DNA from: Hoeflea sp. IMCC20628
Lineage (GTDB): Bacteria; Pseudomonadota; Alphaproteobacteria; Rhizobiales; Rhizobiaceae
Direction of reading: 5' to 3'
Length of the DNA stretch: 64,000 nucleotides
NCBI RefSeq assembly: GCF_001011155.1
Contig: NZ_CP011479.1
Coordinates: forward strand, 204,501 to 268,500
Shown here: positions 1 to 64,000 of the stretch, one piece after another
Layout: the number at the start of each line of letters is the position of its first letter
How positions within the stretch are numbered: position 1 is the stretch's first letter
The notes under the pieces: generated by a model
Databases searched by the model: none
Told to the model about the DNA's origin: nothing
What the model saw: only the letters and a program-made list of their open reading frames with translations
Program-made: the position numbers and the translations under genes

Positions 1-977
1 ACCCGCCTGTGAAACAAGGTTCTGTTTGCCAGCCCCGTCAGCGGGTCGTGAAACGCCAGTTTTTCCAGTTGCTCGGAAGCGAGTTTGCGGTCGGTTATGT
101 CCTGGATGGTGCCGTAGACACCCGTTTTATGGCCCATGCTGTCGGTCTTGAGCTTGGTGGTGACAGCGAAGTGTCCGAATGCCCCATCGCCACGCCGGAC
201 CCTGACGTCGAGACTTTTGACAACTCCGTAGCGCACGACTTCTGCTTGCAGTTCCAGTAGCCGGCTCGCATCGTCGTCTGCATAAAGCTCCATGACCTTG
301 TCGCGCGTCAACTGAAAGGCAGCCCGATCATAGCCGAGCAGATTGAAGATCTCATCTGCCCACCAGAGGTCTTCCTCGCCGAAATTGTAGGCCCAGTCTC
401 CTATTCTTCCCAGATGCTGTGCCTCGTTCAATTGCCCCGAACGCTGTTCAAGGATGTTTTTGGCGGCTTCAAGTTCGCAGACAACTTGGTCCAGCTTGCG
501 AAGCGGTATGGACCGGACAAAATAGGCCGCTGTGCCAACCAGAGTGGAAAGCAGGCCGAACAGGAAAAGTTCTAGCGCCAATGACGCAAGCGGAATTGAC
601 ACCTCGAGGCGGCCGATTTGCTTACCGGCAACGATGAGGGGGGAACCTTGTGTCAGTTGCAACTGCCCGGGCGATTCACCGACAGTGAGCAACAGTTTTC
701 CGTCATTGTCGAAGATGCGTTGTTCGGTCGTGGCGGACTGATCAATGTGGAGCTCGACAATCTCGGCGAGCCGGACCTGCTGATATTGCCACAAATCTTC
801 ATGTGCGTAGATATACTTGGAAACTCTGGCAGCCTGCATGTCCGCGATGAACGTGAACTCACTGGTCAGGTACCGGTATGAAACCAGTCCATAAGCCAAT
901 GGCGGGATTACCGCGATCGCAATGCCTATCGCGAGAGCGATCCGTATGCGTATTGCGGTATTCAACGCGCTGGTCAC
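1..977 (-). CDS. Membrane PAS-GGDEF protein, 3' part missing
   Basis: A putative diguanylate cyclase (c-di-GMP synthesis) that runs off the left edge; 325 codons are visible. The start is GTG at 977, whose bases overlap the upstream stop codon (GTGA), so translation is probably coupled. Visible order: membrane segment about residues 8-34, a periplasmic stretch of about 95 residues, a second membrane segment about 130-154, a short coiled linker, a PAS domain about 186-298 ending in the typical IQDITDRK, then the GGDEF domain opening HDPLTGLANRTLFHRR at 310-325. The GG(D/E)EF active site and any EAL domain lie outside the window, so cyclase activity is inferred from the domain start only. It sits directly behind a PstS-like binding protein, which suggests that protein feeds a ligand signal to it. 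Confidence 0.85.
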   Translation of the reverse strand, partial: MTSALNTAIRIRIALAIGIAIAVIPPLAYGLVSYRYLTSEFTFIADMQAARVSKYIYAHEDLWQYQQVRLAEIVELHIDQSATTEQRIFDNDGKLLLTVGESPGQLQLTQGSPLIVAGKQIGRLEVSIPLASLALELFLFGLLSTLVGTAAYFVRSIPLRKLDQVVCELEAAKNILEQRSGQLNEAQHLGRIGDWAYNFGEEDLWWADEIFNLLGYDRAAFQLTRDKVMELYADDDASRLLELQAEVVRYGVVKSLDVRVRRGDGAFGHFAVTTKLKTDSMGHKTGVYGTIQDITDRKLASEQLEKLAFHDPLTGLANRTLFHRR

Positions 978-1804
978 TGGGCCGCCGGGAGGCTGCCTGC
1001 CTCACGCAACAGGCTCTTGCCTTCGCTGGAGCCGACAAATGCCAGAAACCGCTCAACCTGCGGTTCGGGGTTTTCTGCATGGACAAATCGAAATGGCTTG
1101 AAATATGGGTATGTTCCATTCTCCAGGTTTTCGAGCGTCGGCTGCACGCCGTCGATTGTCAGAAAGTGCAATTCCGATTGATGCTGTTCTGTCACCATCT
1201 GCGCCAGGCTCGTGCCTACGAGTGACCCGTCAATGGCTTTCGCCATTTCGAGATTGTCCTGATCTGTCGCGGCCAGGGGAACGTCGATGCGTGTTCGCAC
1301 CTGATCGATGGCGGCGGCCATTTCCGGAAATGTCTGGCCAAGGAGCGCGGTGTCACTCTCGCTTTTGGGCCGAAGTATGATCCGGACCGGCGATCCGTCT
1401 GGCCAAATAGAGGTGGTCGAAGCGAAGAAGGCGGCGACGTCGGCATTTGCTATATCGCCGGGCTTGGAATTCGAGCTGACAAGTCCGTAGGGTGTGATCA
1501 CGGCAACGACTTCGACCAGTCCGGTCTCCGCCGGCTTTAAGGGGCGCGCGGAGACTGCAATGTCGAGGGCGCCGTCCTGGGCTGCAGCAATTCCACCGGA
1601 ACTGCCGAGACCTGGAATGACCTGAACCTTCAGACCGGATTCACTGGCTTCGAATGCCGCGGCGAGCCGTTCCACCAACACTGTCGCTGAGCCGGTTCCA
1701 CCGAGGCGCAGCGTCTCTGCTGCGGAAACAGGCAACACAGCGAAGCAAACAGTCAATGTTGCCATCAGGCAGGAGGATGAGGCTCGAAGAAAAGGGTTGG
1801 TCAT
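974..1804 (-). CDS. PstS-like periplasmic substrate-binding protein
   Basis: A 276-residue exported solute-binding protein of the phosphate-binding (PBP-like) fold. A signal peptide covers about residues 1-27 and ends VSA-A before ETLRLGG. The GTGSATVLVERLAAAF stretch and the glycine-rich GLGSSGGIAAAQ segment with DIAVSARPLKP are typical of PstS-type proteins that hold an oxyanion. I chose ATG at 1804 because GGAG stands about eight bases upstream; a longer in-frame reading to 1930 would bury the signal peptide. No permease or ATPase gene follows. The next gene is a membrane PAS-GGDEF protein overlapping by four bases, so a sensory role rather than transport is likely. The ligand is unknown. 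Confidence 0.85.
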   Translation of the reverse strand: MTNPFLRASSSCLMATLTVCFAVLPVSAAETLRLGGTGSATVLVERLAAAFEASESGLKVQVIPGLGSSGGIAAAQDGALDIAVSARPLKPAETGLVEVVAVITPYGLVSSNSKPGDIANADVAAFFASTTSIWPDGSPVRIILRPKSESDTALLGQTFPEMAAAIDQVRTRIDVPLAATDQDNLEMAKAIDGSLVGTSLAQMVTEQHQSELHFLTIDGVQPTLENLENGTYPYFKPFRFVHAENPEPQVERFLAFVGSSEGKSLLREAGSLPAAQ

Positions 1805-1930
1805 TACAGCTCCAGGGCGCATCGGAGCACGGTGTATAGGGGGGTACACCTGAAAACTTTGTAAAGCAGAGGGGGGTGAAAAGTATCGGGTAAATATGTG
1901 TCTGACGCTGACCTTGAGGGCGAGTTGCAC

Positions 1931-2836
1931 TCAACTCCGCTGGCCGGGCGCGGGTGCAGATTGCTTTACAACCTCCGCTATTTCCATCAGTTGCTTGGAC
2001 AGGGGGCTGGTCTTGCGCCATATCATGCCGATTGTCCGGGCGGGCTGCGGTTCACTGAACCGGGCGATCGAAACCGGCGCCGAGCGGGTTTCCACGGTAA
2101 TCGCCATTTCCGGAATCAGGGTAACGCCCATTCCCGAGCCGACCATCTGGACCAGCGTTGCCAGGGAACTGGCGTCCAGGATTTCCCGTGGACGGGAGGA
2201 CTGGATGTTGCAGAACGACAATGCCTGATTGCGGAAGCAATGGCCTTCTTCGAGCAGAAGCAGTTTCATTTCGCGCAGGGCTTCGCGATTGGGCACCGGT
2301 TTTCCGTCATCCTTGTTTGGCCGGACCAGAACAAAACTCTCCTCAAACAACGCAATCTCCGTCAGTGACGGCTCGGAGATCGGCAGGGCTACGACAGCGG
2401 CATCCAGACGTCCTTCGGTCAATTCGTCTACGAGTTGCGGCGTCAGGGTTTCGCGGATCTGAAGGTCTATCCCGTCATTCATCAGGGTCATGTTGCTGAT
2501 GATGGCAGGGAGCAAATAGGGTGCAATGGTCGGGATGATGCCGATGCGAAGCCTGCCGACCAATCGATCCCGCGAGGCCAGCGCCAATTCGCTCAGCTCA
2601 TCCACAGCCCGGAGAATGAGGCGAACGCGCAAGGCAAACTCCTCTCCGAAACTGGTCAGCCGGACCTGACGCGCGGCGCGTTCGAACAGCTTGGCGCCAA
2701 GCGAATCCTCCAGTTCCTTGATCTGGACGGACAAGGCGGGCTGTGAGATGGCGCAGGCATTCGCAGCGCGCCCGAAATGATTGTGCTGGGCCAGCGCCTC
2801 GAAGTAGCGGAGCTGCTTGAGTGTCAAATTTCTCAT
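1931..2836 (-). CDS. oxyR: OxyR, LysR-type peroxide-sensing regulator
   Basis: A 301-residue LysR-family regulator. The N-terminal winged helix-turn-helix lies at about residues 5-63 and the effector domain from about 90. The peroxide-sensing pair is visible: Cys200 and Cys209 in GHCFRNQALSFC, with the same spacing as Cys199 and Cys208 of E. coli OxyR. In that family, H2O2 oxidises the first cysteine, a disulfide forms, and the protein activates catalase genes. It is transcribed divergently from katG across 258 bp, the classic arrangement for direct control. No clear Shine-Dalgarno precedes ATG 2836. The redox cysteines and the neighbour make this assignment firm. Confidence 0.95.
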   Translation of the reverse strand: MRNLTLKQLRYFEALAQHNHFGRAANACAISQPALSVQIKELEDSLGAKLFERAARQVRLTSFGEEFALRVRLILRAVDELSELALASRDRLVGRLRIGIIPTIAPYLLPAIISNMTLMNDGIDLQIRETLTPQLVDELTEGRLDAAVVALPISEPSLTEIALFEESFVLVRPNKDDGKPVPNREALREMKLLLLEEGHCFRNQALSFCNIQSSRPREILDASSLATLVQMVGSGMGVTLIPEMAITVETRSAPVSIARFSEPQPARTIGMIWRKTSPLSKQLMEIAEVVKQSAPAPGQRS

Positions 2837-2883
2837 AGTTTAAAATTATCAGAGCGATCATATAATTCAACTTAAATTAATAG

Positions 2884-2897
2884 ATAGGTTTTGCTAT
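2884..2897. promoter_or_regulatory. Candidate OxyR site in oxyR-katG intergenic region
   Basis: The inverted repeat ATAG-N6-CTAT lies in the AT-rich intergenic region, 47 bp from the oxyR start and about 198 bp from katG. Classic OxyR sites are built from ATAG/CTAT arms with N7 spacing, so this is one base short of the enteric consensus. It does fit the general LysR rule of a short AT-flanked dyad between divergent genes. Binding is inferred. Confidence 0.45.
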
Positions 2898-3082
2898 AGC
2901 TCAAGGTGAAACGCGGCAGAGATGATATAATCCATCTGCAATTGATCTCGATGACTTTGGCCTGCATGGCTTCAGGGTGCTGTGTAGCGGAACGGCAACC
3001 GAACCGGCCTTTTGAGACAAGAATTGCCAGCTTCCAGAATTTCAGGGTTCATCGCCAGATGAACCGATCAATCAAAATGTGA

Positions 3083-5293
<2,211 letters not shown>

Positions 5294-5314
5294 TCAGGGC
5301 ATCGACGGTATTTT

Positions 5315-5344
5315 CGGGCGCGGATGGTTTTCTGTCCGCGCCCG
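5315..5344. terminator. Hairpin between convergent katG and gpgS
   Basis: A perfect 10-bp stem (CGGGCGCGGA at 5315-5324 pairing with 5335-5344) with a 10-base loop lies between the two converging stop codons. No good U-run follows on either strand, so intrinsic termination is uncertain; it may instead protect 3' ends. Confidence 0.5.
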
Positions 5345-5401
5345 AACTGTGTTTGACAGCCGGGCAAACCGGTGATTTGCCGCGCCGGCTGAACTGGCGC
5401 G

Positions 5402-6619
5402 TCAGCCGCTTGCACTGTCGGCGGCGACGGCCTCGTGCAGATTGCGCAAAAGGTCGGGATCGGCAGACTGGATCCGGCTCCAGTTCGGAATGAACGGCGT
5501 TTCCATCGGGTTTTCCAGAAAAATATGTCCGGCAGTGACGATGTTGGCCGCGAACAGTTCCACCGCTTCCTCTTCCTGGTGCCGATCGGTGTGAAGACCG
5601 TTCATCACCGCATCATTGTGATACATCTCGATCAGGTCCAGCGCGGTCCGGTAGTAGGTGGCCTTGATCGTCCTGAACGTCTCTTGCGAGAAAACCACAC
5701 CATCGGTCGCCAGTTTGCGAAACAGGGCTTTCGATATGTCGATCGACATGCGCGACAGGCCCTGGGATGCGTCGGCCTTGGAAAGTTCCTGATGTTTGTG
5801 ATCATAGGCGTCTGAGATGTCGACCTGACAGACTGACCGGTTGGACAGATTACGCCAGACCTCCGACAGCACGCCGATCTCCAGTCCCCAGTCCGACGGA
5901 ATGCGCATATCGGGCAGGATGCTGACACGCATGGCGAACTCTCCGGCCAGCGGATAGCGGAAGCCCTTGAGATATTCGATGTAGTCGAGATGCCCGCAGA
6001 CCTTCTGGATTGACAGCAGCAAGGGCGAGACCAGAAGCCGCGACACCCGGCCATTGAGCTTCCCGTCGGCGATGCGGGGGTAGTAGCCCTTGCAGAACTG
6101 GTAGGGGAACGCCGGGTTGGTCACGGGGTAAACCAGGCGCGCCAGCATTTCGCGGGAATAGGTGGTGATGTCGCAATCATGCAGCGCCACAACATCGGAG
6201 TTTTGCGAGGCCAGCGCGTAGCCAATGCAGTACCAGACATTGCGGCCCTTGCCGGGTTCGCTGGGCGCCAGACCGGCAGCTTCCAGCTGGTTGTGGATGG
6301 CCTTGAGCCGAGGGCCGTCATTCCACAGAATGTCGTGCTTCTGCGGCAGGCGTGAAAAATACTCCCGGGCGAAGCGGTATTGTTCCTCGGTCGCCTGATC
6401 AAGGCCGATGATCACATGGTTGATATAGGTCGCACCACTGAGTTCATCGAGGATTTTGGAAAGTGCATCGCGGCCCAATTCCGCAAACAGCGATGGCAGG
6501 ATCAGCGTGATCTTGCGGGTGGCGGAGAATTGCCGGAGCTGGCTTTCCATCATGTCCAGCGGCATATGGGTGAGATTGTGGAGGGTGGCCACGCTGCCAT
6601 TCTGGTGAAAATCGCCCAT
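5402..6619 (-). CDS. gpgS: Glucosyl-3-phosphoglycerate synthase (GT81)
   Basis: A 405-residue GT-A fold glycosyltransferase predicted to join NDP-glucose to 3-phosphoglycerate, the first step of glucosylglycerate synthesis. The metal-binding DxD is HDCDI at residues 147-151. PLAGEFAMR and DWGLEIGVL match the acceptor-site motifs of the GpgS family (compare PLSGEY and GYGVEIGLL, recalled from memory). AGGAG lies five bases before ATG 6619. It is the last gene of a three-gene operon, 11 bases after the phosphatase gene. A mannosyl-3-phosphoglycerate synthase is the alternative, but the motifs look GT81-like rather than GT55. Product family firm, sugar donor inferred. Confidence 0.82.
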   Translation of the reverse strand: MGDFHQNGSVATLHNLTHMPLDMMESQLRQFSATRKITLILPSLFAELGRDALSKILDELSGATYINHVIIGLDQATEEQYRFAREYFSRLPQKHDILWNDGPRLKAIHNQLEAAGLAPSEPGKGRNVWYCIGYALASQNSDVVALHDCDITTYSREMLARLVYPVTNPAFPYQFCKGYYPRIADGKLNGRVSRLLVSPLLLSIQKVCGHLDYIEYLKGFRYPLAGEFAMRVSILPDMRIPSDWGLEIGVLSEVWRNLSNRSVCQVDISDAYDHKHQELSKADASQGLSRMSIDISKALFRKLATDGVVFSQETFRTIKATYYRTALDLIEMYHNDAVMNGLHTDRHQEEEAVELFAANIVTAGHIFLENPMETPFIPNWSRIQSADPDLLRNLHEAVAADSASG

Positions 6620-6630
6620 GTGAGCTCCTG

Positions 6631-7467
6631 CTATTTTGCTGCTGCCTGCAACAGCGACATGATGGTTTCGTTCCAGCCCCTGGGGCCCGCCTGCGTTGCC
6701 CTTATGACTTGCCCGGTGGCTTCGCCGGCGAGCGGGGGAATGCCGCCATGCGCCGGATTGGGGATGATCACGCCTAAATCTGCTTGCTCGATCATCGCCA
6801 CGTCATTGCCGGCATCGCCGAGCGCCACGCTGATGGCCTGGTGGCCGGACCCGCTGGCATGTTGACGGATGATCTCGACCATACGCTCCGCCTTGTTGCC
6901 GCCGAATGACAAAGTCATGAAGCGACCGCCCTGCAGGACGGTAAAGCCATCTGCCTTGAGCGCGGTGATAAATTCATCCCGGCTGGCGTCGGTGCCAAGC
7001 CAAAGACCGGGCTCGGAAAACCGGCGTTGCTTGGCTCGCACCGCTTGCTCGATGCTCAAGCCGGTTCGCTCTGAAACTTCTTCCGCGCTCCAGTCGGAAA
7101 AACCCTCATACTGGCTTCGCAAAGCCGGCGGCAGCGCATTCAAGGCGAGTAGGATGGACTGATATTTGTCCCCGGATTGGGTGGTGTCGGTTTCGCCTTC
7201 AAGGATGCCGGATCCGTTTTCGACAATGGCCTGGCAATGAGAAAAGCCCAATTCCTGCCGCAAGGGGATGATCTCCGCAGCGGTTTTGCTTGAAGCCAGA
7301 ACCAGCGGGATCTTCAGCTCGCGCAGCCTTGCCAGAGCCGGAAGAGCTTCAGTGTAGGAATAGGTTTCATGATCGAGCAGCGTGCCGTCGAGATCGGTGA
7401 ATATAATCAGGTTGGCGATGTCGGGGAGGGGCAGGATCGCATTGGTCAATTGGTGATCCAGCGGCAT
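6631..7467 (-). CDS. gpgP: HAD phosphatase, glucosyl/mannosyl-3-phosphoglycerate phosphatase
   Basis: A 278-residue HAD-superfamily Cof/MPGP-type phosphatase, predicted to remove phosphate from glucosyl-3-phosphoglycerate to give glucosylglycerate. Motif I is FTDLDGTLLD with Asp25 as nucleophile and Asp27 as acid/base. A Lys-containing motif follows, and the C-terminal metal motif is LGDAGNDVAMIEQAD. The ATG at 7467 lies inside the end of the upstream phosphorylase gene (22-bp overlap), so translation is likely coupled, and the synthase gene follows 11 bases after the stop. The neighbours make the glucosylglycerate pathway more likely than the mannosyl one; the sequence alone does not separate them. 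Confidence 0.82.
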   Translation of the reverse strand: MPLDHQLTNAILPLPDIANLIIFTDLDGTLLDHETYSYTEALPALARLRELKIPLVLASSKTAAEIIPLRQELGFSHCQAIVENGSGILEGETDTTQSGDKYQSILLALNALPPALRSQYEGFSDWSAEEVSERTGLSIEQAVRAKQRRFSEPGLWLGTDASRDEFITALKADGFTVLQGGRFMTLSFGGNKAERMVEIIRQHASGSGHQAISVALGDAGNDVAMIEQADLGVIIPNPAHGGIPPLAGEATGQVIRATQAGPRGWNETIMSLLQAAAK

Positions 7468-9230
7468 TGATAGGGGGCAAATTCAATCTCACCGGTAACA
7501 CCTGCGATGTCCTCGCAGGATATCAGGTCGGTCCATTTTTCGCCGCCGATCAGATTGAGCGACATGACCGGGATCGCGACCGTGTCATTGGTGAGGTTGT
7601 GGATGGCGAATATGCTTTGCGCCCGATCCATGCTCTGCCGCCAGAAGCCGAAAAACTGATCGCCCAGTTGGAGGGTGAATTGGGTAGCGTTGGGATGAAA
7701 CGCCGGCTGTTTTGATCGTTTTTCCAACACCCCGGTCAGTGCATTGAAAACGCGTGCATGGTGGCTTGCGGGATCATCCAGTTGTTCCAGCAGGTCCGGA
7801 TAATGCCAGCGGTGGCGGTTGATGGCCCGGTTGTGGCCGGATTTTTCCACTCCGTCATGATCGTTCTGCGTCGCAAGCAAGGAATGGATATAGAAACCGG
7901 GTATGCCTTCCAGGCCCATGGCGATGATCTGGCTGCACAAAAACCGCTCGACGTTCCACTCATCCACGCCTGCAATGGTTCCCTTCAGAGCATCAAACAG
8001 CGCGATGTTGATTTCATAGGGCCGGGTGCCGCCATCGGGCATTTTGCGCATGGACAGCAAACCGCCGAATTTCTGCACGGTTTCAATCACACGGCCGATA
8101 TCTTCCTCGCTCAGCAAACCCTCGGCGGGGCGCATGCCAATGCCATCATGCGAGGCGGTGAAATTGAAATAGGTGCAGCCGAGCTGGGCAGGTGGCATGG
8201 TCATCTGCCAGGCATTGAGATGTCTGGATGTTCCGTGAAGCAAAGCGTGCAGCAGCAGCGGCGGCAGCGAAAAATTGTAGATCATGTGAGCTTCATTGCG
8301 ATTGCCGAAATAGCTCAGATTTTCCGTGTTGGGGACATTGGTCTCGGTGAGCAGAACCAGCGGTTCTCTGGTGTAATCTGCCAGCAACCGGATCAGTCGG
8401 ACGATTTCGTGCGTCTGCCGCAAGTGGATGGACGGGCTGCCAGGCTCCTTCCACAGGAACGCGATCGCATCCAGCCGCAAGGTCTGGACCCCTTTGGAGA
8501 TATGAAAGCGCAGGATTCGCAGGAATTCAAACAGCACTTCCGGGTTTGAAAAATTAAAATCAACCTGGTCATGGCTGAAGGTGCACCAGACATGTTTTGT
8601 ACCGTTGGCGGTCTCGACCTGCCTGAGAAGCGGATGCGCCCTGGGACGGACCACCATGGAGAGGTCATCGTCCGGCGACGCTTCAAAGAAGAACTTGTCG
8701 TAAGGGGGGTGGCCGAGCAGATATTCGCTGAAATAGCCGCTCAGGCTCGAGCAGTGATTGATCACCAGATCGGACATCAGCCGGAATTTTCCGGCGATAC
8801 GGCCGATGTCCTCCCAGGCACCAAGCCCGCTGTCGACCGCATAGTAATCGGTGATCGCAAAGCCGTCGTCGGATGTGTAGGGAAAGAACGGCAGGATATG
8901 CACGCCGGTGGTGATATCCTTCAGATGGCCGTCCAGAAAATCAAACAACAAATCCAGCGGCTTGTGCTCGCCATTGACGAAGCTATTGCCATAGGTGATC
9001 ACATAGCTGTCTTTTTCATTCCACAGTGCATTGCCCGGGACACGACCACGTCGTTTCGGCTGCTCGCCGTCTGGCCAGAATGCGCTCAGGGTCTGATCCA
9101 GCAATGCCGCCTGATCATGCTCAGGGTAGATGGACAGAAGCAGCATCTGAAGCCCGTCGCGCAATCTTTTGGGAAATCGCTTCGGGTCCGCGGCTATGGT
9201 TTCGTATGAATTTGCATAAAAATTCGCCAT
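7446..9230 (-). CDS. GH13_18 sucrose/glucosylglycerate phosphorylase
   Basis: A 594-residue alpha-amylase-fold enzyme of the sucrose phosphorylase group. The nucleophile Asp is in LRLDAIAFLWKEPG, the acid/base Glu in LLTETNVPN and the third carboxylate in TASHDGIGMRP. The family reversibly splits a glucoside with phosphate to give glucose 1-phosphate. With a synthase and a phosphatase for glucosylglycerate directly behind it, glucosylglycerate is a likelier substrate than sucrose, as in YcjM-type enzymes. ATG 9230 is preferred; an in-frame TTG at 9260 would add ten residues, and neither has a clear ribosome binding site. First gene of the operon. Confidence 0.82.
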   Translation of the reverse strand: MANFYANSYETIAADPKRFPKRLRDGLQMLLLSIYPEHDQAALLDQTLSAFWPDGEQPKRRGRVPGNALWNEKDSYVITYGNSFVNGEHKPLDLLFDFLDGHLKDITTGVHILPFFPYTSDDGFAITDYYAVDSGLGAWEDIGRIAGKFRLMSDLVINHCSSLSGYFSEYLLGHPPYDKFFFEASPDDDLSMVVRPRAHPLLRQVETANGTKHVWCTFSHDQVDFNFSNPEVLFEFLRILRFHISKGVQTLRLDAIAFLWKEPGSPSIHLRQTHEIVRLIRLLADYTREPLVLLTETNVPNTENLSYFGNRNEAHMIYNFSLPPLLLHALLHGTSRHLNAWQMTMPPAQLGCTYFNFTASHDGIGMRPAEGLLSEEDIGRVIETVQKFGGLLSMRKMPDGGTRPYEINIALFDALKGTIAGVDEWNVERFLCSQIIAMGLEGIPGFYIHSLLATQNDHDGVEKSGHNRAINRHRWHYPDLLEQLDDPASHHARVFNALTGVLEKRSKQPAFHPNATQFTLQLGDQFFGFWRQSMDRAQSIFAIHNLTNDTVAIPVMSLNLIGGEKWTDLISCEDIAGVTGEIEFAPYQCRWITN

Positions 9231-9389
9231 GACCAAATTTTTAGCACTATTCTGTTTCAAGGCAAGATGGTCGGTCGATATTTCTGATTCCGCCGCGTGC
9301 TGCGTAGGTTTGCGGTGCGCACGGCACAGCGCAAATCCGGAAGCGCGGGCGGAATGCAGATCTATTTGTTCAGAGGCTTATCTGCGTGC

Positions 9390-10382
9390 TCAGCAGTAGG
9401 ACTCGACACCGCTTATCTGGGCTGCGGAATAACGGTTGCCATGGGCAAAACCTGCAGGAAGAATACGGTCAATTTCGGAGAGATTTGCCGAAGTGATTTC
9501 CAGCGCGGCACCATTTACGCAGTCCGTCAGGTGGTCGGCGGAGCGAGTTCCGGGAATGGGAATCACATGCGGTCCGCGCGCAAGCACCCAGGCAATGGCC
9601 AGGGAAGCCGGCGTAGCGCCGATGTCGCGGGCATAATCCTTGAAAGGGGCGATAGCGGCAAGGTTGCGGGACAGGTTGGGCTCGAGGAATCGCGGATTGG
9701 ATTTCCGAAAATCCTGGTTGCCGAATGTCGCAGGCTCCGGTGCCTTGACTGCAAAGATGCCGCGTCCCAGCGGGCAAAATGCCACGAAGGCAACCTCGAG
9801 TTCTTTGCAAGCCTGAACCATTCCCAGGTCGGGCTGTCTGGTCCACAGTGAATATTCGCTCTGCACCGCTGCCACCGGCGAGACCGCGTGTGCCAGCCTG
9901 AGTGAGGCCGGTGAAATTTCCGAAAAGCCGAAGCCACCGATCTTGCCTTCCTGCTGGAACCGCAGAAGCGTTTCGACAACTTCTTCGATCGGCCGGTCGG
10001 CCTCGCGGCGATGGACATAGAACAGATCGACATGCTCGACGCCGAGACGGGTCAGCGAAGCTTCGAGCTCGCTGCGCAAATGGTCGGCGGAATTGTCGAA
10101 CCAGCGGTCGCCGGTGGCCGGATCACGGCGGATGCCGGCTTTGGTGGCAATCCTGAAATGGCCCGGATGGTCGCGCAGGTAACTGCCGATGATTTTTTCC
10201 GACACGCCCATGCCATAAACATTGGCGGTGTCGAGCAGGTCTATTCCTAAATCTCTGGCGGCAGCCAGGGTTTCATGGCTTTCTTTCTCTGATGTCGGGC
10301 CGTAGGGACCCGCAAAATTCCAGCAGCCGAGGCCGATGGCCGAAATCCGCGGACCGGCTTGTCCCAATTGACGCTGCTGCAT
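9390..10382 (-). CDS. Aldo/keto reductase
   Basis: A 330-residue NAD(P)H-dependent reductase of the (beta/alpha)8 aldo/keto reductase family. The catalytic tetrad is visible: Asp51 and Tyr56 (LLDTANVYG), Lys81 (ATKAG) and His124 (FYVHR). The late PIPGTRSADHLTDC segment is the cofactor phosphate-binding region. A GAGAGA box precedes ATG 10382. It follows an enolase-superfamily gene by 85 bp on the same strand, so the two may act in one sugar-acid or amine catabolic route. It precedes the glucosylglycerate operon by about 160 bp. The substrate cannot be read from sequence. Confidence 0.85.
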   Translation of the reverse strand: MQQRQLGQAGPRISAIGLGCWNFAGPYGPTSEKESHETLAAARDLGIDLLDTANVYGMGVSEKIIGSYLRDHPGHFRIATKAGIRRDPATGDRWFDNSADHLRSELEASLTRLGVEHVDLFYVHRREADRPIEEVVETLLRFQQEGKIGGFGFSEISPASLRLAHAVSPVAAVQSEYSLWTRQPDLGMVQACKELEVAFVAFCPLGRGIFAVKAPEPATFGNQDFRKSNPRFLEPNLSRNLAAIAPFKDYARDIGATPASLAIAWVLARGPHVIPIPGTRSADHLTDCVNGAALEITSANLSEIDRILPAGFAHGNRYSAAQISGVESYC

Positions 10383-10467
10383 GATGTCTCTCTGGCTGTG
10401 GATGAGTTGGTCGGGCTATTCGACACCGCCCATTCCAAAATGTCCACACCATGCAACCGGCAAACAT

Positions 10468-11574
10468 TTAGCCGGTGAAGCTGCTGATCTGATGTCTGGA
10501 TTGCTCCAGCCAGGCGGGGCTGACTTCCGCGCCCCAACCAGGTGCGTTGGTGACGGTCGCCTTGCCATCGACAATCGCATAGGGCGATTCAACGAACAGC
10601 CCGTCCTGCCAGGGATAGTAATCCTCGCCCTCTATGGAAAACTCGAGATACTTTCCCGCATTTGGGATCGCGCGCAGCATGTGCATGGTGAACAGCGTCA
10701 CCATTGACCAGTTGGCGCAATGCGGCGTGCAGGGCAGGCCAGCCTTGTGCGCCATGTCGGCGACACGCAATGTGCGGGTCAGGCCGCCGAGATAGCAGAT
10801 GTCGGGCTGAACGATGTCGACCGCCTTCATGTCGATCATCCAGCGCCAGTTCGGCAGTTCGCAATCCTGTTCGCCACCCGTGACATCAATCGACAGCGCC
10901 TCGGTCACCTGCTTGGTCTGTTCGTATTCCCAATAGGGGCAGGGTTCTTCGAAATGGCTGATGCCGTTGTCCTTGAGCAGTTTGCCGATTTCGATGGCCT
11001 GAGCCGGCGAATAACATGAGTTGGCGTCGACCAGCAGTGCGACGTTGTCATCCATGGCCTTGCGCATGGTCGGTACGATTTCCTCGGTACGGCCGGGCCA
11101 TTCGTCCTTGCCGCGTCCGCATTCGGCGCCGATCCGGAACTTGAAGGCATCAAAGCCGAACTTGTCACGAAGGCTGCTTAGTCGTGTGGCTTCATCTTTG
11201 GGCGTGATGTCGCGTTTCATCGAAGATCCATAAGCGCGAACTGTGCCGGGTGTCCCGCCGATGAGTTCACAGACCGGCTTGCCTTCGAGGCGGCCACGCA
11301 GATCCCAAAGAGCGGTATCGAGGCCGCCGAGAGCGCGCTTCAAATAGGAGCCGGGAAACTTGTGCTCTTTCTCTGGGATCAGATCGACAAGGTAGTCGAT
11401 GTCGAGGGCTGACTGACCCAATGCATAGGGCGCGACCTGCCGATGGACGATCTGGGCTGTAATGTCAGCATAATAGGGGGCAACCTGACCCCAGCCAATG
11501 TCGCCTGTATCGGTGGTGACTTTGACAAAGCAGACGAACTCGTTGGTGAACGTTTCGATGTGAGCGATTTTCAT
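10468..11574 (-). CDS. Mandelate racemase/muconate lactonizing family enzyme
   Basis: A 368-residue enolase-superfamily enzyme that would abstract a proton next to a carboxylate. The metal ligands fit Asp183 (VDANSCY), Glu209 (HFEEPCP) and Glu235 (TGGEQD). The second-strand base motif is Lys145-x-Arg147 (FKFRIG), an uncommon KxR rather than KxK or KxH. Asp258 (QPDICYLGG) and His285 (TPHCAN) form the opposite His-Asp pair. ATG 11574 fits the family N-terminus (KIAHIETF); a longer reading to 11982 crosses the divergent promoter. Sugar-acid dehydratase or epimerase are both possible. The MocR gene is divergent, suggesting control. Confidence 0.85.
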
Positions 11575-11618
11575 GTTCTGTAAACCTGTGCCGACGTTTT
11601 GACAAACCGTAGCGGGTC

Positions 11619-11644
11619 GATTGGACTTACGATAAGGTCCAATC
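11619..11644. promoter_or_regulatory. Candidate MocR operator (GATTGGAC inverted repeat)
   Basis: GATTGGAC at 11619-11626 is repeated inverted as GTCCAATC at 11637-11644, with a nearly palindromic centre (TTAcgaTAA). It lies in the 114-bp gap between the enolase-family gene and the MocR gene. It resembles the GGACYTA core recalled for TauR-type MocR regulators. The heptamer GTCCAAT recurs at 13313-13319 before the ABC operon. Because the site lies between 11599 and 11689, it also argues for the later MocR start. Binding is inferred. Confidence 0.5.
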
Positions 11645-11688
11645 TCGCAAAGCTTCCAGACCAATTTAGCTGTATCGAGACGCCATCG

Positions 11689-13161
11689 ATGAAAACCAAA
11701 GCCGGAGCCATTCTCTCCTCGATTCGCATCGACAGGTCGCAGGACCGCAAAATAAGCGTCCAGCTCTATATGGGATTGCGCGACATCATCCTGTCTGGCG
11801 GCTTGAACGGCGGCGAGCGCCTGCCGGCGACGCGGACACTGGCGAGCGAAGTCGGTGTGTCGCGCACAACAGCGCTCGATGCGGTCAGTCGGCTGATTTC
11901 CGAGGGGCTTCTGGAATCGCGCATCGGCGCGGGCACTTTCGTCAGTCACACGATGACCGGACGGGCACCGGTCAAGCTTCATGCCGCCGGTGCAGATGTG
12001 GAGAGGCAGCCAAGGCTTTCGCCTTCAACCATCCAGGCCCAGCAATTGTTTGCAGAGCGGCGGCGGTTGCCGCACAAATCGCAGGCCTTTGTCACAGCCC
12101 TTCCGGCACTGGCATCGTTTCCGATGGCGCAATGGGCGCGGCTTTCAGCGCGGCATCTCAGGTCGGACCGGGACGCGGTGATGGGCTATGGCAATCCCTA
12201 TGGATTGCCGCGGCTGCGCGCCGCCATTTCCACACATCTCAATGCCAGCCGGGGGATTCAGTGCGACCCGGAACAGATTTTTGTCGTTGGCGGGGCACAG
12301 CAGGCGTTTTCGCTGATCGGCGGCATGCTGCTTGATCGGGGAGAAAAGGTCTGGTTCGAGAATCCTGGCGCCATTGGCGCGCGCAATGCGTTCATCTCGC
12401 AGGGAGCCGAACTTGTTCCGGTAGCTGTGGATGATGAGGGCATTGTTGTCGAGGATGGGCTCGCCAAGGCGCCGGACTTCAGGCTGGCCTTTGTCACGCC
12501 CTCACATCAGCAGCCGCTGAGCAAGGTCTTGAGCCTGTCGCGGCGACTGGCGCTTCTGGATGCCGCCGATCGGGCTGATGCCTTAATCGTCGAGGATGAC
12601 TATGACGGCGACTTCTATTTCGGTGATCAGCCGCTTCCGACGTTGAAGAGCATCGATACAAATGGCCGGGTGATCTATGTCGGCACGTTCTCCAAAACGC
12701 TGTTTCCCTCGCTGCGGCTTGGATTCATTGTGGCGCCGGTCAGCATGGTTGAATCCATGTCGAGCATTTTTTCGTCTGCCCTGAGCGGGGTTCCGACCTG
12801 GCCGCAGGCCATCGTTGCCGATTTCATCGATGAAGGCCATTTTGCAACGCATATCAGAACCATGCGTCAGCACTACAAACGGCGTCACGAGATTCTGCAT
12901 GAGCATGCACGGCAGCTTGAGCCGCACATGCATGTCCAAAGGGCGTCAGCCGGCTTTCACACGGTCGGCTACTTCAAGGAACCGGGGCGAAGCGAGGACG
13001 ACTTCGTTGCGGCTGCCCATGCGGCAGGCCTCACCCTGTCGGGCATCAGCCGCTACTGCCTCACTCCGATCGACCGCAAGGGTGTGGTGATCGGTTACGG
13101 AGCGGCCAGCGAGAGCGAAATCCGGCACGGTATGGATGTCATGGCGCATTTGTTTGCCTGA
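11689..13161 (+). CDS. MocR/PdxR-family regulator (GntR HTH plus aminotransferase domain)
   Basis: A 490-residue MocR regulator from ATG 11689. A GntR-type winged helix-turn-helix at about residues 15-85 ([22 protein letters not shown]) is joined to a fold-type I aminotransferase-like domain. The PLP-binding Lys336 is in [15 protein letters not shown], and [10 protein letters not shown] is typical of the family. Such proteins sense PLP adducts of amines or amino acids and control transport and catabolism. An in-frame ATG at 11599 would add 30 residues but would run through the operator-like repeat. It is divergent from the enolase-family gene and 238 bp before an amine-type ABC operon, either of which could be its target. 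Confidence 0.9.
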
Positions 13162-13387
13162 AGGGCTGATTTGTCGATGAGGCTGCGTTGGAAACAGCCA
13201 TTTCCGACGTGTTAATTTTGCCGCAATTTCGCTGAAGTGCGTTGCCCCGCGGATAAGCGGCTGATTGTCATAAATTGGTATGGAAAAATATCTAGAATGG
13301 ATATGCGGTGCAGTCCAATGAGGGATTACGCTTCTTGCTATCTGCGCGAATTATAAACAATAATGCGCTGGTATTCAGAGGGTTCAA

Positions 13388-13393
13388 AGGGAG
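13388..13393 (+). promoter_or_regulatory. Strong Shine-Dalgarno deciding the binding-protein start
   Basis: AGGGAG lies six bases before ATG 13400. This selects ATG 13400 over the upstream in-frame TTG at 13394, which would abut the site with no spacing. Confidence 0.7.
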
Positions 13394-13399
13394 TTGAAA

Positions 13400-14476
13400 A
13401 TGATCATGAAATTAGCAATGGCCGGGCTATTGGCGACAACAGTTATGGCAGCCGTGCCGGCGCAGGCAGAGACCTTGCGCCTTTTGACATGGGGCTCTTA
13501 TGCTCCTGACGAGCTGGTAAAGAAGTTTGAAGCGCAAAATCCCGACATCACTGTCGAGGTGACTTTCTCCAACAATGAGGAAATGATCGCCAAGCTTCGC
13601 GCTACCGGCGGCGCCGGTTTTGACCTGGCTCAGCCGAGCCATGACCGCATTTATGCGGTTCAGCAGGAATACAACATATACAAGCCGATGGATCTTTCCA
13701 AGATCAACACCGAGGCCATGCAGACCAAGCTGCTTGAAGGCGTGAAAGCCAACACCACGATCGATGGCGAAGTCTATGCCGTGCCGCACCAGTGGGGCAC
13801 ATCGGGCCTGATGGCCAACAAGGCATTGGCGCCTGACGTCAAGGCATGGGGCGACCTTTGCGATCCGCAGTACAAGGGCAAGACCTCGATGCGCCTGAAG
13901 CGCACCATCCTGCTCGGGATGGCGTTCGACATGGGCGAAGACCCGTTTGCAGCCTATGCCGACCTCGACAAGTACCAGACCATTCTGGACAAGGTCGCCG
14001 ACAAGCTGATCTCGTGCAAGGACAACCTCAAGGCCTACTGGAAGGGCGGCGACGACCTTTCGGCGATGATGATGTCAGGCGAAATCGTGGCTTCGGAAAC
14101 CTGGGACTCGACCGCCTACAAGCTCTATGGCGAAAACAAGGACATCGTGTTCGTGCCACCGAAGACCGGCGCGCTTGCCTGGATCGACACTTTCGCATTG
14201 CCGCGCAAGGGCGAAGCTGATGATGCCGCCTACAAGTGGATCAACTTTGTGCTTGAGCCTGAGAACGTGAAGATCATGTCGGCCAGCACCGGCGCCATTG
14301 CAGCCGTGAATGGCGGCAAGGACCTGTTGCCTGATGACAAGAAGGCTGCCGTCAATGCCTCCTTTACCGACGAAGACATCAACAATTTGAAGTTCTTCGC
14401 CAACATCCCCGCCGGTGTTGAGGATATGGAAGGCAAGACGCTGGAAAAGATCAAGGCTGCCACCGGCTCCGAATAA
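13400..14476 (+). CDS. PotD-like periplasmic amine-binding protein
   Basis: A 358-residue exported solute-binding protein of the spermidine/putrescine group. A signal peptide ends AQA before ETLRLLTWGSYAP, the opening typical of PotD/PotF. The aromatic and acidic residues that hold polyamines in that family appear in similar contexts (LLTWGSY, SETWDSTAY, GALAWIDTFA). It heads an importer operon with an ATPase and two permeases. A 15-bp hairpin follows the stop codon, which should favour high binding-protein expression. The downstream FAD amine oxidase suggests an amine ligand such as putrescine; this is inferred. Confidence 0.88.
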   Translation: MIMKLAMAGLLATTVMAAVPAQAETLRLLTWGSYAPDELVKKFEAQNPDITVEVTFSNNEEMIAKLRATGGAGFDLAQPSHDRIYAVQQEYNIYKPMDLSKINTEAMQTKLLEGVKANTTIDGEVYAVPHQWGTSGLMANKALAPDVKAWGDLCDPQYKGKTSMRLKRTILLGMAFDMGEDPFAAYADLDKYQTILDKVADKLISCKDNLKAYWKGGDDLSAMMMSGEIVASETWDSTAYKLYGENKDIVFVPPKTGALAWIDTFALPRKGEADDAAYKWINFVLEPENVKIMSASTGAIAAVNGGKDLLPDDKKAAVNASFTDEDINNLKFFANIPAGVEDMEGKTLEKIKAATGSE

Positions 14477-14505
14477 GCCCGGCACTACGATCCTTTTTCG
14501 TAACA

Positions 14506-14544
14506 TGATGCGGCTGCGCAATCCCTTTTTGCGCAGCCGCATCA
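14506..14544 (+). terminator. Intercistronic hairpin after the binding-protein gene
   Basis: A perfect 15-bp stem (TGATGCGGCTGCGCA at 14506-14520 with 14530-14544) encloses a nine-base loop. It falls between the binding-protein stop and the ATPase start. No U-run follows, so it more likely stabilises the upstream message or partly attenuates than fully terminates. Confidence 0.75.
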
Positions 14545-14584
14545 GACCTTCAATGACTGATGACGACAACGCACTGGGCACTCG

Positions 14585-15718
14585 ATGCAATCAAACACCG
14601 GGAACGATCTGGCAAACGCCGAGTACGATCTGGAATGTATCCAGATCAAAAAACACTTCGGGTCCGTCCGGGCCGTTGATGATGTCTCTTTCGAGATCCC
14701 CAAGGGTTCGTTCTTTTCCATTCTCGGCCCATCGGGATGCGGCAAGACAACGCTGATGCGGATGATCGCCGGGTTTGAGCAACCGACATCTGGCGATATC
14801 CGGATCAAGGGGAAATCCGTTGTCGACACACCGCCGAACCGGCGCAATGTGAAGATGGTGTTCCAGCATCTGGCCTTGTTCCCGATGATGAATGTCTATG
14901 AGAACATTGCCTATGGCCTGCGCTGTGCCGGTGCCTCGAAAGAGGAGATCCGCACCAAGGTGCATGATGTTCTCGAGCGCATTTCACTACCCGATGTGGC
15001 CAATCGCGAGATCACCCAGCTTTCCGGCGGCCAGAAGCAGCGCATCGCCATTGCCCGCTGCATGGTGCTCGACCCCGATGTGCTGTTGCTTGATGAACCC
15101 CTTGGCGCTCTGGATCTGAAACTGCGTGAGGCGATGAAGATCGAACTCAAACTGTTGCAGCATCAGTTCGATACGACCTTTGTGTACATCACCCATGACC
15201 AGTCCGAAGCGCTGGTCATGTCCGACCATGTGGCGATCATGAATGAAGGCAAATTCGTTCAGATCGGTACGCCGCAAGAACTTTACCACAAGCCTTCGGC
15301 GGCCTTTGTCGCCGGATTTGTCGGAGACACAAATCGATGGTCGGGCCGTGTGTCGCGCGTCGAAGGCGGCACTGTCGAAGTTGAAACAGAGGCCGGACTG
15401 ACCATGCGCGGATCCGTGCGCGGCGGCGGTGCTGCAAGTGTTGGCGATGCGGTCAATGCCTTTGTCCGCCCGGAATTCATCAAGGCGGAAAGATCTGCCG
15501 GGAAAGCCGATACCACCGGTGCGAACCAGAATGTGATTGAAGGCAAAATCGACAGCATCCTGTTCAATGGTGCCAACAGCCGGGTTCTCGTTCGCGATCA
15601 GGCGGGAGAGCTTATTGAGGCTGATGTTGTGCTGACCGGCGGAACACAGGATTTGAAGCCAAAAGATCACGTCACGCTTTCATGGTCGGCCGAACAGACC
15701 ATGAGCTTTACGGTTTGA
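14585..15718 (+). CDS. PotA-like ABC transporter ATPase
   Basis: A 377-residue cytoplasmic ATPase that powers the importer. Walker A is GPSGCGKT at 48-55, the Q-loop MVFQ at 91-94, the signature LSGGQ at 146-150, Walker B VLLLDEP at 166-172 and the switch His in THDQSEAL. A C-terminal TOBE domain follows from about residue 270, as in PotA/FbpC-type ATPases. No convincing ribosome site precedes ATG 14585. It is followed ten bases later by the first permease gene. Confidence 0.92.
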   Translation: MQSNTGNDLANAEYDLECIQIKKHFGSVRAVDDVSFEIPKGSFFSILGPSGCGKTTLMRMIAGFEQPTSGDIRIKGKSVVDTPPNRRNVKMVFQHLALFPMMNVYENIAYGLRCAGASKEEIRTKVHDVLERISLPDVANREITQLSGGQKQRIAIARCMVLDPDVLLLDEPLGALDLKLREAMKIELKLLQHQFDTTFVYITHDQSEALVMSDHVAIMNEGKFVQIGTPQELYHKPSAAFVAGFVGDTNRWSGRVSRVEGGTVEVETEAGLTMRGSVRGGGAASVGDAVNAFVRPEFIKAERSAGKADTTGANQNVIEGKIDSILFNGANSRVLVRDQAGELIEADVVLTGGTQDLKPKDHVTLSWSAEQTMSFTV

Positions 15719-15728
15719 GGATGATCCG

Positions 15729-16598
15729 ATGATGCAAAAAGACATCAAACGGCTGTCGCTCATACTCCTGTTTGCGCCGTTCGCGCTGTGGATCGCGTTG
15801 CTGATCATACTGCCGCATCTGGGCATGTTCTACATTTCACTTCGCGAGAAGGTCGCGCCGCGGGTCTATGAATTCGGGCTGGACAATTACATCAATTTCT
15901 TCACCGAGCCGATCTACTGGAACACCCTTATCCGCACCGGCTCGATGTCGCTATTGGTGACCGCGCTGGCATTGGTGCTCGGGTTTCCGATCGCCTATTA
16001 CATTGCCAAGATTGCCGGTAATCGCACCCGTGGCGCGTTGTTCCTGATGTGCCTGATCCCGCTGTGGGTCAGCGACCTGATCAGGGCTTTCGGCTGGATC
16101 CTGCTGCTCAGGGAAACCGGAATCGTCTCCAGCAGCCTTCAATGGGCCGGGCTGATCAGCACGCCGATCGAGTTCTTGTACAATGATGCCACTGTCATCG
16201 TCGGTCTGGTTTACACAGTGATCCTGTTCATGATCGTGCCGCTGGTCTCGACGCTGGACGGCATGGACAATGCAATGATCGAAGCTGGCTACAATCTCGG
16301 CGGCAATGGCCCGACCGTGCTGCGCCGGATCATCATCCCCTACGCCATGCCTGGCATCGTGTCGGGATGCATCGTCGTGTTCATGCTGACTGCCGGCAGC
16401 TATCTGACGCCTATCCTGCTGGGCGGCAAGAACTCAAGCTGGTTCACCGAGCAGATCTATGACCAGTTCATTACCCGCTACAATTGGGAATCCGGTGCGG
16501 CATTTGGCTTCCTGCTGCTGGCGTTCACATCGCTGGTGGTTTGGGGCGGCCTGAAACTATCGGGTCAGACCCTGAACAGCACAGTGGCGAGAAGCTGA
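15729..16598 (+). CDS. PotB-like ABC permease
   Basis: A 289-residue inner-membrane permease with about six membrane segments. The EAA loop that contacts the ATPase is visible as MIEAGYNLGGNGPTVLRRI. Two adjacent ATG codons (15729 and 15732) are equally possible starts. The stop TGA overlaps the ATG of the next permease (TGATG), so the two are probably translated together and form the heterodimeric channel. Length and motif match PotB/PotH. Confidence 0.92.
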   Translation: MMQKDIKRLSLILLFAPFALWIALLIILPHLGMFYISLREKVAPRVYEFGLDNYINFFTEPIYWNTLIRTGSMSLLVTALALVLGFPIAYYIAKIAGNRTRGALFLMCLIPLWVSDLIRAFGWILLLRETGIVSSSLQWAGLISTPIEFLYNDATVIVGLVYTVILFMIVPLVSTLDGMDNAMIEAGYNLGGNGPTVLRRIIIPYAMPGIVSGCIVVFMLTAGSYLTPILLGGKNSSWFTEQIYDQFITRYNWESGAAFGFLLLAFTSLVVWGGLKLSGQTLNSTVARS

Positions 16599-17455
16599 TG
16601 GCGATCAAACCCAACACCGCGTTCTTGACCAGCTACCGGCTTTATGTGGCAGCGTTCTTCGTGTTTCTGGCGGCACCCTTGGTTGCCGCCGGCATGTTTG
16701 CCTTCAATGATTCCGTCTTTCCCTCGCTGCCTTGGCAGGGGTTCACGCTTGACTGGTTCTTCAACGACACCGAACCAAAGCTCGGAATGTTTCATGACCG
16801 GAGACTGCTGCGCGGGCTCTATTATTCCTTCGTCATTGCAAGTTTTGTGTCGTTGCTTTCGGTGTTTGTCGGCACCTGCAATGCTTTCCTGTTCGTGCGC
16901 TGCAAGTTCCCGGCGAAGGATTTCTTCTACATCATGATGGTGTTGCCGCTGGTCATTCCCGGCGTCATTCTGGGTATCTCGATCCTGCTGCTCGCCAGCA
17001 ACATCGCCAACGGGGCCGAAGAAGCGTTCTCGCTCGATCTGGATTTCCTGCGTCCTGGAATTATCCTGGTGGTGCTTGGGCAGTTCTCCTTCATCACCAC
17101 AATCACCTCGCTGGTGATTATCGCCCGATTGAAGAAATTCGATGAATCGATGGAAGAGGCCGCATTCAATCTTGGCGCCAGCCGGGTGCGGGTGTTGCGG
17201 ACGATCACTTTGCCATTCCTGTTTCCGGCGATGGCCGCTGCCAGCATCGTGGCGTTTCTGGTGTCATTTGAAAACTTCAACACCACGTTGTTTCTGGTGG
17301 GATCTGAAGCGCCGCTGACGATCACCATGTATGACCGGATGGTCAAGGTCGGCTCAACACCGGTGCTCAATGCAGTCTCGTTCTTCCTGATGGTCGGCTC
17401 GGCGCTTCTCGCCGTGGTTTCCATCCTGGTGCAACGCGACAAACCCCAAACCTGA
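16598..17455 (+). CDS. PotC-like ABC permease
   Basis: A 285-residue inner-membrane permease, second half of the importer channel. The EAA loop is MEEAAFNLGASRVRVLRTITLPFL. ATG 16598 is chosen because it overlaps the preceding stop by one base and gives the normal PotC/PotI length; a longer reading would extend into the previous gene. A GMC oxidoreductase gene starts 30 bp downstream, so the operon continues into catabolic genes. Confidence 0.92.
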   Translation: MAIKPNTAFLTSYRLYVAAFFVFLAAPLVAAGMFAFNDSVFPSLPWQGFTLDWFFNDTEPKLGMFHDRRLLRGLYYSFVIASFVSLLSVFVGTCNAFLFVRCKFPAKDFFYIMMVLPLVIPGVILGISILLLASNIANGAEEAFSLDLDFLRPGIILVVLGQFSFITTITSLVIIARLKKFDESMEEAAFNLGASRVRVLRTITLPFLFPAMAAASIVAFLVSFENFNTTLFLVGSEAPLTITMYDRMVKVGSTPVLNAVSFFLMVGSALLAVVSILVQRDKPQT

Positions 17456-17485
17456 ATCCCCATACCGGAGTCCCCGAACCAAAGA

Positions 17486-19120
17486 GTGGCGCTTCCCGTG
17501 CAGACTTATGACTTTGTGATTGTTGGCGCAGGTTCGGCTGGTTGTGTGCTGGCCAACCGGCTGTCCGAGAACGGCAAGTATTCCGTGCTGCTGCTCGAAG
17601 CCGGTGGCCATGACAGGAACTACAAGATCTGGATGCCGATCGGCTATGGCATGGCGTTTTACGACAAGCGTATCAACTGGATGTACAGGTCCGAGCCTGA
17701 TCCGGGCACCGACAACCGTGTCAGCTACTGGCCGCGCGGCAAGGTGATCGGCGGCTCTTCCTCGATCAACGCCATGGTCTATATCCGTGGGCATCAGGGT
17801 GATTTTGATGACTGGGCTGCTATGGGCAATCCCGGCTGGGGGTGGAACGATGTGCTGCCCTTTTTCAGGAAGAGCGAAACCAGCGATCAGGGCGCAACCG
17901 AGTGGCGTGGCGGCGGTGGGCCGTTGCATGTCTCGACCATGGACCAGGACCTGCATCCGACCTGTCAGAATTTTATCCGTGCCGGAGAAGAATGCGGCCT
18001 GACCTACAATCCGGATTTCAATGCCGCCACCAATGAAGGCATAGGTCTGTACCAGAACACCGCCAAGGGCGGCTTCCGGATGTCGGCGGCCCGCGCCTAT
18101 CTGCATCCGGCAAGACGGCGCCCCAACCTGACTGTCATCTCGCGCGCTCACGCGACCCGGATTCTGTTTGACGGAACGCGCGCCAAGGGTGTCGAATATG
18201 TCCGCAACGGAAAGCTCGAGCAGGTTTTGGCTGGCCGCGAAGTTATCGTTTCGAGCGGGTCGGTGAATTCGCCGCAATTGCTGATGCTGTCCGGCGTCGG
18301 TCCCGCCGATGTGCTCAAGCGGCATGGCATTGATGTCGTGCGCCAGCAACCGAATGTCGGCCGGCACCTGCAGGATCATCTGTGTATCGACCATACCTAC
18401 AAGGCCAAGGTCCGTACGCTGAATGATGAGCTGAGGCCGTTGCTCGGAAAATTGCGACACGGCATCAACTATGTTCTTCGGCGCAGGGGACCGCTTTCGC
18501 TCGGGGTTAATCAAGCGGGTGGCTTTATACGGACCCGGCCCGAGCTGGAACGGCCGAACATGCAGCTCTATTTCTCGCCGGTCAGTTATACCAAAGCGCC
18601 GCCGGGCAAGCGGCTACTGATGAGCCCCGACCCGTTCTCGGGGGTCATTATGGGAACCCAGCCAACCCGGCCGACCAGCCGCGGGCACCTGGAACTTCGA
18701 TCGTCCGACCCTTTGGATACGCCTGCGATCCATCCGAATTATCTGTCGACCAATCATGATGTTGCAGAGCAACTGGAAGGCGCCCGGTTTCTGCGCAAAC
18801 TGGCTCAGGCGCCTGCCTTTGCCGGAATTCTCGAGGAGGAAATCCGTCCCGGACGTCAGGTGGAAACTGACGAGGAGATGATTGCAGATATCCGCGCGCG
18901 GGCAGGCACCGTCTTCCACCCGGTCAGCACCTGCCGCATGGGCGAGGACGAGACCGGCAGCGTGGTAAATGCACGGCTTCAGGTTCACGGTCTGACACAT
19001 CTGCGGGTCATCGACGCGTCTGTTTTTCCGACGGTGACATCAGGAAACACCAATGCGCCGACAATCATGGTGGCGGAAAAAGGGGCAGACATGATCCTCT
19101 CCGACCACGCGGGAACATAA
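17486..19120 (+). CDS. GMC-family FAD oxidoreductase (choline dehydrogenase-like)
   Basis: A 544-residue flavin enzyme of the glucose-methanol-choline family that oxidises an alcohol to an aldehyde. The FAD-binding motif is DFVIVGAGSAGCVLANRL near the N-terminus. The first GMC signature is WPRGKVIGGSSSINAMVYIR, the second GSVNSPQLLMLSGVGP. The active-site His and Asn are in FHPVSTCRMG and TSGNTNAPTIMVAEK. The start is GTG 17486; no strong ribosome site was found. It follows the importer genes and precedes a PuuB-like amine oxidase by one base, so an amino-alcohol substrate is plausible. It resembles BetA but lies apart from the betaine genes, so choline itself is not assured. Confidence 0.88.
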   Translation: MALPVQTYDFVIVGAGSAGCVLANRLSENGKYSVLLLEAGGHDRNYKIWMPIGYGMAFYDKRINWMYRSEPDPGTDNRVSYWPRGKVIGGSSSINAMVYIRGHQGDFDDWAAMGNPGWGWNDVLPFFRKSETSDQGATEWRGGGGPLHVSTMDQDLHPTCQNFIRAGEECGLTYNPDFNAATNEGIGLYQNTAKGGFRMSAARAYLHPARRRPNLTVISRAHATRILFDGTRAKGVEYVRNGKLEQVLAGREVIVSSGSVNSPQLLMLSGVGPADVLKRHGIDVVRQQPNVGRHLQDHLCIDHTYKAKVRTLNDELRPLLGKLRHGINYVLRRRGPLSLGVNQAGGFIRTRPELERPNMQLYFSPVSYTKAPPGKRLLMSPDPFSGVIMGTQPTRPTSRGHLELRSSDPLDTPAIHPNYLSTNHDVAEQLEGARFLRKLAQAPAFAGILEEEIRPGRQVETDEEMIADIRARAGTVFHPVSTCRMGEDETGSVVNARLQVHGLTHLRVIDASVFPTVTSGNTNAPTIMVAEKGADMILSDHAGT

Positions 19121-19121
19121 G

Positions 19122-20426
19122 ATGGCAAATTCAAGCGATTGTTTTAGCTTAGACTTCAAGCCCGCGCCTTACTGGTGGGATGCAAGCCCACGCCAGGCCG
19201 ATGAAACGGCAAAATTGCCTGTCAACGCCGATGTGGTGATCATCGGATCAGGTTATACCGGCCTGCATGCAGCGGTGCAGACCGCGCGCGCAGGGCTGGA
19301 TACGGTCGTGGTCGATGCCGAGCCAGCTGGCTTCGGATGCAGCACCCGCAATGGCGGACAGATTTCCACCAGTGTAAAGCCTTCCTTTTCCACGCTCACG
19401 CGGCGCTATGGGGAAGAGCGTGCGATCAGCATTCTGAAGGAAGGCCAGGCTTCGCTCGATCACGTCGCGCGTTTCGTCGGTCAGGAAAAAATCGAATGCG
19501 ATTTCGGGGTCGTTGGCAGGTTTCATGGCGCGCACACAGCCGGACAATACAACAAGCTGGCGCGCGACTACGAAATCCGCCATCCCGGCTTTGAAACAGG
19601 CGCATTCATGGTTTCGCGTGGTAATCAACACAGCGAACTAGGTACGGATGCATATCACGGTGGAATTGTTTTTCCGCGACATGCCAGCATCGATCCCGGC
19701 AAATACCATTCAGGGCTTTTGGGAGTTGCTCGCTCCGCGGGCGCAAACATCATCAGTCAGTGCCGTGTGGAGACTCTCGAACGCACCTCGCAAGGGTTCG
19801 ATGTTGCAACGAGCAAGGGTCGCATTCGCGCCAACAAGGTGATCATCGCGACAAATGGCTACACCGGGTCGCTAACGCCCTGGCAGCAACGCCGGGTAAT
19901 CCCGATCGGATCCTATGTCATTGCCACCGAGGAAATTCCTGCGGCGGTGATGGACAGGCTGTTTCCGACCAATCGCGTTCTCTCCGACACCAGAAAGCTC
20001 GTCTACTATTACCGGCCATCGCCGGACCGGAAACGGATATTGTTTGGCGGCCGTGTGTCTCTGCAGGAAACCGATCCGCGCAAGAGCGGCCCGAAGCTGC
20101 TTGCCGAACTGGTCAGGTTGTTTCCGGAACTGGCGCAAACCCGCATCAGCCACTCCTGGGCCGGCATCGTGGCGTTTACCTTCGACACGCTGATGCATTG
20201 CGGCGAGGACAACAATCTTTTCTATGCCATGGGCTATTGCGGCTCCGGCGTCGGCATGGCGGGTTATCTCGGATCAAGGATCGGGTTGGCTGCGGCGGGC
20301 ATTGACAAAGACCTCGGCGCCTTCAGCACGATCCCGTTTCAGACCCGGCCGTTCTACACCGGAAATCCGTGGTTTCTCGGCCCGTCCGTAGCAATGTACA
20401 GACTGCGGGATCGGCTTGGGCTGTAA
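19122..20426 (+). CDS. PuuB-like FAD-dependent amine oxidoreductase
   Basis: A 434-residue DAO-family flavoprotein. The dinucleotide-binding motif is DVVIIGSGYTGLHAAVQTARAG at about residues 37-59, and FGCSTRNGGQIS is the segment typical of gamma-glutamylputrescine oxidase (PuuB/OrdL). ISHSWAGIVAFTFDTLMHCG and AMGYCGSGVGMAGYLG near the C-terminus complete the FAD site. It starts one base after the GMC gene stop, with GGGA before the ATG. Reaction inferred: oxidative deamination of an amine imported by the preceding transporter. Glutamylation enzymes (PuuA) are absent here, so the PuuB name is only a family guide. Confidence 0.87.
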   Translation: MANSSDCFSLDFKPAPYWWDASPRQADETAKLPVNADVVIIGSGYTGLHAAVQTARAGLDTVVVDAEPAGFGCSTRNGGQISTSVKPSFSTLTRRYGEERAISILKEGQASLDHVARFVGQEKIECDFGVVGRFHGAHTAGQYNKLARDYEIRHPGFETGAFMVSRGNQHSELGTDAYHGGIVFPRHASIDPGKYHSGLLGVARSAGANIISQCRVETLERTSQGFDVATSKGRIRANKVIIATNGYTGSLTPWQQRRVIPIGSYVIATEEIPAAVMDRLFPTNRVLSDTRKLVYYYRPSPDRKRILFGGRVSLQETDPRKSGPKLLAELVRLFPELAQTRISHSWAGIVAFTFDTLMHCGEDNNLFYAMGYCGSGVGMAGYLGSRIGLAAAGIDKDLGAFSTIPFQTRPFYTGNPWFLGPSVAMYRLRDRLGL

Positions 20427-20495
20427 ATCAGTCCCTCTTGCGCGGGCGAAACGCGCGGTTCCAAGCGCCGGTTGCCGCAGATAGCAGTGGTTCTT

Positions 20496-21146
20496 TCAAT
20501 AGCAACTCTTCGCATAGGCATCGTATTGACGCCCTTCGGCCGTTGCCCTGCGCGCATCGCGCTCCGGCATCGGACCAGCCACAACGACCCAATAGCCGGG
20601 CGTAAAATTCGGACAGTTCCTCGAGTTCATCACCTGCCATTGGCGCGACAGATTCCGAGCCCGATTATTGGCGTTCTTGCGGCTGCTGAAAGCGCCGGCT
20701 ACCGCGTACCATTCTTCGTTGGCAGCTTTGTCGGTGTAGCTGTCGAGGCTGAACAGCAGTTCGTCATAGCGGTACCTTGTAACCTCGCATCGCCTGTTAC
20801 GAACCGGGGCCTGACCTTCGAGCAGAATCGAATTGGGGCGGATGGCGCCTTCGACACTGTAATCAATTGCGCCGCATTGGGCGCTGAAACGGCGTGCCGT
20901 GCCAGACACCGCACCAATCCTGGAAATAGTACCTTCGAACAATGTGGTTCCAACGCGAATGCCTATTTTTCGCAATGAAGCTTTTGGCCTGGAGTAGGAA
21001 ATGTACAAGTCATCGCCGCACATTTCCACTTGCATGATCGAACCGTTGTGATCGTAGTCATCAACCGAGCAATTGCTGGCCTGAGACTGTCCGGCAAATC
21101 CGAGCAGCAATAAAATCGTCCACACAGGCCAGAGGCGGTTTGACAT
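20496..21146 (-). CDS. Secreted protein with C-terminal SPOR-like domain
   Basis: A 216-residue exported protein of unknown function. A signal peptide ends SQA before SNCSVDDYDHNG. The middle part has five cysteines and a beta-rich look. The last 70 residues (EWYAVAGAFSSRKNANNRA through GYWVVVAGPM) have the shape of a SPOR domain, which binds denuded peptidoglycan at division sites. ATG 21146 is chosen because AAGGA lies six bases upstream; an ATG at 21161 lacks this. It is divergent from the giant repeat protein and shares its AT-rich upstream region, so the two may be co-regulated. SPOR assignment is from pattern only. Confidence 0.7.
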   Translation of the reverse strand: MSNRLWPVWTILLLLGFAGQSQASNCSVDDYDHNGSIMQVEMCGDDLYISYSRPKASLRKIGIRVGTTLFEGTISRIGAVSGTARRFSAQCGAIDYSVEGAIRPNSILLEGQAPVRNRRCEVTRYRYDELLFSLDSYTDKAANEEWYAVAGAFSSRKNANNRARNLSRQWQVMNSRNCPNFTPGYWVVVAGPMPERDARRATAEGRQYDAYAKSCY

Positions 21147-21506
21147 GGTCAGTCCTTTCATCCGGTCAAATCTCGATTTTATCGACCGTTTTGTATCTTT
21201 TCATCTGTCGTTCAATTTGAAACCTACACTCTGAATCGTCGATGAACAGATTAAAATGAAGGGGAGGCCGGCTTCTTTTCAATATAATCGTTCGATTGAG
21301 TGATATTGCCAAATACATTTGGTAGCAAAATGCAATCGCAACCATCGGTAATTTTTACGAAGGTCCGTACCTGTATGGTTGCTAATTCATGAATCGGCCA
21401 AATAATGCTTTACAGGAATGCATTTCACCTTAGTCTTGAAGGGATTGAATTGCGATAAATATAGATAAAACAGTCGTATTTTGAATTTATTGGGGGATGG
21501 CCGGGT
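21147..21506. other. 360-bp AT-rich intergenic region between divergent secreted-protein genes
   Basis: Base composition falls sharply compared with the flanking genes. I see no ORF, RNA gene or long inverted repeat. It must hold both promoters; a candidate for the rightward one is listed separately. The lower GC could mark strong regulation or a foreign origin. Confidence 0.6.
21436..21465 (+). promoter_or_regulatory. Candidate sigma-70 type promoter of the giant repeat protein
   Basis: TTGAAG at 21436-21441 and TATAGA at 21460-21465 are separated by 18 bp, about 40 bases before ATG 21507. GGGGGA at 21490-21495 is the likely ribosome site. The match is reasonable for an alphaproteobacterial housekeeping promoter but untested. 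Confidence 0.4.
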
Positions 21507-24500
21507 ATGTTTTCTTTTCGTGCATTGATGTCTTGGATTGTCCTGACGCTGTGTCTTTCATCGTTTCCTCTCAGCGCATTTGCCCAGGCTTACGGCACCA
21601 AAGATGCCCAGTATGTCACCAATTCCCGAAACGATTCCGTGCTCAGATATATTGTCTGTCTGGAACTTGTGGCGGGTACGTTGCCGGCAAGCATGAGCAT
21701 GGACAGCCGGCTCAAGCGTGGGGAAGACGATTGCAAGACAGCCGCCTCGCGGCTCCCCAATTCGGCACGTGAACCGGACGCCGACGATATCCGCGGAATG
21801 ATCCTTGAATGCGGCTTTCGCGCCGGTGAAGCTTCCGGCAACGCCGATTGTGGCGGTACGCCAACTGCAGGGCGAAACCAGAACACCCGGGGGCCGAAAC
21901 GCCCCGGCGCGGCTGGCGGTGCCGATGACGTCACGCTCGCACCCAGGATCATCCAGCTCGGAAAATGGGTTGAAGGCATCGTGCATGACGGCTCGAACCT
22001 CTGGGTGTCAGAAAGCGGTCAGAGAACCATTGCGCGCGTCGATTACCGCACTGGCAAGCTTCTCGAGCGGTTGAAGGTAGGCCGCCTTCCGATTGCGATT
22101 ACCTCGATTGGCAAGGATGTATTTACGCTGGTCGCCACCGACAAGGTGATCCTCAAGCATGACGAGCGCAGCAAAAAGACCCGCCTTGCCAACCTCAAGG
22201 ATTGTCCCACCGCCATGCTGGCTTCCGGAGAGGATCTTTTTGTTCTGGGCGAACCGAATTGCAGTTCCAACGAAAGCCGTTTGACGCGTATCGACGCGCG
22301 CACCGGAAAGCAGAAGGCGTCGAGCAATCTGGGCGAATGGGGACAAGCCATCACGGCGTTCGGCTCCGAAATCTGGGTGGGCCATGCACGGGGATCAACG
22401 GTTTCTGTCGTCCGCACATCCGACATGAAAGTATCCAAAGTCAAACTGCCGGGCATCGAAGTCTGGGCTATGGCATCCAACAGCAAATCTGTTTTCGCTG
22501 GTGGCAGCACAGCAAATTCAAATGCTGACGGAAGCATCGTGATGATTGACGCGCAGACCCGCAAGGAGGTCAGGCGGTTTTCCCCGGCTGAGCGGGTTGC
22601 CGAAATCGCAGCCGATGACACCAAGGTTGTCGCTGTCGGCGATGAAGGCACAATCTGGGTCCTGTCGCCCCGCGACCTGTCCCTGCTCCGAACCATTCAT
22701 GCCAATTCCGGTGACTATGAACCCAAGGCGATCGCATTCGTCAAAGACGAACTGGTGGTTTCCGTTGGTCAGTACATCGGTGAGAAAGGTGCGGTGTTTG
22801 TCTTTGCCGATTACCTCCCGCACGGGCTCTCTGTTGCAGCAGGGCCGACAAGGCCCTCATCCAGGCCGCAGCGTCCATCGTCGACGAACAATGGCAAGCC
22901 CGGCAATATCAGTCGCCCAGGTCGTCCATCCTCGACAAATACGGGCCGTCCGCCTCAGGTCATTCAGCGTCCCAACAGGCCACAGCGGCCGGGATCGAGC
23001 AAAGGCTTTCCTTTGTCTGCACGATCGTTCCAGGGAAATGTCCGCAGCAAACCGACGATCAACAGCGCTATTGTTGCCAAGACAAGCAATATGCAGCCGG
23101 TCAAATTGCTGGCGCGCACTGGTGTGATGCTTGCCAACTATCCCTGGTTTTCCATTGAGTTCGCAAATGGGCGCAAGGGGTATCAGTGGGGCAAGCTGAT
23201 TTGCTCGAAGACCAAGCCGATTGCCGGCACCCGTGGTGCCTGCCCCTCCGACAGACCAACAAAACCGAGATTCAATCCACAGGTCAGTGGAAATCAGGGA
23301 TCGGGCATCAAGAATGGTCAGTCGAATGGCGCTGACGTGGTTGTTGGCATTCTGAACCTGTTTGGCCAGATAATCGACAGCAACAACAATAAGAACAATT
23401 CTTCCAACGGCCAGAATCTGTTCAGCGAAAACATTCAAGTCAGGCCTGGCGATGGTCCGGTTTCGTTCTTCCGTGACCTGAATGATGGCCAATTGGCGAT
23501 CTACACGCTTCGCGGAAAAAGAGGCCAGAGGCTCCGGGTTGAGTCCTGGTCGCAGAGCAAGAACGCGATCTTCAATATCTACGTCAACAAGGCGGTCGAA
23601 GGCGGCCGGACCTTGCCCGGCGCGAACGATGGTGACTATGCCACCTATTTCGACGGTGAATTGCCGGAGAACGGCAACTATCTGATTGCAATTGGCTCCA
23701 CCGGCGGCCAGACCTCTTACGAACTGGTTGTGACGGTCGACGAGGAAGAAAACAAATACAAGCCGTCCTACGCGGCGGGCGCATCCAACAGCAAGCTTGT
23801 GGTTGGAACCTATTCGGGCGCAAACGTCGAATCCGGCAACATCCAGTACAATGAAAAGACCCGGTCTCTGACATGGACCGAGTTCTGTGGTCCGACCATC
23901 AGTCTGAACCCGGACTGGGTCAATTCCCGTTTGATTCCGCGCGTAGGTGGTCTCAAGGCATTCCGGCTCAATGTTAAAGACGGCGAGGTTTTGGGCTTCA
24001 GAAGTCGCCAGAATACCTATGTCAAACAGGCCGGAATCATGATGCCAATGTGCGTGGCACCACCCAAAAATCCCCGTGGCGGCAAGAATAAGGGCCCGGG
24101 TTCAGCAGCGCCTGATTGGGCACTTGACCCGCAGGATGCGCGGCGATCCAAGGACTACAGCAGTCTTCCGAATACCTATTGGAGGATCTGCGAAGCTGCG
24201 AACAGCAATCCGAAGTCAAAGGATTTCAACAATGAGAGAGCGTTTTGGGACTGTGCCGATGAAGGCCTCAAGCTGACAGCCGGCACCGGCGGCAACAGCG
24301 GAAAAAATCCCGCTGCCCTACCCGATAAGCGCACCAACAAGGATTACCGCCTCGTTCCTTCCGCTGAGCAGCAGATATGTGGGACCAAATACCCTGGCAG
24401 CCCCAAGGACGATAAGGGCTATTTCGACTGTATGGACGTCTTCCTTGCGGCAGCGAAAACTGCTGGCAATGGCAATACCCCGGCAGCCCCGGACTGGACG

Positions 24501-27500
24501 CTCAAGCCTCAGGACAGGATAAGATCGGTCAAGGATTACAGCAGTGTTCCGACTCGTGAGTGGTCGAAATGCGAATCCGCGAACAATGACCCCAAATCGC
24601 CGAAGTTCAACAACGAGAAAGCCTTCTGGGACTGTGCCGACCAGGGCCTCCTGTCTGTCGGCGGTGCACCAGTGGCACCTGTTCCTACCGCCCCGGCGGT
24701 GCCTGATCCGCGCAGTTCAAAGGACTACAGTGCGGTTCCCGCAGTTGAAGAACAGAAATGTTCAAATGCTTATCCGGTCAGTCCGAAGGACGACAAGGGC
24801 TATTATGACTGCCAGGATGCAGCCTTGGCAGCGGTAGGACACACCGCCCCTGTCACGCCGGATCCTCGCTTGAACAAGGACTATAGTGCGGTCCCCACAG
24901 CCGAAGACCAGAAATGTGCAGTCGCGTTTCCCGACAGCCCGAAGGACGACAAAGGCTATTATGACTGCAAGGATGCAGCGCTGGCGGTTATCTTGAGCAT
25001 GCCTCCTGTTGCACCGACTGCGCCTACCGCTTCAGATCCACGCAGTTCGAAGGACTACACTCTGGTTCCGTCTGCTCCGCAGCAGTCCTGCCAAACCAAG
25101 TTCCCGGACAGCCCGAAGGATGACAAGGGCTACTATGACTGCATGGATGCGGCGCTGACAGCAGTCGGAACCGGCACCCCAGCAACGCCAGTTGCACCGG
25201 GTACGCCTGTAGCTCCTGATCCGCGCAGTTCGAAGGACTACACCCTGGTTCCGACTGCGCCGCAGCAGTCTTGCCAGACCAGCTTTCCGGACAGCCCGAA
25301 GGATGACAAGGGCTACTATGACTGCATGGATGCGGCGCTGACAGCAGTCGGAACCGGCACCCCAGCAACGCCAGTTGCACCGGGTACGCCTGTAGCTCCT
25401 GATCCACGCAGTTCGAAGGACTACACCCTGGTTCCGTCTGCTCCGCAGCAGTCTTGCCAGACCAGTTTTCCAGACAGCCCGAAGGATGACAAGGATTACT
25501 ATGACTGCATGGATGCTGCTCTGACCGCTGTCGGAACCGGTACTCCAGCAACGCCTGCTGCTCCGGGCACTCCGGTTGCACCGGGTACACCTGCCGCACC
25601 AGATCCGCGCAGTTCGAAGGACTACACCCTGGTTCCGACTGCTCCACAGCAGTCCTGCCAAACCAGCTTCCCGGACAGCCCGAAGGACGACAAGGGCTAC
25701 TATGACTGCATGGATGCTGCGCTGACAGCTGTCGGAACCGGTACTCCAGCAACGCCTGTTGCACCGGGTACGCCTGCCGCGCCAGATCCGCGCGGTTCGA
25801 AGGACTACTCGCTGGTTCCGACTGCTCCACAGCAGTCCTGCCAGACGAACTTCCCTGACAGTCCGAAGGACGACAAGGGCTACTATGACTGCATGGATGC
25901 TGCTCTGACCGCTGTCGGAAGCGGCACTCCTGTTGCACCGGGTACGCCTGCCGCGCCAGATCCGCGCGGTTCGAAGGACTACTCGCTGGTTCCGACTGCT
26001 CCGCAGCAGTCTTGCCAGACGAACTTTCCTGACAGTCCGAAGGACGACAAGGGCTACTATGACTGCATGGATGCTGCTCTGACAGCTGTCGGAAGCGGCA
26101 CTCCAGCAACGCCTGTTGCACCGGGTACGCCTGCCGCGCCAGACTCACGCAGTTCGAAGGACTACTCGCTGGTTCCGACTGCTCCACAGCAGTCTTGCCA
26201 GACCAGTTTTCCGGACAGTCCGAAGGACGACAAGGGCTACTATGACTGCATGGATACGGCGCTGACAGCTGTCGGAACCGGTACTCCAGCAACGCCAGTT
26301 GCACCGGGTACGCCTGGTGCGCCAGATCCGCGCGGGGCCAACGACTACAGTGCGGTTCCGCCGGCCGAAGAGCAGAAATGTTCGAGTGCGTTTCCGAACA
26401 GCCCGCAGGACGACAAGGGTTATTACGATTGCCAGGATGCGGCCTTGAAAGCCGTTGGCACCGCGCCGGTTGCACCGGTAGCTCCGGACCCTTCAGCCGG
26501 AACGCCCGCCGCGCCGGACCCTCGCGGGGCCAACGACTACAGTGCGGTTCCGCCGGCCGAAGAGCAGAAATGTTCGAGTGCGTTTCCGAACAGCCCGCAG
26601 GACGACAAGGGTTATTACAATTGCCAGGATGCGGCCTTGAAAGCCGTTGGCACCGCGCCGGTTACACCGGTAGCTCCGGACCCTTCAGCTGGAACGCCCG
26701 CCGCGCCGGATCCTCGCGGGTCCAACGACTACAGTGCGGTTCCGCCGGCCGAAGAGCAGAAATGTTCGAGTGCGTTTCCGAACAGCCCTCAGGACGACAA
26801 GGGTTATTACGATTGCCAGGATGCAGCGCTGAAGGCTGTTGGCAACGCGCCGGTTGCACCGGTAGCTCCAGACCCTTCAGCTGGAACGCCTGCCGCGCCG
26901 GATCCTCGCGGGTCCAACGACTACAGTGCGGTTCCGCCGGCTGAAGAGCAGAAATGTTCGAGTGCCTTTCCGAACAGCCCGCAGGACGACAAAGGCTATT
27001 ACGATTGCCAGGATGCAGCGCTGAAGGCTGTTGGCAACGCGCCGGTTGCACCGGTAGCTCCAGATCCTTCAGCTGGAACGCCCGCCGCGCCGGACCCTCG
27101 CGGGGCCAACGACTACAGTGCGGTTCCACCGGCTGAAGAGCAGAAATGTTCGGCTGCCTTTCCCAATAGCCCGCAAGACGACAAGGGTTATTACGATTGC
27201 CAGGATGCAGCGCTGAAGGCTGTTGGCAACGCGCCGGTTGCACCGGTAGCTCCAGATCCTTCAGCTGGAACGCCTGCTGCGCCAGATCCGCGCGGGGCCA
27301 ACGACTACAGTGCGGTTCCACCGGCTGAAGAGCAGAAATGTTCGGCTGCCTTTCCCAATAGCCCGCAAGACGACAAGGGTTATTACGATTGCCAGGATGC
27401 AGCGCTGAAGGCTGTTGGCAACGCGCCGGTTGCACCGGTAGCTCCAGATCCTTCAGCTGGAACGCCTGCTGCGCCAGATCCGCGCGGGGCCAACGACTAC

Positions 27501-27848
27501 AGTGCGGTTCCACCGGCTGAAGAGCAGAAATGTTCGGCTGCCTTTCCCAATAGCCCGCAAGACGACAAGGGCTATTATGATTGCCAGGATGCGGCGTTGA
27601 AGGTTGTGGGCAACGCGCCTGTGGCGCCTGCCGCTCCGGATTCCGATAGCGGAGCTGCCGACAAGTCCTCCGGTGCGGCTGATGATCAGGACGCGGCGCT
27701 CAACGAGATTTATGGTTATTGTTCCAGCACCTTTCCCGGTTCGGAAGATCCCTGCTATCAGGCGCTTGCCCAATGTCTTTCGGTGAGTTCAGACACCGAT
27801 TCAAACGAGTATTTCCAATGCGCCCAGGAAGCGGGTTGGGTTCAGTAG
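21507..27848 (+). CDS. Giant exported multidomain protein with 19 cysteine-paired tandem modules
   Basis: A 2113-residue protein of unknown function. Order seen: signal peptide to about residue 26 (AFA-Q); a cysteine-containing N-terminal domain (about 27-115); a beta-propeller-like region about 147-435 with repeated strands such as LWVSESGQRTIARVD; a Pro/Arg/Ser-rich linker; an SH3b-like domain about 502-566 (GNVRSKPTINSAIVAKT to WGKLIC); an Asn-rich linker; a PPC-like beta-sandwich about 642-746 ending SYELVVTV; another beta domain to about 850; then 19 modules from about 882 to 2045. Each module has DY, a VP motif, C-x16-C (C-x20-C in modules 1 and 3) and DDKGYYDC, joined by Pro/Ala/Thr linkers. 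A cysteine-rich C-terminal cap ends the protein. No membrane anchor or sortase-like tail is seen, so it is probably periplasmic or secreted. Confidence 0.9.
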   Translation: MFSFRALMSWIVLTLCLSSFPLSAFAQAYGTKDAQYVTNSRNDSVLRYIVCLELVAGTLPASMSMDSRLKRGEDDCKTAASRLPNSAREPDADDIRGMILECGFRAGEASGNADCGGTPTAGRNQNTRGPKRPGAAGGADDVTLAPRIIQLGKWVEGIVHDGSNLWVSESGQRTIARVDYRTGKLLERLKVGRLPIAITSIGKDVFTLVATDKVILKHDERSKKTRLANLKDCPTAMLASGEDLFVLGEPNCSSNESRLTRIDARTGKQKASSNLGEWGQAITAFGSEIWVGHARGSTVSVVRTSDMKVSKVKLPGIEVWAMASNSKSVFAGGSTANSNADGSIVMIDAQTRKEVRRFSPAERVAEIAADDTKVVAVGDEGTIWVLSPRDLSLLRTIHANSGDYEPKAIAFVKDELVVSVGQYIGEKGAVFVFADYLPHGLSVAAGPTRPSSRPQRPSSTNNGKPGNISRPGRPSSTNTGRPPQVIQRPNRPQRPGSSKGFPLSARSFQGNVRSKPTINSAIVAKTSNMQPVKLLARTGVMLANYPWFSIEFANGRKGYQWGKLICSKTKPIAGTRGACPSDRPTKPRFNPQVSGNQGSGIKNGQSNGADVVVGILNLFGQIIDSNNNKNNSSNGQNLFSENIQVRPGDGPVSFFRDLNDGQLAIYTLRGKRGQRLRVESWSQSKNAIFNIYVNKAVEGGRTLPGANDGDYATYFDGELPENGNYLIAIGSTGGQTSYELVVTVDEEENKYKPSYAAGASNSKLVVGTYSGANVESGNIQYNEKTRSLTWTEFCGPTISLNPDWVNSRLIPRVGGLKAFRLNVKDGEVLGFRSRQNTYVKQAGIMMPMCVAPPKNPRGGKNKGPGSAAPDWALDPQDARRSKDYSSLPNTYWRICEAANSNPKSKDFNNERAFWDCADEGLKLTAGTGGNSGKNPAALPDKRTNKDYRLVPSAEQQICGTKYPGSPKDDKGYFDCMDVFLAAAKTAGNGNTPAAPDWTLKPQDRIRSVKDYSSVPTREWSKCESANNDPKSPKFNNEKAFWDCADQGLLSVGGAPVAPVPTAPAVPDPRSSKDYSAVPAVEEQKCSNAYPVSPKDDKGYYDCQDAALAAVGHTAPVTPDPRLNKDYSAVPTAEDQKCAVAFPDSPKDDKGYYDCKDAALAVILSMPPVAPTAPTASDPRSSKDYTLVPSAPQQSCQTKFPDSPKDDKGYYDCMDAALTAVGTGTPATPVAPGTPVAPDPRSSKDYTLVPTAPQQSCQTSFPDSPKDDKGYYDCMDAALTAVGTGTPATPVAPGTPVAPDPRSSKDYTLVPSAPQQSCQTSFPDSPKDDKDYYDCMDAALTAVGTGTPATPAAPGTPVAPGTPAAPDPRSSKDYTLVPTAPQQSCQTSFPDSPKDDKGYYDCMDAALTAVGTGTPATPVAPGTPAAPDPRGSKDYSLVPTAPQQSCQTNFPDSPKDDKGYYDCMDAALTAVGSGTPVAPGTPAAPDPRGSKDYSLVPTAPQQSCQTNFPDSPKDDKGYYDCMDAALTAVGSGTPATPVAPGTPAAPDSRSSKDYSLVPTAPQQSCQTSFPDSPKDDKGYYDCMDTALTAVGTGTPATPVAPGTPGAPDPRGANDYSAVPPAEEQKCSSAFPNSPQDDKGYYDCQDAALKAVGTAPVAPVAPDPSAGTPAAPDPRGANDYSAVPPAEEQKCSSAFPNSPQDDKGYYNCQDAALKAVGTAPVTPVAPDPSAGTPAAPDPRGSNDYSAVPPAEEQKCSSAFPNSPQDDKGYYDCQDAALKAVGNAPVAPVAPDPSAGTPAAPDPRGSNDYSAVPPAEEQKCSSAFPNSPQDDKGYYDCQDAALKAVGNAPVAPVAPDPSAGTPAAPDPRGANDYSAVPPAEEQKCSAAFPNSPQDDKGYYDCQDAALKAVGNAPVAPVAPDPSAGTPAAPDPRGANDYSAVPPAEEQKCSAAFPNSPQDDKGYYDCQDAALKAVGNAPVAPVAPDPSAGTPAAPDPRGANDYSAVPPAEEQKCSAAFPNSPQDDKGYYDCQDAALKVVGNAPVAPAAPDSDSGAADKSSGAADDQDAALNEIYGYCSSTFPGSEDPCYQALAQCLSVSSDTDSNEYFQCAQEAGWVQ
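24103..27640 (+). repeat. Intragenic tandem repeat array of 19 modules
   Basis: Anchor DY codons recur 19 times. Early modules (24150-25050) are divergent and irregularly spaced. Modules beginning at 25050, 25233, 25416, 25617, 25800, 25974 and 26157 are spaced 183, 183, 201, 183, 174 and 183 bp. The last seven (26340, 26532, 26724, 26916, 27108, 27300, 27492) have an exact 192-bp period. 27108-27299 and 27300-27491 appear identical base for base. The gradient from degenerate to identical copies points to recent expansion at the 3' end. Confidence 0.95.
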
Positions 27849-27877
27849 TCTGACCACTGGCCGTTCGCAATTTCGCT

Positions 27878-27905
27878 TCATCCGCCACAGCGACGTGGCG
27901 GATGA
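27878..27905. terminator. Hairpin after the giant gene
   Basis: TCATCCGCCAC at 27878-27888 pairs perfectly with 27895-27905 around a six-base loop, 30 bp after the stop at 27848 and before the convergent gene end at 27986. No long U-run follows. It probably ends the long transcript and may also serve the opposite strand. Confidence 0.65.
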
Positions 27906-27985
27906 TTCATAAGAACTGAGCTGTGGACAGATCGCCTTTCGGCGGTTGGCAGCGAGGGGCTTCTTGAAGCAGGCTTGCCTGCTGA

Positions 27986-29461
27986 TCAGGAAGGCGTTTT
28001 GCGAGGGATGCTCACAACAGCCTCGGCCTCAATCTCAACCCGGAAATCGCCGATCAGGTTGCCGACCAGGAACGTGGTGTTGGCAGGTGGATTGGTGGTG
28101 AAGCGCAGCCCGTGGGCGCGCGCGGCAGGCTCGACGTCTTCGTCTCCACGCAAATACATACGGGTGCGCAGCACATCCTTCGGGTCTCCGCCAAGTGCCC
28201 GCACCGAAGCGGCGATCTTGTCGAGAATATAGGTGGTTTGAGCACCAGCGTCGTCGAGCGCAACGGTGCGATCGACACCGTGGGTCGCGGTGGTGCCTGA
28301 GACAACGATGCGGTCACCATCGCGCAAGGCCCGGCAGTAGCCGGCGATCGGCTCCCAGAGCGATCCCGAAAACACCCGCGCCCGATCCGGATTTTCGGGA
28401 TCCGTGACTGCCTCCATGGCGCTGGGCATTTTCGCCAGGTGATGGCTCAGATCGCCCGAGGCGGTGAGAAAAGGCGGCTGGCGGTATTCATCGCCGCAAT
28501 CACCGGGGATCGGGCGGGTTGCGTCGAAAGCCTGGTTCAGCAATGCGTGGTCGTCCCTGTCGAGTTCGAACTGGAACAGGCGCAGATTGTCGGCGCGATG
28601 CTGGTTTTCGCCCAACCGCGCCCCAACGATGGCGCCGGCGACATGGGCATGTTCGAGAACCCAGCGGGTGGCGACGTTGGAAATCGAGACCTTGTGTTTC
28701 GTGGCGATATGGCTGGCTGCCTTGAGGATGCCTTGGTAGGCATCCCAGCCGCCGGCGGCATGGATGAACCGAAGATATTTCGAACCGCTCCAGTCGGCGA
28801 CCGAATCCGGTTCGGGCTTGTCGAGCCAACGCTCGGAGAGAAAGCCGCCGCACAGGGTGCCATAGGCCAGCAACTGCACATTGTGCTTTTTGCAGGTTTC
28901 CGCGAGGTGACCGGCGGCGCGGTGATCAATCAGCGAGAAGGAAACCTGGTTGGAGACCAGCGGTATGCCATCGGCCAGGGCAAGATTGAGGTGGGCGGCA
29001 TCAAAATTGGTGACGCCGATCTCTCCGATCAGGCCGTCTTGTTTGAGCCGCGCCAATTCATGCAGAGCATCGAGCCAGGCGGGGTGCTCGAAGGTCCACC
29101 AGTGAAACTGCAGCAGATCGACACGGTCGACGCCGAGGCGATCGAGCCGCTGCTGGACGCCGGCGCGCACTACCTCGGCGGTCATTGGACCGGGTTCGGG
29201 GCACCATTTGGTGAAGGCCTTGGGGCGGGGTGTGTCCTTCCAGCCGCGCAACATTTCGCCGGTGATCAACTCGGCGCTGCCGTAATGATCGGCCATGTCA
29301 AATGTGTCGAAGCCTTCTTCCGCATAGGCTGTCAGCGCACGGGCGCCCGCCAAAGGATCAAGTGTGACGCCATCTCTTTCCTGATCGGCGACCTGCCAGA
29401 GGCCGGTCAGAATGCGACTGATGGAGAGTCCGGGAGCGAGGTCTTTGCGGTCAGGTTTCAT
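27986..29461 (-). CDS. Aldo/keto reductase fused to a RidA-like domain
   Basis: A 491-residue fusion. Residues about 10-335 are an aldo/keto reductase with tetrad Asp55, Tyr60 (FDMADHYG), Lys85 (FTKWCPEP) and His120 (LQFHWW). Residues about 360-485 form a YjgF/RidA-like domain (GDRIVVSGTTATHG through FRVEIEAEAVV). The Arg that binds the substrate carboxylate in true RidA (PARS context) is replaced by Asn here (PANTT), so imine deamination is doubtful. ATG 29461 is chosen because it starts four bases after the permease stop; longer readings overlap that gene. It closes the Liv-type operon and shares a paralogous reductase with 34010-35059. Substrate unknown. Confidence 0.88.
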   Translation of the reverse strand: MKPDRKDLAPGLSISRILTGLWQVADQERDGVTLDPLAGARALTAYAEEGFDTFDMADHYGSAELITGEMLRGWKDTPRPKAFTKWCPEPGPMTAEVVRAGVQQRLDRLGVDRVDLLQFHWWTFEHPAWLDALHELARLKQDGLIGEIGVTNFDAAHLNLALADGIPLVSNQVSFSLIDHRAAGHLAETCKKHNVQLLAYGTLCGGFLSERWLDKPEPDSVADWSGSKYLRFIHAAGGWDAYQGILKAASHIATKHKVSISNVATRWVLEHAHVAGAIVGARLGENQHRADNLRLFQFELDRDDHALLNQAFDATRPIPGDCGDEYRQPPFLTASGDLSHHLAKMPSAMEAVTDPENPDRARVFSGSLWEPIAGYCRALRDGDRIVVSGTTATHGVDRTVALDDAGAQTTYILDKIAASVRALGGDPKDVLRTRMYLRGDEDVEPAARAHGLRFTTNPPANTTFLVGNLIGDFRVEIEAEAVVSIPRKTPS

Positions 29462-29465
29462 GGAT

Positions 29466-30425
29466 TTACTGGTCCTTGTTGCGGCGGCCGAGGTGGCGCG
29501 ACACCGAGCGCACCTCGGGCAAAATACCCTGCGGCCGCCAGAGAAGAATGACGCACAGCATGACGCCAATGGCCACGATCTGCAGCGACGCGGCTCGGGC
29601 TTGCTGATCGGCGGGGAAGATTTCCGAAATCAGCGCGCCTGACAGGGCCCAGATCGCCCAGACCAGAACAGCACCGAGAATGGCGCCTCGATTGTTACCG
29701 GAGCCACCGACAATCAGCATGGCCCAGACCTGGAAGGTCATCATCGGAAGGTAATTTCCCGGGGCAATGAATCCGATGAAATGGGCTTGCACCGCACCGG
29801 CCAGCGCCATGATGGCGCCGCCAAGCGCAAAGGCCTGGATCCGCAACAGAACAGGGTTCTTGCCCAAGGCTTGCGCCGCAACTTCATCCTCGCGCACCGC
29901 CCGCAACGCTCTGCCCCAGGGGCTGCGCAGCAGATGTTCGAGCAACAGGTAGCATGCCAGTACGACGGCCGCGGTCAGCGCCAGATTGATGAAGTTGAAG
30001 GCGAAGGCCTGTCCCTGCAACTCAGCAAATGGGCGCGGAATAAACGCCATTCCGAAGGCGCCGCCGGTCAGGCTTTCAGCGTTCTGAAAGACCAGTTGCA
30101 GCGCCACGGCGATACCGAAGGTGGTGATTGCCAGGTAGTCGGATCGCATTCGAAGTGTCAGCAAGCCCACAGCCAGCGCAAGCAGCCCACCTGCTGCCAT
30201 CGCCGCCAGCCAGCCGACAAGGATCGGCAGGTCAAAGCCGCCGATGCGCTCGACTGCATCCGGCGTGGTCAGAGCCGCAGACACGTATGCGCCCAATCCG
30301 ACGAAGCCGGCAATGCCGACATTGAACAGGCCGGTTTGTCCCCATTGCACATTCAATCCCAGGCACATGATCGCATAGGTCAGTGCCACGGTGAGAAAGA
30401 ATGCGGTATAGGCGAGTATTTCCAT
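29466..30425 (-). CDS. LivM-like branched-chain-type ABC permease
   Basis: A 319-residue inner-membrane permease with about ten hydrophobic segments. GLNVQWGQTGLFNVGIAGFVGLGAY matches the conserved N-terminal block of LivM, and RALRAVREDEVAAQALGKN is the cytoplasmic loop that meets the ATPases. It starts directly after the LivH stop with no gap. Despite the family name, the substrate may not be an amino acid, given the reductase genes in the same cluster. Confidence 0.9.
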   Translation of the reverse strand: MEILAYTAFFLTVALTYAIMCLGLNVQWGQTGLFNVGIAGFVGLGAYVSAALTTPDAVERIGGFDLPILVGWLAAMAAGGLLALAVGLLTLRMRSDYLAITTFGIAVALQLVFQNAESLTGGAFGMAFIPRPFAELQGQAFAFNFINLALTAAVVLACYLLLEHLLRSPWGRALRAVREDEVAAQALGKNPVLLRIQAFALGGAIMALAGAVQAHFIGFIAPGNYLPMMTFQVWAMLIVGGSGNNRGAILGAVLVWAIWALSGALISEIFPADQQARAASLQIVAIGVMLCVILLWRPQGILPEVRSVSRHLGRRNKDQ

Positions 30426-31340
30426 TCAAGCCGCCTTTCGGCCGAAGAGGCCCTGCGGGCGCAGCATCAACACAAGTACAAGAATGACAAAGGAGATGGC
30501 GGCCCGCCATTCGGCGCCGACAATTTGCACCGCGAAAGCCTCGGTCAGTCCGATGATCAGGCCCCCCAGCATGGCGCCGGGAATGGAGCCGATGCCGCCG
30601 AGAATGGCTGCGGCGAACAGCGGCAGCAGCAAGTCAAATCCCATATAGGGCCGGATCTGCACCAAAAGTCCGGCCATCACGCCGGCAAGGCAGGCCATGC
30701 TGGCGCCGATGATCCAGGTGACACGCACCACCTTGTCGACATCAACCCCGAAGACACCGGCAAGGCTCGGGTTCTCCGACACGGCACGCATGGCCCGACC
30801 GATGGCTGAGCGGGTAACCAGCAAGTGCAAGACCAGCACCAGAACGCCGGTCAGCCCGATGACCAGAAGCTGGTCCGGCGTGGCGCGCATGCCCAGACCG
30901 AGTGGCTTGGCGATCTGCAATGCCTTGGTGAAATAGGCCGGCTTCGCCGTGAAAATGAATTCGAGCAGCGATCTGAGCGCCATGGACGCACCAAAGCTTG
31001 CCATGACGATGATGATGGCATCGGCACCACGGGCGCGCAAACGGCCAAACAGGATGCGATCTAGTCCGAGCGCCAGTGCCACGGTCAGCACGACGCCTCC
31101 AAGTACGGCCAGCGGCAAGCCCCAGCCAAAGCTGAAGGGATATAGCGGCGCGCCGAGACCGGCAGCCAATCCGCCCAATACACCGGCAACGGTGAGGGTG
31201 AGATAGGCACCCCAAGCAAGAAAGTCGCCATGGGTGAAATTGGCAAAGCGCAGGATGGAATAGGTCAATGTCAGGCCGATGGCGCCCAATCCAATGGTTG
31301 AGCCGGAAATCAGCCCGTCGATGATGGCTTGCGGGTTCAT
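30426..31340 (-). CDS. LivH-like branched-chain-type ABC permease
   Basis: A 304-residue inner-membrane permease. GLTLTYSILRFANFTHGDFLAWGAY is the LivH family block, and AMRAVSENPSLAGVFGVDVDKV is the ATPase-contact loop. It overlaps the upstream ATPase gene by four bases and abuts the next permease gene, so the two subunits should be made together. It forms the channel with the LivM-like protein. Confidence 0.9.
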   Translation of the reverse strand: MNPQAIIDGLISGSTIGLGAIGLTLTYSILRFANFTHGDFLAWGAYLTLTVAGVLGGLAAGLGAPLYPFSFGWGLPLAVLGGVVLTVALALGLDRILFGRLRARGADAIIIVMASFGASMALRSLLEFIFTAKPAYFTKALQIAKPLGLGMRATPDQLLVIGLTGVLVLVLHLLVTRSAIGRAMRAVSENPSLAGVFGVDVDKVVRVTWIIGASMACLAGVMAGLLVQIRPYMGFDLLLPLFAAAILGGIGSIPGAMLGGLIIGLTEAFAVQIVGAEWRAAISFVILVLVLMLRPQGLFGRKAA

Positions 31341-32068
31341 GCGCTCGCCTCCGCTGCGCGGTGGCCGAGAAACAATTCTCCGAGCAGGCTGCTGTCATGC
31401 AGCCCGGCTGTCGGTCCGTCATGCGCCAGTTGCCCGTCAACGAGCACGAGGGCGCGTGATGTCAGCGACAGTGCTGCGCGGACATTCTGCTCGACCAGAA
31501 CCAATGTCACGCCTGCCTCGGAAATGCGGCGCAAGGTGTCGAATACCTGTCCGACCAATTTGGGAGACAATCCGGCTGAAGGTTCATCCAGCATCAGAAC
31601 CTGTGGTTCAGTCAGCAGTGCACGCGCCGCCGCAAGCATCTGCCGCTGCCCGCCGGAAAGCGCACCGGCCAGTTCGCGCGGACGCTCGCCAAGGTCGGGG
31701 AACATGCCAAGCATCGCTTCGATCCTGCCGGCCCGATGCGGGCGGGGCAGCAATTGTGCCGCAATCTGCAGGTTTTCGAGGATGGTGAGGCTGGTGAAGA
31801 TGTTGTCGGTCTGTGGCACGAACCCCATGCCCTTGCGTACAAGGTCGTGAGAGGGCAGGCCGGTAACATCCAAATTGCCGAGCCGGACTTGTCCGCCGAA
31901 ACAGGCGACCTGACCGGCAATCGCCTTGATCATCGTCGATTTTCCGGCACCGTTGGGACCGAGAACGCACACCGCTTCGCCCCTGGGGACGGTAAAACTG
32001 ACGCCTTTGACAATGGGGAGGTCACGGTCATACCCGGCGCGCAGGTCTTGAACGGAAAGCGCAGTCAT
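31337..32068 (-). CDS. LivF-like ABC ATPase
   Basis: A 243-residue ATPase. Walker A is GPNGAGKS at 37-44, the signature LSGGQRQML, Walker B VLMLDEPSAGL. Its short length without a TOBE domain and the QNVRAALSLTSRALVLVDGQ ending are typical of LivF. It overlaps both neighbours by four bases (ATGA). It works as a pair with the LivG-like protein. Confidence 0.92.
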   Translation of the reverse strand: MTALSVQDLRAGYDRDLPIVKGVSFTVPRGEAVCVLGPNGAGKSTMIKAIAGQVACFGGQVRLGNLDVTGLPSHDLVRKGMGFVPQTDNIFTSLTILENLQIAAQLLPRPHRAGRIEAMLGMFPDLGERPRELAGALSGGQRQMLAAARALLTEPQVLMLDEPSAGLSPKLVGQVFDTLRRISEAGVTLVLVEQNVRAALSLTSRALVLVDGQLAHDGPTAGLHDSSLLGELFLGHRAAEASA

Positions 32069-32847
32069 GCCGGCATTCCTTCAAGATAGACATCGATCAC
32101 ATCGGCGCGTTTGGTAATTTCCGAGGGTGCGCCCTCAGCCAGTGCCTTGCCTGCCGCCATAACAATGACACGCGGACAGAGCCGGGCGATCATCTCCATA
32201 TTGTGCTCGATCAGCAGGACCGCGATGCCAAGTTTGTTGATGGCGATGATCCTGTCGATGATCAGATCGAGAAGCGCCGGATTGACCCCGGCGGCAGGCT
32301 CATCGAGCAGGATGACCCTTGGTTCGGCCATCAGCACACGGGCAAGTTCCAGCAGTTTCCGCTGTCCGCCGGAGAGCACGGCGGCCGTCTGATCTTCCAG
32401 GTGCGAGAGCGAAACAAAATCGAGAATGTCGCGGGCCCGCTTGGCATTTGCTCGCTCCTGGGCGGCGACAAGCCGCGGCGCCACCAGAGCAGAGAACAGG
32501 CTTTCGCCGCGCTGGTTTTGCGCTGCGGTCATGACGTTTTCCAGAACCGTCATACGCGGAAATGGTCTCGGAATCTGGAATGTGCGCCCCAGGCCAGCGT
32601 GGATGCGGGTTTCCGCACGGGCGTGGGTCAGATCCTTGCCATCAAGATGAATGCTGCCGGAGTCAATCGGGAGCGCGCCTGCCAGCAGATTGAAAAGCGT
32701 CGATTTCCCCGCGCCGTTTGGTCCGATGATTCCCAGGATTTCAGTGCCGGAAAGGGCAAGTGAGATGTTGTTGACCACACAGAATCCACCAAAGGATTTG
32801 GTGATGCCATGCGCTTCGAGAATGGAGGTCTGACTGGTTCCGGACAT
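32065..32847 (-). CDS. LivG-like ABC ATPase
   Basis: A 260-residue ATPase, first gene of the leftward Liv operon. Walker A is GPNGAGKST at 42-50, the GLGRTFQIPRPF block is diagnostic of LivG, the signature is LSGGQRKLLELARVL and Walker B VILLDEPAAGVNP. The C-terminus VIDVYLEGMPA is also LivG-like. A 12-bp palindrome lies 13 bp before its start, well placed for repression by the divergent GntR regulator. Confidence 0.93.
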   Translation of the reverse strand: MSGTSQTSILEAHGITKSFGGFCVVNNISLALSGTEILGIIGPNGAGKSTLFNLLAGALPIDSGSIHLDGKDLTHARAETRIHAGLGRTFQIPRPFPRMTVLENVMTAAQNQRGESLFSALVAPRLVAAQERANAKRARDILDFVSLSHLEDQTAAVLSGGQRKLLELARVLMAEPRVILLDEPAAGVNPALLDLIIDRIIAINKLGIAVLLIEHNMEMIARLCPRVIVMAAGKALAEGAPSEITKRADVIDVYLEGMPA

Positions 32848-32859
32848 TCACTCAACCAA

Positions 32860-32871
32860 AGTTGATCAACT
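32860..32871. promoter_or_regulatory. Candidate GntR operator, perfect 12-bp palindrome
   Basis: AGTTGATCAACT lies between the divergent Liv operon (start 32847) and the GntR gene (start 32945). FadR-subfamily regulators often bind short palindromes with a central TGATCA- or GTnAC-like core. Position and symmetry support an operator; the protein-DNA pairing is inferred. Confidence 0.5.
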
Positions 32872-32944
32872 ATCATTTATCATTTACAGGATCATGTTTG
32901 ATGCCTAAAGTAAAGCTCGAAACCGGGGAGCAGGCGTTGGCAGA

Positions 32945-33670
32945 ATGAACATCCAAACCACCACCAAGCTTGATGGGCCAGGGCTCGATCGGTTGTCGCC
33001 AGTCGGCCGGGAAACCGTGCAGGACCGGATTTACCGACAGCTTCGTGTTGCGTTGATTCAAGGCCGCTTTGACGCTGGCGAGATTTTTCTGGTCGGTGAT
33101 GTAGCGCAACGGATGTCAGTCAGTTCGATGCCGGTGCGCGAAGCTCTGGCCCGGTTGGTGTCGGAGCGCGCGCTTGAAGCGACACCGAACCGGCGGGTGC
33201 GGGTGCCGCTGCTGACGCTTGAGCGCGCCCGCGATATTGCCCAGGCACGCGCGCTGATCGAAGGCGAATTGGCCGCGCGTGCGATCGACAACCTTTCGCG
33301 TGCCGATATTGCCCGACTGGAATCACTGACACAGGACTACGAGGGGACCCGGGAAGCGGAGGATGTCACCACGCTCAACCATGCCTTCCATTTCCAGCTC
33401 TATGAGGCCGCCGGTTCGTCGGTGTTCATGCCGATAGTCGAAAGCCTCTGGATGCAGGCCGGACCCTATGTTCGTGCCGCCGCGAAACTGCACAGCCCAC
33501 TCACCGACACGGCGGCAACGCTGCACCATCGCGGTATTCTCGCGGCGATCGAAGCGGGCGACAAAACACGGATTTCGAGTGAGCTGACGGCTGATATCAG
33601 TCAAGTCTTTGCCATTCTTGAAAGAGCTGATCCTGCCTTCTGGGACACGCAAAGCGGAGGTGGGTCATGA
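32945..33670 (+). CDS. GntR-family regulator with FCD domain
   Basis: A 241-residue repressor-type protein. The N-terminal winged helix-turn-helix (about residues 23-90) includes LVGDVAQRMSVSSMPVREAL; the C-terminal all-helical FCD effector domain includes NHAFHFQLYEAAG and LHHRGILAAI, whose histidines commonly bind a metal that helps hold a carboxylate ligand. It is divergent from the Liv operon and its stop overlaps the next gene by four bases, so it heads a rightward operon of catabolic genes. It likely responds to the importer's substrate or a product. Confidence 0.9.
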   Translation: MNIQTTTKLDGPGLDRLSPVGRETVQDRIYRQLRVALIQGRFDAGEIFLVGDVAQRMSVSSMPVREALARLVSERALEATPNRRVRVPLLTLERARDIAQARALIEGELAARAIDNLSRADIARLESLTQDYEGTREAEDVTTLNHAFHFQLYEAAGSSVFMPIVESLWMQAGPYVRAAAKLHSPLTDTAATLHHRGILAAIEAGDKTRISSELTADISQVFAILERADPAFWDTQSGGGS

Positions 33671-34023
33671 GCGGAAATGAAGGGTTCGAGTTGTGGGACC
33701 TGAGGGTCGAGGTGATTGCACCGGAAGGGGCCAAGATCTGGTGCGGTGCGAATGTCGGCGACTATTTCGAACTGCGCGGTGAAATGCTCTATTTGCCGCC
33801 GGGGCAGGGCATTTCAATCTATTCGCTGGCCTCGGTACTGCCCTTGCTGGCGGCAAAGCAGCGGCAGACGGACCCGAATGACTGGATGTCCACCGATGCG
33901 GAAATTGCCTGTCCTGATCCGCACTGTCCTTCACGCTTGAAGATCACCCGCACCAATTTGCGGCGCTTCAATCATTCGCAGACCACTGCCGTTCCTCTGG
34001 GAGATAACAATGCAGATGTTTGA
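33667..34023 (+). CDS. TIGR04076-like small protein
   Basis: A 118-residue cytoplasmic protein. Its pattern (VIAPEGAKIWCGANVGDYFEL, then a PPGQGISIYSLASVLPLL segment, then CPDPHC and KITRTNL) resembles the TIGR04076 family, whose function is not established. Cys26 and the CPDPHC pair could bind a metal. It overlaps the regulator gene by four bases and the next reductase gene by 14, so it belongs to the operon. Family call is from memory of the motif layout. Confidence 0.65.
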   Translation: MSGNEGFELWDLRVEVIAPEGAKIWCGANVGDYFELRGEMLYLPPGQGISIYSLASVLPLLAAKQRQTDPNDWMSTDAEIACPDPHCPSRLKITRTNLRRFNHSQTTAVPLGDNNADV

Positions 34024-35059
34024 TCTGGCGCCCGAACACCGGATATCCCGTGTCATCAAGGGCGGCTGGCAGTTGGCCGGCGGGCATGGCGAGATTGATC
34101 GGCAATCGGTGATCGAGGACATGGTCGCCTTTGCCGATGCCGGCATTACCACATTTGACTGTGCTGATATTTACACCGGCGTCGAAGCCCTGATCGGCCT
34201 CTTTCGGGCAGAATACCTGAAGCTTCGCGGAGCCGAAGCCCTGAGCCGGATCAAGGTTCATACGAAATTCGTTCCCGATCTTGGCAAGCTGGCAAGCATC
34301 AGCAAGGCCGATGTGGCGGAGGGTATCGAGACCTCGCTCACGCGGCTTGGCATGGAGCAGCTCAATCTGGTCCAGTTTCACTGGTGGGACTATGAAATCG
34401 ACCGGCAGGTCGAGGTGGCAAGCTGGCTGGCGGACCTGCGCCGCGAAGGCAAGATTGCAAACATCGGCGGCACCAATTTCGACACTGAGCAAATGTTGCG
34501 GATCGTCGATGCCGGAGTGCCACTGGTATCGATGCAGGTTCAGTATTCGCTTATCGATGACCGGCCGTCGCGCACCATGGTGAAGGCGGCCAAGGCGCAT
34601 GGCATCAACCTGCTGTGTTATGGATCTGTCGGAGGCGGGCTGTTTTCGGAACGCTCGCTCGGCGCTCCTGAGCTGCAGGCCCCGTTCGAAAATCGATCAT
34701 TGAACAAGTACAAGCTGATCGTAGATGAGTTCGGTGGCTGGGCGCTTTTTCAGGAACTGCTTGAGGCTCTTGCGACAATTGCCGCTCGCCATGGCAGTGA
34801 TATCGCGTCGATTGCCAGCCGGGCGGTTCTCGAACGTCCGGGCGTGGCGGCGGTGATCGTCGGTGCCCGCAATCGCAATCACCTCGCGCGCAATCTGGCC
34901 ATTCCCGGGATCGAACTCAGCCAGCAGGATTTTGCCGAAATCAATGCCGTGCTGGCGCGTGCCAGTCCAGTGCCTGGCGATGTCTACACGCTGGAACGGG
35001 ACCGGAGCGGCAGGCATGGCTCGGTTATGAAATACAACCTCAACAAAGAGGGGCATTGA
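34010..35059 (+). CDS. Aldo/keto reductase, paralogue of the fused enzyme
   Basis: A 349-residue aldo/keto reductase with tetrad Asp50, Tyr55 (FDCADIYTG), Lys86 (HTKFVPD) and His124 (VQFHWW). The FHWW block, the SLIDDRPSR segment and the AVIVGARNRNHLARNL end match the reductase half of the fused enzyme at 27986-29461, so the pair arose by duplication. It has no RidA-like tail. Both lie beside the same importer, which suggests two successive reductions or oxidations in one pathway. Substrate unknown; aldose or lactone-forming dehydrogenase activity is one possibility. Confidence 0.88.
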   Translation: MQMFDLAPEHRISRVIKGGWQLAGGHGEIDRQSVIEDMVAFADAGITTFDCADIYTGVEALIGLFRAEYLKLRGAEALSRIKVHTKFVPDLGKLASISKADVAEGIETSLTRLGMEQLNLVQFHWWDYEIDRQVEVASWLADLRREGKIANIGGTNFDTEQMLRIVDAGVPLVSMQVQYSLIDDRPSRTMVKAAKAHGINLLCYGSVGGGLFSERSLGAPELQAPFENRSLNKYKLIVDEFGGWALFQELLEALATIAARHGSDIASIASRAVLERPGVAAVIVGARNRNHLARNLAIPGIELSQQDFAEINAVLARASPVPGDVYTLERDRSGRHGSVMKYNLNKEGH

Positions 35060-35063
35060 GCCG

Positions 35064-35468
35064 ATGGATCTGATCGAACGCGCCCAGGCTGAAGTCATCA
35101 ACCGACACGATTTCTTTGTGGAATGGTTCACCGGACGCGCCGGGGAAAAAGACATGGAGGTTTCGGCCCGCGCCTTTGCACCCGACATGCTGATGATCGA
35201 GCCGGATGGCAAGATGATCCGTGCTGGCGAGATCGTCGGAATGATCACTGCGGCGCGCGGCAAACGCCCGGCGGATTTTGAAATCAGAGTGGAATTGGTC
35301 GCGGCGCGTCAGATCGGTAACGATATCGCGCTTGTGACCTACGACGAACATCAGGTGATTGATGGCCAGAAAACCGCCCGTCGCTCATCTGCTGTGTTCA
35401 GTGCTGACCCGGAAGCACCTGAGGGGGTGGTCTGGCGGCAGCTTCAGGAGACCTGGATTACCACATAA
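35064..35468 (+). CDS. NTF2-like/DUF4440-like small protein
   Basis: A 134-residue protein with the alpha-helix then curved sheet pattern of the NTF2/SnoaL fold: a long N-terminal helix, RAFAPDMLMIEPDGKMIRAGEIVGMI, and an end reading WRQLQETWITT, as in DUF4440 proteins. Such proteins can be isomerases, hydratases or ligand carriers. It starts five bases after the reductase stop and precedes the binding-protein gene by about 40 bp. Catalytic residues cannot be named with confidence. Confidence 0.65.
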   Translation: MDLIERAQAEVINRHDFFVEWFTGRAGEKDMEVSARAFAPDMLMIEPDGKMIRAGEIVGMITAARGKRPADFEIRVELVAARQIGNDIALVTYDEHQVIDGQKTARRSSAVFSADPEAPEGVVWRQLQETWITT

Positions 35469-35508
35469 CAAAGCGGGCGAGTGAGGCCCAATAACAAGGA
35501 GAACGACA

Positions 35509-36765
35509 ATGAACATGATCAAGAAATCGGGCCTTGCAATGGCCATGCTTTGCGCGTCGGCGTTGAGCTCCCAGGCTTGCGACGTTACCATCGGCATGGT
35601 GATGGAACTGACCGGTCCGGCGGGAGCCTACGGCCAGGCCGGAGCGAAATCTGTCGAAATGGCTTTTCGCGACATCAATGAAGCAGGCGGCGTTCTTGGC
35701 TGCGATCTGGTAACAGACACCCGTGACAGTCAGAGCCAGGGCAATGTCGCTGTCGATCAAGCGACGCAGCTGGTCAACATCAAGCAGGTGCCAGTGGTAA
35801 TTGGCGGCATCATCTCCTCGGTGTCGATTCCGATCCTGACCTCGGTCACTGCCGCAGCCGGCGTGGTGCAGGTTTCGCCCGCGTCCTCCAGCCCGACGCT
35901 GACGCAGCTCAGCCGTGACGGCAAGACCGGCGGCTATTTCTTCCGCACGATCACCTCGGATGCCCTGCAGGGCATTGCGGCGGCGAAATATGCCATCGAT
36001 TCAGGGCTGACCAAGCTCGCCATCATTCATGTGAACAATGATTTCGGCCTCAATCTGATGCGCGAATTCACTGCGTCCTACGAAGCTTTGGGTGGCGAAA
36101 TCACTTCAGCTACGCCCTACAATGAGAACCAGCCCAATTACAGCGCTGAAGTGACCGCAGCCATGGAAGGCGGACCGGAAGCACTTTATCTGGTCAGCTA
36201 CCCTGTCGACGGCGCCACCGTGGCGCGGGCCTGGATCAGCCAGGGTGGACCGCAGAAGTTTCTGCTCAATGACGGCATGAACTCCACCGACTTCATTGAA
36301 GCTGTCGGTGCGGATTATCTCGAGGGTGCCTATGGCACATCATCGGGTACCACCGAGACGGACTCGACCAAGTATTTCTATGCCAATTACGAAGCCTTTT
36401 CCGGCGGCATCGCGCCTTCGGCGCCTGCTGCTGACCGGTCCTATGATGCGGGTGCAATTGTCGGGCTGGCTGTAGCCAAGGCTGGCAAGGCTGAAGCGGA
36501 TGCCATCCGTGACGCCATCCGCTCGGTGGTCGATCCTGAAGGTGAGGTGATTTATGCCGGACCGGAAGAATTCAAGAAGGCGCTGGCCCTTATCGCTGAA
36601 GGCAAGCCGATCAATTATCAAGGCGTGATCGGCAATGTATCGTTTGACAAGTATGGCGACATTTCCGGCCCGTTCCGTCTGTGGCAGATCAAGGCCGGCG
36701 AGGTCGTCACCAACGGCCAGATGACCGCCGCAGACGTGGCCGATGTCAAGGCTTCGATGAAATAG
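35509..36765 (+). CDS. LivJ-like periplasmic binding protein
   Basis: A 418-residue exported solute-binding protein of the branched-chain amino acid type. The signal peptide ends near SSQA before CDVTIGMVMELTGPAGAYGQ, the family opening. SPASSSPTLTQL is the ligand-carboxylate loop. It carries a cysteine straight after the cleavage region, but the context SSQAC is not a clear lipobox. It serves the LivGFHM-like proteins encoded on the opposite strand, completing the importer. A strong terminator follows. Confidence 0.9.
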   Translation: MNMIKKSGLAMAMLCASALSSQACDVTIGMVMELTGPAGAYGQAGAKSVEMAFRDINEAGGVLGCDLVTDTRDSQSQGNVAVDQATQLVNIKQVPVVIGGIISSVSIPILTSVTAAAGVVQVSPASSSPTLTQLSRDGKTGGYFFRTITSDALQGIAAAKYAIDSGLTKLAIIHVNNDFGLNLMREFTASYEALGGEITSATPYNENQPNYSAEVTAAMEGGPEALYLVSYPVDGATVARAWISQGGPQKFLLNDGMNSTDFIEAVGADYLEGAYGTSSGTTETDSTKYFYANYEAFSGGIAPSAPAADRSYDAGAIVGLAVAKAGKAEADAIRDAIRSVVDPEGEVIYAGPEEFKKALALIAEGKPINYQGVIGNVSFDKYGDISGPFRLWQIKAGEVVTNGQMTAADVADVKASMK

Positions 36766-36800
36766 GGCTTTGCAGTCAAACCAGGTTTGACCTACCAAAA

Positions 36801-36827
36801 AAAGGGGCGCAATCAATGCGCCCCTTT
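36801..36827. terminator. Bidirectional intrinsic terminator
   Basis: AAAGGGGCGCA at 36801-36811 pairs with TGCGCCCCTTT at 36817-36827 around a five-base loop. An A-run before and T-run after allow termination for both the binding-protein gene and the convergent membrane-protein gene. Confidence 0.9.
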
Positions 36828-36850
36828 CGTGTTTGCTCAGTTGGACTCAC

Positions 36851-37465
36851 TCACTTGCGTCTGAGGAAGCCTGGGGTCAGCAGATGAACATCTGTCGATT
36901 CATCGCGATGGCTGCCGCCGAGGCTGGCAAACCACCAGGCTGCGCCGGCGCCGAGAGCTGCTGCTGCTCCGGACGAAAAGCCGTACACGACACTGATGGT
37001 CCTGGTGTACTCAACAACGTTTTCGGGAATGTCCGAAACGGTGTTTGTTTCCAAGCCGAGGCTGGACAGGGCCGCAGCGACGGCCGCGAAAGCCGCAACA
37101 GCCATGGTCGACACAGCCCATACGGAGAGGCCGTGGACACCGTCACGAAATTCGACTTCGGTCTTGGCGGCATCGTTCCAGCGGCTGCGCATGCGACCGG
37201 CGATGTAGCCACCGCCGGCCGAGCTTGCCAGGGCAGTCACGAACAGCCAGAGGCTGGCAACAACAACCTGCCAGGACGGGTCACCATTGGCGAGCATCGG
37301 CTCGCCCAGCGCCAGACCGGCAGAGCCACCAAATTGTCCCAAGACGATGGTTGTGGCGATGGCGACGACGCCACCACCCCAAACGGCACCCCATTCAAGA
37401 TAGGATTGGCCGTTGGGCAAATTTTCCGAATAAATCGGTGCAGTTTTGACTGCGGTCGGTTCCAT
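36851..37465 (-). CDS. Membrane protein of unknown function
   Basis: A 204-residue protein with about four membrane segments: WGAVWGGGVVAIATTIVLGQF near residue 25, WQVVVASLWLFVTALASSAGGGYIAG, VWAVSTMAVAAFAAVAAAL and VYGFSSGAAAALGAGAAWWFA. The GYIAGRMR loop and the glycine-rich helices recall rhizobial proteins often labelled PhnA-like, a name with no functional meaning here. A 24-residue hydrophobic peptide gene ends four bases before its start, so they form a small operon. Function unknown. Confidence 0.75.
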   Translation of the reverse strand: MEPTAVKTAPIYSENLPNGQSYLEWGAVWGGGVVAIATTIVLGQFGGSAGLALGEPMLANGDPSWQVVVASLWLFVTALASSAGGGYIAGRMRSRWNDAAKTEVEFRDGVHGLSVWAVSTMAVAAFAAVAAALSSLGLETNTVSDIPENVVEYTRTISVVYGFSSGAAAALGAGAAWWFASLGGSHRDESTDVHLLTPGFLRRK

Positions 37466-37469
37466 GACC

Positions 37470-37544
37470 TTAACGCAGGCCGAGAAGCGAAAGGATGAAC
37501 ATGACTACGACCACGAGGCCGACGAGATAAATAATTCCATGCAT
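37470..37544 (-). CDS. 24-residue membrane peptide
   Basis: A very small gene: ATG 37544, 24 codons, TAA. The product starts MHGIIYLVGL, continues VVVVMFILSLLGLR, and is one hydrophobic helix with a terminal Arg. A strong AAAGGAGA box lies seven bases before the ATG, which is better than for most genes here. It precedes the 204-residue membrane protein by four bases. Similar tiny peptides occur in rhizobia (from memory), with no known role. Confidence 0.75.
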   Translation of the reverse strand: MHGIIYLVGLVVVVMFILSLLGLR

Positions 37545-37656
37545 TGGAAATCTCCTTTTATACAACAGGCCAGCACCACGCCTCGGCCCCACTGAGCCTT
37601 CAACGTCGCTTGTTGAATTAAGTTCCAAATGTGACTTGCAGATTGCAGCAGGCGTC

Positions 37657-38361
37657 TTATCGCGTGAAACCGGCCAGCCAATGCCGGTAGAGGCTGGCTC
37701 TGATGCGGGTGAGGTCGGCTTCGGCAGCTGTCAGCTTGCCAAACACATGATCGGCGGAGCTGCCGATCTCTTGCCGCAGCATCTCCTCGCAGCCGTCGAT
37801 TTCGTACCAGTCGGCAAGCGTGGCCGCATCGATTTCGGCGTGAAACTGGACCGAGCTGACAGTCTGTCCCCAACTCATGGCCTGCACGGCACACTGCTCG
37901 GATCTGGCCAGAATGCCGGCGCCTTCCGGCAGGCGGCTGACTTCGGCGCTGTGCCATTGGAAACAGGGCAGCGGTCCGGACAGGCCGCTGAACATTGCAA
38001 CCTCGCCGGATTTTTCCACATGCAGCAAGCCGACCTCTGACTGATGTGCCTGGCTGACGCTGCCTCCCAGCACATGGGCCAGCAGTTGATGGCCGAGACA
38101 GATGCCGAAGCAGGGCATGCTGCGAACGAGAACCGCGTCGCGGATCACCTCGATCTCCCGCGCAAGCCAGGGCAGTTCGTCCGCCTGCCACACCTGCATC
38201 GGGCCGCCAAGTACCCAAAGACCATCGAAATGGCTCAGATCGACATCGCCGATTTCATCGGGTGCGATGCAGGCGGAGATCTCATGGCCGTCACGCGCAA
38301 ATAACGGTCTGAAGCCGCCGGCGTGCTCTTTGTCCGAATGCTGAATGATGAGAATCCGCAT
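37657..38361 (-). CDS. Class I glutamine amidotransferase-like protein
   Basis: A 234-residue stand-alone GATase1 domain. The nucleophile is Cys88 in FGICLGHQLLAHVLGG, with His174 and Glu176 in QFHAEID completing the triad. LGGPMQVWQ is the oxyanion region. Proteins of this GMP-synthase-like type hydrolyse glutamine or gamma-glutamyl compounds; in amine catabolism they can free the amine product from gamma-glutamyl intermediates. It follows a small-molecule kinase gene on the same strand by 74 bp. Substrate unknown. Confidence 0.85.
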   Translation of the reverse strand: MRILIIQHSDKEHAGGFRPLFARDGHEISACIAPDEIGDVDLSHFDGLWVLGGPMQVWQADELPWLAREIEVIRDAVLVRSMPCFGICLGHQLLAHVLGGSVSQAHQSEVGLLHVEKSGEVAMFSGLSGPLPCFQWHSAEVSRLPEGAGILARSEQCAVQAMSWGQTVSSVQFHAEIDAATLADWYEIDGCEEMLRQEIGSSADHVFGKLTAAEADLTRIRASLYRHWLAGFTR

Positions 38362-38435
38362 GGCAGTGACCTGGTGTGATTGGGAATGAGACCTGCAAGT
38401 GTTCGGCTCGGCTGTCTGCTGCGCATAAACCGGCT

Positions 38436-39359
38436 TCAGGTTGTTTGCAGTGTCTTCAGGCTGTCGGCGAATTCGGCACTGGCCATAAGGCTCTTGCAGC
38501 GGGCAAAACGGCCATCGGCATAGGCGCGGAAATCTTCAGCCGGATTGCCGTTGGCGAGCTGGATCAGACCCCATAATGTCCACAACAGATCACACATTGC
38601 CTTGTAGATGACCATGCGGGCATGATCTGCGGGATCGGGCGCGCCACCGGAATAGGCTTCCATCATCGCCCGGTCCTGGGCTGCATCAAAGCCGCCCTCG
38701 ACCGAAAGATCACCCAGATCCCACATCGGATCATTCATGCCGGAATATTCCCAGTCGACGATCCAGATGCGCTCGCCGGTGTCGAGAAAATTTTCGCACA
38801 GCGGATCACAATGACACGCCACCGATGGCAGCGTATGCCGGGCGAGCGCGGCGCGGACGGTTTCGGCCTGGGCAACCACATCATGGTAGCCTTTCGGCAG
38901 CGCCACATGTTTTTTCGACAGAATGCCCAGGTACTCGTCGATCATGGCAAAGAGTTCGAAGGTGAACGGAAACTCGGCACCGGATTGGTGCAATTGCCGG
39001 AACGCTTCGCCGGCTCTGCGCACCGAGCCGGGATCGGCAGCAAACGCGGCGGGCGTCATGGTTTTGGCGCCCTCGACGAAACGGGTGACCATGATGCCCG
39101 TGGCCGCATCGGCATGAATCAGCTCGGGACTGACGCCAGCCGCGGCTGCTTCGCGTGCGGCCACTTCCTCGTGTTCACGGTTGATATATTCCTCGGTGCC
39201 CTTGCCCGGCAGCCGCAGGCAATAATCGCCGACGCGAAACACCAGATTGGTCAGTCCGCCGAGTCGCTCTACCGGGCCGATATGACCGTCCAGCGCAGAG
39301 ATTGTGGTCAGGGCATGCGAGAGCCGGGCTTCGGTGTCGTCGTCCATATTCGTCTCCAT
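38436..39359 (-). CDS. Choline/thiamine kinase-like phosphotransferase
   Basis: A 307-residue protein of the aminoglycoside phosphotransferase/choline kinase fold. The catalytic loop is CHCDPLCENFL and the metal-binding Asp is in IVDWEYSG. The N-terminal lobe has LGGLTNLVFRVGDYCLRLPG. It phosphorylates a small alcohol such as choline, ethanolamine or thiamine by family precedent. A paralogue lies at 43536-44432 inside the betaine-type operon. It is divergent from a methyltransferase gene. Confidence 0.82.
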   Translation of the reverse strand: METNMDDDTEARLSHALTTISALDGHIGPVERLGGLTNLVFRVGDYCLRLPGKGTEEYINREHEEVAAREAAAAGVSPELIHADAATGIMVTRFVEGAKTMTPAAFAADPGSVRRAGEAFRQLHQSGAEFPFTFELFAMIDEYLGILSKKHVALPKGYHDVVAQAETVRAALARHTLPSVACHCDPLCENFLDTGERIWIVDWEYSGMNDPMWDLGDLSVEGGFDAAQDRAMMEAYSGGAPDPADHARMVIYKAMCDLLWTLWGLIQLANGNPAEDFRAYADGRFARCKSLMASAEFADSLKTLQTT

Positions 39360-39459
39360 TCGCCGCTTTTCCGGAATATCCTTGGCGGCAAGGTTTCACA
39401 TTGCTCCGTGCAAGGCTATGGTTTGACTGACAAAGTTTCAATCACGATGGGAATAATTG

Positions 39460-40092
39460 ATGAGCGACCAGGACAAGACGGCACGGCTGGGACAGGTCTA
39501 CTCGGCACAAAAGCCTGACGAACTGGCAAAGGTCTACGACGCCTGGGCGGAGAATTATGATTCCGACATGTCGGCAATTGGCTACCGGCACCCGGCCATC
39601 GGGCTGGCGATGCTGGCCCGCCATGTCGAAAAGGGGGCCGCGCCGCTGCTCGACGCAGGAGCAGGCACCGGTCTGATCGGCGAATGGCTGGCAATCATCG
39701 GCTATCCGGAAGCCGAAGGGCTCGACCTCTCGGAGGGCATGCTGAAAGTGGCCGAGCGCAAGGGGGTGTACTCGGCGCTGCATCAGGCGGCGATGGGCGG
39801 CGAATTGCCGTTTCCGAGTGACCGCTTTGCCGCCATCATTTCCACAGGTGTATTCACAGCGGGACATGTCGGCGTTGAAGGTCTCGATGATCTCGTTCGC
39901 ATCTGCCGGCCCGGCGGCGTCATCGTGCTCACCATCAAGGACCTGATGTGGGGCACTGCATTCGGTTCGTATGTCGCTGACTTCGAAGCAAGGGGACTGC
40001 TCACGCTGATTGACGACACCGGCCCCTATATCTCGATGCCGGGCGAAGCAGGCACCGAGCCGAGCCGTTGTGTTGCATTGAAGGTACTGTAA
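39460..40092 (+). CDS. SAM-dependent methyltransferase (METTL27-like)
   Basis: A 210-residue class I methyltransferase. Motif I is LLDAGAGTGLIGEWL, with GLDLSEGML as the acidic loop and VEGLDDLVRICRPGGVIVLTIKD after the core strands. The N-terminal VYDAWAENYDSDM is typical of the WBSCR27/METTL27 group. ATG 39460 is used; the TTG three bases earlier has no advantage. It faces a choline-kinase-like gene, but the methyl acceptor is unknown. Confidence 0.82.
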   Translation: MSDQDKTARLGQVYSAQKPDELAKVYDAWAENYDSDMSAIGYRHPAIGLAMLARHVEKGAAPLLDAGAGTGLIGEWLAIIGYPEAEGLDLSEGMLKVAERKGVYSALHQAAMGGELPFPSDRFAAIISTGVFTAGHVGVEGLDDLVRICRPGGVIVLTIKDLMWGTAFGSYVADFEARGLLTLIDDTGPYISMPGEAGTEPSRCVALKVL

Positions 40093-40212
40093 TCGCCCAA
40101 ATGACTATTGATTATCGAATGAAAGACAATATTTAGACATATCGTCGTTTATGAATGCTACTGCCCGCGGCACACCCGATCCTGGCAGCCCGAAAACTGA
40201 GAGCGAATTTTC

Positions 40213-41004
40213 ATGACACTGAACAAACTCCGTACCAGAACGACAATGCTTGGCTTCGGAGCTGCGATGTTCATGCTACCTCTCATGGGCGCTGCGTCAG
40301 CCCAGGATGCATCGGCTCCCGGGATCGGCTTCGAACTCGGTCTGGGCGGCGTCGTGGCGCCGAGCTATGAAGGATCGAGCCGCTATATGCTCAGCCCTTA
40401 TCCGATCATCAGCTTCAACTATCTGCGGCTTGGCAATGGTTTTTCACTGGGTGGCGGTGACGGCCAGGGCCTGTCTTTCAAGCCGTCCTTTTCCTATAAT
40501 GGCGAGCGCAATGCCGTTGATGAGCCGGCTTTGGCGGGTATGAACACTGTCGAAGCCGCAGTCGAACTCGGCGCCGGTTTGAAATACACAGCCGGCCCGA
40601 TCAGTGTTTTTGGTGCTCTTCGTTACGGCGTGACCGGTCATAATGCCGTCGTCGGCGAGATAGGTGCTGACTATGCGATCAAGCCGAATGAGGCGTTGAC
40701 ACTGTCGTTGGGTCCGCGGCTTTCCTTTGCCTCGTCAAACTACATGAATACCTATTTCGGCGTGACGGCCGCAGAATCCGTCACTTCAGGCTTCACGGCC
40801 TACACTGCCAGCGGCGGCATCAAATCTGCGGGCATCGCAGCCAGCGCCCGTTATGACTTCAACGAGAACTGGGCTGGCGAAGCCGGTGCAAGCTGGAACC
40901 GTCTGGTCGGCGATGCGGCGGATTCACCGTTGATTGCCGCAGGCTCCAGGGATCAGTACACCGCCAATATCGGCCTGATCCGCAAATTCCAGTTCGATTT
41001 CTGA
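40213..41004 (+). CDS. MipA/OmpV-family outer membrane protein
   Basis: A 263-residue exported beta-barrel. The signal peptide ends ASA before QDASAPGIGFELGLGG. VAPSYEGSSRYMLSPYPIISFNY is the family signature, alternating beta strands follow, and the terminal Phe of FQFDF is the BAM recognition residue. In E. coli MipA links murein enzymes, while OmpV-type members act as outer membrane channels. It stands alone between two transcription ends. Confidence 0.88.
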   Translation: MTLNKLRTRTTMLGFGAAMFMLPLMGAASAQDASAPGIGFELGLGGVVAPSYEGSSRYMLSPYPIISFNYLRLGNGFSLGGGDGQGLSFKPSFSYNGERNAVDEPALAGMNTVEAAVELGAGLKYTAGPISVFGALRYGVTGHNAVVGEIGADYAIKPNEALTLSLGPRLSFASSNYMNTYFGVTAAESVTSGFTAYTASGGIKSAGIAASARYDFNENWAGEAGASWNRLVGDAADSPLIAAGSRDQYTANIGLIRKFQFDF

Positions 41005-41030
41005 TCCGGTCTTCGGGCTGCAGTCATGAC

Positions 41031-41061
41031 AAAGGGCGCGAGAGACAATCTCGCGCCCTTT
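41031..41061. terminator. Bidirectional intrinsic terminator
   Basis: A 13-bp perfect stem (AAAGGGCGCGAGA at 41031-41043 with 41049-41061) and five-base loop are followed by more T. It lies between the convergent porin and dehydrogenase genes and serves both. Confidence 0.92.
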
Positions 41062-41097
41062 TTTGTCGACGTTACCCGGTTTTCCTCCCGGCTTTGA

Positions 41098-43539
41098 TCA
41101 GGCTTTTACCTTGGTATTTGCCGGATCGACCAGCGGCCCGAGATGCAGGCTGGCCGGGAATTTATCCAGTGCGATGACCAGTTCGTAATTGGCCCCGTTG
41201 AGGAACTCATCCGACACGCCATCGTCGTTACGCACATAGCCATAGCCAACGCTTTTGCCGATGGTGTAGCCGTAGCCGCCGGAGGTGAGGTAGCCGACCG
41301 GCTCACCATTGCGCAGAATGGTTTCGCGGCCGACCAGCACGGCGTCGGGATCGTCAATGACGAAGGCTGCGAAACGCTTTGTCAGCGGTTTTCCGGCGAC
41401 GGCCCGGAGCGCCGGAGCGCCAAGGAAATCGGTGTTGGATTTGAGCTTTACCGCCCAGCCCAGCCCAGCCTCGAACGGAGTGTCGTTGGGGGTGATATCG
41501 GAGCCCCAGGCGCGGTAGCCTTTTTCAAGCCGGAGCGATTCCAGCGCCCTGTATCCGATCGGGCGGATGTCCCAGGCCTTGCCTGCCGCCATCAGCGCAT
41601 CAAAGACATCGCCGGTTGCCTCGATCGGGATGTGCAGTTCCCAACCCAGTTCGCCGACATAGGTCACGCGCAGCGCCCGGACGGTGCTGCCGGCAATGTC
41701 GATCTCGCGGACATGGCCAAAAGGAAAGGCTTCGTTGGAGACATCGGCAGCGGTTACTTTTTCCAGCACATCGCGGGCGTGCGGGCCCATCAGTGACAAT
41801 GTGCCATAGGCCTCAGTGATGTCGTCGATTTGGACATCAGCGCCTTCGGGAACATGCTCTCTGATCCAGGCCAGATCGTGGGTACGGAAACCGGTGCCGG
41901 TGACAACGTAGAAGCGGTCATCGGCGAGCCGTGCCACGGTCAGATCGGCTTCGATGCCGCCGCGGGTGTTGAGAAGCTGGGTGTAGGTCAGCCGCCCGAC
42001 CGCTTTGGTGACATTGTTGGCGCAAATATGGTTGAGTGCCGCGAGTGCGCCCGATCCACTGATTTCGTATTTGGCGAAGGAGGACTGATCGAAAACACCA
42101 ACCTTCTCGCGCACATGGCGATGCTCATCGCCAACCGCATCAAACCAGTTCTGGCGTCCCATCGTCGGAATGTCTGCGGCCTCCATGCCCTCGGGAGCAA
42201 ACCAGTTGGGACGTTCCCAACCAAGCTTGGAGCCGAAGACAGCACGGTGCGCCTTGAGCCGTTCAAACAGTGGGGAGACAATGCGCGGGCGGCCGGACTC
42301 ATATTCCACATGCGGGAAGCCGATGGCGTAGTGTTTGCCATAGGCTTCGAGCGTGCGGTCATTGACCCATTGCCTATCCTTGTGCATCTCGGAAAAACGC
42401 CGGATGTCGACAACCCAAAGATCCAGCGGTGCTTCGCCGTCAATCACCCATTGGGCCAGCACCCAGCCCGCGCCGCCGCCCGAGGCGATGCCGAAAGCGT
42501 TGAAGCCGGCACCGACGAACATGTTGGAGCATTCAGGCGCCGCTCCGAGAATGAAATTGCCGTCCGGAGTGAAACTCTCCGGGCCGTTGATCATCTGTTT
42601 GACGCCGACATTGCCCAGCGCCGGAACCCGCTCCATCGCCTGCATCATGTGCTGCTCGAAATGGTCATAATCATCGTCAAAAAGCTGGAACTCGAAATCA
42701 TTGGGCACATCGTCCATGGTCCAGCCCTGCGGATTGGGCTCGTAGCCGCCGAAGGACAGGCCGCCAACTTCTTCCTTGAAATAGGTACGGCGGTCGGGAT
42801 CGCGGATAGTCGGTGCGTCGCTTGATAGTCCATCGATCTTGTCAGTGATGACATATTGATGCTTGACCGGCTGCAGCGGCACATTGATGCCGGCCATCAC
42901 GCCTATCTGGCGCGCCCATTGCCCGGCGCAGTTGACCACTTTTTCGCAAGCGATGTCGCCTTTGTTGGTCTTCACCGCTGTGATGCGGCCATCGGTCATG
43001 TCGAAGCCGGTGACCCGGACGTTCTCATGGATCTTTGCGCCATGCATGCGCGCGCCCTTGGCCAGCGACTGGGTGATGTCGGAAGGGCTGGCCTGGCCAT
43101 CGGTCGGCAGCCAGCTGGCGCCAACCAGATCATCGACCTGCATCAGCGGGAACTTGGATTTGGCTTCCTGCGGCGACAGCAACTGCATGTCCATGCCGAA
43201 ACTCTGTGCGGTGGTCGCCAGCCGACGGTATTCGGTCCAGCGATCCTGATTGGTGGCAAGCCGCAGACAGCCCGACATCTTCCACCCGGTTTCAAGGCCG
43301 GTTTCCTGGTCGAGGTGCTTGTAGAGATCGACCGAATATTTGAGCACCTTGGTGATAGATGCTGAGGAGCGCAGTTGCCCAACCAGCCCGGCTGCATGCC
43401 AGGTCGAGCCTGATGTCAGCTGACCTTGCTCGAGCAGAATGACATCGGCCTTGTGGTCGCGGGCCAGATGGTAGGCCGTGGAGCAACCGATGATGCCACC
43501 GCCGATGACGACGATCTGGGCTCTGTCAGGAAGGGTCAT
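41098..43539 (-). CDS. Dimethylglycine/sarcosine dehydrogenase-like FAD-GcvT protein
   Basis: An 813-residue flavoenzyme that removes a methyl group from an N-methylated glycine. The FAD motif is IVVIGGGIIGCSTAYHL; His48 in SGSTWHAAGLVG matches the histidine that binds FAD covalently in dimethylglycine and sarcosine dehydrogenases. The N-terminal oxidase domain (about 1-400) is followed by an aminomethyltransferase-like GcvT domain (about 430-800, with VTYVGELGWELHIP) that would pass the one-carbon unit to tetrahydrofolate. It overlaps the kinase gene by four bases as last gene of the betaine-type operon. Sarcosine, dimethylglycine or a related methylamine are all possible. Confidence 0.88.
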   Translation of the reverse strand: MTLPDRAQIVVIGGGIIGCSTAYHLARDHKADVILLEQGQLTSGSTWHAAGLVGQLRSSASITKVLKYSVDLYKHLDQETGLETGWKMSGCLRLATNQDRWTEYRRLATTAQSFGMDMQLLSPQEAKSKFPLMQVDDLVGASWLPTDGQASPSDITQSLAKGARMHGAKIHENVRVTGFDMTDGRITAVKTNKGDIACEKVVNCAGQWARQIGVMAGINVPLQPVKHQYVITDKIDGLSSDAPTIRDPDRRTYFKEEVGGLSFGGYEPNPQGWTMDDVPNDFEFQLFDDDYDHFEQHMMQAMERVPALGNVGVKQMINGPESFTPDGNFILGAAPECSNMFVGAGFNAFGIASGGGAGWVLAQWVIDGEAPLDLWVVDIRRFSEMHKDRQWVNDRTLEAYGKHYAIGFPHVEYESGRPRIVSPLFERLKAHRAVFGSKLGWERPNWFAPEGMEAADIPTMGRQNWFDAVGDEHRHVREKVGVFDQSSFAKYEISGSGALAALNHICANNVTKAVGRLTYTQLLNTRGGIEADLTVARLADDRFYVVTGTGFRTHDLAWIREHVPEGADVQIDDITEAYGTLSLMGPHARDVLEKVTAADVSNEAFPFGHVREIDIAGSTVRALRVTYVGELGWELHIPIEATGDVFDALMAAGKAWDIRPIGYRALESLRLEKGYRAWGSDITPNDTPFEAGLGWAVKLKSNTDFLGAPALRAVAGKPLTKRFAAFVIDDPDAVLVGRETILRNGEPVGYLTSGGYGYTIGKSVGYGYVRNDDGVSDEFLNGANYELVIALDKFPASLHLGPLVDPANTKVKA

Positions 43540-44432
43540 TGTGATGTCTTTCCGTAGGTCGAATGGTACTGGTCAAGCGCGGCGTCAAGACGGGCGAGGT
43601 TCTCTGCGGTATAGGCCTGGTAGTCCGCGCCCGGCGCATCAAGGTGCAGTTCCGAGACCAGGCTCCACAGCGTTTCACGCAAGAGCGATGCGCATTGCAT
43701 AGCGTGAAAGGATCGGGTGAGAGCAGCGTCCGGGGTGGTTCCCAGCGCGGCCTCAATAAGAGTGGCTGCCTCAGCTTCTGACATTTCGGCGTTTGAAGCC
43801 GCGCCGGCGATGTCGAACATGGCGGTGGAAAATCCGGCATATTCGAAATCGATGAGCCACAACTTGTGACCATCATCGAGAAAATTTGCAGGCAGCAGAT
43901 CATTGTGCCCGAAGATTATCGGTAACGGGTGCTGTGCAGCTTCGAGTCGATCTGAAAGCTCCAGCCAGTCAGGCAGGCGGTCGGCCATACGCGAGCCGCC
44001 CGCCTTCAGCGTTCGGGCATAATCGCGGATGACGTGGAAAACCCAGAACATGAAACCAGGGCCTTCGATGTGGCGCGGCATGGTAGTGTGGAAATCGTAG
44101 ATGAGTTTGCCGATGCGTTCAGGGTTGGCGCGGACATCTGGCGGCTCAAAGGTTTTCGCATCCAGAAAAGCCGAGACCATGATGCCAGGTTCGGAATATT
44201 CAACTCGCGGCGCAAAGCCTGCTTCATGGGCCGCGCGGGCGGTCATGACTTCGCGTTTGCGGTCAACATGGTGAAATGGAAAATCGCGTCCAAGCCGGAC
44301 GACATGGCGGCCCGCCCTATCCGAGACAAGCCAGCTCTCATTGCTCAATCCGCCGGTCAGCGGTTCGATGTCGATCTTGCCCGAGAAGCAGGGCAGGGCA
44401 CGGATGTGATCAAGGGAAGCAAGATCAGTCAT
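43536..44432 (-). CDS. Choline-kinase-like phosphotransferase in betaine operon
   Basis: A 298-residue APH/choline kinase-fold protein. The catalytic loop is IFGHNDLLPANFL and the metal-binding Asp is in LIDFEYAGF. The N-lobe begins LTGGLSNESWLV. It starts three bases after the permease stop and overlaps the dehydrogenase gene by four bases, so it is part of one transport and catabolism unit. Phosphorylation of an imported amino alcohol, or of an intermediate, is inferred. Paralogue of 38436-39359. Confidence 0.83.
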   Translation of the reverse strand: MTDLASLDHIRALPCFSGKIDIEPLTGGLSNESWLVSDRAGRHVVRLGRDFPFHHVDRKREVMTARAAHEAGFAPRVEYSEPGIMVSAFLDAKTFEPPDVRANPERIGKLIYDFHTTMPRHIEGPGFMFWVFHVIRDYARTLKAGGSRMADRLPDWLELSDRLEAAQHPLPIIFGHNDLLPANFLDDGHKLWLIDFEYAGFSTAMFDIAGAASNAEMSEAEAATLIEAALGTTPDAALTRSFHAMQCASLLRETLWSLVSELHLDAPGADYQAYTAENLARLDAALDQYHSTYGKTSQ

Positions 44433-44435
44433 GAG

Positions 44436-46460
44436 TTACTCCAGACCAAGACGGCGACGGGCGTGACTGGCGCCGGCCGAAATTAGCCGGTCGGCGATGA
44501 TGGCGATGGCTGCAATCGACAGGCCAGCAACGAGACCGCGGCCGGTGTCGGCCTTGGTCAATGCGATATAGACTTCCTGACCGAGATCGCGGGTGCCGAC
44601 CAGTGCAGTGATGACCAGCATCGACAGGGCGAACATGATGGTCTGGTTCAATCCGAGCAGGATCTCGGGCAGCGCCAGTTTCAGCCGGATGCGGGTGAGG
44701 ATCTGCCACTCGGTGCAGCCCATGGCGCGGCCGGCCTCGATCAGCTTCGGGTCAACCTTGCGGATGCCGAGCGCGGTGTAACGGATGGCCGGAGCGATCG
44801 CGAAAGCCACAACGGCAATCATGGCGGTGAAGTCGCCGACCCGGAACAGCATCACGGCAGGCATCAGATAGACAAAACTCGGGAGTGTCTGCAGCGTGTC
44901 GATGGCAAGCTGAACCCAGGTCCAGACACGGTCGCGGGTGGCGGCAAAAATGCCGATTGGAATGCCAATCAATGAGGCGAGCACAGCCGAGATGCCGCAG
45001 AGATAGACGGTGATCATGGCCTTCTCCCACTGGCCGGTGGCGGCGATGAAGAGCGGCAGGCTGATGGTCAGCAACCCCAAACGCCAGCCACCGAGCCGGT
45101 AGCCGGCAAAGCCGAGAAATACTGTCACACCAAACCAGGGTAGATCGCCGAGGAAGCGTTTGAACGGAATCAGAACATTGAGCAGCATCGCGTTCTTGAT
45201 GGCTTCAAGCGTGTCGAAATAGTTGATGTTGATCCAGGCTACGACTTCCGACCAGAACGTGCCGGTCGATAATTGCAGGGCTTCAGGATAGCTGCGGATG
45301 CCGGGCACAACATAGCCGAGCACCGTTGTGACGAAAACCAGACCCAGTGCGGCAACAATATAGGGATGGCGTGCCAGGAGCCCGGAGGTTTGAACCTCGG
45401 TGGAGGGAGCAGAGAGTTTTTCTGCTGCAGCCTGGCTCAATCGGTCCATGGCAATGGCTAACGCGACGATGGCGAAGCCTGCTTCCAGGCCTGCGCCGAA
45501 ATCGAGCCGGCGCAGGGCTGCCAACACGTCGAAGCCCAAGCCGCCTGCACCGATCATCGAGGCGATGATGACCATGTTGAGCGACAGCATGATCACTTGG
45601 TTCATGCCGACCATCAGGCTTTCGCGCGCGGCGGGTACCATCACTCGCCAGGTCATCTGGCGTTTGGTGCAGCCGACCATGTTTCCCAGATCGATGATTT
45701 CACTGGGTACTGCCCGCAATGCCAGAATGGCGATGCGGGTCATCGGCGGGGTGGCGAAAATCAGAGTGGCGATCACGGCCGCCGTCGGGCCGAACCCGAA
45801 CAGGAAAAGCACAGGTACCAGATAGGCAAACACCGGGATTGTCTGCATCAGGTCGAGCAGCGGCGCGATTATCCGCTCGAACCAGCGCCAGCGCCAGGCG
45901 GCAACGCCAAACAGCAGCCCGAAGAGTACGCCCAGTGGCGCCGCCACCAAGATAGAGGCGAGGGTGATCATGGCGCTGGTCCACTGCCCGAAGACCGCCA
46001 GGAACAGAAAGCAGCCACCTGACAACAGGGCCAATGACCTGCCGCCGAGCCAATGTCCGAGCAGCATGACCAAACCGACGACGGCTACCCAAGGCAAGGG
46101 GGGAGCTATCTGGATCGCCGAAGAGCCGCTGCCTTCGAGAAAGCCGGTGGACAGCAGGCTGGAGGCAAGTGTGTAGGGCACCTCCAGAACGGCGGAGACA
46201 AAGCGGGTGAACTCGGTGAAGGTGAAAAGCCCGAAAGTGGCCTCGTCGATCAGCCATTTCATCGCCGCGCTGATCCACTTTGCGAGCTTCACCACATGGG
46301 CTTTCGGGTACTCGAAGGCTGCGGGGACAAGAGGTTTGGCGTAGAGCCAGAATGCCACGAACACTGCGATGGCAACCAGCCAGGCAATCGGCAGCCGGAA
46401 AGATCGCGGAGAAGCCTGAACCGTGTCGGGTTTCAAATCGGGGGCGCCGGACATCGCCAT
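44436..46460 (-). CDS. Fused double ProW-type ABC permease
   Basis: A 674-residue inner-membrane protein made of two permease units. The first has its EAA-like loop in DLGNMVGCTKRQMTWRVMVPA near residue 275; the second has IEAGRAMGCTEWQILTRIRL near residue 590. Each unit has a hydrophobic core, and PVFAYLVPVLFLFG and PSFVYLMPAVMLFR are equivalent segments. Usual ProW/ChoW is a single unit that dimerises; here both halves are in one chain. It lies between the ProV-like and kinase genes with gaps of two and three bases. Confidence 0.9.
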   Translation of the reverse strand: MAMSGAPDLKPDTVQASPRSFRLPIAWLVAIAVFVAFWLYAKPLVPAAFEYPKAHVVKLAKWISAAMKWLIDEATFGLFTFTEFTRFVSAVLEVPYTLASSLLSTGFLEGSGSSAIQIAPPLPWVAVVGLVMLLGHWLGGRSLALLSGGCFLFLAVFGQWTSAMITLASILVAAPLGVLFGLLFGVAAWRWRWFERIIAPLLDLMQTIPVFAYLVPVLFLFGFGPTAAVIATLIFATPPMTRIAILALRAVPSEIIDLGNMVGCTKRQMTWRVMVPAARESLMVGMNQVIMLSLNMVIIASMIGAGGLGFDVLAALRRLDFGAGLEAGFAIVALAIAMDRLSQAAAEKLSAPSTEVQTSGLLARHPYIVAALGLVFVTTVLGYVVPGIRSYPEALQLSTGTFWSEVVAWININYFDTLEAIKNAMLLNVLIPFKRFLGDLPWFGVTVFLGFAGYRLGGWRLGLLTISLPLFIAATGQWEKAMITVYLCGISAVLASLIGIPIGIFAATRDRVWTWVQLAIDTLQTLPSFVYLMPAVMLFRVGDFTAMIAVVAFAIAPAIRYTALGIRKVDPKLIEAGRAMGCTEWQILTRIRLKLALPEILLGLNQTIMFALSMLVITALVGTRDLGQEVYIALTKADTGRGLVAGLSIAAIAIIADRLISAGASHARRRLGLE

Positions 46461-46462
46461 GT

Positions 46463-47485
46463 TCAGCCCTGCAACATCAGCGAGACAATCGCTTCGCGGT
46501 CAAGTCTGCCGATGAGTTTGCCGGTGTCATCGGCAATCCCAAGATGGGCAATCCCATCAAGAAACAACGGCGCCACGTCGGCAATAGTCGATCGCGCGGA
46601 GACCGTCGGTCCGTCGACGCCGCCATTATCGACCGGGACCATCAGGCTGCGGGTGCGGATCACCTTGGCCCGGGCGACGTTTTTGGTGAATTCCGCCACG
46701 TAAGAGGTGGCTGGTGTCAGAACGATCTCTTCAGGCGTGCCGGCCTGGACGATCTCGCCATCCTTCATGATGGCAATCCGGTCAGCGAGACGGATGGCTT
46801 CGTCGAAATCATGGGTGATGAAGACGATGGTCTTGTGCAGCTTGGTCTGCAGCCGCATGAACTCGTCCTGCATCTCCCGGCGGATCAGCGGATCTAGCGC
46901 CGAGAACGGTTCATCGAGAAACCAGATTTCCGGTTCGACGGCGAGCGAGCGGGCGATGCCGACGCGCTGCTGCTGACCTCCGGAGAGCAGCCGGGGAAAG
47001 GCGCTTTCCTTTCCGGCCAGACCAACCAGTTCAATCATTTCGCGGGCCCGGGCCTCACGCTCGGCACGGCTCATGCCCTGGATATCAAGTGGGAACGCAA
47101 CATTGTCGAGAACGGTAAGATGCGGCAGCAATGCGAAATGCTGGAACACCATGCCCATCTGGTGGCGGCGGATTTCGATCATCCGCGCCTGCGAGACCTT
47201 GAGCAGGTTTTCGCCCTTGAACAGCACGTCGCCGCCGGAGGGCTCGATGAGCCGTGACATCAGCCGCACCAGCGTCGATTTGCCGGAGCCTGACAGGCCC
47301 ATGATGACGAAGATTTCACCCTCATGCACGTCGAGATCGACTTGCCGCACGGCGCCGACCAGACCGGCCTCGGCGATTGCTTCGGCATCCGGGCGTCCGT
47401 TGTGCCCGGCAAGGAAACTTGCGGCATCAGGGCCGAACAGTTTCCACACATTGCGACAGACGAGTTTGGCTTCAGGAGTGGTCAT
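46463..47485 (-). CDS. ProV-like glycine betaine/choline ABC ATPase
   Basis: A 340-residue ATPase. Walker A is GLSGSGKST at 63-71, signature LLSGGQQQRVGIARSL, Walker B IWFLDEPFSALDPLIRREMQ. The N-terminal KLFGPDAASFLA and the spacer before the nucleotide domain are typical of ProV/OpuAA. The C-terminal part (about 270-340) resembles a CBS-type tail, shortened against E. coli ProV. It follows the binding-protein gene after a strong hairpin and precedes the fused permease. Confidence 0.92.
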   Translation of the reverse strand: MTTPEAKLVCRNVWKLFGPDAASFLAGHNGRPDAEAIAEAGLVGAVRQVDLDVHEGEIFVIMGLSGSGKSTLVRLMSRLIEPSGGDVLFKGENLLKVSQARMIEIRRHQMGMVFQHFALLPHLTVLDNVAFPLDIQGMSRAEREARAREMIELVGLAGKESAFPRLLSGGQQQRVGIARSLAVEPEIWFLDEPFSALDPLIRREMQDEFMRLQTKLHKTIVFITHDFDEAIRLADRIAIMKDGEIVQAGTPEEIVLTPATSYVAEFTKNVARAKVIRTRSLMVPVDNGGVDGPTVSARSTIADVAPLFLDGIAHLGIADDTGKLIGRLDREAIVSLMLQG

Positions 47486-47564
47486 GGAGAACTCGTGCGG
47501 GGAACGCTTGAAAATATGGCGGTCTGAACCGGTCCGCGCGGTGCCGGTTTGTCATCCAGTGGTG

Positions 47565-47592
47565 CACAACCGGGCGCGATCGCCCGGTTGTG
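47565..47592 (-). terminator. Intercistronic hairpin after the betaine-type binding protein
   Basis: A perfect 12-bp stem (CACAACCGGGCG with CGCCCGGTTGTG) with the four-base loop CGAT. It lies just downstream of the binding-protein stop at 47630 and before the ATPase start at 47485. No U-run follows; it is likely to stabilise or attenuate. Confidence 0.8.
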
Positions 47593-47629
47593 GTGTCAGC
47601 GGCAGATGCCAAGGCATCCGACTGGAGAC

Positions 47630-48616
47630 TTACTTCTTGATCCAGCCCGACCAGCGGGCTTCATTGGCACCCATCCATTCGCCGACGACGTCGGAGACTG
47701 TCTTGCCGTCCAGATCGACTTCGGTGATCATCTTGCCCATCTCGTCATTGTCGATGGTGAAAGCCTTGATGGCGTCATAGGCGCCAGGCCATTTGTCCTT
47801 CACGCCGGCCCAGCCGACTTTCCAGATTTCGCCAAACGGCTTGCCGCAGTCATAGGCCATGTCAGGGTTGAGACCGGTTGCTGCGTCATTGTAGCATTCG
47901 GCGGAATATTCCGGGAACTCGACCCAGGCGCCTTCATACTTGGCAGGTGCCCAATGCGGCGCATAGATCCACAGCATGATCGGCGCCTTGCGCTGATAGG
48001 CGCTTTCCAATTCGGCGAAGAGTGCCGCATCGGTGCCGGCGTGGATCACTTCAAACGGCAGATCGAGCGCTTCGACGCGTTCATCGTCAAAGCCGCCCCA
48101 GGTGACCGGTCCGCCAAGGTAACGGCCCTTGGGTGCGGTTTCTGCAGTGGAGAAGGCTTCCGCGCAGGCTTCGTCCTTCAGGGCTTCCCAATTGGGCAGG
48201 CCCGGGCATTGCTCGGCCATGTAGGCGGGATACCACCATTCTTCCTTGGCTTTCATGCCTGTGGGGCCGAAATTCTCGACCTTGCCGGTTGCGGTGGCCG
48301 CATCCATGGCGTCGCGGCCTGTGGTTTCCCACATTTCCATGGCAACGTGCAGATCGCCGGACTCCAGTCCTGCGAACTGGGCCAGATAATCGGCCTGGAC
48401 GTATTCTATGGAATAGCCGGCCTTCTTGAGCACTTCACCCATTATTTCCGTGGTGATCAGCTGACCGGTCCAGTCATGGAGCGTCAATTTGATCGTATCG
48501 GTGGATTCCTGCGCCATGGCCGAAGCGGACAATCCAATGCAAGAAGCGCTCGAAATGACGAGCGCCGCTGTCAATTGCCTGAAAGTGCGGCCGGTAAAAA
48601 TATTGGCTGAATGCAT
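47630..48616 (-). CDS. ProX-like periplasmic binding protein
   Basis: A 328-residue exported binding protein of the OpuAC/ProX type. The signal peptide ends AMA before QESTDTIKLTLHDWTGQ. Trp-rich stretches (KEEWWYPAYM, LWIYAPHWAPAKYEG, EMWETTGRD) could form the aromatic box that holds a quaternary ammonium. ATG 48616 is chosen for the AGGAGG box seven bases upstream; an in-frame start at 48670 lacks this. First gene of the leftward importer operon. Ligand: glycine betaine, choline or a relative, inferred. Confidence 0.88.
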   Translation of the reverse strand: MHSANIFTGRTFRQLTAALVISSASCIGLSASAMAQESTDTIKLTLHDWTGQLITTEIMGEVLKKAGYSIEYVQADYLAQFAGLESGDLHVAMEMWETTGRDAMDAATATGKVENFGPTGMKAKEEWWYPAYMAEQCPGLPNWEALKDEACAEAFSTAETAPKGRYLGGPVTWGGFDDERVEALDLPFEVIHAGTDAALFAELESAYQRKAPIMLWIYAPHWAPAKYEGAWVEFPEYSAECYNDAATGLNPDMAYDCGKPFGEIWKVGWAGVKDKWPGAYDAIKAFTIDNDEMGKMITEVDLDGKTVSDVVGEWMGANEARWSGWIKK

Positions 48617-48768
48617 GTCGAGCCTCCTGTTCACCCTGTTGGACCCGGCATCTCGGCGCTTTGTCCGCAAGTCACGATGGACCTAGCGGCAGCGCACCCG
48701 TGCGCGGCTTGTTAACTTCTCAATCCCACACCACACCTCGATCCTTGTCAATCAATTCTGTGGTTATA

Positions 48769-48802
48769 TTTTGCTTTGATGCCCGGTTATGTTTGTTTTG
48801 AT
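48769..48802. promoter_or_regulatory. Candidate DeoR operator with TTTTGAT direct repeats
   Basis: TTTTGCTTTGAT at 48769-48780 and TTTGTTTTGAT at 48792-48802 are direct repeats two helical turns apart in the AT-rich gap between the ProX-like gene and the DeoR gene. DeoR/GlpR-type proteins often bind repeated T-rich elements. Binding is inferred. Confidence 0.4.
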
Positions 48803-48850
48803 TGATAAAGCGGCGATAGTCGCCTAGAAATCAGGCAGATCAGAAGGTGT

Positions 48851-49651
48851 ATGCCGATGCTGTCAAAACGTCATACCGAAATCATGCGGATACTGAGTGA
48901 CGAAGGCACCGTGACCATTTCAGGGCTCGCTGCCCGGCTTGGCGTGTCGCTTGAAACTGTACGCAGAGATGTGCGGCCGCTGACTGAAAACGGTTCTGTG
49001 CTGCGAATTCATGGTGCGGTGGGACTGGCCGGACAGGTCGGCGAAGCGCCATTCCAGCGGCGGATGCGTGAGAACGCAGATGCCAAACGCCGGATCGCGC
49101 GTGAAATGGCAAAGCTGATCCATGATGGCGATTCCGTCATGCTCGATACCGGCACCACAACCAGCTTTGTCGCGCGAGAACTGCTTGGTCACAGGCGGCT
49201 GACGGTAGTGACCAATTCTTCAGATATTGCCCGGACGCTGGCTACGGTGAACGGCAACAAAGTCTATATGGCCGGCGGCGAACTCAGAAGCGATTCCGGC
49301 GCCGCCTTCGGAGTTTCGGCGATCGAGTTCATCGCCAAGTTTTCGGTCGGCCATGCGATCATTTCCGCCGGTGCCATTGATGCTGAATCCGGAGTGATGG
49401 ATTTCGATCTGGAAGAGGCCGAATTTGCACGGATGGTGCTGACACGCGGAGCAAATAGCTATGTTGTCACGGATCGCACCAAATTCGGGCGCCGAGGATT
49501 GGTTCAAGTGGCGGGGTTTGACGCCATTGGTCATGTGGTGACGGATGAACCAGTCGCTGACGATATCGCAGCCGCGCTTGACGAAGCGGGAACTCAATTG
49601 ATCGTCGGTGGAACTGCAGCCGCATCGGTCGACCACGCAGCCGAGGAGTGA
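48851..49651 (+). CDS. DeoR/GlpR-family regulator
   Basis: A 266-residue repressor-type protein. The DeoR helix-turn-helix is at about residues 8-60 (ILSDEGTVTISGLAARLGVSLETVRRDV). The effector domain, of the phosphosugar-isomerase-like fold, includes MLDTGTTTSFVARELLG, VVTNSSDIARTL and VVTDRTKFGRRGLV. AAGGTG precedes the ATG. It stands between the betaine-type operon (divergent) and the creatinase gene (convergent), so it could control either or both. Family ligands are usually phosphorylated compounds, which fits the kinase in the divergent operon. Confidence 0.9.
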   Translation: MPMLSKRHTEIMRILSDEGTVTISGLAARLGVSLETVRRDVRPLTENGSVLRIHGAVGLAGQVGEAPFQRRMRENADAKRRIAREMAKLIHDGDSVMLDTGTTTSFVARELLGHRRLTVVTNSSDIARTLATVNGNKVYMAGGELRSDSGAAFGVSAIEFIAKFSVGHAIISAGAIDAESGVMDFDLEEAEFARMVLTRGANSYVVTDRTKFGRRGLVQVAGFDAIGHVVTDEPVADDIAAALDEAGTQLIVGGTAAASVDHAAEE

Positions 49652-49687
49652 AGCCGCCCTTTGACGGCTCCATTCGTTTCAACGGAT

Positions 49688-50920
49688 CTAGCGCCGGATG
49701 ATCATTTCTTCCGGGCCGTAGGGGAAGTTGGTGATGTTTTCCGCGCCGGTTTCGGTGATGATGAAAATGTCGTGCTCGCGGTAGCCACCGGCACCCGGCA
49801 TTCCCTCTGGGATCATGATCATCGGTTCCATCGAGACGATCATGCCTGGTTCCAGCACCGTGTCGACATCTTCGCGCAGCTCGACGCCGGCTTCACGGCC
49901 ATAATAATGCGACAGCACGCCGAAGGAGTGGCCATAGCCGAAGGATCTGTATTTGAGCAGATCCCAGCCGCGATACATGTCGTTGAGCGCCAGCGCGATG
50001 TCGGAGCATTTCTTGCCCGGTGCGATCATGTCGGAGCCGGCCTTCATCACCGCGCAGTTCTTTTCCCACAAATCCAGATGGACATCAGACGCTTCTTCGC
50101 AAAACAGCGTGCGCTCGATGGCGGTGTAATAGCCGAAGATCATCGGGAAGCAGTTGAGGGAAAGGATATCGCCGCGGGCGATTTTCTTGTTGGTTACCGG
50201 ATTGTGGGCGCCGTCGGTCATGATGCCTGACTGGAACCAGGTCCAGGTGTCCATCAGCTCGACAAAGGGGAAACTCTTGCCGATCTCGCGCACCATGGCT
50301 TGCGTCGAGGCGAGTGCGACTTCGTATTCCGGCACGCCTTCGGCAATTGCCTCCATTACGGCGCGGGCCCCGACATTGCAGACGCGGGTGCCTTCGCGGA
50401 TCAGCGCGTGTTCCTCTGCGGATTTCATCGTACGCATCCACATCGAGGCTTCGGCGACATCAACGAATTCGACACCCGGAAAGGCGTCGCCGAGAAGTTT
50501 GCGGAAATCGAGCGAAACATGGTCGAACTCGATGCCGACGCGGCGGGCATTTGTAGGGATGAGGGATTTCACTGCAGTGAAGAAATTGTCGCGGCGCCAG
50601 TCGGAATAGATGATGTTGTCGCCATGGCTGCGCCGCCAGGGCTGCCCGCCGTCGATCCCGGCTGAGACGGTTGTGGCGGTGTCCGGGGTCAGCACGAAGC
50701 CGTATTTGCGACCGAAATAGCAGTAGAGGAAACCCGAGTAATAACAGATGCCGTGATAGGACGTGAAAATCGCGGCATCGATGTTCTTGGCGGCGAGATG
50801 GGTGCGCATGGCGTTCTGGCGCCGGTCCATTTCGGTGGCCGAGAACGGCGACCATTCCTTCTCGCCATTCTTCCATTGGAAGACATGCAGCATATCGTCA
50901 GTGCTGGTGAGGTTTGTCAT
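49688..50920 (-). CDS. Creatinase (creatine amidinohydrolase)
   Basis: A 410-residue enzyme that hydrolyses creatine to sarcosine and urea. It matches Pseudomonas creatinase closely over its length, for example IDGGQPWRR, ELMDTWTWFQSGIMTDGAHN and YGREAGVELREDVDTVLEPG. His239 in GAHNPVT corresponds to the catalytic His232 of the Pseudomonas enzyme, and Arg71 (FGRKYG) to its substrate-binding Arg. It has the pita-bread M24 fold but, as known for creatinases, needs no metal. It lies 182 bp behind a PotABCD-like importer on the same strand, making creatine uptake likely. Confidence 0.93.
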   Translation of the reverse strand: MTNLTSTDDMLHVFQWKNGEKEWSPFSATEMDRRQNAMRTHLAAKNIDAAIFTSYHGICYYSGFLYCYFGRKYGFVLTPDTATTVSAGIDGGQPWRRSHGDNIIYSDWRRDNFFTAVKSLIPTNARRVGIEFDHVSLDFRKLLGDAFPGVEFVDVAEASMWMRTMKSAEEHALIREGTRVCNVGARAVMEAIAEGVPEYEVALASTQAMVREIGKSFPFVELMDTWTWFQSGIMTDGAHNPVTNKKIARGDILSLNCFPMIFGYYTAIERTLFCEEASDVHLDLWEKNCAVMKAGSDMIAPGKKCSDIALALNDMYRGWDLLKYRSFGYGHSFGVLSHYYGREAGVELREDVDTVLEPGMIVSMEPMIMIPEGMPGAGGYREHDIFIITETGAENITNFPYGPEEMIIRR

Positions 50921-51102
50921 TTTGTGAATCGCTTCAATTGGGCCTGATGGCCCGCGACCCTAGTGCCGCGAGCGTTGGCCTGACCGGGAAGTGAAACCGG
51001 TTCTCACACAATAGCTGATCTTGCAGCGGAATCCGATCCCCGAATTGACATGGCTTGGTCGGTTCGCGACGTCAGCTCCAGGCCAATCGGTTCCCGATAG
51101 TG

Positions 51103-52281
51103 TCAGCCTGGCGACAGGCCCCGCAACCGTTCGGAACGGCGACGCAGCAATTCGAGCGTGGTCAACAGCAGCATCGAAACGCCGACCAGAAGTGTGGCGA
51201 CCGCGAGGATGGTGGGCGAGATCTGTTCGCGCAGGCCGGTGAACATCTGCCATGGCAGGGTCTTCTGCCCGGCCGACCCGACGAACAGCACCACCACCAC
51301 TTCATCGAATGAAGTGATGAAGGCAAACAGGCCACCGGAAATCACGCCTGGTAGGATCAGCGGCATCTGCACCTTGAAGAAGGTGGTCACCGGGTTGGCG
51401 CCCATGTTGGCGGCTGCCCGGGTCAACGACTTGTCGAAGCCGACCAGTGTTGCTGTCACCGTGATGATGACGAAGGGAATGCCGAGCGCCGCATGGGCGA
51501 GAACAACGCCGATATAGGTGCCCTGCAGGCCGATGCGGGAATAGAAGAAATACATGCCGGCTGCCGAAATGATCAGCGGCACGATCATCGGTGAAATCAG
51601 GATCGCCATGATTGCGCGCCGGAACGGCACATGCGGCTGCGACAGGCCGATGGCGGCGAGTGTGCCAAGCGAGACCGAAATGATGGTCGCTGCAGGTGCA
51701 ATCTGCACCGAATTCTTCAGCGCCTGCTGCCAGTCGGGATTGGTGAAGAAGTCGCGATAATGTTTGAGCGAATAACCCTCGGGGTCAAAGGACAGCATGG
51801 CCGGGGTGAAGGTGAAGAAATTCTCAGCGTTGAAGCTCAGCGGCATGACCGTGAGGATCGGCGCAATCAGGAAAAAGAAGATCACGCCGCAGATGAGTTT
51901 GTAGGTGTTGTGCCACAACACCTGGCCCGGCGTTGCATATATCTGTGTCCCGGAACGGTAGCTGCCGGTGGAAAGCCAATAGCTCAGCCAGCCAAGCACG
52001 AAGCCGACGATCAGACCGCCGACAATGCCGCCGGTTCCGGCCAACAGCAGGCCGACGATCGCGAAAAGGACGGTTGTCGCGGCAATGCCGGTGCGTTTCA
52101 AGGGCACAAATGTGGCGAGCACCCAGGCAAGCGCCGCGCTGCAGATGGCACCGATGGCCGTTCCTGCAAGCGGTGATCCGTTTGCCGTGCCGACAAGGAA
52201 GCCGAAGCCGGCTCCGGCAAGCGCCATGATCGGCAGAACGAAGCGGATGAGGTCGACTTCAGGCTTTGTGGATTTGCGCAT
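51103..52281 (-). CDS. PotC-like permease with an extra N-terminal membrane domain
   Basis: A 392-residue inner-membrane permease. Residues about 115-392 are a normal PotC-like unit with the EAA loop LTRAAANMGANPVTTFFKV. Residues 1-115 add about four glycine-rich hydrophobic segments (for example LAGTAIGAICSAALAWVLA and GIVGGLIVGFVLGWLSYWL) not found in PotC. It starts four bases after the partner permease stop. The extra domain's purpose is unknown. Confidence 0.88.
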   Translation of the reverse strand: MRKSTKPEVDLIRFVLPIMALAGAGFGFLVGTANGSPLAGTAIGAICSAALAWVLATFVPLKRTGIAATTVLFAIVGLLLAGTGGIVGGLIVGFVLGWLSYWLSTGSYRSGTQIYATPGQVLWHNTYKLICGVIFFFLIAPILTVMPLSFNAENFFTFTPAMLSFDPEGYSLKHYRDFFTNPDWQQALKNSVQIAPAATIISVSLGTLAAIGLSQPHVPFRRAIMAILISPMIVPLIISAAGMYFFYSRIGLQGTYIGVVLAHAALGIPFVIITVTATLVGFDKSLTRAAANMGANPVTTFFKVQMPLILPGVISGGLFAFITSFDEVVVVLFVGSAGQKTLPWQMFTGLREQISPTILAVATLLVGVSMLLLTTLELLRRRSERLRGLSPG

Positions 52282-52285
52282 TGGT

Positions 52286-53869
52286 CTATCCCAGGCTCAC
52301 ATTGTCGATGCCCACGATGCGGTCATAGACCCAGTAGAGCAACAGCACGACCGCCAGCAGGATCGTCCCCAGCGCGGCCGCGAGGCCCCAATTGAGCGAG
52401 GACGAAATGTGATAGGCGATCCGGTTGGAAATAAAGGTGCCCGTCGTGCCGCCCACCAGTTCAGGGGTGATGTAGTAGCCGATGGACAGGATGAAGACGA
52501 GGATCGATCCGGCGCCGATGCCCGGTACCGACTGAGGGAAATAGACCCGCCAGAAGGCAGTCCAGTCGGTCGCGCCCAGCGATTTGGCGGCGCGCACATA
52601 GGTTTGCGGAATGGTTTTCATCACCGAGTAAAGCGGCAGGATCATGAAGGGCAGCAGAATGTGGGTCATGGCGACAATGGTGCCGAACTGGTTGTTGATC
52701 ATCACCAGACGGTCGCCGTCGCTGACCAGGCCAAGCCAGACCAGAATGTCGTTTATGACACCTTGTTGCTGCAGCAACACCTTCCAGGCTGATGTCCGCA
52801 CCAGCAGGGAAGTCCAGAACGGCAACAGCACCAGGATCAACAGCAGATTTGATGTCCGCAATGGCAGGTTCGACAGCAGGTAGGCGATTGGATAGCCGAG
52901 CAGGATGCACGAGCCCATGATCACCATGCTCATGAACATGGTGCGCCCGAACAAGAGCATGTAGACTTTCTGGTTTTCAGGCTGCTCCTCGATGCCGGCA
53001 GGGGTCAACTGCAGATCGACAGAGGCGAGAAAGTAACCGGCTGTATAAGGTGAGGAGAAGGCCTTGATAGTGCCCCAGACCTGCGGACTGGCCCAATCCT
53101 TGTCCATCTTGATGAACTGGTCCTTGAGCGAGACCGATTCAAACCCGTCGACCGCGCTGTCGGCCGACTTGATGAGGCCGGCTTCGGCACCGCTATAGGC
53201 GTTAATTGCCGATGCCGGCTGTTTGATCAGATCGCGATAGAGCGTCGTATAGACGAAGTCCTCAGGCTTTTCCTCGGCCAGAACATCATCCTTGTTTGCC
53301 ACAATTCGCTTCCAGGATTTCCAGGCAGACGCGGTCTCTGGCAATGCGTCGGCGACGCCCGGCTGCTCCATCAGCACCACCCAGACGGCGGGCTCGGCCC
53401 ATTTCGGGTCGAGGGCCACGAATTGTTTGGTGTAGATGTCGGTTTTCATACGGCTGATGCCGCGACCGGTCTTGCGCAGCAATGACGACATGCCGGTGGT
53501 CTCGTAGTTGAGACGCGAGCCGAGCCTTGTATGGGTCTTGAATTCCTCAGCCTCTGAGATGTCGACATACAGCGCTGCAAAAACATCGCTGTCGGGCGCG
53601 GCGGCGTTGCCTTCGTCGTAGTCCCAGCCTTCCAGCGCTATGACTGTGCGGGGAAGTGTCTGCGAGACGATATCGTTTTCCACCGAACGAAACAGCATGT
53701 CGGCGATCGGGGCAATGAAGCTTATCAGCACGAACAGCAGCAGCGGCGCAATCAACATCAGCGCCCGGAGCTTCTGCCGGCGAAGCGCGATTTGCAGGCT
53801 TTTTTTCAGCGGGATACCGTCAGCTGACAGCATCGGACCGTCTGAAGGGGTGTGGGTGGCATCGGTCAT
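52286..53869 (-). CDS. PotB-like permease with a large periplasmic insertion
   Basis: A 527-residue inner-membrane permease. Membrane segment 1 is at about residues 35-64. A hydrophilic stretch of about 240 residues follows (65-305) before the remaining segments and the EAA loop VRAAKSLGATDWTAFWRVYFP. By topology the insertion faces the periplasm, like the P2 loop of MalF that touches its binding protein. Usual PotB is about 285 residues. It lies between the binding-protein gene (after a hairpin) and the PotC-like gene. Confidence 0.88.
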   Translation of the reverse strand: MTDATHTPSDGPMLSADGIPLKKSLQIALRRQKLRALMLIAPLLLFVLISFIAPIADMLFRSVENDIVSQTLPRTVIALEGWDYDEGNAAAPDSDVFAALYVDISEAEEFKTHTRLGSRLNYETTGMSSLLRKTGRGISRMKTDIYTKQFVALDPKWAEPAVWVVLMEQPGVADALPETASAWKSWKRIVANKDDVLAEEKPEDFVYTTLYRDLIKQPASAINAYSGAEAGLIKSADSAVDGFESVSLKDQFIKMDKDWASPQVWGTIKAFSSPYTAGYFLASVDLQLTPAGIEEQPENQKVYMLLFGRTMFMSMVIMGSCILLGYPIAYLLSNLPLRTSNLLLILVLLPFWTSLLVRTSAWKVLLQQQGVINDILVWLGLVSDGDRLVMINNQFGTIVAMTHILLPFMILPLYSVMKTIPQTYVRAAKSLGATDWTAFWRVYFPQSVPGIGAGSILVFILSIGYYITPELVGGTTGTFISNRIAYHISSSLNWGLAAALGTILLAVVLLLYWVYDRIVGIDNVSLG

Positions 53870-53917
53870 AGGGGCCGGCTCCGTCCTGCTGTCGCGTCAA
53901 ATCAAATCGGATGGCTT

Positions 53918-53943
53918 GGGAGGGGCCGCAAACGGCCCCTCCC
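53918..53943 (-). terminator. Intercistronic hairpin after the creatine-operon binding protein
   Basis: A perfect 11-bp stem (GGGAGGGGCCG at 53918-53928 with 53933-53943) and a four-base loop CAAA lie between the binding-protein stop (53957) and the permease start (53869). No U-run follows; likely differential expression. Confidence 0.8.
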
Positions 53944-53956
53944 GCTATGTCAAAGA

Positions 53957-55066
53957 TTACTGGGCAAGCCAGGCCTGGAACTTGGCATCCAGGTCATCGC
54001 GGTAATCAGCCCACCATGTGTAGTTGTACAGGAAGGTGTTCTTTGCATTGTTCGGATCGGTCGGCATATGCGGAGCCATGTCGATTCCGAGGTCAGCATG
54101 CTTGCCAACCAGTGGTGCGGACGACGCGCGAGCCGGGCCATAGGAGATGTACTTGGCCTGATCTGCCAGACGCTGAGTGTCGGTGGCAAACTTCAGGAAA
54201 TCCTCAATGCGCGCCTGACGATCGGCGGGGAGGCCTTCGGGAATGATCCAGCCGTCAAGGTCGAACACCTGGGCGTCCCAGAGCATGGCGACAGGCTGCT
54301 TCTGCTCTTCGATCAGGCTGAAGAGACGGCCGTTATAGGTCGAACCCATGACGACTTCGCCATCGGCGAGCAGCTGTGGTGTATCGGCGCCTGCTGACCA
54401 CCAGACAACCTGATCCTTGATGGTGTCGAGCTTGGCCAGCGCACGGGTCTGGCCTTCTTCGGTCTCAAGTACGTCATAGACATCGCCCTTGGCGACACCG
54501 TCGCAAAGCAGGGCCCATTCCATGTTGTTGATCGGACGCTTTTCGAGCGCGCGCTTGCCCGGATATTTTTCAAGGTCAAACACGTCGCAGATATTGGTTG
54601 GCGCTGTGTCGCCGACCAGATCGGTGCGGTAGCCGAAGGTGGTCGAATAGACGATCTGCGGGATGAAGCAATCGCTGACCAGCAGGTCGCCAAAATCTTC
54701 CGATGCCGGTGTGCCGTCCGGCGCAGGCGCCAGCAGTTCGTCGGCGTCAATTTCCATCGCCAGGCCTTCATCGCACAGGCGGATGGCGTCGGCGGCGACA
54801 ACGTCAACCAGATCCCAGGTGATGTTACCGGCTTCGTTCATGGCGCGCAGCTTGGCCACTGCTTCAGCCGAGCTTTCGTCCCAGACGATCTTGAGTTCCG
54901 GATGCATCGCCTGATAGGGCTCGGAATAGGCCGCGATCTGACTCTTCTGATAGGCGCCACCCCAGCTGACGAGGGTCATGGTGTCGGCCATTTTGGCATC
55001 TTGGGCGTGTACGCCGGTGGTTGCCAGCGCGGCTCCGCACAACAGGGTTGCTAGTTTAAATTTCAT
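53957..55066 (-). CDS. PotD-like periplasmic binding protein, candidate creatine binder
   Basis: A 369-residue exported binding protein of the polyamine/thiamine-type family. The signal peptide ends VHA before QDAKMADTMTLVSWGGAYQKSQ. VVWWSAGADTPQLL and YGPARASSAPL line the predicted ligand cleft. It follows the ATPase gene by 78 bp and is followed by a hairpin and the two permease genes. The operon ends in creatinase, so creatine or a related guanidino compound is the leading ligand; this is inferred from context only. Confidence 0.87.
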   Translation of the reverse strand: MKFKLATLLCGAALATTGVHAQDAKMADTMTLVSWGGAYQKSQIAAYSEPYQAMHPELKIVWDESSAEAVAKLRAMNEAGNITWDLVDVVAADAIRLCDEGLAMEIDADELLAPAPDGTPASEDFGDLLVSDCFIPQIVYSTTFGYRTDLVGDTAPTNICDVFDLEKYPGKRALEKRPINNMEWALLCDGVAKGDVYDVLETEEGQTRALAKLDTIKDQVVWWSAGADTPQLLADGEVVMGSTYNGRLFSLIEEQKQPVAMLWDAQVFDLDGWIIPEGLPADRQARIEDFLKFATDTQRLADQAKYISYGPARASSAPLVGKHADLGIDMAPHMPTDPNNAKNTFLYNYTWWADYRDDLDAKFQAWLAQ

Positions 55067-55144
55067 GCTTGTTCTCCTTGTTAGGATACCCGTTTATGGT
55101 TCCCCCCATAGCCCGGGCAGACATTGGGGGTATGGTCTGTGGTC

Positions 55145-56245
55145 TCAGGCGTCGAGCGCGCGGCAGTCCTGCGGACGCCAGCCGATTTCGATCATTTCGC
55201 CGGGTTTGAGCCGGCGCTGATCCGGCGCGTTGCGGGTCTTGACGATGAAATCTTCCTTACCGGCAACCCTGAGACGGGTGCGATAAATGTCACCCATATA
55301 GATGAATTCCAGCACTTCGGCCTTGAGCGTATGGGCGTCGGGCAGAAGCCTTTCGCGGTTGAACTCGACCCGCTCGGGGCGGATTGAGACCAGTGTCCGG
55401 TCGCCGACATTGCTGACATTGACGGGGACGGTATCGATGAGGTCGCCATTGTCGAGGCGCACGAGCGCACTGTCCTTGTCGATCTTCTCGACCTTGCCCA
55501 TCAGCGTGTTGTTTTCGCCGATGAACTGGGCCACGAAGCTGTTTTGCGGCTGTTCGTAGAGTTCGTCCGGCGGCGCCAGCTGCTGGATGCGGCCATCCTC
55601 AAAGACTGCGACCCGGTCCGACATGGTCAGCGCCTCGGTCTGGTCGTGGGTGACATAGACCACTGTGATGCCGAGATTGTCGGAAATGTGCTTGATTTCG
55701 AACTGCATGTGTTCGCGCAACTGCTTGTCGAGCGCGCCGAGGGGTTCATCCATCAGCACCAGTTCGGCTTCGAACACCAGTGCGCGGGCCAGAGCGATGC
55801 GTTGCTGCTGGCCGCCTGACAACTGCGCCGGTCGACGACCACCAAAATCGCCCATCTGCACCATGTCGAGCGCGCGCTGAACTTTCTGCTCGCGCTCTGC
55901 CTTGCCGATCTTGCGCACTTCCAGCGGGAACGAGAGGTTCTCGGCCACGGTCATGTGCGGAAACAGGGCGTAATTCTGAAACACCATGCCGATGCCGCGC
56001 TTGTGCGGAGGGATGTTGTTGATCTCTTTGCCGCCCAGCCTGATTGCGCCGTTGGTGGCAGTCTCGAAGCCCGCAAGCATCATCAGGCAGGTGGTCTTGC
56101 CGGATCCCGACGGTCCAAGCATTGTGAGGAACTCGCCCCGGGCAATCGAAAGATTGAGATCCTTTACGACAAGGTTTTCCCCGTCATAGCTTTTCTGGAC
56201 GCCGTCGAATACGACGAAGCCGTCATCCGTGTTGGTTGAGACCAA
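55145..56245 (-). CDS. PotA-like ABC ATPase of the creatinase-linked importer
   Basis: A 366-residue ATPase. Walker A is GPSGSGKT at 44-51, the Q-loop MVFQNYALFPHM, the signature LSGGQQQRIALARAL and Walker B LVLMDEPLGALD. A TOBE domain follows from about residue 280. It is the first gene of the leftward operon leading to creatinase, with the promoter expected in the 365-bp region upstream. Confidence 0.92.
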   Translation of the reverse strand: MVSTNTDDGFVVFDGVQKSYDGENLVVKDLNLSIARGEFLTMLGPSGSGKTTCLMMLAGFETATNGAIRLGGKEINNIPPHKRGIGMVFQNYALFPHMTVAENLSFPLEVRKIGKAEREQKVQRALDMVQMGDFGGRRPAQLSGGQQQRIALARALVFEAELVLMDEPLGALDKQLREHMQFEIKHISDNLGITVVYVTHDQTEALTMSDRVAVFEDGRIQQLAPPDELYEQPQNSFVAQFIGENNTLMGKVEKIDKDSALVRLDNGDLIDTVPVNVSNVGDRTLVSIRPERVEFNRERLLPDAHTLKAEVLEFIYMGDIYRTRLRVAGKEDFIVKTRNAPDQRRLKPGEMIEIGWRPQDCRALDA

Positions 56246-56610
56246 AACACGCTCCTAATTGCTACGGGCTGTTGCGCCCTTCCCCTATTGATGGTCCGAC
56301 AATTGATTTGCCGGTTGCCATCCTGTCGATATGTCAACGGATATAATGGTTGCAGATACAGGCTCAGCTGTCCACCCACACAAGGCATATGAATTGGCGA
56401 GCTGTAAACGGGCAGCAACGCCTAAGTTGTACGTTCCGTTATGACTTATGATTACTACTAATAAGGCCGTTGTACAAATAGAATGATGTGTGCCTTCGTC
56501 AGAAGGACATGGCATGCCGAACGATAACGACCGGTGATACGAGGCTTATATGATTTTGTTTTTGAGAATATTCACGGCATGGTTGAATCTTGCGAGTCTT
56601 TGGAAGCAGC
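56246..56610. other. 365-bp intergenic region upstream of the creatinase-linked importer
   Basis: It is lower in GC than its neighbours, with no ORF or RNA gene that I can support. Two direct copies of GTTGTAC lie at 56426-56432 and 56469-56475, 43 bp apart. A TTGACA box reads leftward at 56332-56337, but no convincing -10 follows at 17 bp. It should hold the promoter of the importer operon. Confidence 0.5.
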
Positions 56611-58131
56611 TCAGGAAGCCAGATAGTCTGCAAGAACGGTCCGAGTCGGGCTGTTCTGGAGGCGCTGCAATGCTGCGGCGAAGGCCTGTTTGAATTCAGG
56701 CGCATCGGTGAGTGGGCCAAAAATGTCCGGCATTGCCAGAAACTCGAGGGGATTGCTTTGTGCGGCCAGCGCGCGTTCGCGCAAGCGTGCAGCGTTCGGG
56801 TCATCAAGCTTGATTGCTTCGCCGTCATCGCGGAAGCCCGCACAATAATGCGCCCAGAGAGCGACTTCGAGCGCCAGTCCGCTGATGGATTGGCCTTCCG
56901 ATAGCCTTGCGCCGATGGTCGGCAGGATGAATTTGGGCTGACGATTGGAGCCGTCCAGACAAAGCCGCGGGATGGTGTCGCCGAGCGCAGAGTTTGAAAA
57001 CCGCTTGGATACCACCGCAATGTAGTCAGTCAGACTGACGCCTTCGATGGCGGGCACCGTCGGCAGGACTTCCTCGACAGTGAGTTTGTTGAGAAAACCG
57101 GCGATCAGCGGATCGGCCATGGCGTCGTGGACAAAGTGATGGCCGAGCAAAGCCGAGGAATAGGCAATGGCTGCGTGACCACCATTGAGGATCCGCAATT
57201 TCATCAGCTCGTAGGGTGCGACGTCGGCGACGAACTCTACGCCAACCTTTTCAAGCGACGGCCGCCCTTGCGGGAAACTGTCTTCCATCACCCATTGCCG
57301 GAATGGTTCGCAGACGACGGGTGCTGCGTCCTCAATTCCAAACTGGCTGCGGACCAGGTCGATTTCGCGGGGGCCTGTCGCGGGCGTGATGCAGTCCACC
57401 ATTGAATTGGGGAAGGCGACATTCGTTTCTATCCATGCAGCAAGTTGTGGATCGATTAACTGGGCCAGACCCAGAACCGTGGCGCGGGCGACATGGCCGT
57501 TTTCAGGAAGATTGTCGCAGGACATGACCGTAAACGGGGCGATGCCCTGGTCACGCCGGGCCTTGAGTGCGGCGATAATCGCGCCAAAGACAGTCTGGGG
57601 AGAATTGCCCATGCCTGCGTCACGGATGACAGCCGGATGGGTCGGATCAAATCCGCCGGTCTCGGCGCTGAGGAAATAGCCGCCTTCAGTCACCGTCAGC
57701 GACACAATCCGGATTTGCGGATCCTGCATCGCCGCGATCAACGCATCGGGATCGACGGCAATGAAATTGATCATCGACCCGATGACGCTGGCCCGGAAGC
57801 CTTCCGGGTTGAGCTCGACGATGGTGGTCAGCCAGTCCTGGGGGGCAAGCTTGTCGCGCATGGCCTGGTCAAAATGCATCATGCCGGCGCCGACGATGGC
57901 CCAATCATGGTCTTGGCCAAGCTCGAACAGGCGATGGAAATAGCTGGCCTGATGGGCGCGGTGAAAATTGCCGACGCCGACATGCAAAACGCCGGCGGTC
58001 AAGGCCTTGCGGTCATAGCCGGGGGTGCTCACAGCCTCGGGCAGGTTTGCCAAGGCATCGTTGCACAATCGCTGTGCCGAAATATTGTCATGGGGCTGTG
58101 GCGGGTTTGAGTCGGGCATCAGTTCATCCAA
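56611..58131 (-). CDS. mtlK: Mannitol 2-dehydrogenase
   Basis: A 506-residue polyol-specific long-chain dehydrogenase that oxidises mannitol (and usually arabinitol or sorbitol) to the ketose with NAD+. The N-terminal GVLHVGVGNFHRAHQ is the cofactor-binding block. Lys311, Asn316 and His319 in KLRILNGGH match the catalytic trio of Pseudomonas mannitol dehydrogenase. ATG 58131 overlaps the preceding gene by 13 bases; ATG 58119 (TGATG overlap) is equally plausible. The N-terminus is about 35 residues longer than in Rhodobacter MtlK. Last gene of the polyol operon. Confidence 0.93.
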   Translation of the reverse strand: MDELMPDSNPPQPHDNISAQRLCNDALANLPEAVSTPGYDRKALTAGVLHVGVGNFHRAHQASYFHRLFELGQDHDWAIVGAGMMHFDQAMRDKLAPQDWLTTIVELNPEGFRASVIGSMINFIAVDPDALIAAMQDPQIRIVSLTVTEGGYFLSAETGGFDPTHPAVIRDAGMGNSPQTVFGAIIAALKARRDQGIAPFTVMSCDNLPENGHVARATVLGLAQLIDPQLAAWIETNVAFPNSMVDCITPATGPREIDLVRSQFGIEDAAPVVCEPFRQWVMEDSFPQGRPSLEKVGVEFVADVAPYELMKLRILNGGHAAIAYSSALLGHHFVHDAMADPLIAGFLNKLTVEEVLPTVPAIEGVSLTDYIAVVSKRFSNSALGDTIPRLCLDGSNRQPKFILPTIGARLSEGQSISGLALEVALWAHYCAGFRDDGEAIKLDDPNAARLRERALAAQSNPLEFLAMPDIFGPLTDAPEFKQAFAAALQRLQNSPTRTVLADYLAS

Positions 58132-58892
58132 TTCCCGCCATCGACATTGTATGTCTGGGCGACGATGTAGGCGGCATCTGGTGTTGCGAGAAAGACGGCC
58201 ATGCCGGTGAGATCATCGGCGGTGCCCATGCGGCCAAAAGGCACCGCATCGCCGACAAGCCGCTTCTTTTCACCGGGCGCTAGGTTTTCATGGCGGGCGA
58301 ACAGCGCGTCGACGCCGTCCCAATGTTCGCCATCAACCACGCCGGGAGCAATCGCGTTGACGTTGATGCCGTGCTTGATCAGATCAAGGCCAGCGGATTG
58401 GGTGAGGCTGATCACGGCGGCCTTGGTGGCACAGTAAACCCCGACAAGAGCCTCGCCGCGTCGTCCCGCCTGGCTTGCCATATTTATGATCTTGCCGCCC
58501 TTGCCGTGGGCGATCATCGATTTGGCGACGGCTTGAAGCGTGAACAGCGTGCCGGCGACATTGATCGCAAACAGCCTGTCGAAACTGTCCCGTGTGATAT
58601 CGACGATCGGCGCCAGGTCGAACAGGGCGGCGTTGTTTATCAGGATATCGATTCCGCCGCTGCGTTCGGCTACGGTTTTCACAGCCGCATCGATGGAGGC
58701 CTGATCGGTGACATCGAGATGCACAGCGAAGGCCTGCTTGCCGATCCGGGCGGCAGTCTGTGTCGCCCGGTCAAAGTCGATGTCGGCAATGGCTACCACG
58801 GCGCCTTCGGCAACATAGCGATCGGCAAAAGCCTCGCCAATGCCACGCGCGGCGCCGGTGATCATCGCCGTCTTGCCTGCAAGGCGTTGCAT
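58119..58892 (-). CDS. smoS: Sorbitol dehydrogenase, short-chain type
   Basis: A 257-residue short-chain dehydrogenase that oxidises sorbitol or galactitol with NAD+. The cofactor motif is TGAARGIGEA at about residue 12, NNAA at 86-89 and the catalytic Ser140, Tyr153 and Lys157 (GVYCATKAA). The end YNVDGGNWMN matches polyol dehydrogenases SmoS/PolS. Its ATG overlaps the ATPase stop by one base. Position between the importer genes and mtlK is the standard smo layout. Confidence 0.9.
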   Translation of the reverse strand: MQRLAGKTAMITGAARGIGEAFADRYVAEGAVVAIADIDFDRATQTAARIGKQAFAVHLDVTDQASIDAAVKTVAERSGGIDILINNAALFDLAPIVDITRDSFDRLFAINVAGTLFTLQAVAKSMIAHGKGGKIINMASQAGRRGEALVGVYCATKAAVISLTQSAGLDLIKHGINVNAIAPGVVDGEHWDGVDALFARHENLAPGEKKRLVGDAVPFGRMGTADDLTGMAVFLATPDAAYIVAQTYNVDGGNWMN

Positions 58893-59890
58893 CAGATCGC
58901 CATGCCGGCTGCGTCAAATTTGTAGATTTTTGACGGATCAGGAGACAGGTAGACAGTATCACCATGATGGATGTCGACTTCGCCATCAGCGCGGACGGTC
59001 ATCGGTTCAAAGCCGTCAACGGCGACCCGCAGGAAGGTGTCGGAGCCCAGATGCTCGGAGACCCCGACCTTGCCCTTCCACAGACCCTCGGTCTTGGAAA
59101 CGGTGACATGTTCCGGGCGAACGCCAATCGTCTTGGCGCCATGGGCTTCGGCATCCTTGCCCTCGATGAAATTCATCTTTGGTGAGCCGATGAAACTGGC
59201 GACAAACAGATTGGCCGGGGACCGGTAAAGTTCCAGCGGTGATCCGACCTGCTCGATGTAGCCAGCTCTGAGCACCACGATCTTGTCAGCCATGGTCATG
59301 GCTTCGACCTGGTCATGGGTGACGTAGATCATCGTGGTCTTGAGGCTGTTGTGGAGTTCGCTGATCTCGAGCCGCATGTTGACGCGCAGGGCTGCATCGA
59401 GATTGGAAAGCGGTTCGTCGAACAAAAAGGCATCGGGCTCGCGGACAATCGCCCGCCCAATCGCCACGCGCTGCCGCTGGCCACCCGAGAGCTGACCAGG
59501 CCGGCGCTCGAGATAGTCGGTGAGATTGAGCACGGAGGCTGCGTCTTCCACCTTCTTGTCTGCCGCGGCCTTGTCGAGCCCGGCCATTTTCAGCGGGAAG
59601 CCGATATTCTTGCGCACCGACATATGCGGATAAAGCGCATAGGACTGAAACACCATGGCAAGGCCGCGTTTGGCCGGCGGGATGTGGGTGGCGTCGTTGC
59701 CGTTGATCTCGATGGCGCCGCCGGAGACGTCTTCGAGTCCGGCGATCAGGCGCAGCAGCGTTGACTTGCCACAACCGGACGGGCCGACAAACACCACAAA
59801 TTCACCGTCGTTGATTTCCAGGTCTAGCGGCGGGATCACCTGGGTGGTGCCGAAGCTCTTGGTAACTTTCTTGAGTGCGATATGTCCCAT
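58892..59890 (-). CDS. smoK: Polyol ABC importer ATPase
   Basis: A 332-residue MalK/UgpC-type ATPase. Walker A is GPSGCGKS at 36-43, signature [15 protein letters not shown], Walker [14 protein letters not shown], and [13 protein letters not shown] the switch region. A C-terminal MalK-like regulatory domain covers about 240-332. It starts ten bases after the permease stop. Confidence 0.93.
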
Positions 59891-59900
59891 GGTTGTTTTC

Positions 59901-60731
59901 CTATTTCACCGCGCCGAAGGTCAGGCCGCGGACGAGTTGTTTCTGGCTGAACCAACCGAGAATGAGGATGGGTGCGATCGCCATTGTCGATGCCGCCGAC
60001 AGCTTGGCGTAAAACAGGCCTTCCGGGCTCGAGTAGCTGGCGATGAATGCGGTCAGCGGCGCTGCTTTTGCAGCCGTCAGATTGAGGGTCCAGAAGGCTT
60101 CGTTCCAGGCCAGAATGACATTGAGCAGCAGGGTCGAAGCAATGCCGGGAACCGCCATCGGGGTCAGGACATAGATGATCTCCGACCAGAGCGCCGCCCC
60201 GTCCATGCGCGCAGCCTCAAGAATGTCGACCGGAATTTCCTTGAAGTAGGTGTAGAGCATCCAGACGATGATCGGCAGGTTGATCAGCGTCAGCACGATT
60301 ACCAGCCCCAGACGCGAGTCGAGCAGTCCGGTGTCGCGGAACATCAGGTAGATAGGGATCAGGACGCCAACCGGTGGCAGCATCTTGGTCGACAGCATCC
60401 ACATCAGGATGTCCTTGGTCCACTTGCCGGGCACAAATGCCATCGACCAGGCAGCCGGGATGGCAATCAGCAGGCCGAGCAGGGTGGAGCCCAGCGAGAT
60501 GATCACCGAATTGGCGAAGTGAAGGCCGTAATTCGACCGTGAGTTCACCTCGGTGTAGTTTTCCGTGGTCCAGTCAAAAAAGAACAAGGACGGTGGGGAC
60601 GCGATGGCCTCGGCTTCGGTCTTGAAGCTGGTCAGGAACGTCCACAGGATGGGAAAGAAGATTGCAATACCGATCGACCAGGCGAGAAGCGTGACGAAGA
60701 GTTTGCGTCGGGTGGAAACAGCGCGCGCCAT
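59901..60731 (-). CDS. smoG: Polyol ABC importer permease
   Basis: A 276-residue MalG-type inner-membrane permease with six segments. The EAA loop is [21 protein letters not shown]. It starts four bases after the partner permease stop. Pairs with the SmoF-like protein as the channel for sorbitol/mannitol. Confidence 0.92.
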
Positions 60732-60735
60732 GGTC

Positions 60736-61608
60736 TCAAGCGTCCAGGTTCTTGCCGATCATCCGCATCAGGAAGATCGCGACAATGTTGGCGAGAATGA
60801 CAGCAACGATGCCGCCGGCGGAACCGCCACCCACGTCAAACTGCAACAGGGATTGCACATAGACGAGATAGGTGAGGTTGGTGGTCGCCGTGCCAGGACC
60901 ACCATTGGTGGTGACCAGTATTTCGGCGAAAATGGAGAGCAGGAAAATCGTCTGGATCAGGATCACGACTGTGATCGCCCGGCCCAGATGCGGCAGCATG
61001 ATGTAGGTGAATCGGTTGACGGGCCCGGCGCCGTCGATTTCCGCGGCTTCGAGTTGTTCCTGGTCCAGTGACTGCAATGCAGTGAGCAGGATCAGGGTTG
61101 CGAACGGCAGCCATTGCCAGGATACGATGAGAATGATCGAGGCCAGCGGCGCGTGACTGAGGAAGTCAAACGGTTCGAGCCCGACCGCTGAGGCCAGATA
61201 GGCGAAAAGCCCGTTGACCGGGTTCATGAACATGTTCTTCCACACCAACGCAGATACGGTCGGCATGACAAAAAACGGCGCGATCACCAGAATACGGACA
61301 ATTCCCTGTCCGAAGAACGGCTGATCCAGCAGCAGTCCCAGCAAGATGCCGCCGACAACAGTGATCAACAACACCCCGAGCACCAGAATGAGCGTGTTGC
61401 CCATCGCATCGAAAAAGGCCGGATCGGTCAGAAAATAGCGGTAGTTGTCGAACCCGGCCCAGGCTTCGGTTCCAGGCGACAGCAGATTGTATCGCAGGAA
61501 CGAGAAGTAGATAGTCATGGACAGTGGGACGATCATCCAACCCAGCAGCAAAATCACTGCGGGGGACATCATCAAGCGTGCTGCACTGCGTGAGTGGGCG
61601 GTCGCCAT
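60736..61608 (-). CDS. smoF: Polyol ABC importer permease
   Basis: A 290-residue MalF-type inner-membrane permease. The EAA loop is LEAAEIDGAGPVNRFTYIML. AAGGAA lies seven bases before ATG 61608. It follows the binding-protein gene after a 10-bp hairpin. Confidence 0.92.
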   Translation of the reverse strand: MATAHSRSAARLMMSPAVILLLGWMIVPLSMTIYFSFLRYNLLSPGTEAWAGFDNYRYFLTDPAFFDAMGNTLILVLGVLLITVVGGILLGLLLDQPFFGQGIVRILVIAPFFVMPTVSALVWKNMFMNPVNGLFAYLASAVGLEPFDFLSHAPLASIILIVSWQWLPFATLILLTALQSLDQEQLEAAEIDGAGPVNRFTYIMLPHLGRAITVVILIQTIFLLSIFAEILVTTNGGPGTATTNLTYLVYVQSLLQFDVGGGSAGGIVAVILANIVAIFLMRMIGKNLDA

Positions 61609-61653
61609 AGCTCAGTTCCTTGACGGGACGGGGACAGATCGGGAGTAGAGAGA

Positions 61654-61685
61654 CGGGAGCCGGCCCGGGAAGGTTCCGGCTCCCG
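61654..61685 (-). terminator. Intercistronic hairpin after smoE
   Basis: CGGGAGCCGG at 61654-61663 pairs with CCGGCTCCCG at 61676-61685 around a 12-base loop, just after the binding-protein stop. No U-run; likely favours binding-protein expression over the permeases. Confidence 0.7.
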
Positions 61686-61700
61686 ATGTGGACGGAAACC

Positions 61701-63011
61701 CTACTTGGGGTAGCCGGCCTTTTGCATTTCACGGGTGGTCAGTGCCTGCGCATTGGCCAGTGCGTCATCAATCGATGTCGTTCCGGCAAGGGCTGCAGAG
61801 AATTGCTGGCCAACAGCTGTGGCAATGCCCTGAAACTCGGGAATTGCAACAAACTGGACGCCGACATAAGGCACTTCGTCAACCGTCGGGTTCTGCGGAT
61901 CGGCAGCATTGATGCTGTCGAGTGTCATCTTGGCGAAGGGAACCTTGGCATATTCAGGGTTCTCATAGAGCGAAGTCCGTGTGCCCGGAGGAACGTTAGC
62001 CCAGCCTTCCTTCTCGGCGACCAGTGCCAGATACTCTTTCGACGTTGCCCATTCGACGAATTTCTTCGCGGACTCTGCCTTTTGAGTGCCGGCAGGGATG
62101 CCAAGCGACCATGCCCAGAGCCAGTTGCCGCGCTTGCCCAGACCATTGTCCGGTGCCAGGGCGAAGCCGACCTTGTCGGCAACCTGGGAGTCTGTCGGAT
62201 TGGTGACAAAGGATGCCGCCACGGTGGCGTCGATCCACATGCCGCACTTGCCGGTCTGGAACAGGGAAAGGTTCTCGTTGAAGCCGTTGTTGGCCGCACC
62301 GGGAGGTCCTGATTCATTCATCATCTCGATGTAGAATGTCAGGGCTTCCTTCCACTCAGGGCTGTCGAACTGGGCGTTCCAGTCCATGTCAAACCACTTG
62401 GCGCCGAATGAATTGGCGGTGGCGGTCAGAAACGCCATGTTCTCGCCCCAGCCGGCCTTGCCGCGCAGGCAGATGCCGTAAATGCCGGCATCCTTGTCGG
62501 TCATGGCAGCTGCAGCTTCACGGATGAACGTCCAGGTGGGTGCATCCGGCATTTCCATGCCGGCTTTTTCCATCAGGTCGCTGCGGTACATCACCATCGA
62601 TGATTCACCGTAGAACGGCGCCGCATAAAGCTCACCGTCGACCGTCAGTCCGCCGCGGATGGCGGGCAGAAGATCGTCAATATCATAGGCTGCAGGCAGA
62701 TCGTTGAGTGAAACGAGCCAGCCCTGCTTGCCCCAGATAGGCACTTCATAGGTGCCGATGGTCATTACGTCATATTGGCCGCCCTTGGTGGCGATGTCGG
62801 TGGTGACGCGCTGACGCAGGATGTTTTCTTCCAGCGTTACCCATTCCAGTTCGATGTCCGGGTTTTTTGCCGTGAAATCGTCGGATAGTTTCTGCATCCG
62901 GATCATATCGCCATTGTTGACCATGGCGATCGTCAGCCTCTCAGCAAGCGCAGCCGTGCTAAGCATCGACAACGCCGACGCGCACAAAAGCGCGTTTGCA
63001 AATCTTTTCAT
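61701..63011 (-). CDS. smoE: Polyol-binding periplasmic protein
   Basis: A 436-residue exported solute-binding protein of the sugar type. The signal peptide ends ALA before ERLTIAMVNNGDMIRMQ. NPDIELEWVTLEENILRQRVTTDIA and GTYEVPIWGKQGWL are typical of SmoE-like sorbitol/mannitol binders. ATG 63011 is chosen because GGAGGA stands five bases upstream; a longer reading to 63047 has no such site. First gene of the operon. Confidence 0.92.
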   Translation of the reverse strand: MKRFANALLCASALSMLSTAALAERLTIAMVNNGDMIRMQKLSDDFTAKNPDIELEWVTLEENILRQRVTTDIATKGGQYDVMTIGTYEVPIWGKQGWLVSLNDLPAAYDIDDLLPAIRGGLTVDGELYAAPFYGESSMVMYRSDLMEKAGMEMPDAPTWTFIREAAAAMTDKDAGIYGICLRGKAGWGENMAFLTATANSFGAKWFDMDWNAQFDSPEWKEALTFYIEMMNESGPPGAANNGFNENLSLFQTGKCGMWIDATVAASFVTNPTDSQVADKVGFALAPDNGLGKRGNWLWAWSLGIPAGTQKAESAKKFVEWATSKEYLALVAEKEGWANVPPGTRTSLYENPEYAKVPFAKMTLDSINAADPQNPTVDEVPYVGVQFVAIPEFQGIATAVGQQFSAALAGTTSIDDALANAQALTTREMQKAGYPK

Positions 63012-63161
63012 GAATTCCTCCCAAAGCCCGACATGGGCAAATGCCAATTAGACGGGCAAATATTCGCCCAACTACAGATTCGAGTCAAGGCAGATTCTAT
63101 GCTGCACCTGCACAAAGACCGGCCACATTTGAGAATAATTATATATTTTCAGTAGTTTGTA

Positions 63162-63191
63162 TGAACAATATTTTGCTCAATGATTGAGCAA
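63162..63191. promoter_or_regulatory. Candidate SorC-type operator upstream of smoE
   Basis: Three TTGnTCA-type half-sites occur together: TGAACAA-N4-TTGCTCA at 63162-63179 (one mismatch) and the perfect repeat TTGCTCAAT-G-ATTGAGCAA at 63173-63191. The second overlaps the last codons of the regulator gene. Half-sites of this kind suit a SorC/DeoR-type tetramer. Binding inferred. Confidence 0.45.
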
Positions 63192-64000
63192 TTGTTCTGC
63201 TGTAGCTTCGTCCGTGATCAATCCATTGATCAGATTTCCCCGCATTGCTGCGAGAATTGCCTCGGACTTGATTGTCCCCACGGCAATGGCAATGACCGGC
63301 TTTGACGGCGAAATCTGCAGCACGGCGCTGGCCACCCGGTCATTGGTCAGACCGTCGATCAGCTTGCCGTTGCGGTCGAACACCCAGGATGTGATCTCTC
63401 CGATGCCGCCGGCCTTGCGCATGGCGCGCATCTCTTCGCGGCTGACAAACCCGTCTATGAGCAACGGCGCATTGTCGCCAATATTGCCGATTCCGACAAA
63501 GGTGATGTCGGCCTGCCGGGCCAGTTCGAGAATGTTGTGAACAGCCTCCTGCTGTTGCAGCAGCTGCTTTTCCTCCATGGAACGGGCGAACACCGGCAAC
63601 GGCATCGGGTAATGCCGGGCGTTGACCCGGTCGGCCATGCGGATAACCACGTTGTAAGGCGTAGCGGCTCCATCCGACATCATGTTGCCGAGCAACGAGA
63701 CAATCCGGTGTTGCGGGCAATCCATCTTGGGCAATTGCTCGACACAGGCCCGCAGCGCGCGGCCCGTGCCCAGGGCAATGATTTTCGGGTGATCCGATTT
63801 GAGGATGCGCTCGATTTCGCTGGCGGCCAGTTGGGCCACTCCGGTCAGTGCCGCCGGCGCATCAGGATCGGTCGGCGCCACCTCGCAGGTGATCAGGCCG
63901 AATTTTTTGGTCAGGCGGTGAGCCAGTTCCATGCAGTTGGCAATCGGATGGTCAAGCCTGACCTTGACCAGCTTTTCACTGACGGCAAGTGACACCAGTC
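63177..64000 (-). CDS. smoC: SorC-family polyol operon regulator, 5' part missing
   Basis: The C-terminal 274 or so residues of a SorC-type sugar-responsive regulator; the reading frame stays open to the right edge, so the helix-turn-helix lies outside. The visible start VSEKLVKVRLDHPIANCMELA is the link after the DNA-binding domain. The effector domain shows IIALGTGRALRACVEQLP, FVGIGNIGDNAPL and VIAIAVGTIKSEAILAAMRG, typical of phosphosugar- or sugar-binding SorC proteins. It is the upstream neighbour of smoE on the same strand, as SmoC is in related bacteria. Confidence 0.85.
   Translation of the reverse strand, partial: LVSLAVSEKLVKVRLDHPIANCMELAHRLTKKFGLITCEVAPTDPDAPAALTGVAQLAASEIERILKSDHPKIIALGTGRALRACVEQLPKMDCPQHRIVSLLGNMMSDGAATPYNVVIRMADRVNARHYPMPLPVFARSMEEKQLLQQQEAVHNILELARQADITFVGIGNIGDNAPLLIDGFVSREEMRAMRKAGGIGEITSWVFDRNGKLIDGLTNDRVASAVLQISPSKPVIAIAVGTIKSEAILAAMRGNLINGLITDEATAEQLLNH

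Follow-up and report, generated by a model that had tools for sequence, protein, structure and literature searches.

A giant protein of Hoeflea sp. IMCC20628 with a tandem array of 19 cysteine-pair modules

Known systems and the array gene

Periscope Proteins and fibrillar adhesins (PMC8201768, PMC8286594) carry an N-terminal folded head followed by C-terminal tandem small domains, and the copy number of these domains varies among relatives. In Periscope Proteins, repeat number varies among strains of one species and the array is an elongated rod that holds the head away from the surface. The protein described here is arranged alike in its head and array, with copy number varying between congeneric species, and it contains a tandem array of 19 highly similar modules, which are taken as folded domains from the structure predicted for one of them. 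However, it differs from these proteins in that the modules are predicted to be all-helical Cys-pair hairpins on Pro/Ala linkers, the host is an alphaproteobacterium, and many of the repeats are well diverged at synonymous DNA sites. In addition, a Pfam scan of the whole protein gave no known adhesive domain above cut-off. Neither did that scan bring up an outer-membrane anchor, an autotransporter or any other surface signal, and the protein may therefore be periplasmic. According to PMC8286594, nearly half of the proteins it covers lack a known anchor.

The gene lies at 21507-27848 on the + strand of the window, which is the whole stretch of 64,000 nucleotides that was analysed; unless otherwise stated, all features given below are on this strand. 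The open reading frame starts with ATG and encodes 2113 residues. A putative Sec signal peptide was read by eye at residues 1-26 (21507-21584), with a hydrophobic core and AFA before Q27, and we infer that the protein is exported. The mature protein contains 52 Cys residues, distributed as an even-numbered set in each domain. All 10 mature Cys of residues 1-880 are kept in the ortholog of a congeneric species (G017), and Cys16, in the signal peptide, is the sole Cys of this region absent from it. The source genome encodes DsbB, and the Cys pairs would be expected to form disulfides. One secretin was also observed in the source genome.

The module array

A pattern search divided the array into 2 long modules (C-x20-C) and 17 medium modules (C-x16-C). 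Module 1 (24114-24284), for which the structure was predicted, and module 3 (24495-24665) are long, with Cys at 895/916 and 1022/1043, respectively; module 2 (24312-24461) and modules 4-19 (24693-27614), the latter also evident as DNA tandem arrays with Pro/Ala linkers between the modules, are medium. When residues 860-2060, which hold 38 Cys, were shuffled 2000 times, Cys pairs with a spacing of 16 or 20 averaged 1.3 and never exceeded 7, against 19 here, indicating that the spacing is not due to chance. The linkers between modules are 12-27 residues long and rich in Pro and Ala, and their length and composition suggest an arrangement like beads on a string. At the DNA level, the tandem arrays have a period of 183 at 24927-26333 and of 192 at 26319-27619. 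The array is followed by a C-terminal four-Cys domain (residues 2058-2113, 27678-27845), recognised by Cys alignment, in which all four Cys are kept in the orthologs of two congeneric species (G017 and G007).

The ORF reading and the pattern count confirmed the gene of 2113 residues and the 19 Cys-pair modules reported in the initial annotation. The motif DDKGYYDC given there for the modules holds for the medium ones, being exact in 14 of 17, with GYFDC, DYYDC and GYYNC once each; it does not hold for the two long modules, which both have NNExAFWDC in its place.

The medium modules have diverged mainly at synonymous sites. The mean pS over their 136 pairs is 0.59 against a mean pN of 0.16, which indicates that the protein sequence is under selection. 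Within modules 6-12 and within modules 13-19, pN is 0-0.05 and pS reaches about 0.5, and all 38 Cys of the array are intact across the 19 modules.

AlphaFold2 predicted a helix-loop-helix for module 1 with good confidence (mean pLDDT 88.2, pTM 0.71), placing Cys26 of the model in a helix at 20-30 and Cys47 in a helix at 41-56. This prediction, with one Cys per helix, agrees with the small helical hairpin that had been proposed from the sequence. CHCH domains are helical hairpins with two CX9C motifs. The module resembles them in having Cys in both helices of a hairpin, but it has one x20 or x16 Cys pair instead of the twin CX9C motifs.

The view of the initial annotation that the module is not a known repeat was also upheld, as profile scans gave no credible family. 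For all 27 module rows, the best E-value was 0.034 in Pfam, for one member only, and 0.042 in NCBIfam, where the member shown scored 14.1 bits against a cut-off of 140; PHROGs and PDB sequences gave no credible match. A Foldseek search of the module model against the PDB gave a best E-value of 4.6, where small helical hairpins generally match weakly. Thus, no confident match of the module to a known family appeared in the libraries tried. A whole-protein match to phrog_7860 (E 1.7e-7) was rejected as a sum over the repeats, because no single stretch passes and the family is absent from the per-module scan listing. Within the protein, hhalign gave no link between the module and the four-Cys domain at the N-terminus (probability 0.3), and the module's similarity to the last Cys pair of the C-terminal four-Cys domain is weak (E 0.024, probability 2). 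Short C-x12-C modules match the module at E 1.4e-4 with a probability of 53, and their homology, judged by this alignment, is likely but not firm. In loop length, the module comes as C-x20 or C-x16, with C-x13 and C-x12 as probable further forms.

The module was found in 3 of 18 congeners and in 2 of 396 other genomes drawn from the order Hyphomicrobiales, sampled at one genome per species, and it looks rare. The long module occurs singly or in fours within other large proteins of a few Hyphomicrobiales, and in some relatives it follows cadherin domains in large proteins. The module is thus present beyond this one gene, in other genes and other genera, which the initial annotation, made from one window, did not note. 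Array content differs among the orthologs of three congeneric species: in addition to the array described above, the G017 ortholog has eight long modules, one medium module and shorter forms, and the G007 ortholog, a fragment, has two long modules, two medium modules and shorter forms. A mobile or phage origin was considered and set aside, as the whole protein has no match in plasmids or phages; among viral contigs, 54 stretches fit a pattern and none was confirmed.

Domains of the N-terminal half

The mature N-terminus is a four-Cys domain (residues 27-115, 21585-21851), recognised by Cys alignment and putatively helical from a low-confidence model. Its four Cys are kept in the aligned sequences of G017, G007 and G146, and the domain is also found as a small protein in two further genomes (G034 and G272). 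It had no Pfam match and no credible match among PDB sequences.

A YncE-like beta-propeller is predicted at about residues 147-433 (21945-22805). Although the head model has a mean pLDDT of 52.0 and a pTM of 0.41 and is poor beyond the propeller, the mean pLDDT over residues 121-410 is 73-92 in 25 of 29 ten-residue blocks. In the Foldseek search, YncE (7seu_D) ranked second by E-value (2.8e-14, TMt 0.78, rmsd 3.0, 328 columns), so that the predicted model matches this structure over most of the domain; further propellers ranked around it, and eight-bladed designs also match. The 28 strands of the predicted region suggest seven blades, as counted from strands and not from coordinates. In contrast to YncE-type proteins, the propeller sits in a multidomain protein of 2113 residues and is far below the cut-off of the NCBIfam YncE equivalog (NF052280, 18.2 bits versus 400).

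Beyond the propeller, an SH3b domain (residues 511-559, 23037-23183) matches PF08239 at E 7.6e-6 with 26.5 bits, just below the cut-off of 27. The domain is not resolved in the head model. Three families came up when the whole protein was scanned against Pfam, namely SH3_3 and two weak propeller matches, all below cut-off. The next region, at about residues 638-745 (23418-23741), was assigned by sequence similarity and by beta strands in the model, with block pLDDT of 36-68. PliG is an inhibitor of goose-type lysozyme, and residues 665-730 are similar to its chain 4dzg_A (phmmer E 8.1e-4, profile E 1e-4). This likeness by sequence spans 66 positions of the profile and corresponds to residues 31-93 of a chain of 114 residues; the stretch is one small part of the giant protein. 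Low-confidence strands mark a small beta region at about residues 766-850 (23802-24056), which had no Pfam match; its one Cys pair, 794/849, is kept in G017.

The confident model and the fold matches support the propeller-like region described in the initial annotation, and the SH3b-like domain is likewise supported, as it exceeds the PF08239 cut-off in the G196 relative. The PPC-like domain has no Pfam match, and the protein of solved structure closest to it in sequence is PliG.

Role of the protein and its modules

We put at about even the chance that this is a Sec-exported envelope or secreted protein with a binding head and a disulfide-stiffened, length-variable stalk. The N-terminal half, consisting of the four-Cys domain, the YncE-like propeller, the SH3b domain and the PliG-like region, would form the head and bind a ligand. 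The C-terminal half would be a string of two-helix modules, each with its own disulfide, joined by Pro/Ala linkers. The array would thus serve as an extended, protease-resistant spacer, the length of which would evolve through module gain and loss.

In G146 and G196 the module stands in single copy, which indicates that it need not be a stalk unit. A mere spacer would have no need to occur alone or in fours, and this occurrence favors a reading in which the modules are binding units and the array holds a ligand at many sites, for example an envelope polysaccharide or a divalent cation, with the linkers just separating the sites. Residues 882-2035 are acidic, with 151 D/E against 92 K/R. The 12-residue loop of the long form was compared with the EF-hand loop pattern. 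The 23 long modules have 19 different loops, all 19 with D or N at position 1 and E at position 12, and 17 with D or N at position 3, which makes the loop EF-hand-like as a pattern. However, position 5 is variable (N in 8, A in 4, T in 4, K in 2 and S in 1), 17 of the 19 modules here are medium ones lacking this loop, and scans of the 27 module rows against Pfam and NCBIfam gave no match to EF-hand or to any other binding family. We regard this multivalent binder as a serious though doubtful candidate. Neutral expansion, in which slippage during replication stacked modules having no role, would account for the DNA tandem arrays and for the copy number that varies among species, but it is contradicted by the excess of pS over pN and by the Cys kept despite many synonymous changes; we consider it very improbable.

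Alternatively, the SH3b domain and the PliG-like region might bind or shield the wall, making the protein a periplasmic peptidoglycan-associated factor partnered with a SPOR-like protein encoded next to it. This neighbor (20496-21161, - strand), divergent from the array gene, is signal-like at its N-terminus and SPOR-like at its C-terminus, and it stands beside all three array-bearing congeneric orthologs (here, G007 and G017), reading in two frames in G017. Nevertheless, its match to SPOR PF05036 (E 0.0011) is just below cut-off at 19.7 bits versus 21, the PliG match is partial, and inspection by eye showed no such neighbor next to the homologs of G146, G196 and G008. Moreover, it matches far more genomes of the order than the module does (45 of 199, mostly via its N-terminal domain, versus 3 of 397), and we judge this reading of the protein as a wall-associated factor unlikely.

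Beyond the single protein, the modules may represent a novel domain family, small helical hairpins locked by a disulfide, that serves as an interchangeable extracellular building block and has so far been seen in a few Hyphomicrobiales; this proposal is tentative, and we would lean slightly against it. Cadherin domains or a propeller would be followed by one module or by four, one gene lineage would carry a long array, related species would have amplified different loop lengths, and the long version would perhaps have a metal-binding loop. Most bacterial stalk domains described to date are beta-rich or coiled-coil. If the stalk reading is true, a tiny one-disulfide helical module strung on Pro/Ala linkers would offer another, simple route to a long extracellular spacer, and the module gene family would provide a natural series varying in loop length and copy number.

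Gene and module

The open reading frame at 21507-27848 (+) of the window (G000:C1:204501-268500, in a genome of 5.1 Mb) is real, as the initial annotation claimed, and runs from ATG to stop, encoding 2113 aa. A pattern scan of the protein recovered the 19 cysteine-paired modules described there, of which two are of the long type (C-x20-C) and 17 of the medium type (C-x16-C); the 19 observed spacings compare with 1.3 expected by chance and a maximum of 7 in 2000 shuffles. Counted from the sequence, the 53 cysteines comprise one within the signal peptide and 52 elsewhere: four between residues 51 and 115, in the N-terminal four-Cys domain, two in the propeller, two in the SH3b match itself and just C-terminal of it, the pair at residues 794 and 849, four at the C-terminus, and the remaining 38 in the array. 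The ortholog in the congeneric genome G017 keeps 10/10 mature cysteines of residues 1-880, and the signal-peptide cysteine is not conserved there.

Module 1 was modelled by AlphaFold2 from 21 aligned modules, taken from the window and from two named records, which gave a mean pLDDT of 88.2 and a pTM of 0.71, with a range of 81.4-88.2 over five models. The predicted helices span residues 9-12, 20-30 and 41-56, where Cys26 lies within the second helix and Cys47 within the third. The model thus agrees with the helical hairpin proposed earlier, there suggested to be disulfide-locked, in placing the two cysteines in separate helices. The top Foldseek match of the model in the PDB had an E-value of 4.6. 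No credible family was found in Pfam, NCBIfam or PHROG for any of the 27 rows of the module alignment, and a profile search of the PDB sequences returned no match up to E 10. As far as these libraries tell, the module is a new family, which supports the earlier impression that it looks new; the overall kind of protein is already known.

The DNA contains two tandem arrays with periods of 183 and 192. Among the 17 medium module cores (136 pairs), pS averaged 0.59 and pN 0.16. Comparisons confined to modules 6-12 or to modules 13-19 gave a pN of 0-0.05 and a pS of up to about 0.5. The ratios are rough, as between-group pS is often near saturation; their direction is clear, and the large excess of pS over pN indicates that the module amino-acid sequence is held by selection. 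In one module pair, the synonymous sites of the core are identical. Reverse-strand frames across the array, at 25024-26475 (-) with 483 codons and 26662-27513 (-) with 283 codons, are likely a by-product of the repeat codon pattern.

Distribution and history of the module

The module profile matched 3/18 genomes of the genus (own, G017 and G007), 3/397 in the order draw (own and the relatives G146 and G196), 1/385 in the class draw (own only) and 2/299 in the phylum draw (own, together with a partial match at E 0.0068, which was set aside), where the order, class and phylum draws overlap and genomes were counted without making them unique. In some genomes the scoring was limited to 16 to 22 of the first-look candidates, so that a few weak copies may escape. 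Across 84,980 named species, with one genome each, the long-type peptide pattern matched 11 stretches, two of which encode relatives; this count is a lower bound, because the pattern misses versions like that of G196 and own or near genomes were possibly left out. The two are an Alphaproteobacteria MAG, whose module is 100% identical to the G007 copy and which was taken as a G007 contig, and Hyphomicrobiales bacterium NORP94, taken as G146. The pattern search of viral contigs gave no confirmed module, and the whole protein had no match among plasmids and phages.

In G146, one long module shares a 518-aa frame with the four-Cys domain and, by alignment, the propeller. In G196, of the same order, a 3164-aa protein (L065 3357-12851) has one long module alongside seven cadherin stretches, and its C-terminal part contains repeated units that bear cysteines. 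A separate contig of G196 encodes a protein, ended by the contig edge, in which the four-Cys domain and SH3b occur with a propeller-like region. In G007 and in G017, a further protein places four long-type modules, one of the four being C-x21-C, after cadherin domains. G017 also has a module in a frame close to its ortholog, where the adjoining stretch L021 1858-5593 (-) consists of consecutive overlapping frames, one of them with a long module, that by eye resemble the giant protein of G196; it looks like a broken gene or assembly errors.

The arrays differ between species, with two long and 17 medium modules in the window protein, eight long, one medium, one C-x13-C and four C-x12-C in the G017 ortholog, and two long, two medium and shorter forms in the G007 fragment. 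The four C-x12-C modules, at L021 11753-12496 and followed by Gln-rich linkers, are probably the product of further shortening. A tree of 37 distinct modules, built on few columns with long branches (tool warning), splits 20 long from 17 medium rows by one branch (support 99/98), and among eight proteins examined the medium modules are limited to the three congeneric orthologs. Most simply, the long form would be the older and more widespread building block, shortening of its loop within this gene would have produced the medium form, and each species would subsequently have multiplied a different form.

Head and neighbouring genes

The AlphaFold2 model of the head (residues 26-864, three sequences) was poor overall, with a mean pLDDT of 52.0 and a pTM of 0.41. 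The propeller was nevertheless confident in 25/29 ten-residue blocks (model residues 121-410, block means 73-92). Foldseek placed the Fbw7 propeller first by E-value (3.3e-15, TMt 0.51) and YncE (7seu_D) second (2.8e-14, TMt 0.78), followed by many other propellers, eight-bladed designs among them. The propeller-like region of the initial annotation is therefore supported at the level of prediction, and 28 modelled strands suggest seven blades. SH3b is assigned from a PF08239 match, for which the G196 relative is above the cut-off; the domain is not resolved in the head model. Among solved structures, PliG is closest in sequence to residues 638-745, with an E-value of 8.1e-4 when a single sequence was used as query and 1e-4 when three were. 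G008 has the propeller and a similar C-terminal region without the module, which indicates that the head can be uncoupled from the array.

The four-Cys domain, whose window copy had no Pfam match, was found in 8/297 order genomes at E 0.01, including its own and three weak cases (E 0.0015-0.0093). Among these matches are small proteins with signal-peptide-like starts by eye, of 147 aa in G034 (L077 1899-2342 (-)) and 109 aa in G272 (L078 1972-2301 (-)). In a G007 propeller paralog (L025 1801-3144 (-)), a different N-terminus replaces it, which we take by eye to be PAN/Apple-like in appearance.

A scan of 13 further nearby frames assigned 12 of them to families of enzymes or transporters, comprising FAD and GMC oxidoreductases, aldo/keto reductases, an enolase-type enzyme and ABC transporter parts. 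A single frame at 27986-29569 (-) combines aldo/keto reductase and RidA-type (Ribonuc_L-PSP) domains.

Proposed mode of action

The main rival to a stalk is that the array is a multivalent binder. This is favored by the single-copy modules in other proteins and by the conserved D/N-x-D/N...E loop of the long form (19 distinct loops from 23 modules); however, the loop is absent from 17/19 window modules. The protein may also have a wall-associated role together with the divergent neighbour at 20496-21161, which has a SPOR-like end (E 0.0011, just under the cut-off). This neighbour adjoins the ortholog in G007 and, split into two frames, in G017; by eye it was not seen beside the homologs of G146, G196 and G008, and it matches 45/199 order genomes at E 0.001, chiefly via its N-terminal domain.

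The protein resembles those with stalks of variable length, namely Periscope Proteins (PMC8201768) and fibrillar adhesins (PMC8286594). Membership in either class is withheld, because the Pfam scan of the window protein matched no known adhesive domain or anchor and length was compared between species only.

The genome encodes DsbB, so that periplasmic disulfide formation is plausible, and one secretin. The most likely overall mode of action is that the protein would be exported by Sec and its cysteines oxidised in the periplasm, and that the head would bind a ligand and the array would form a stiffened string of beads, a stalk of evolvable length.
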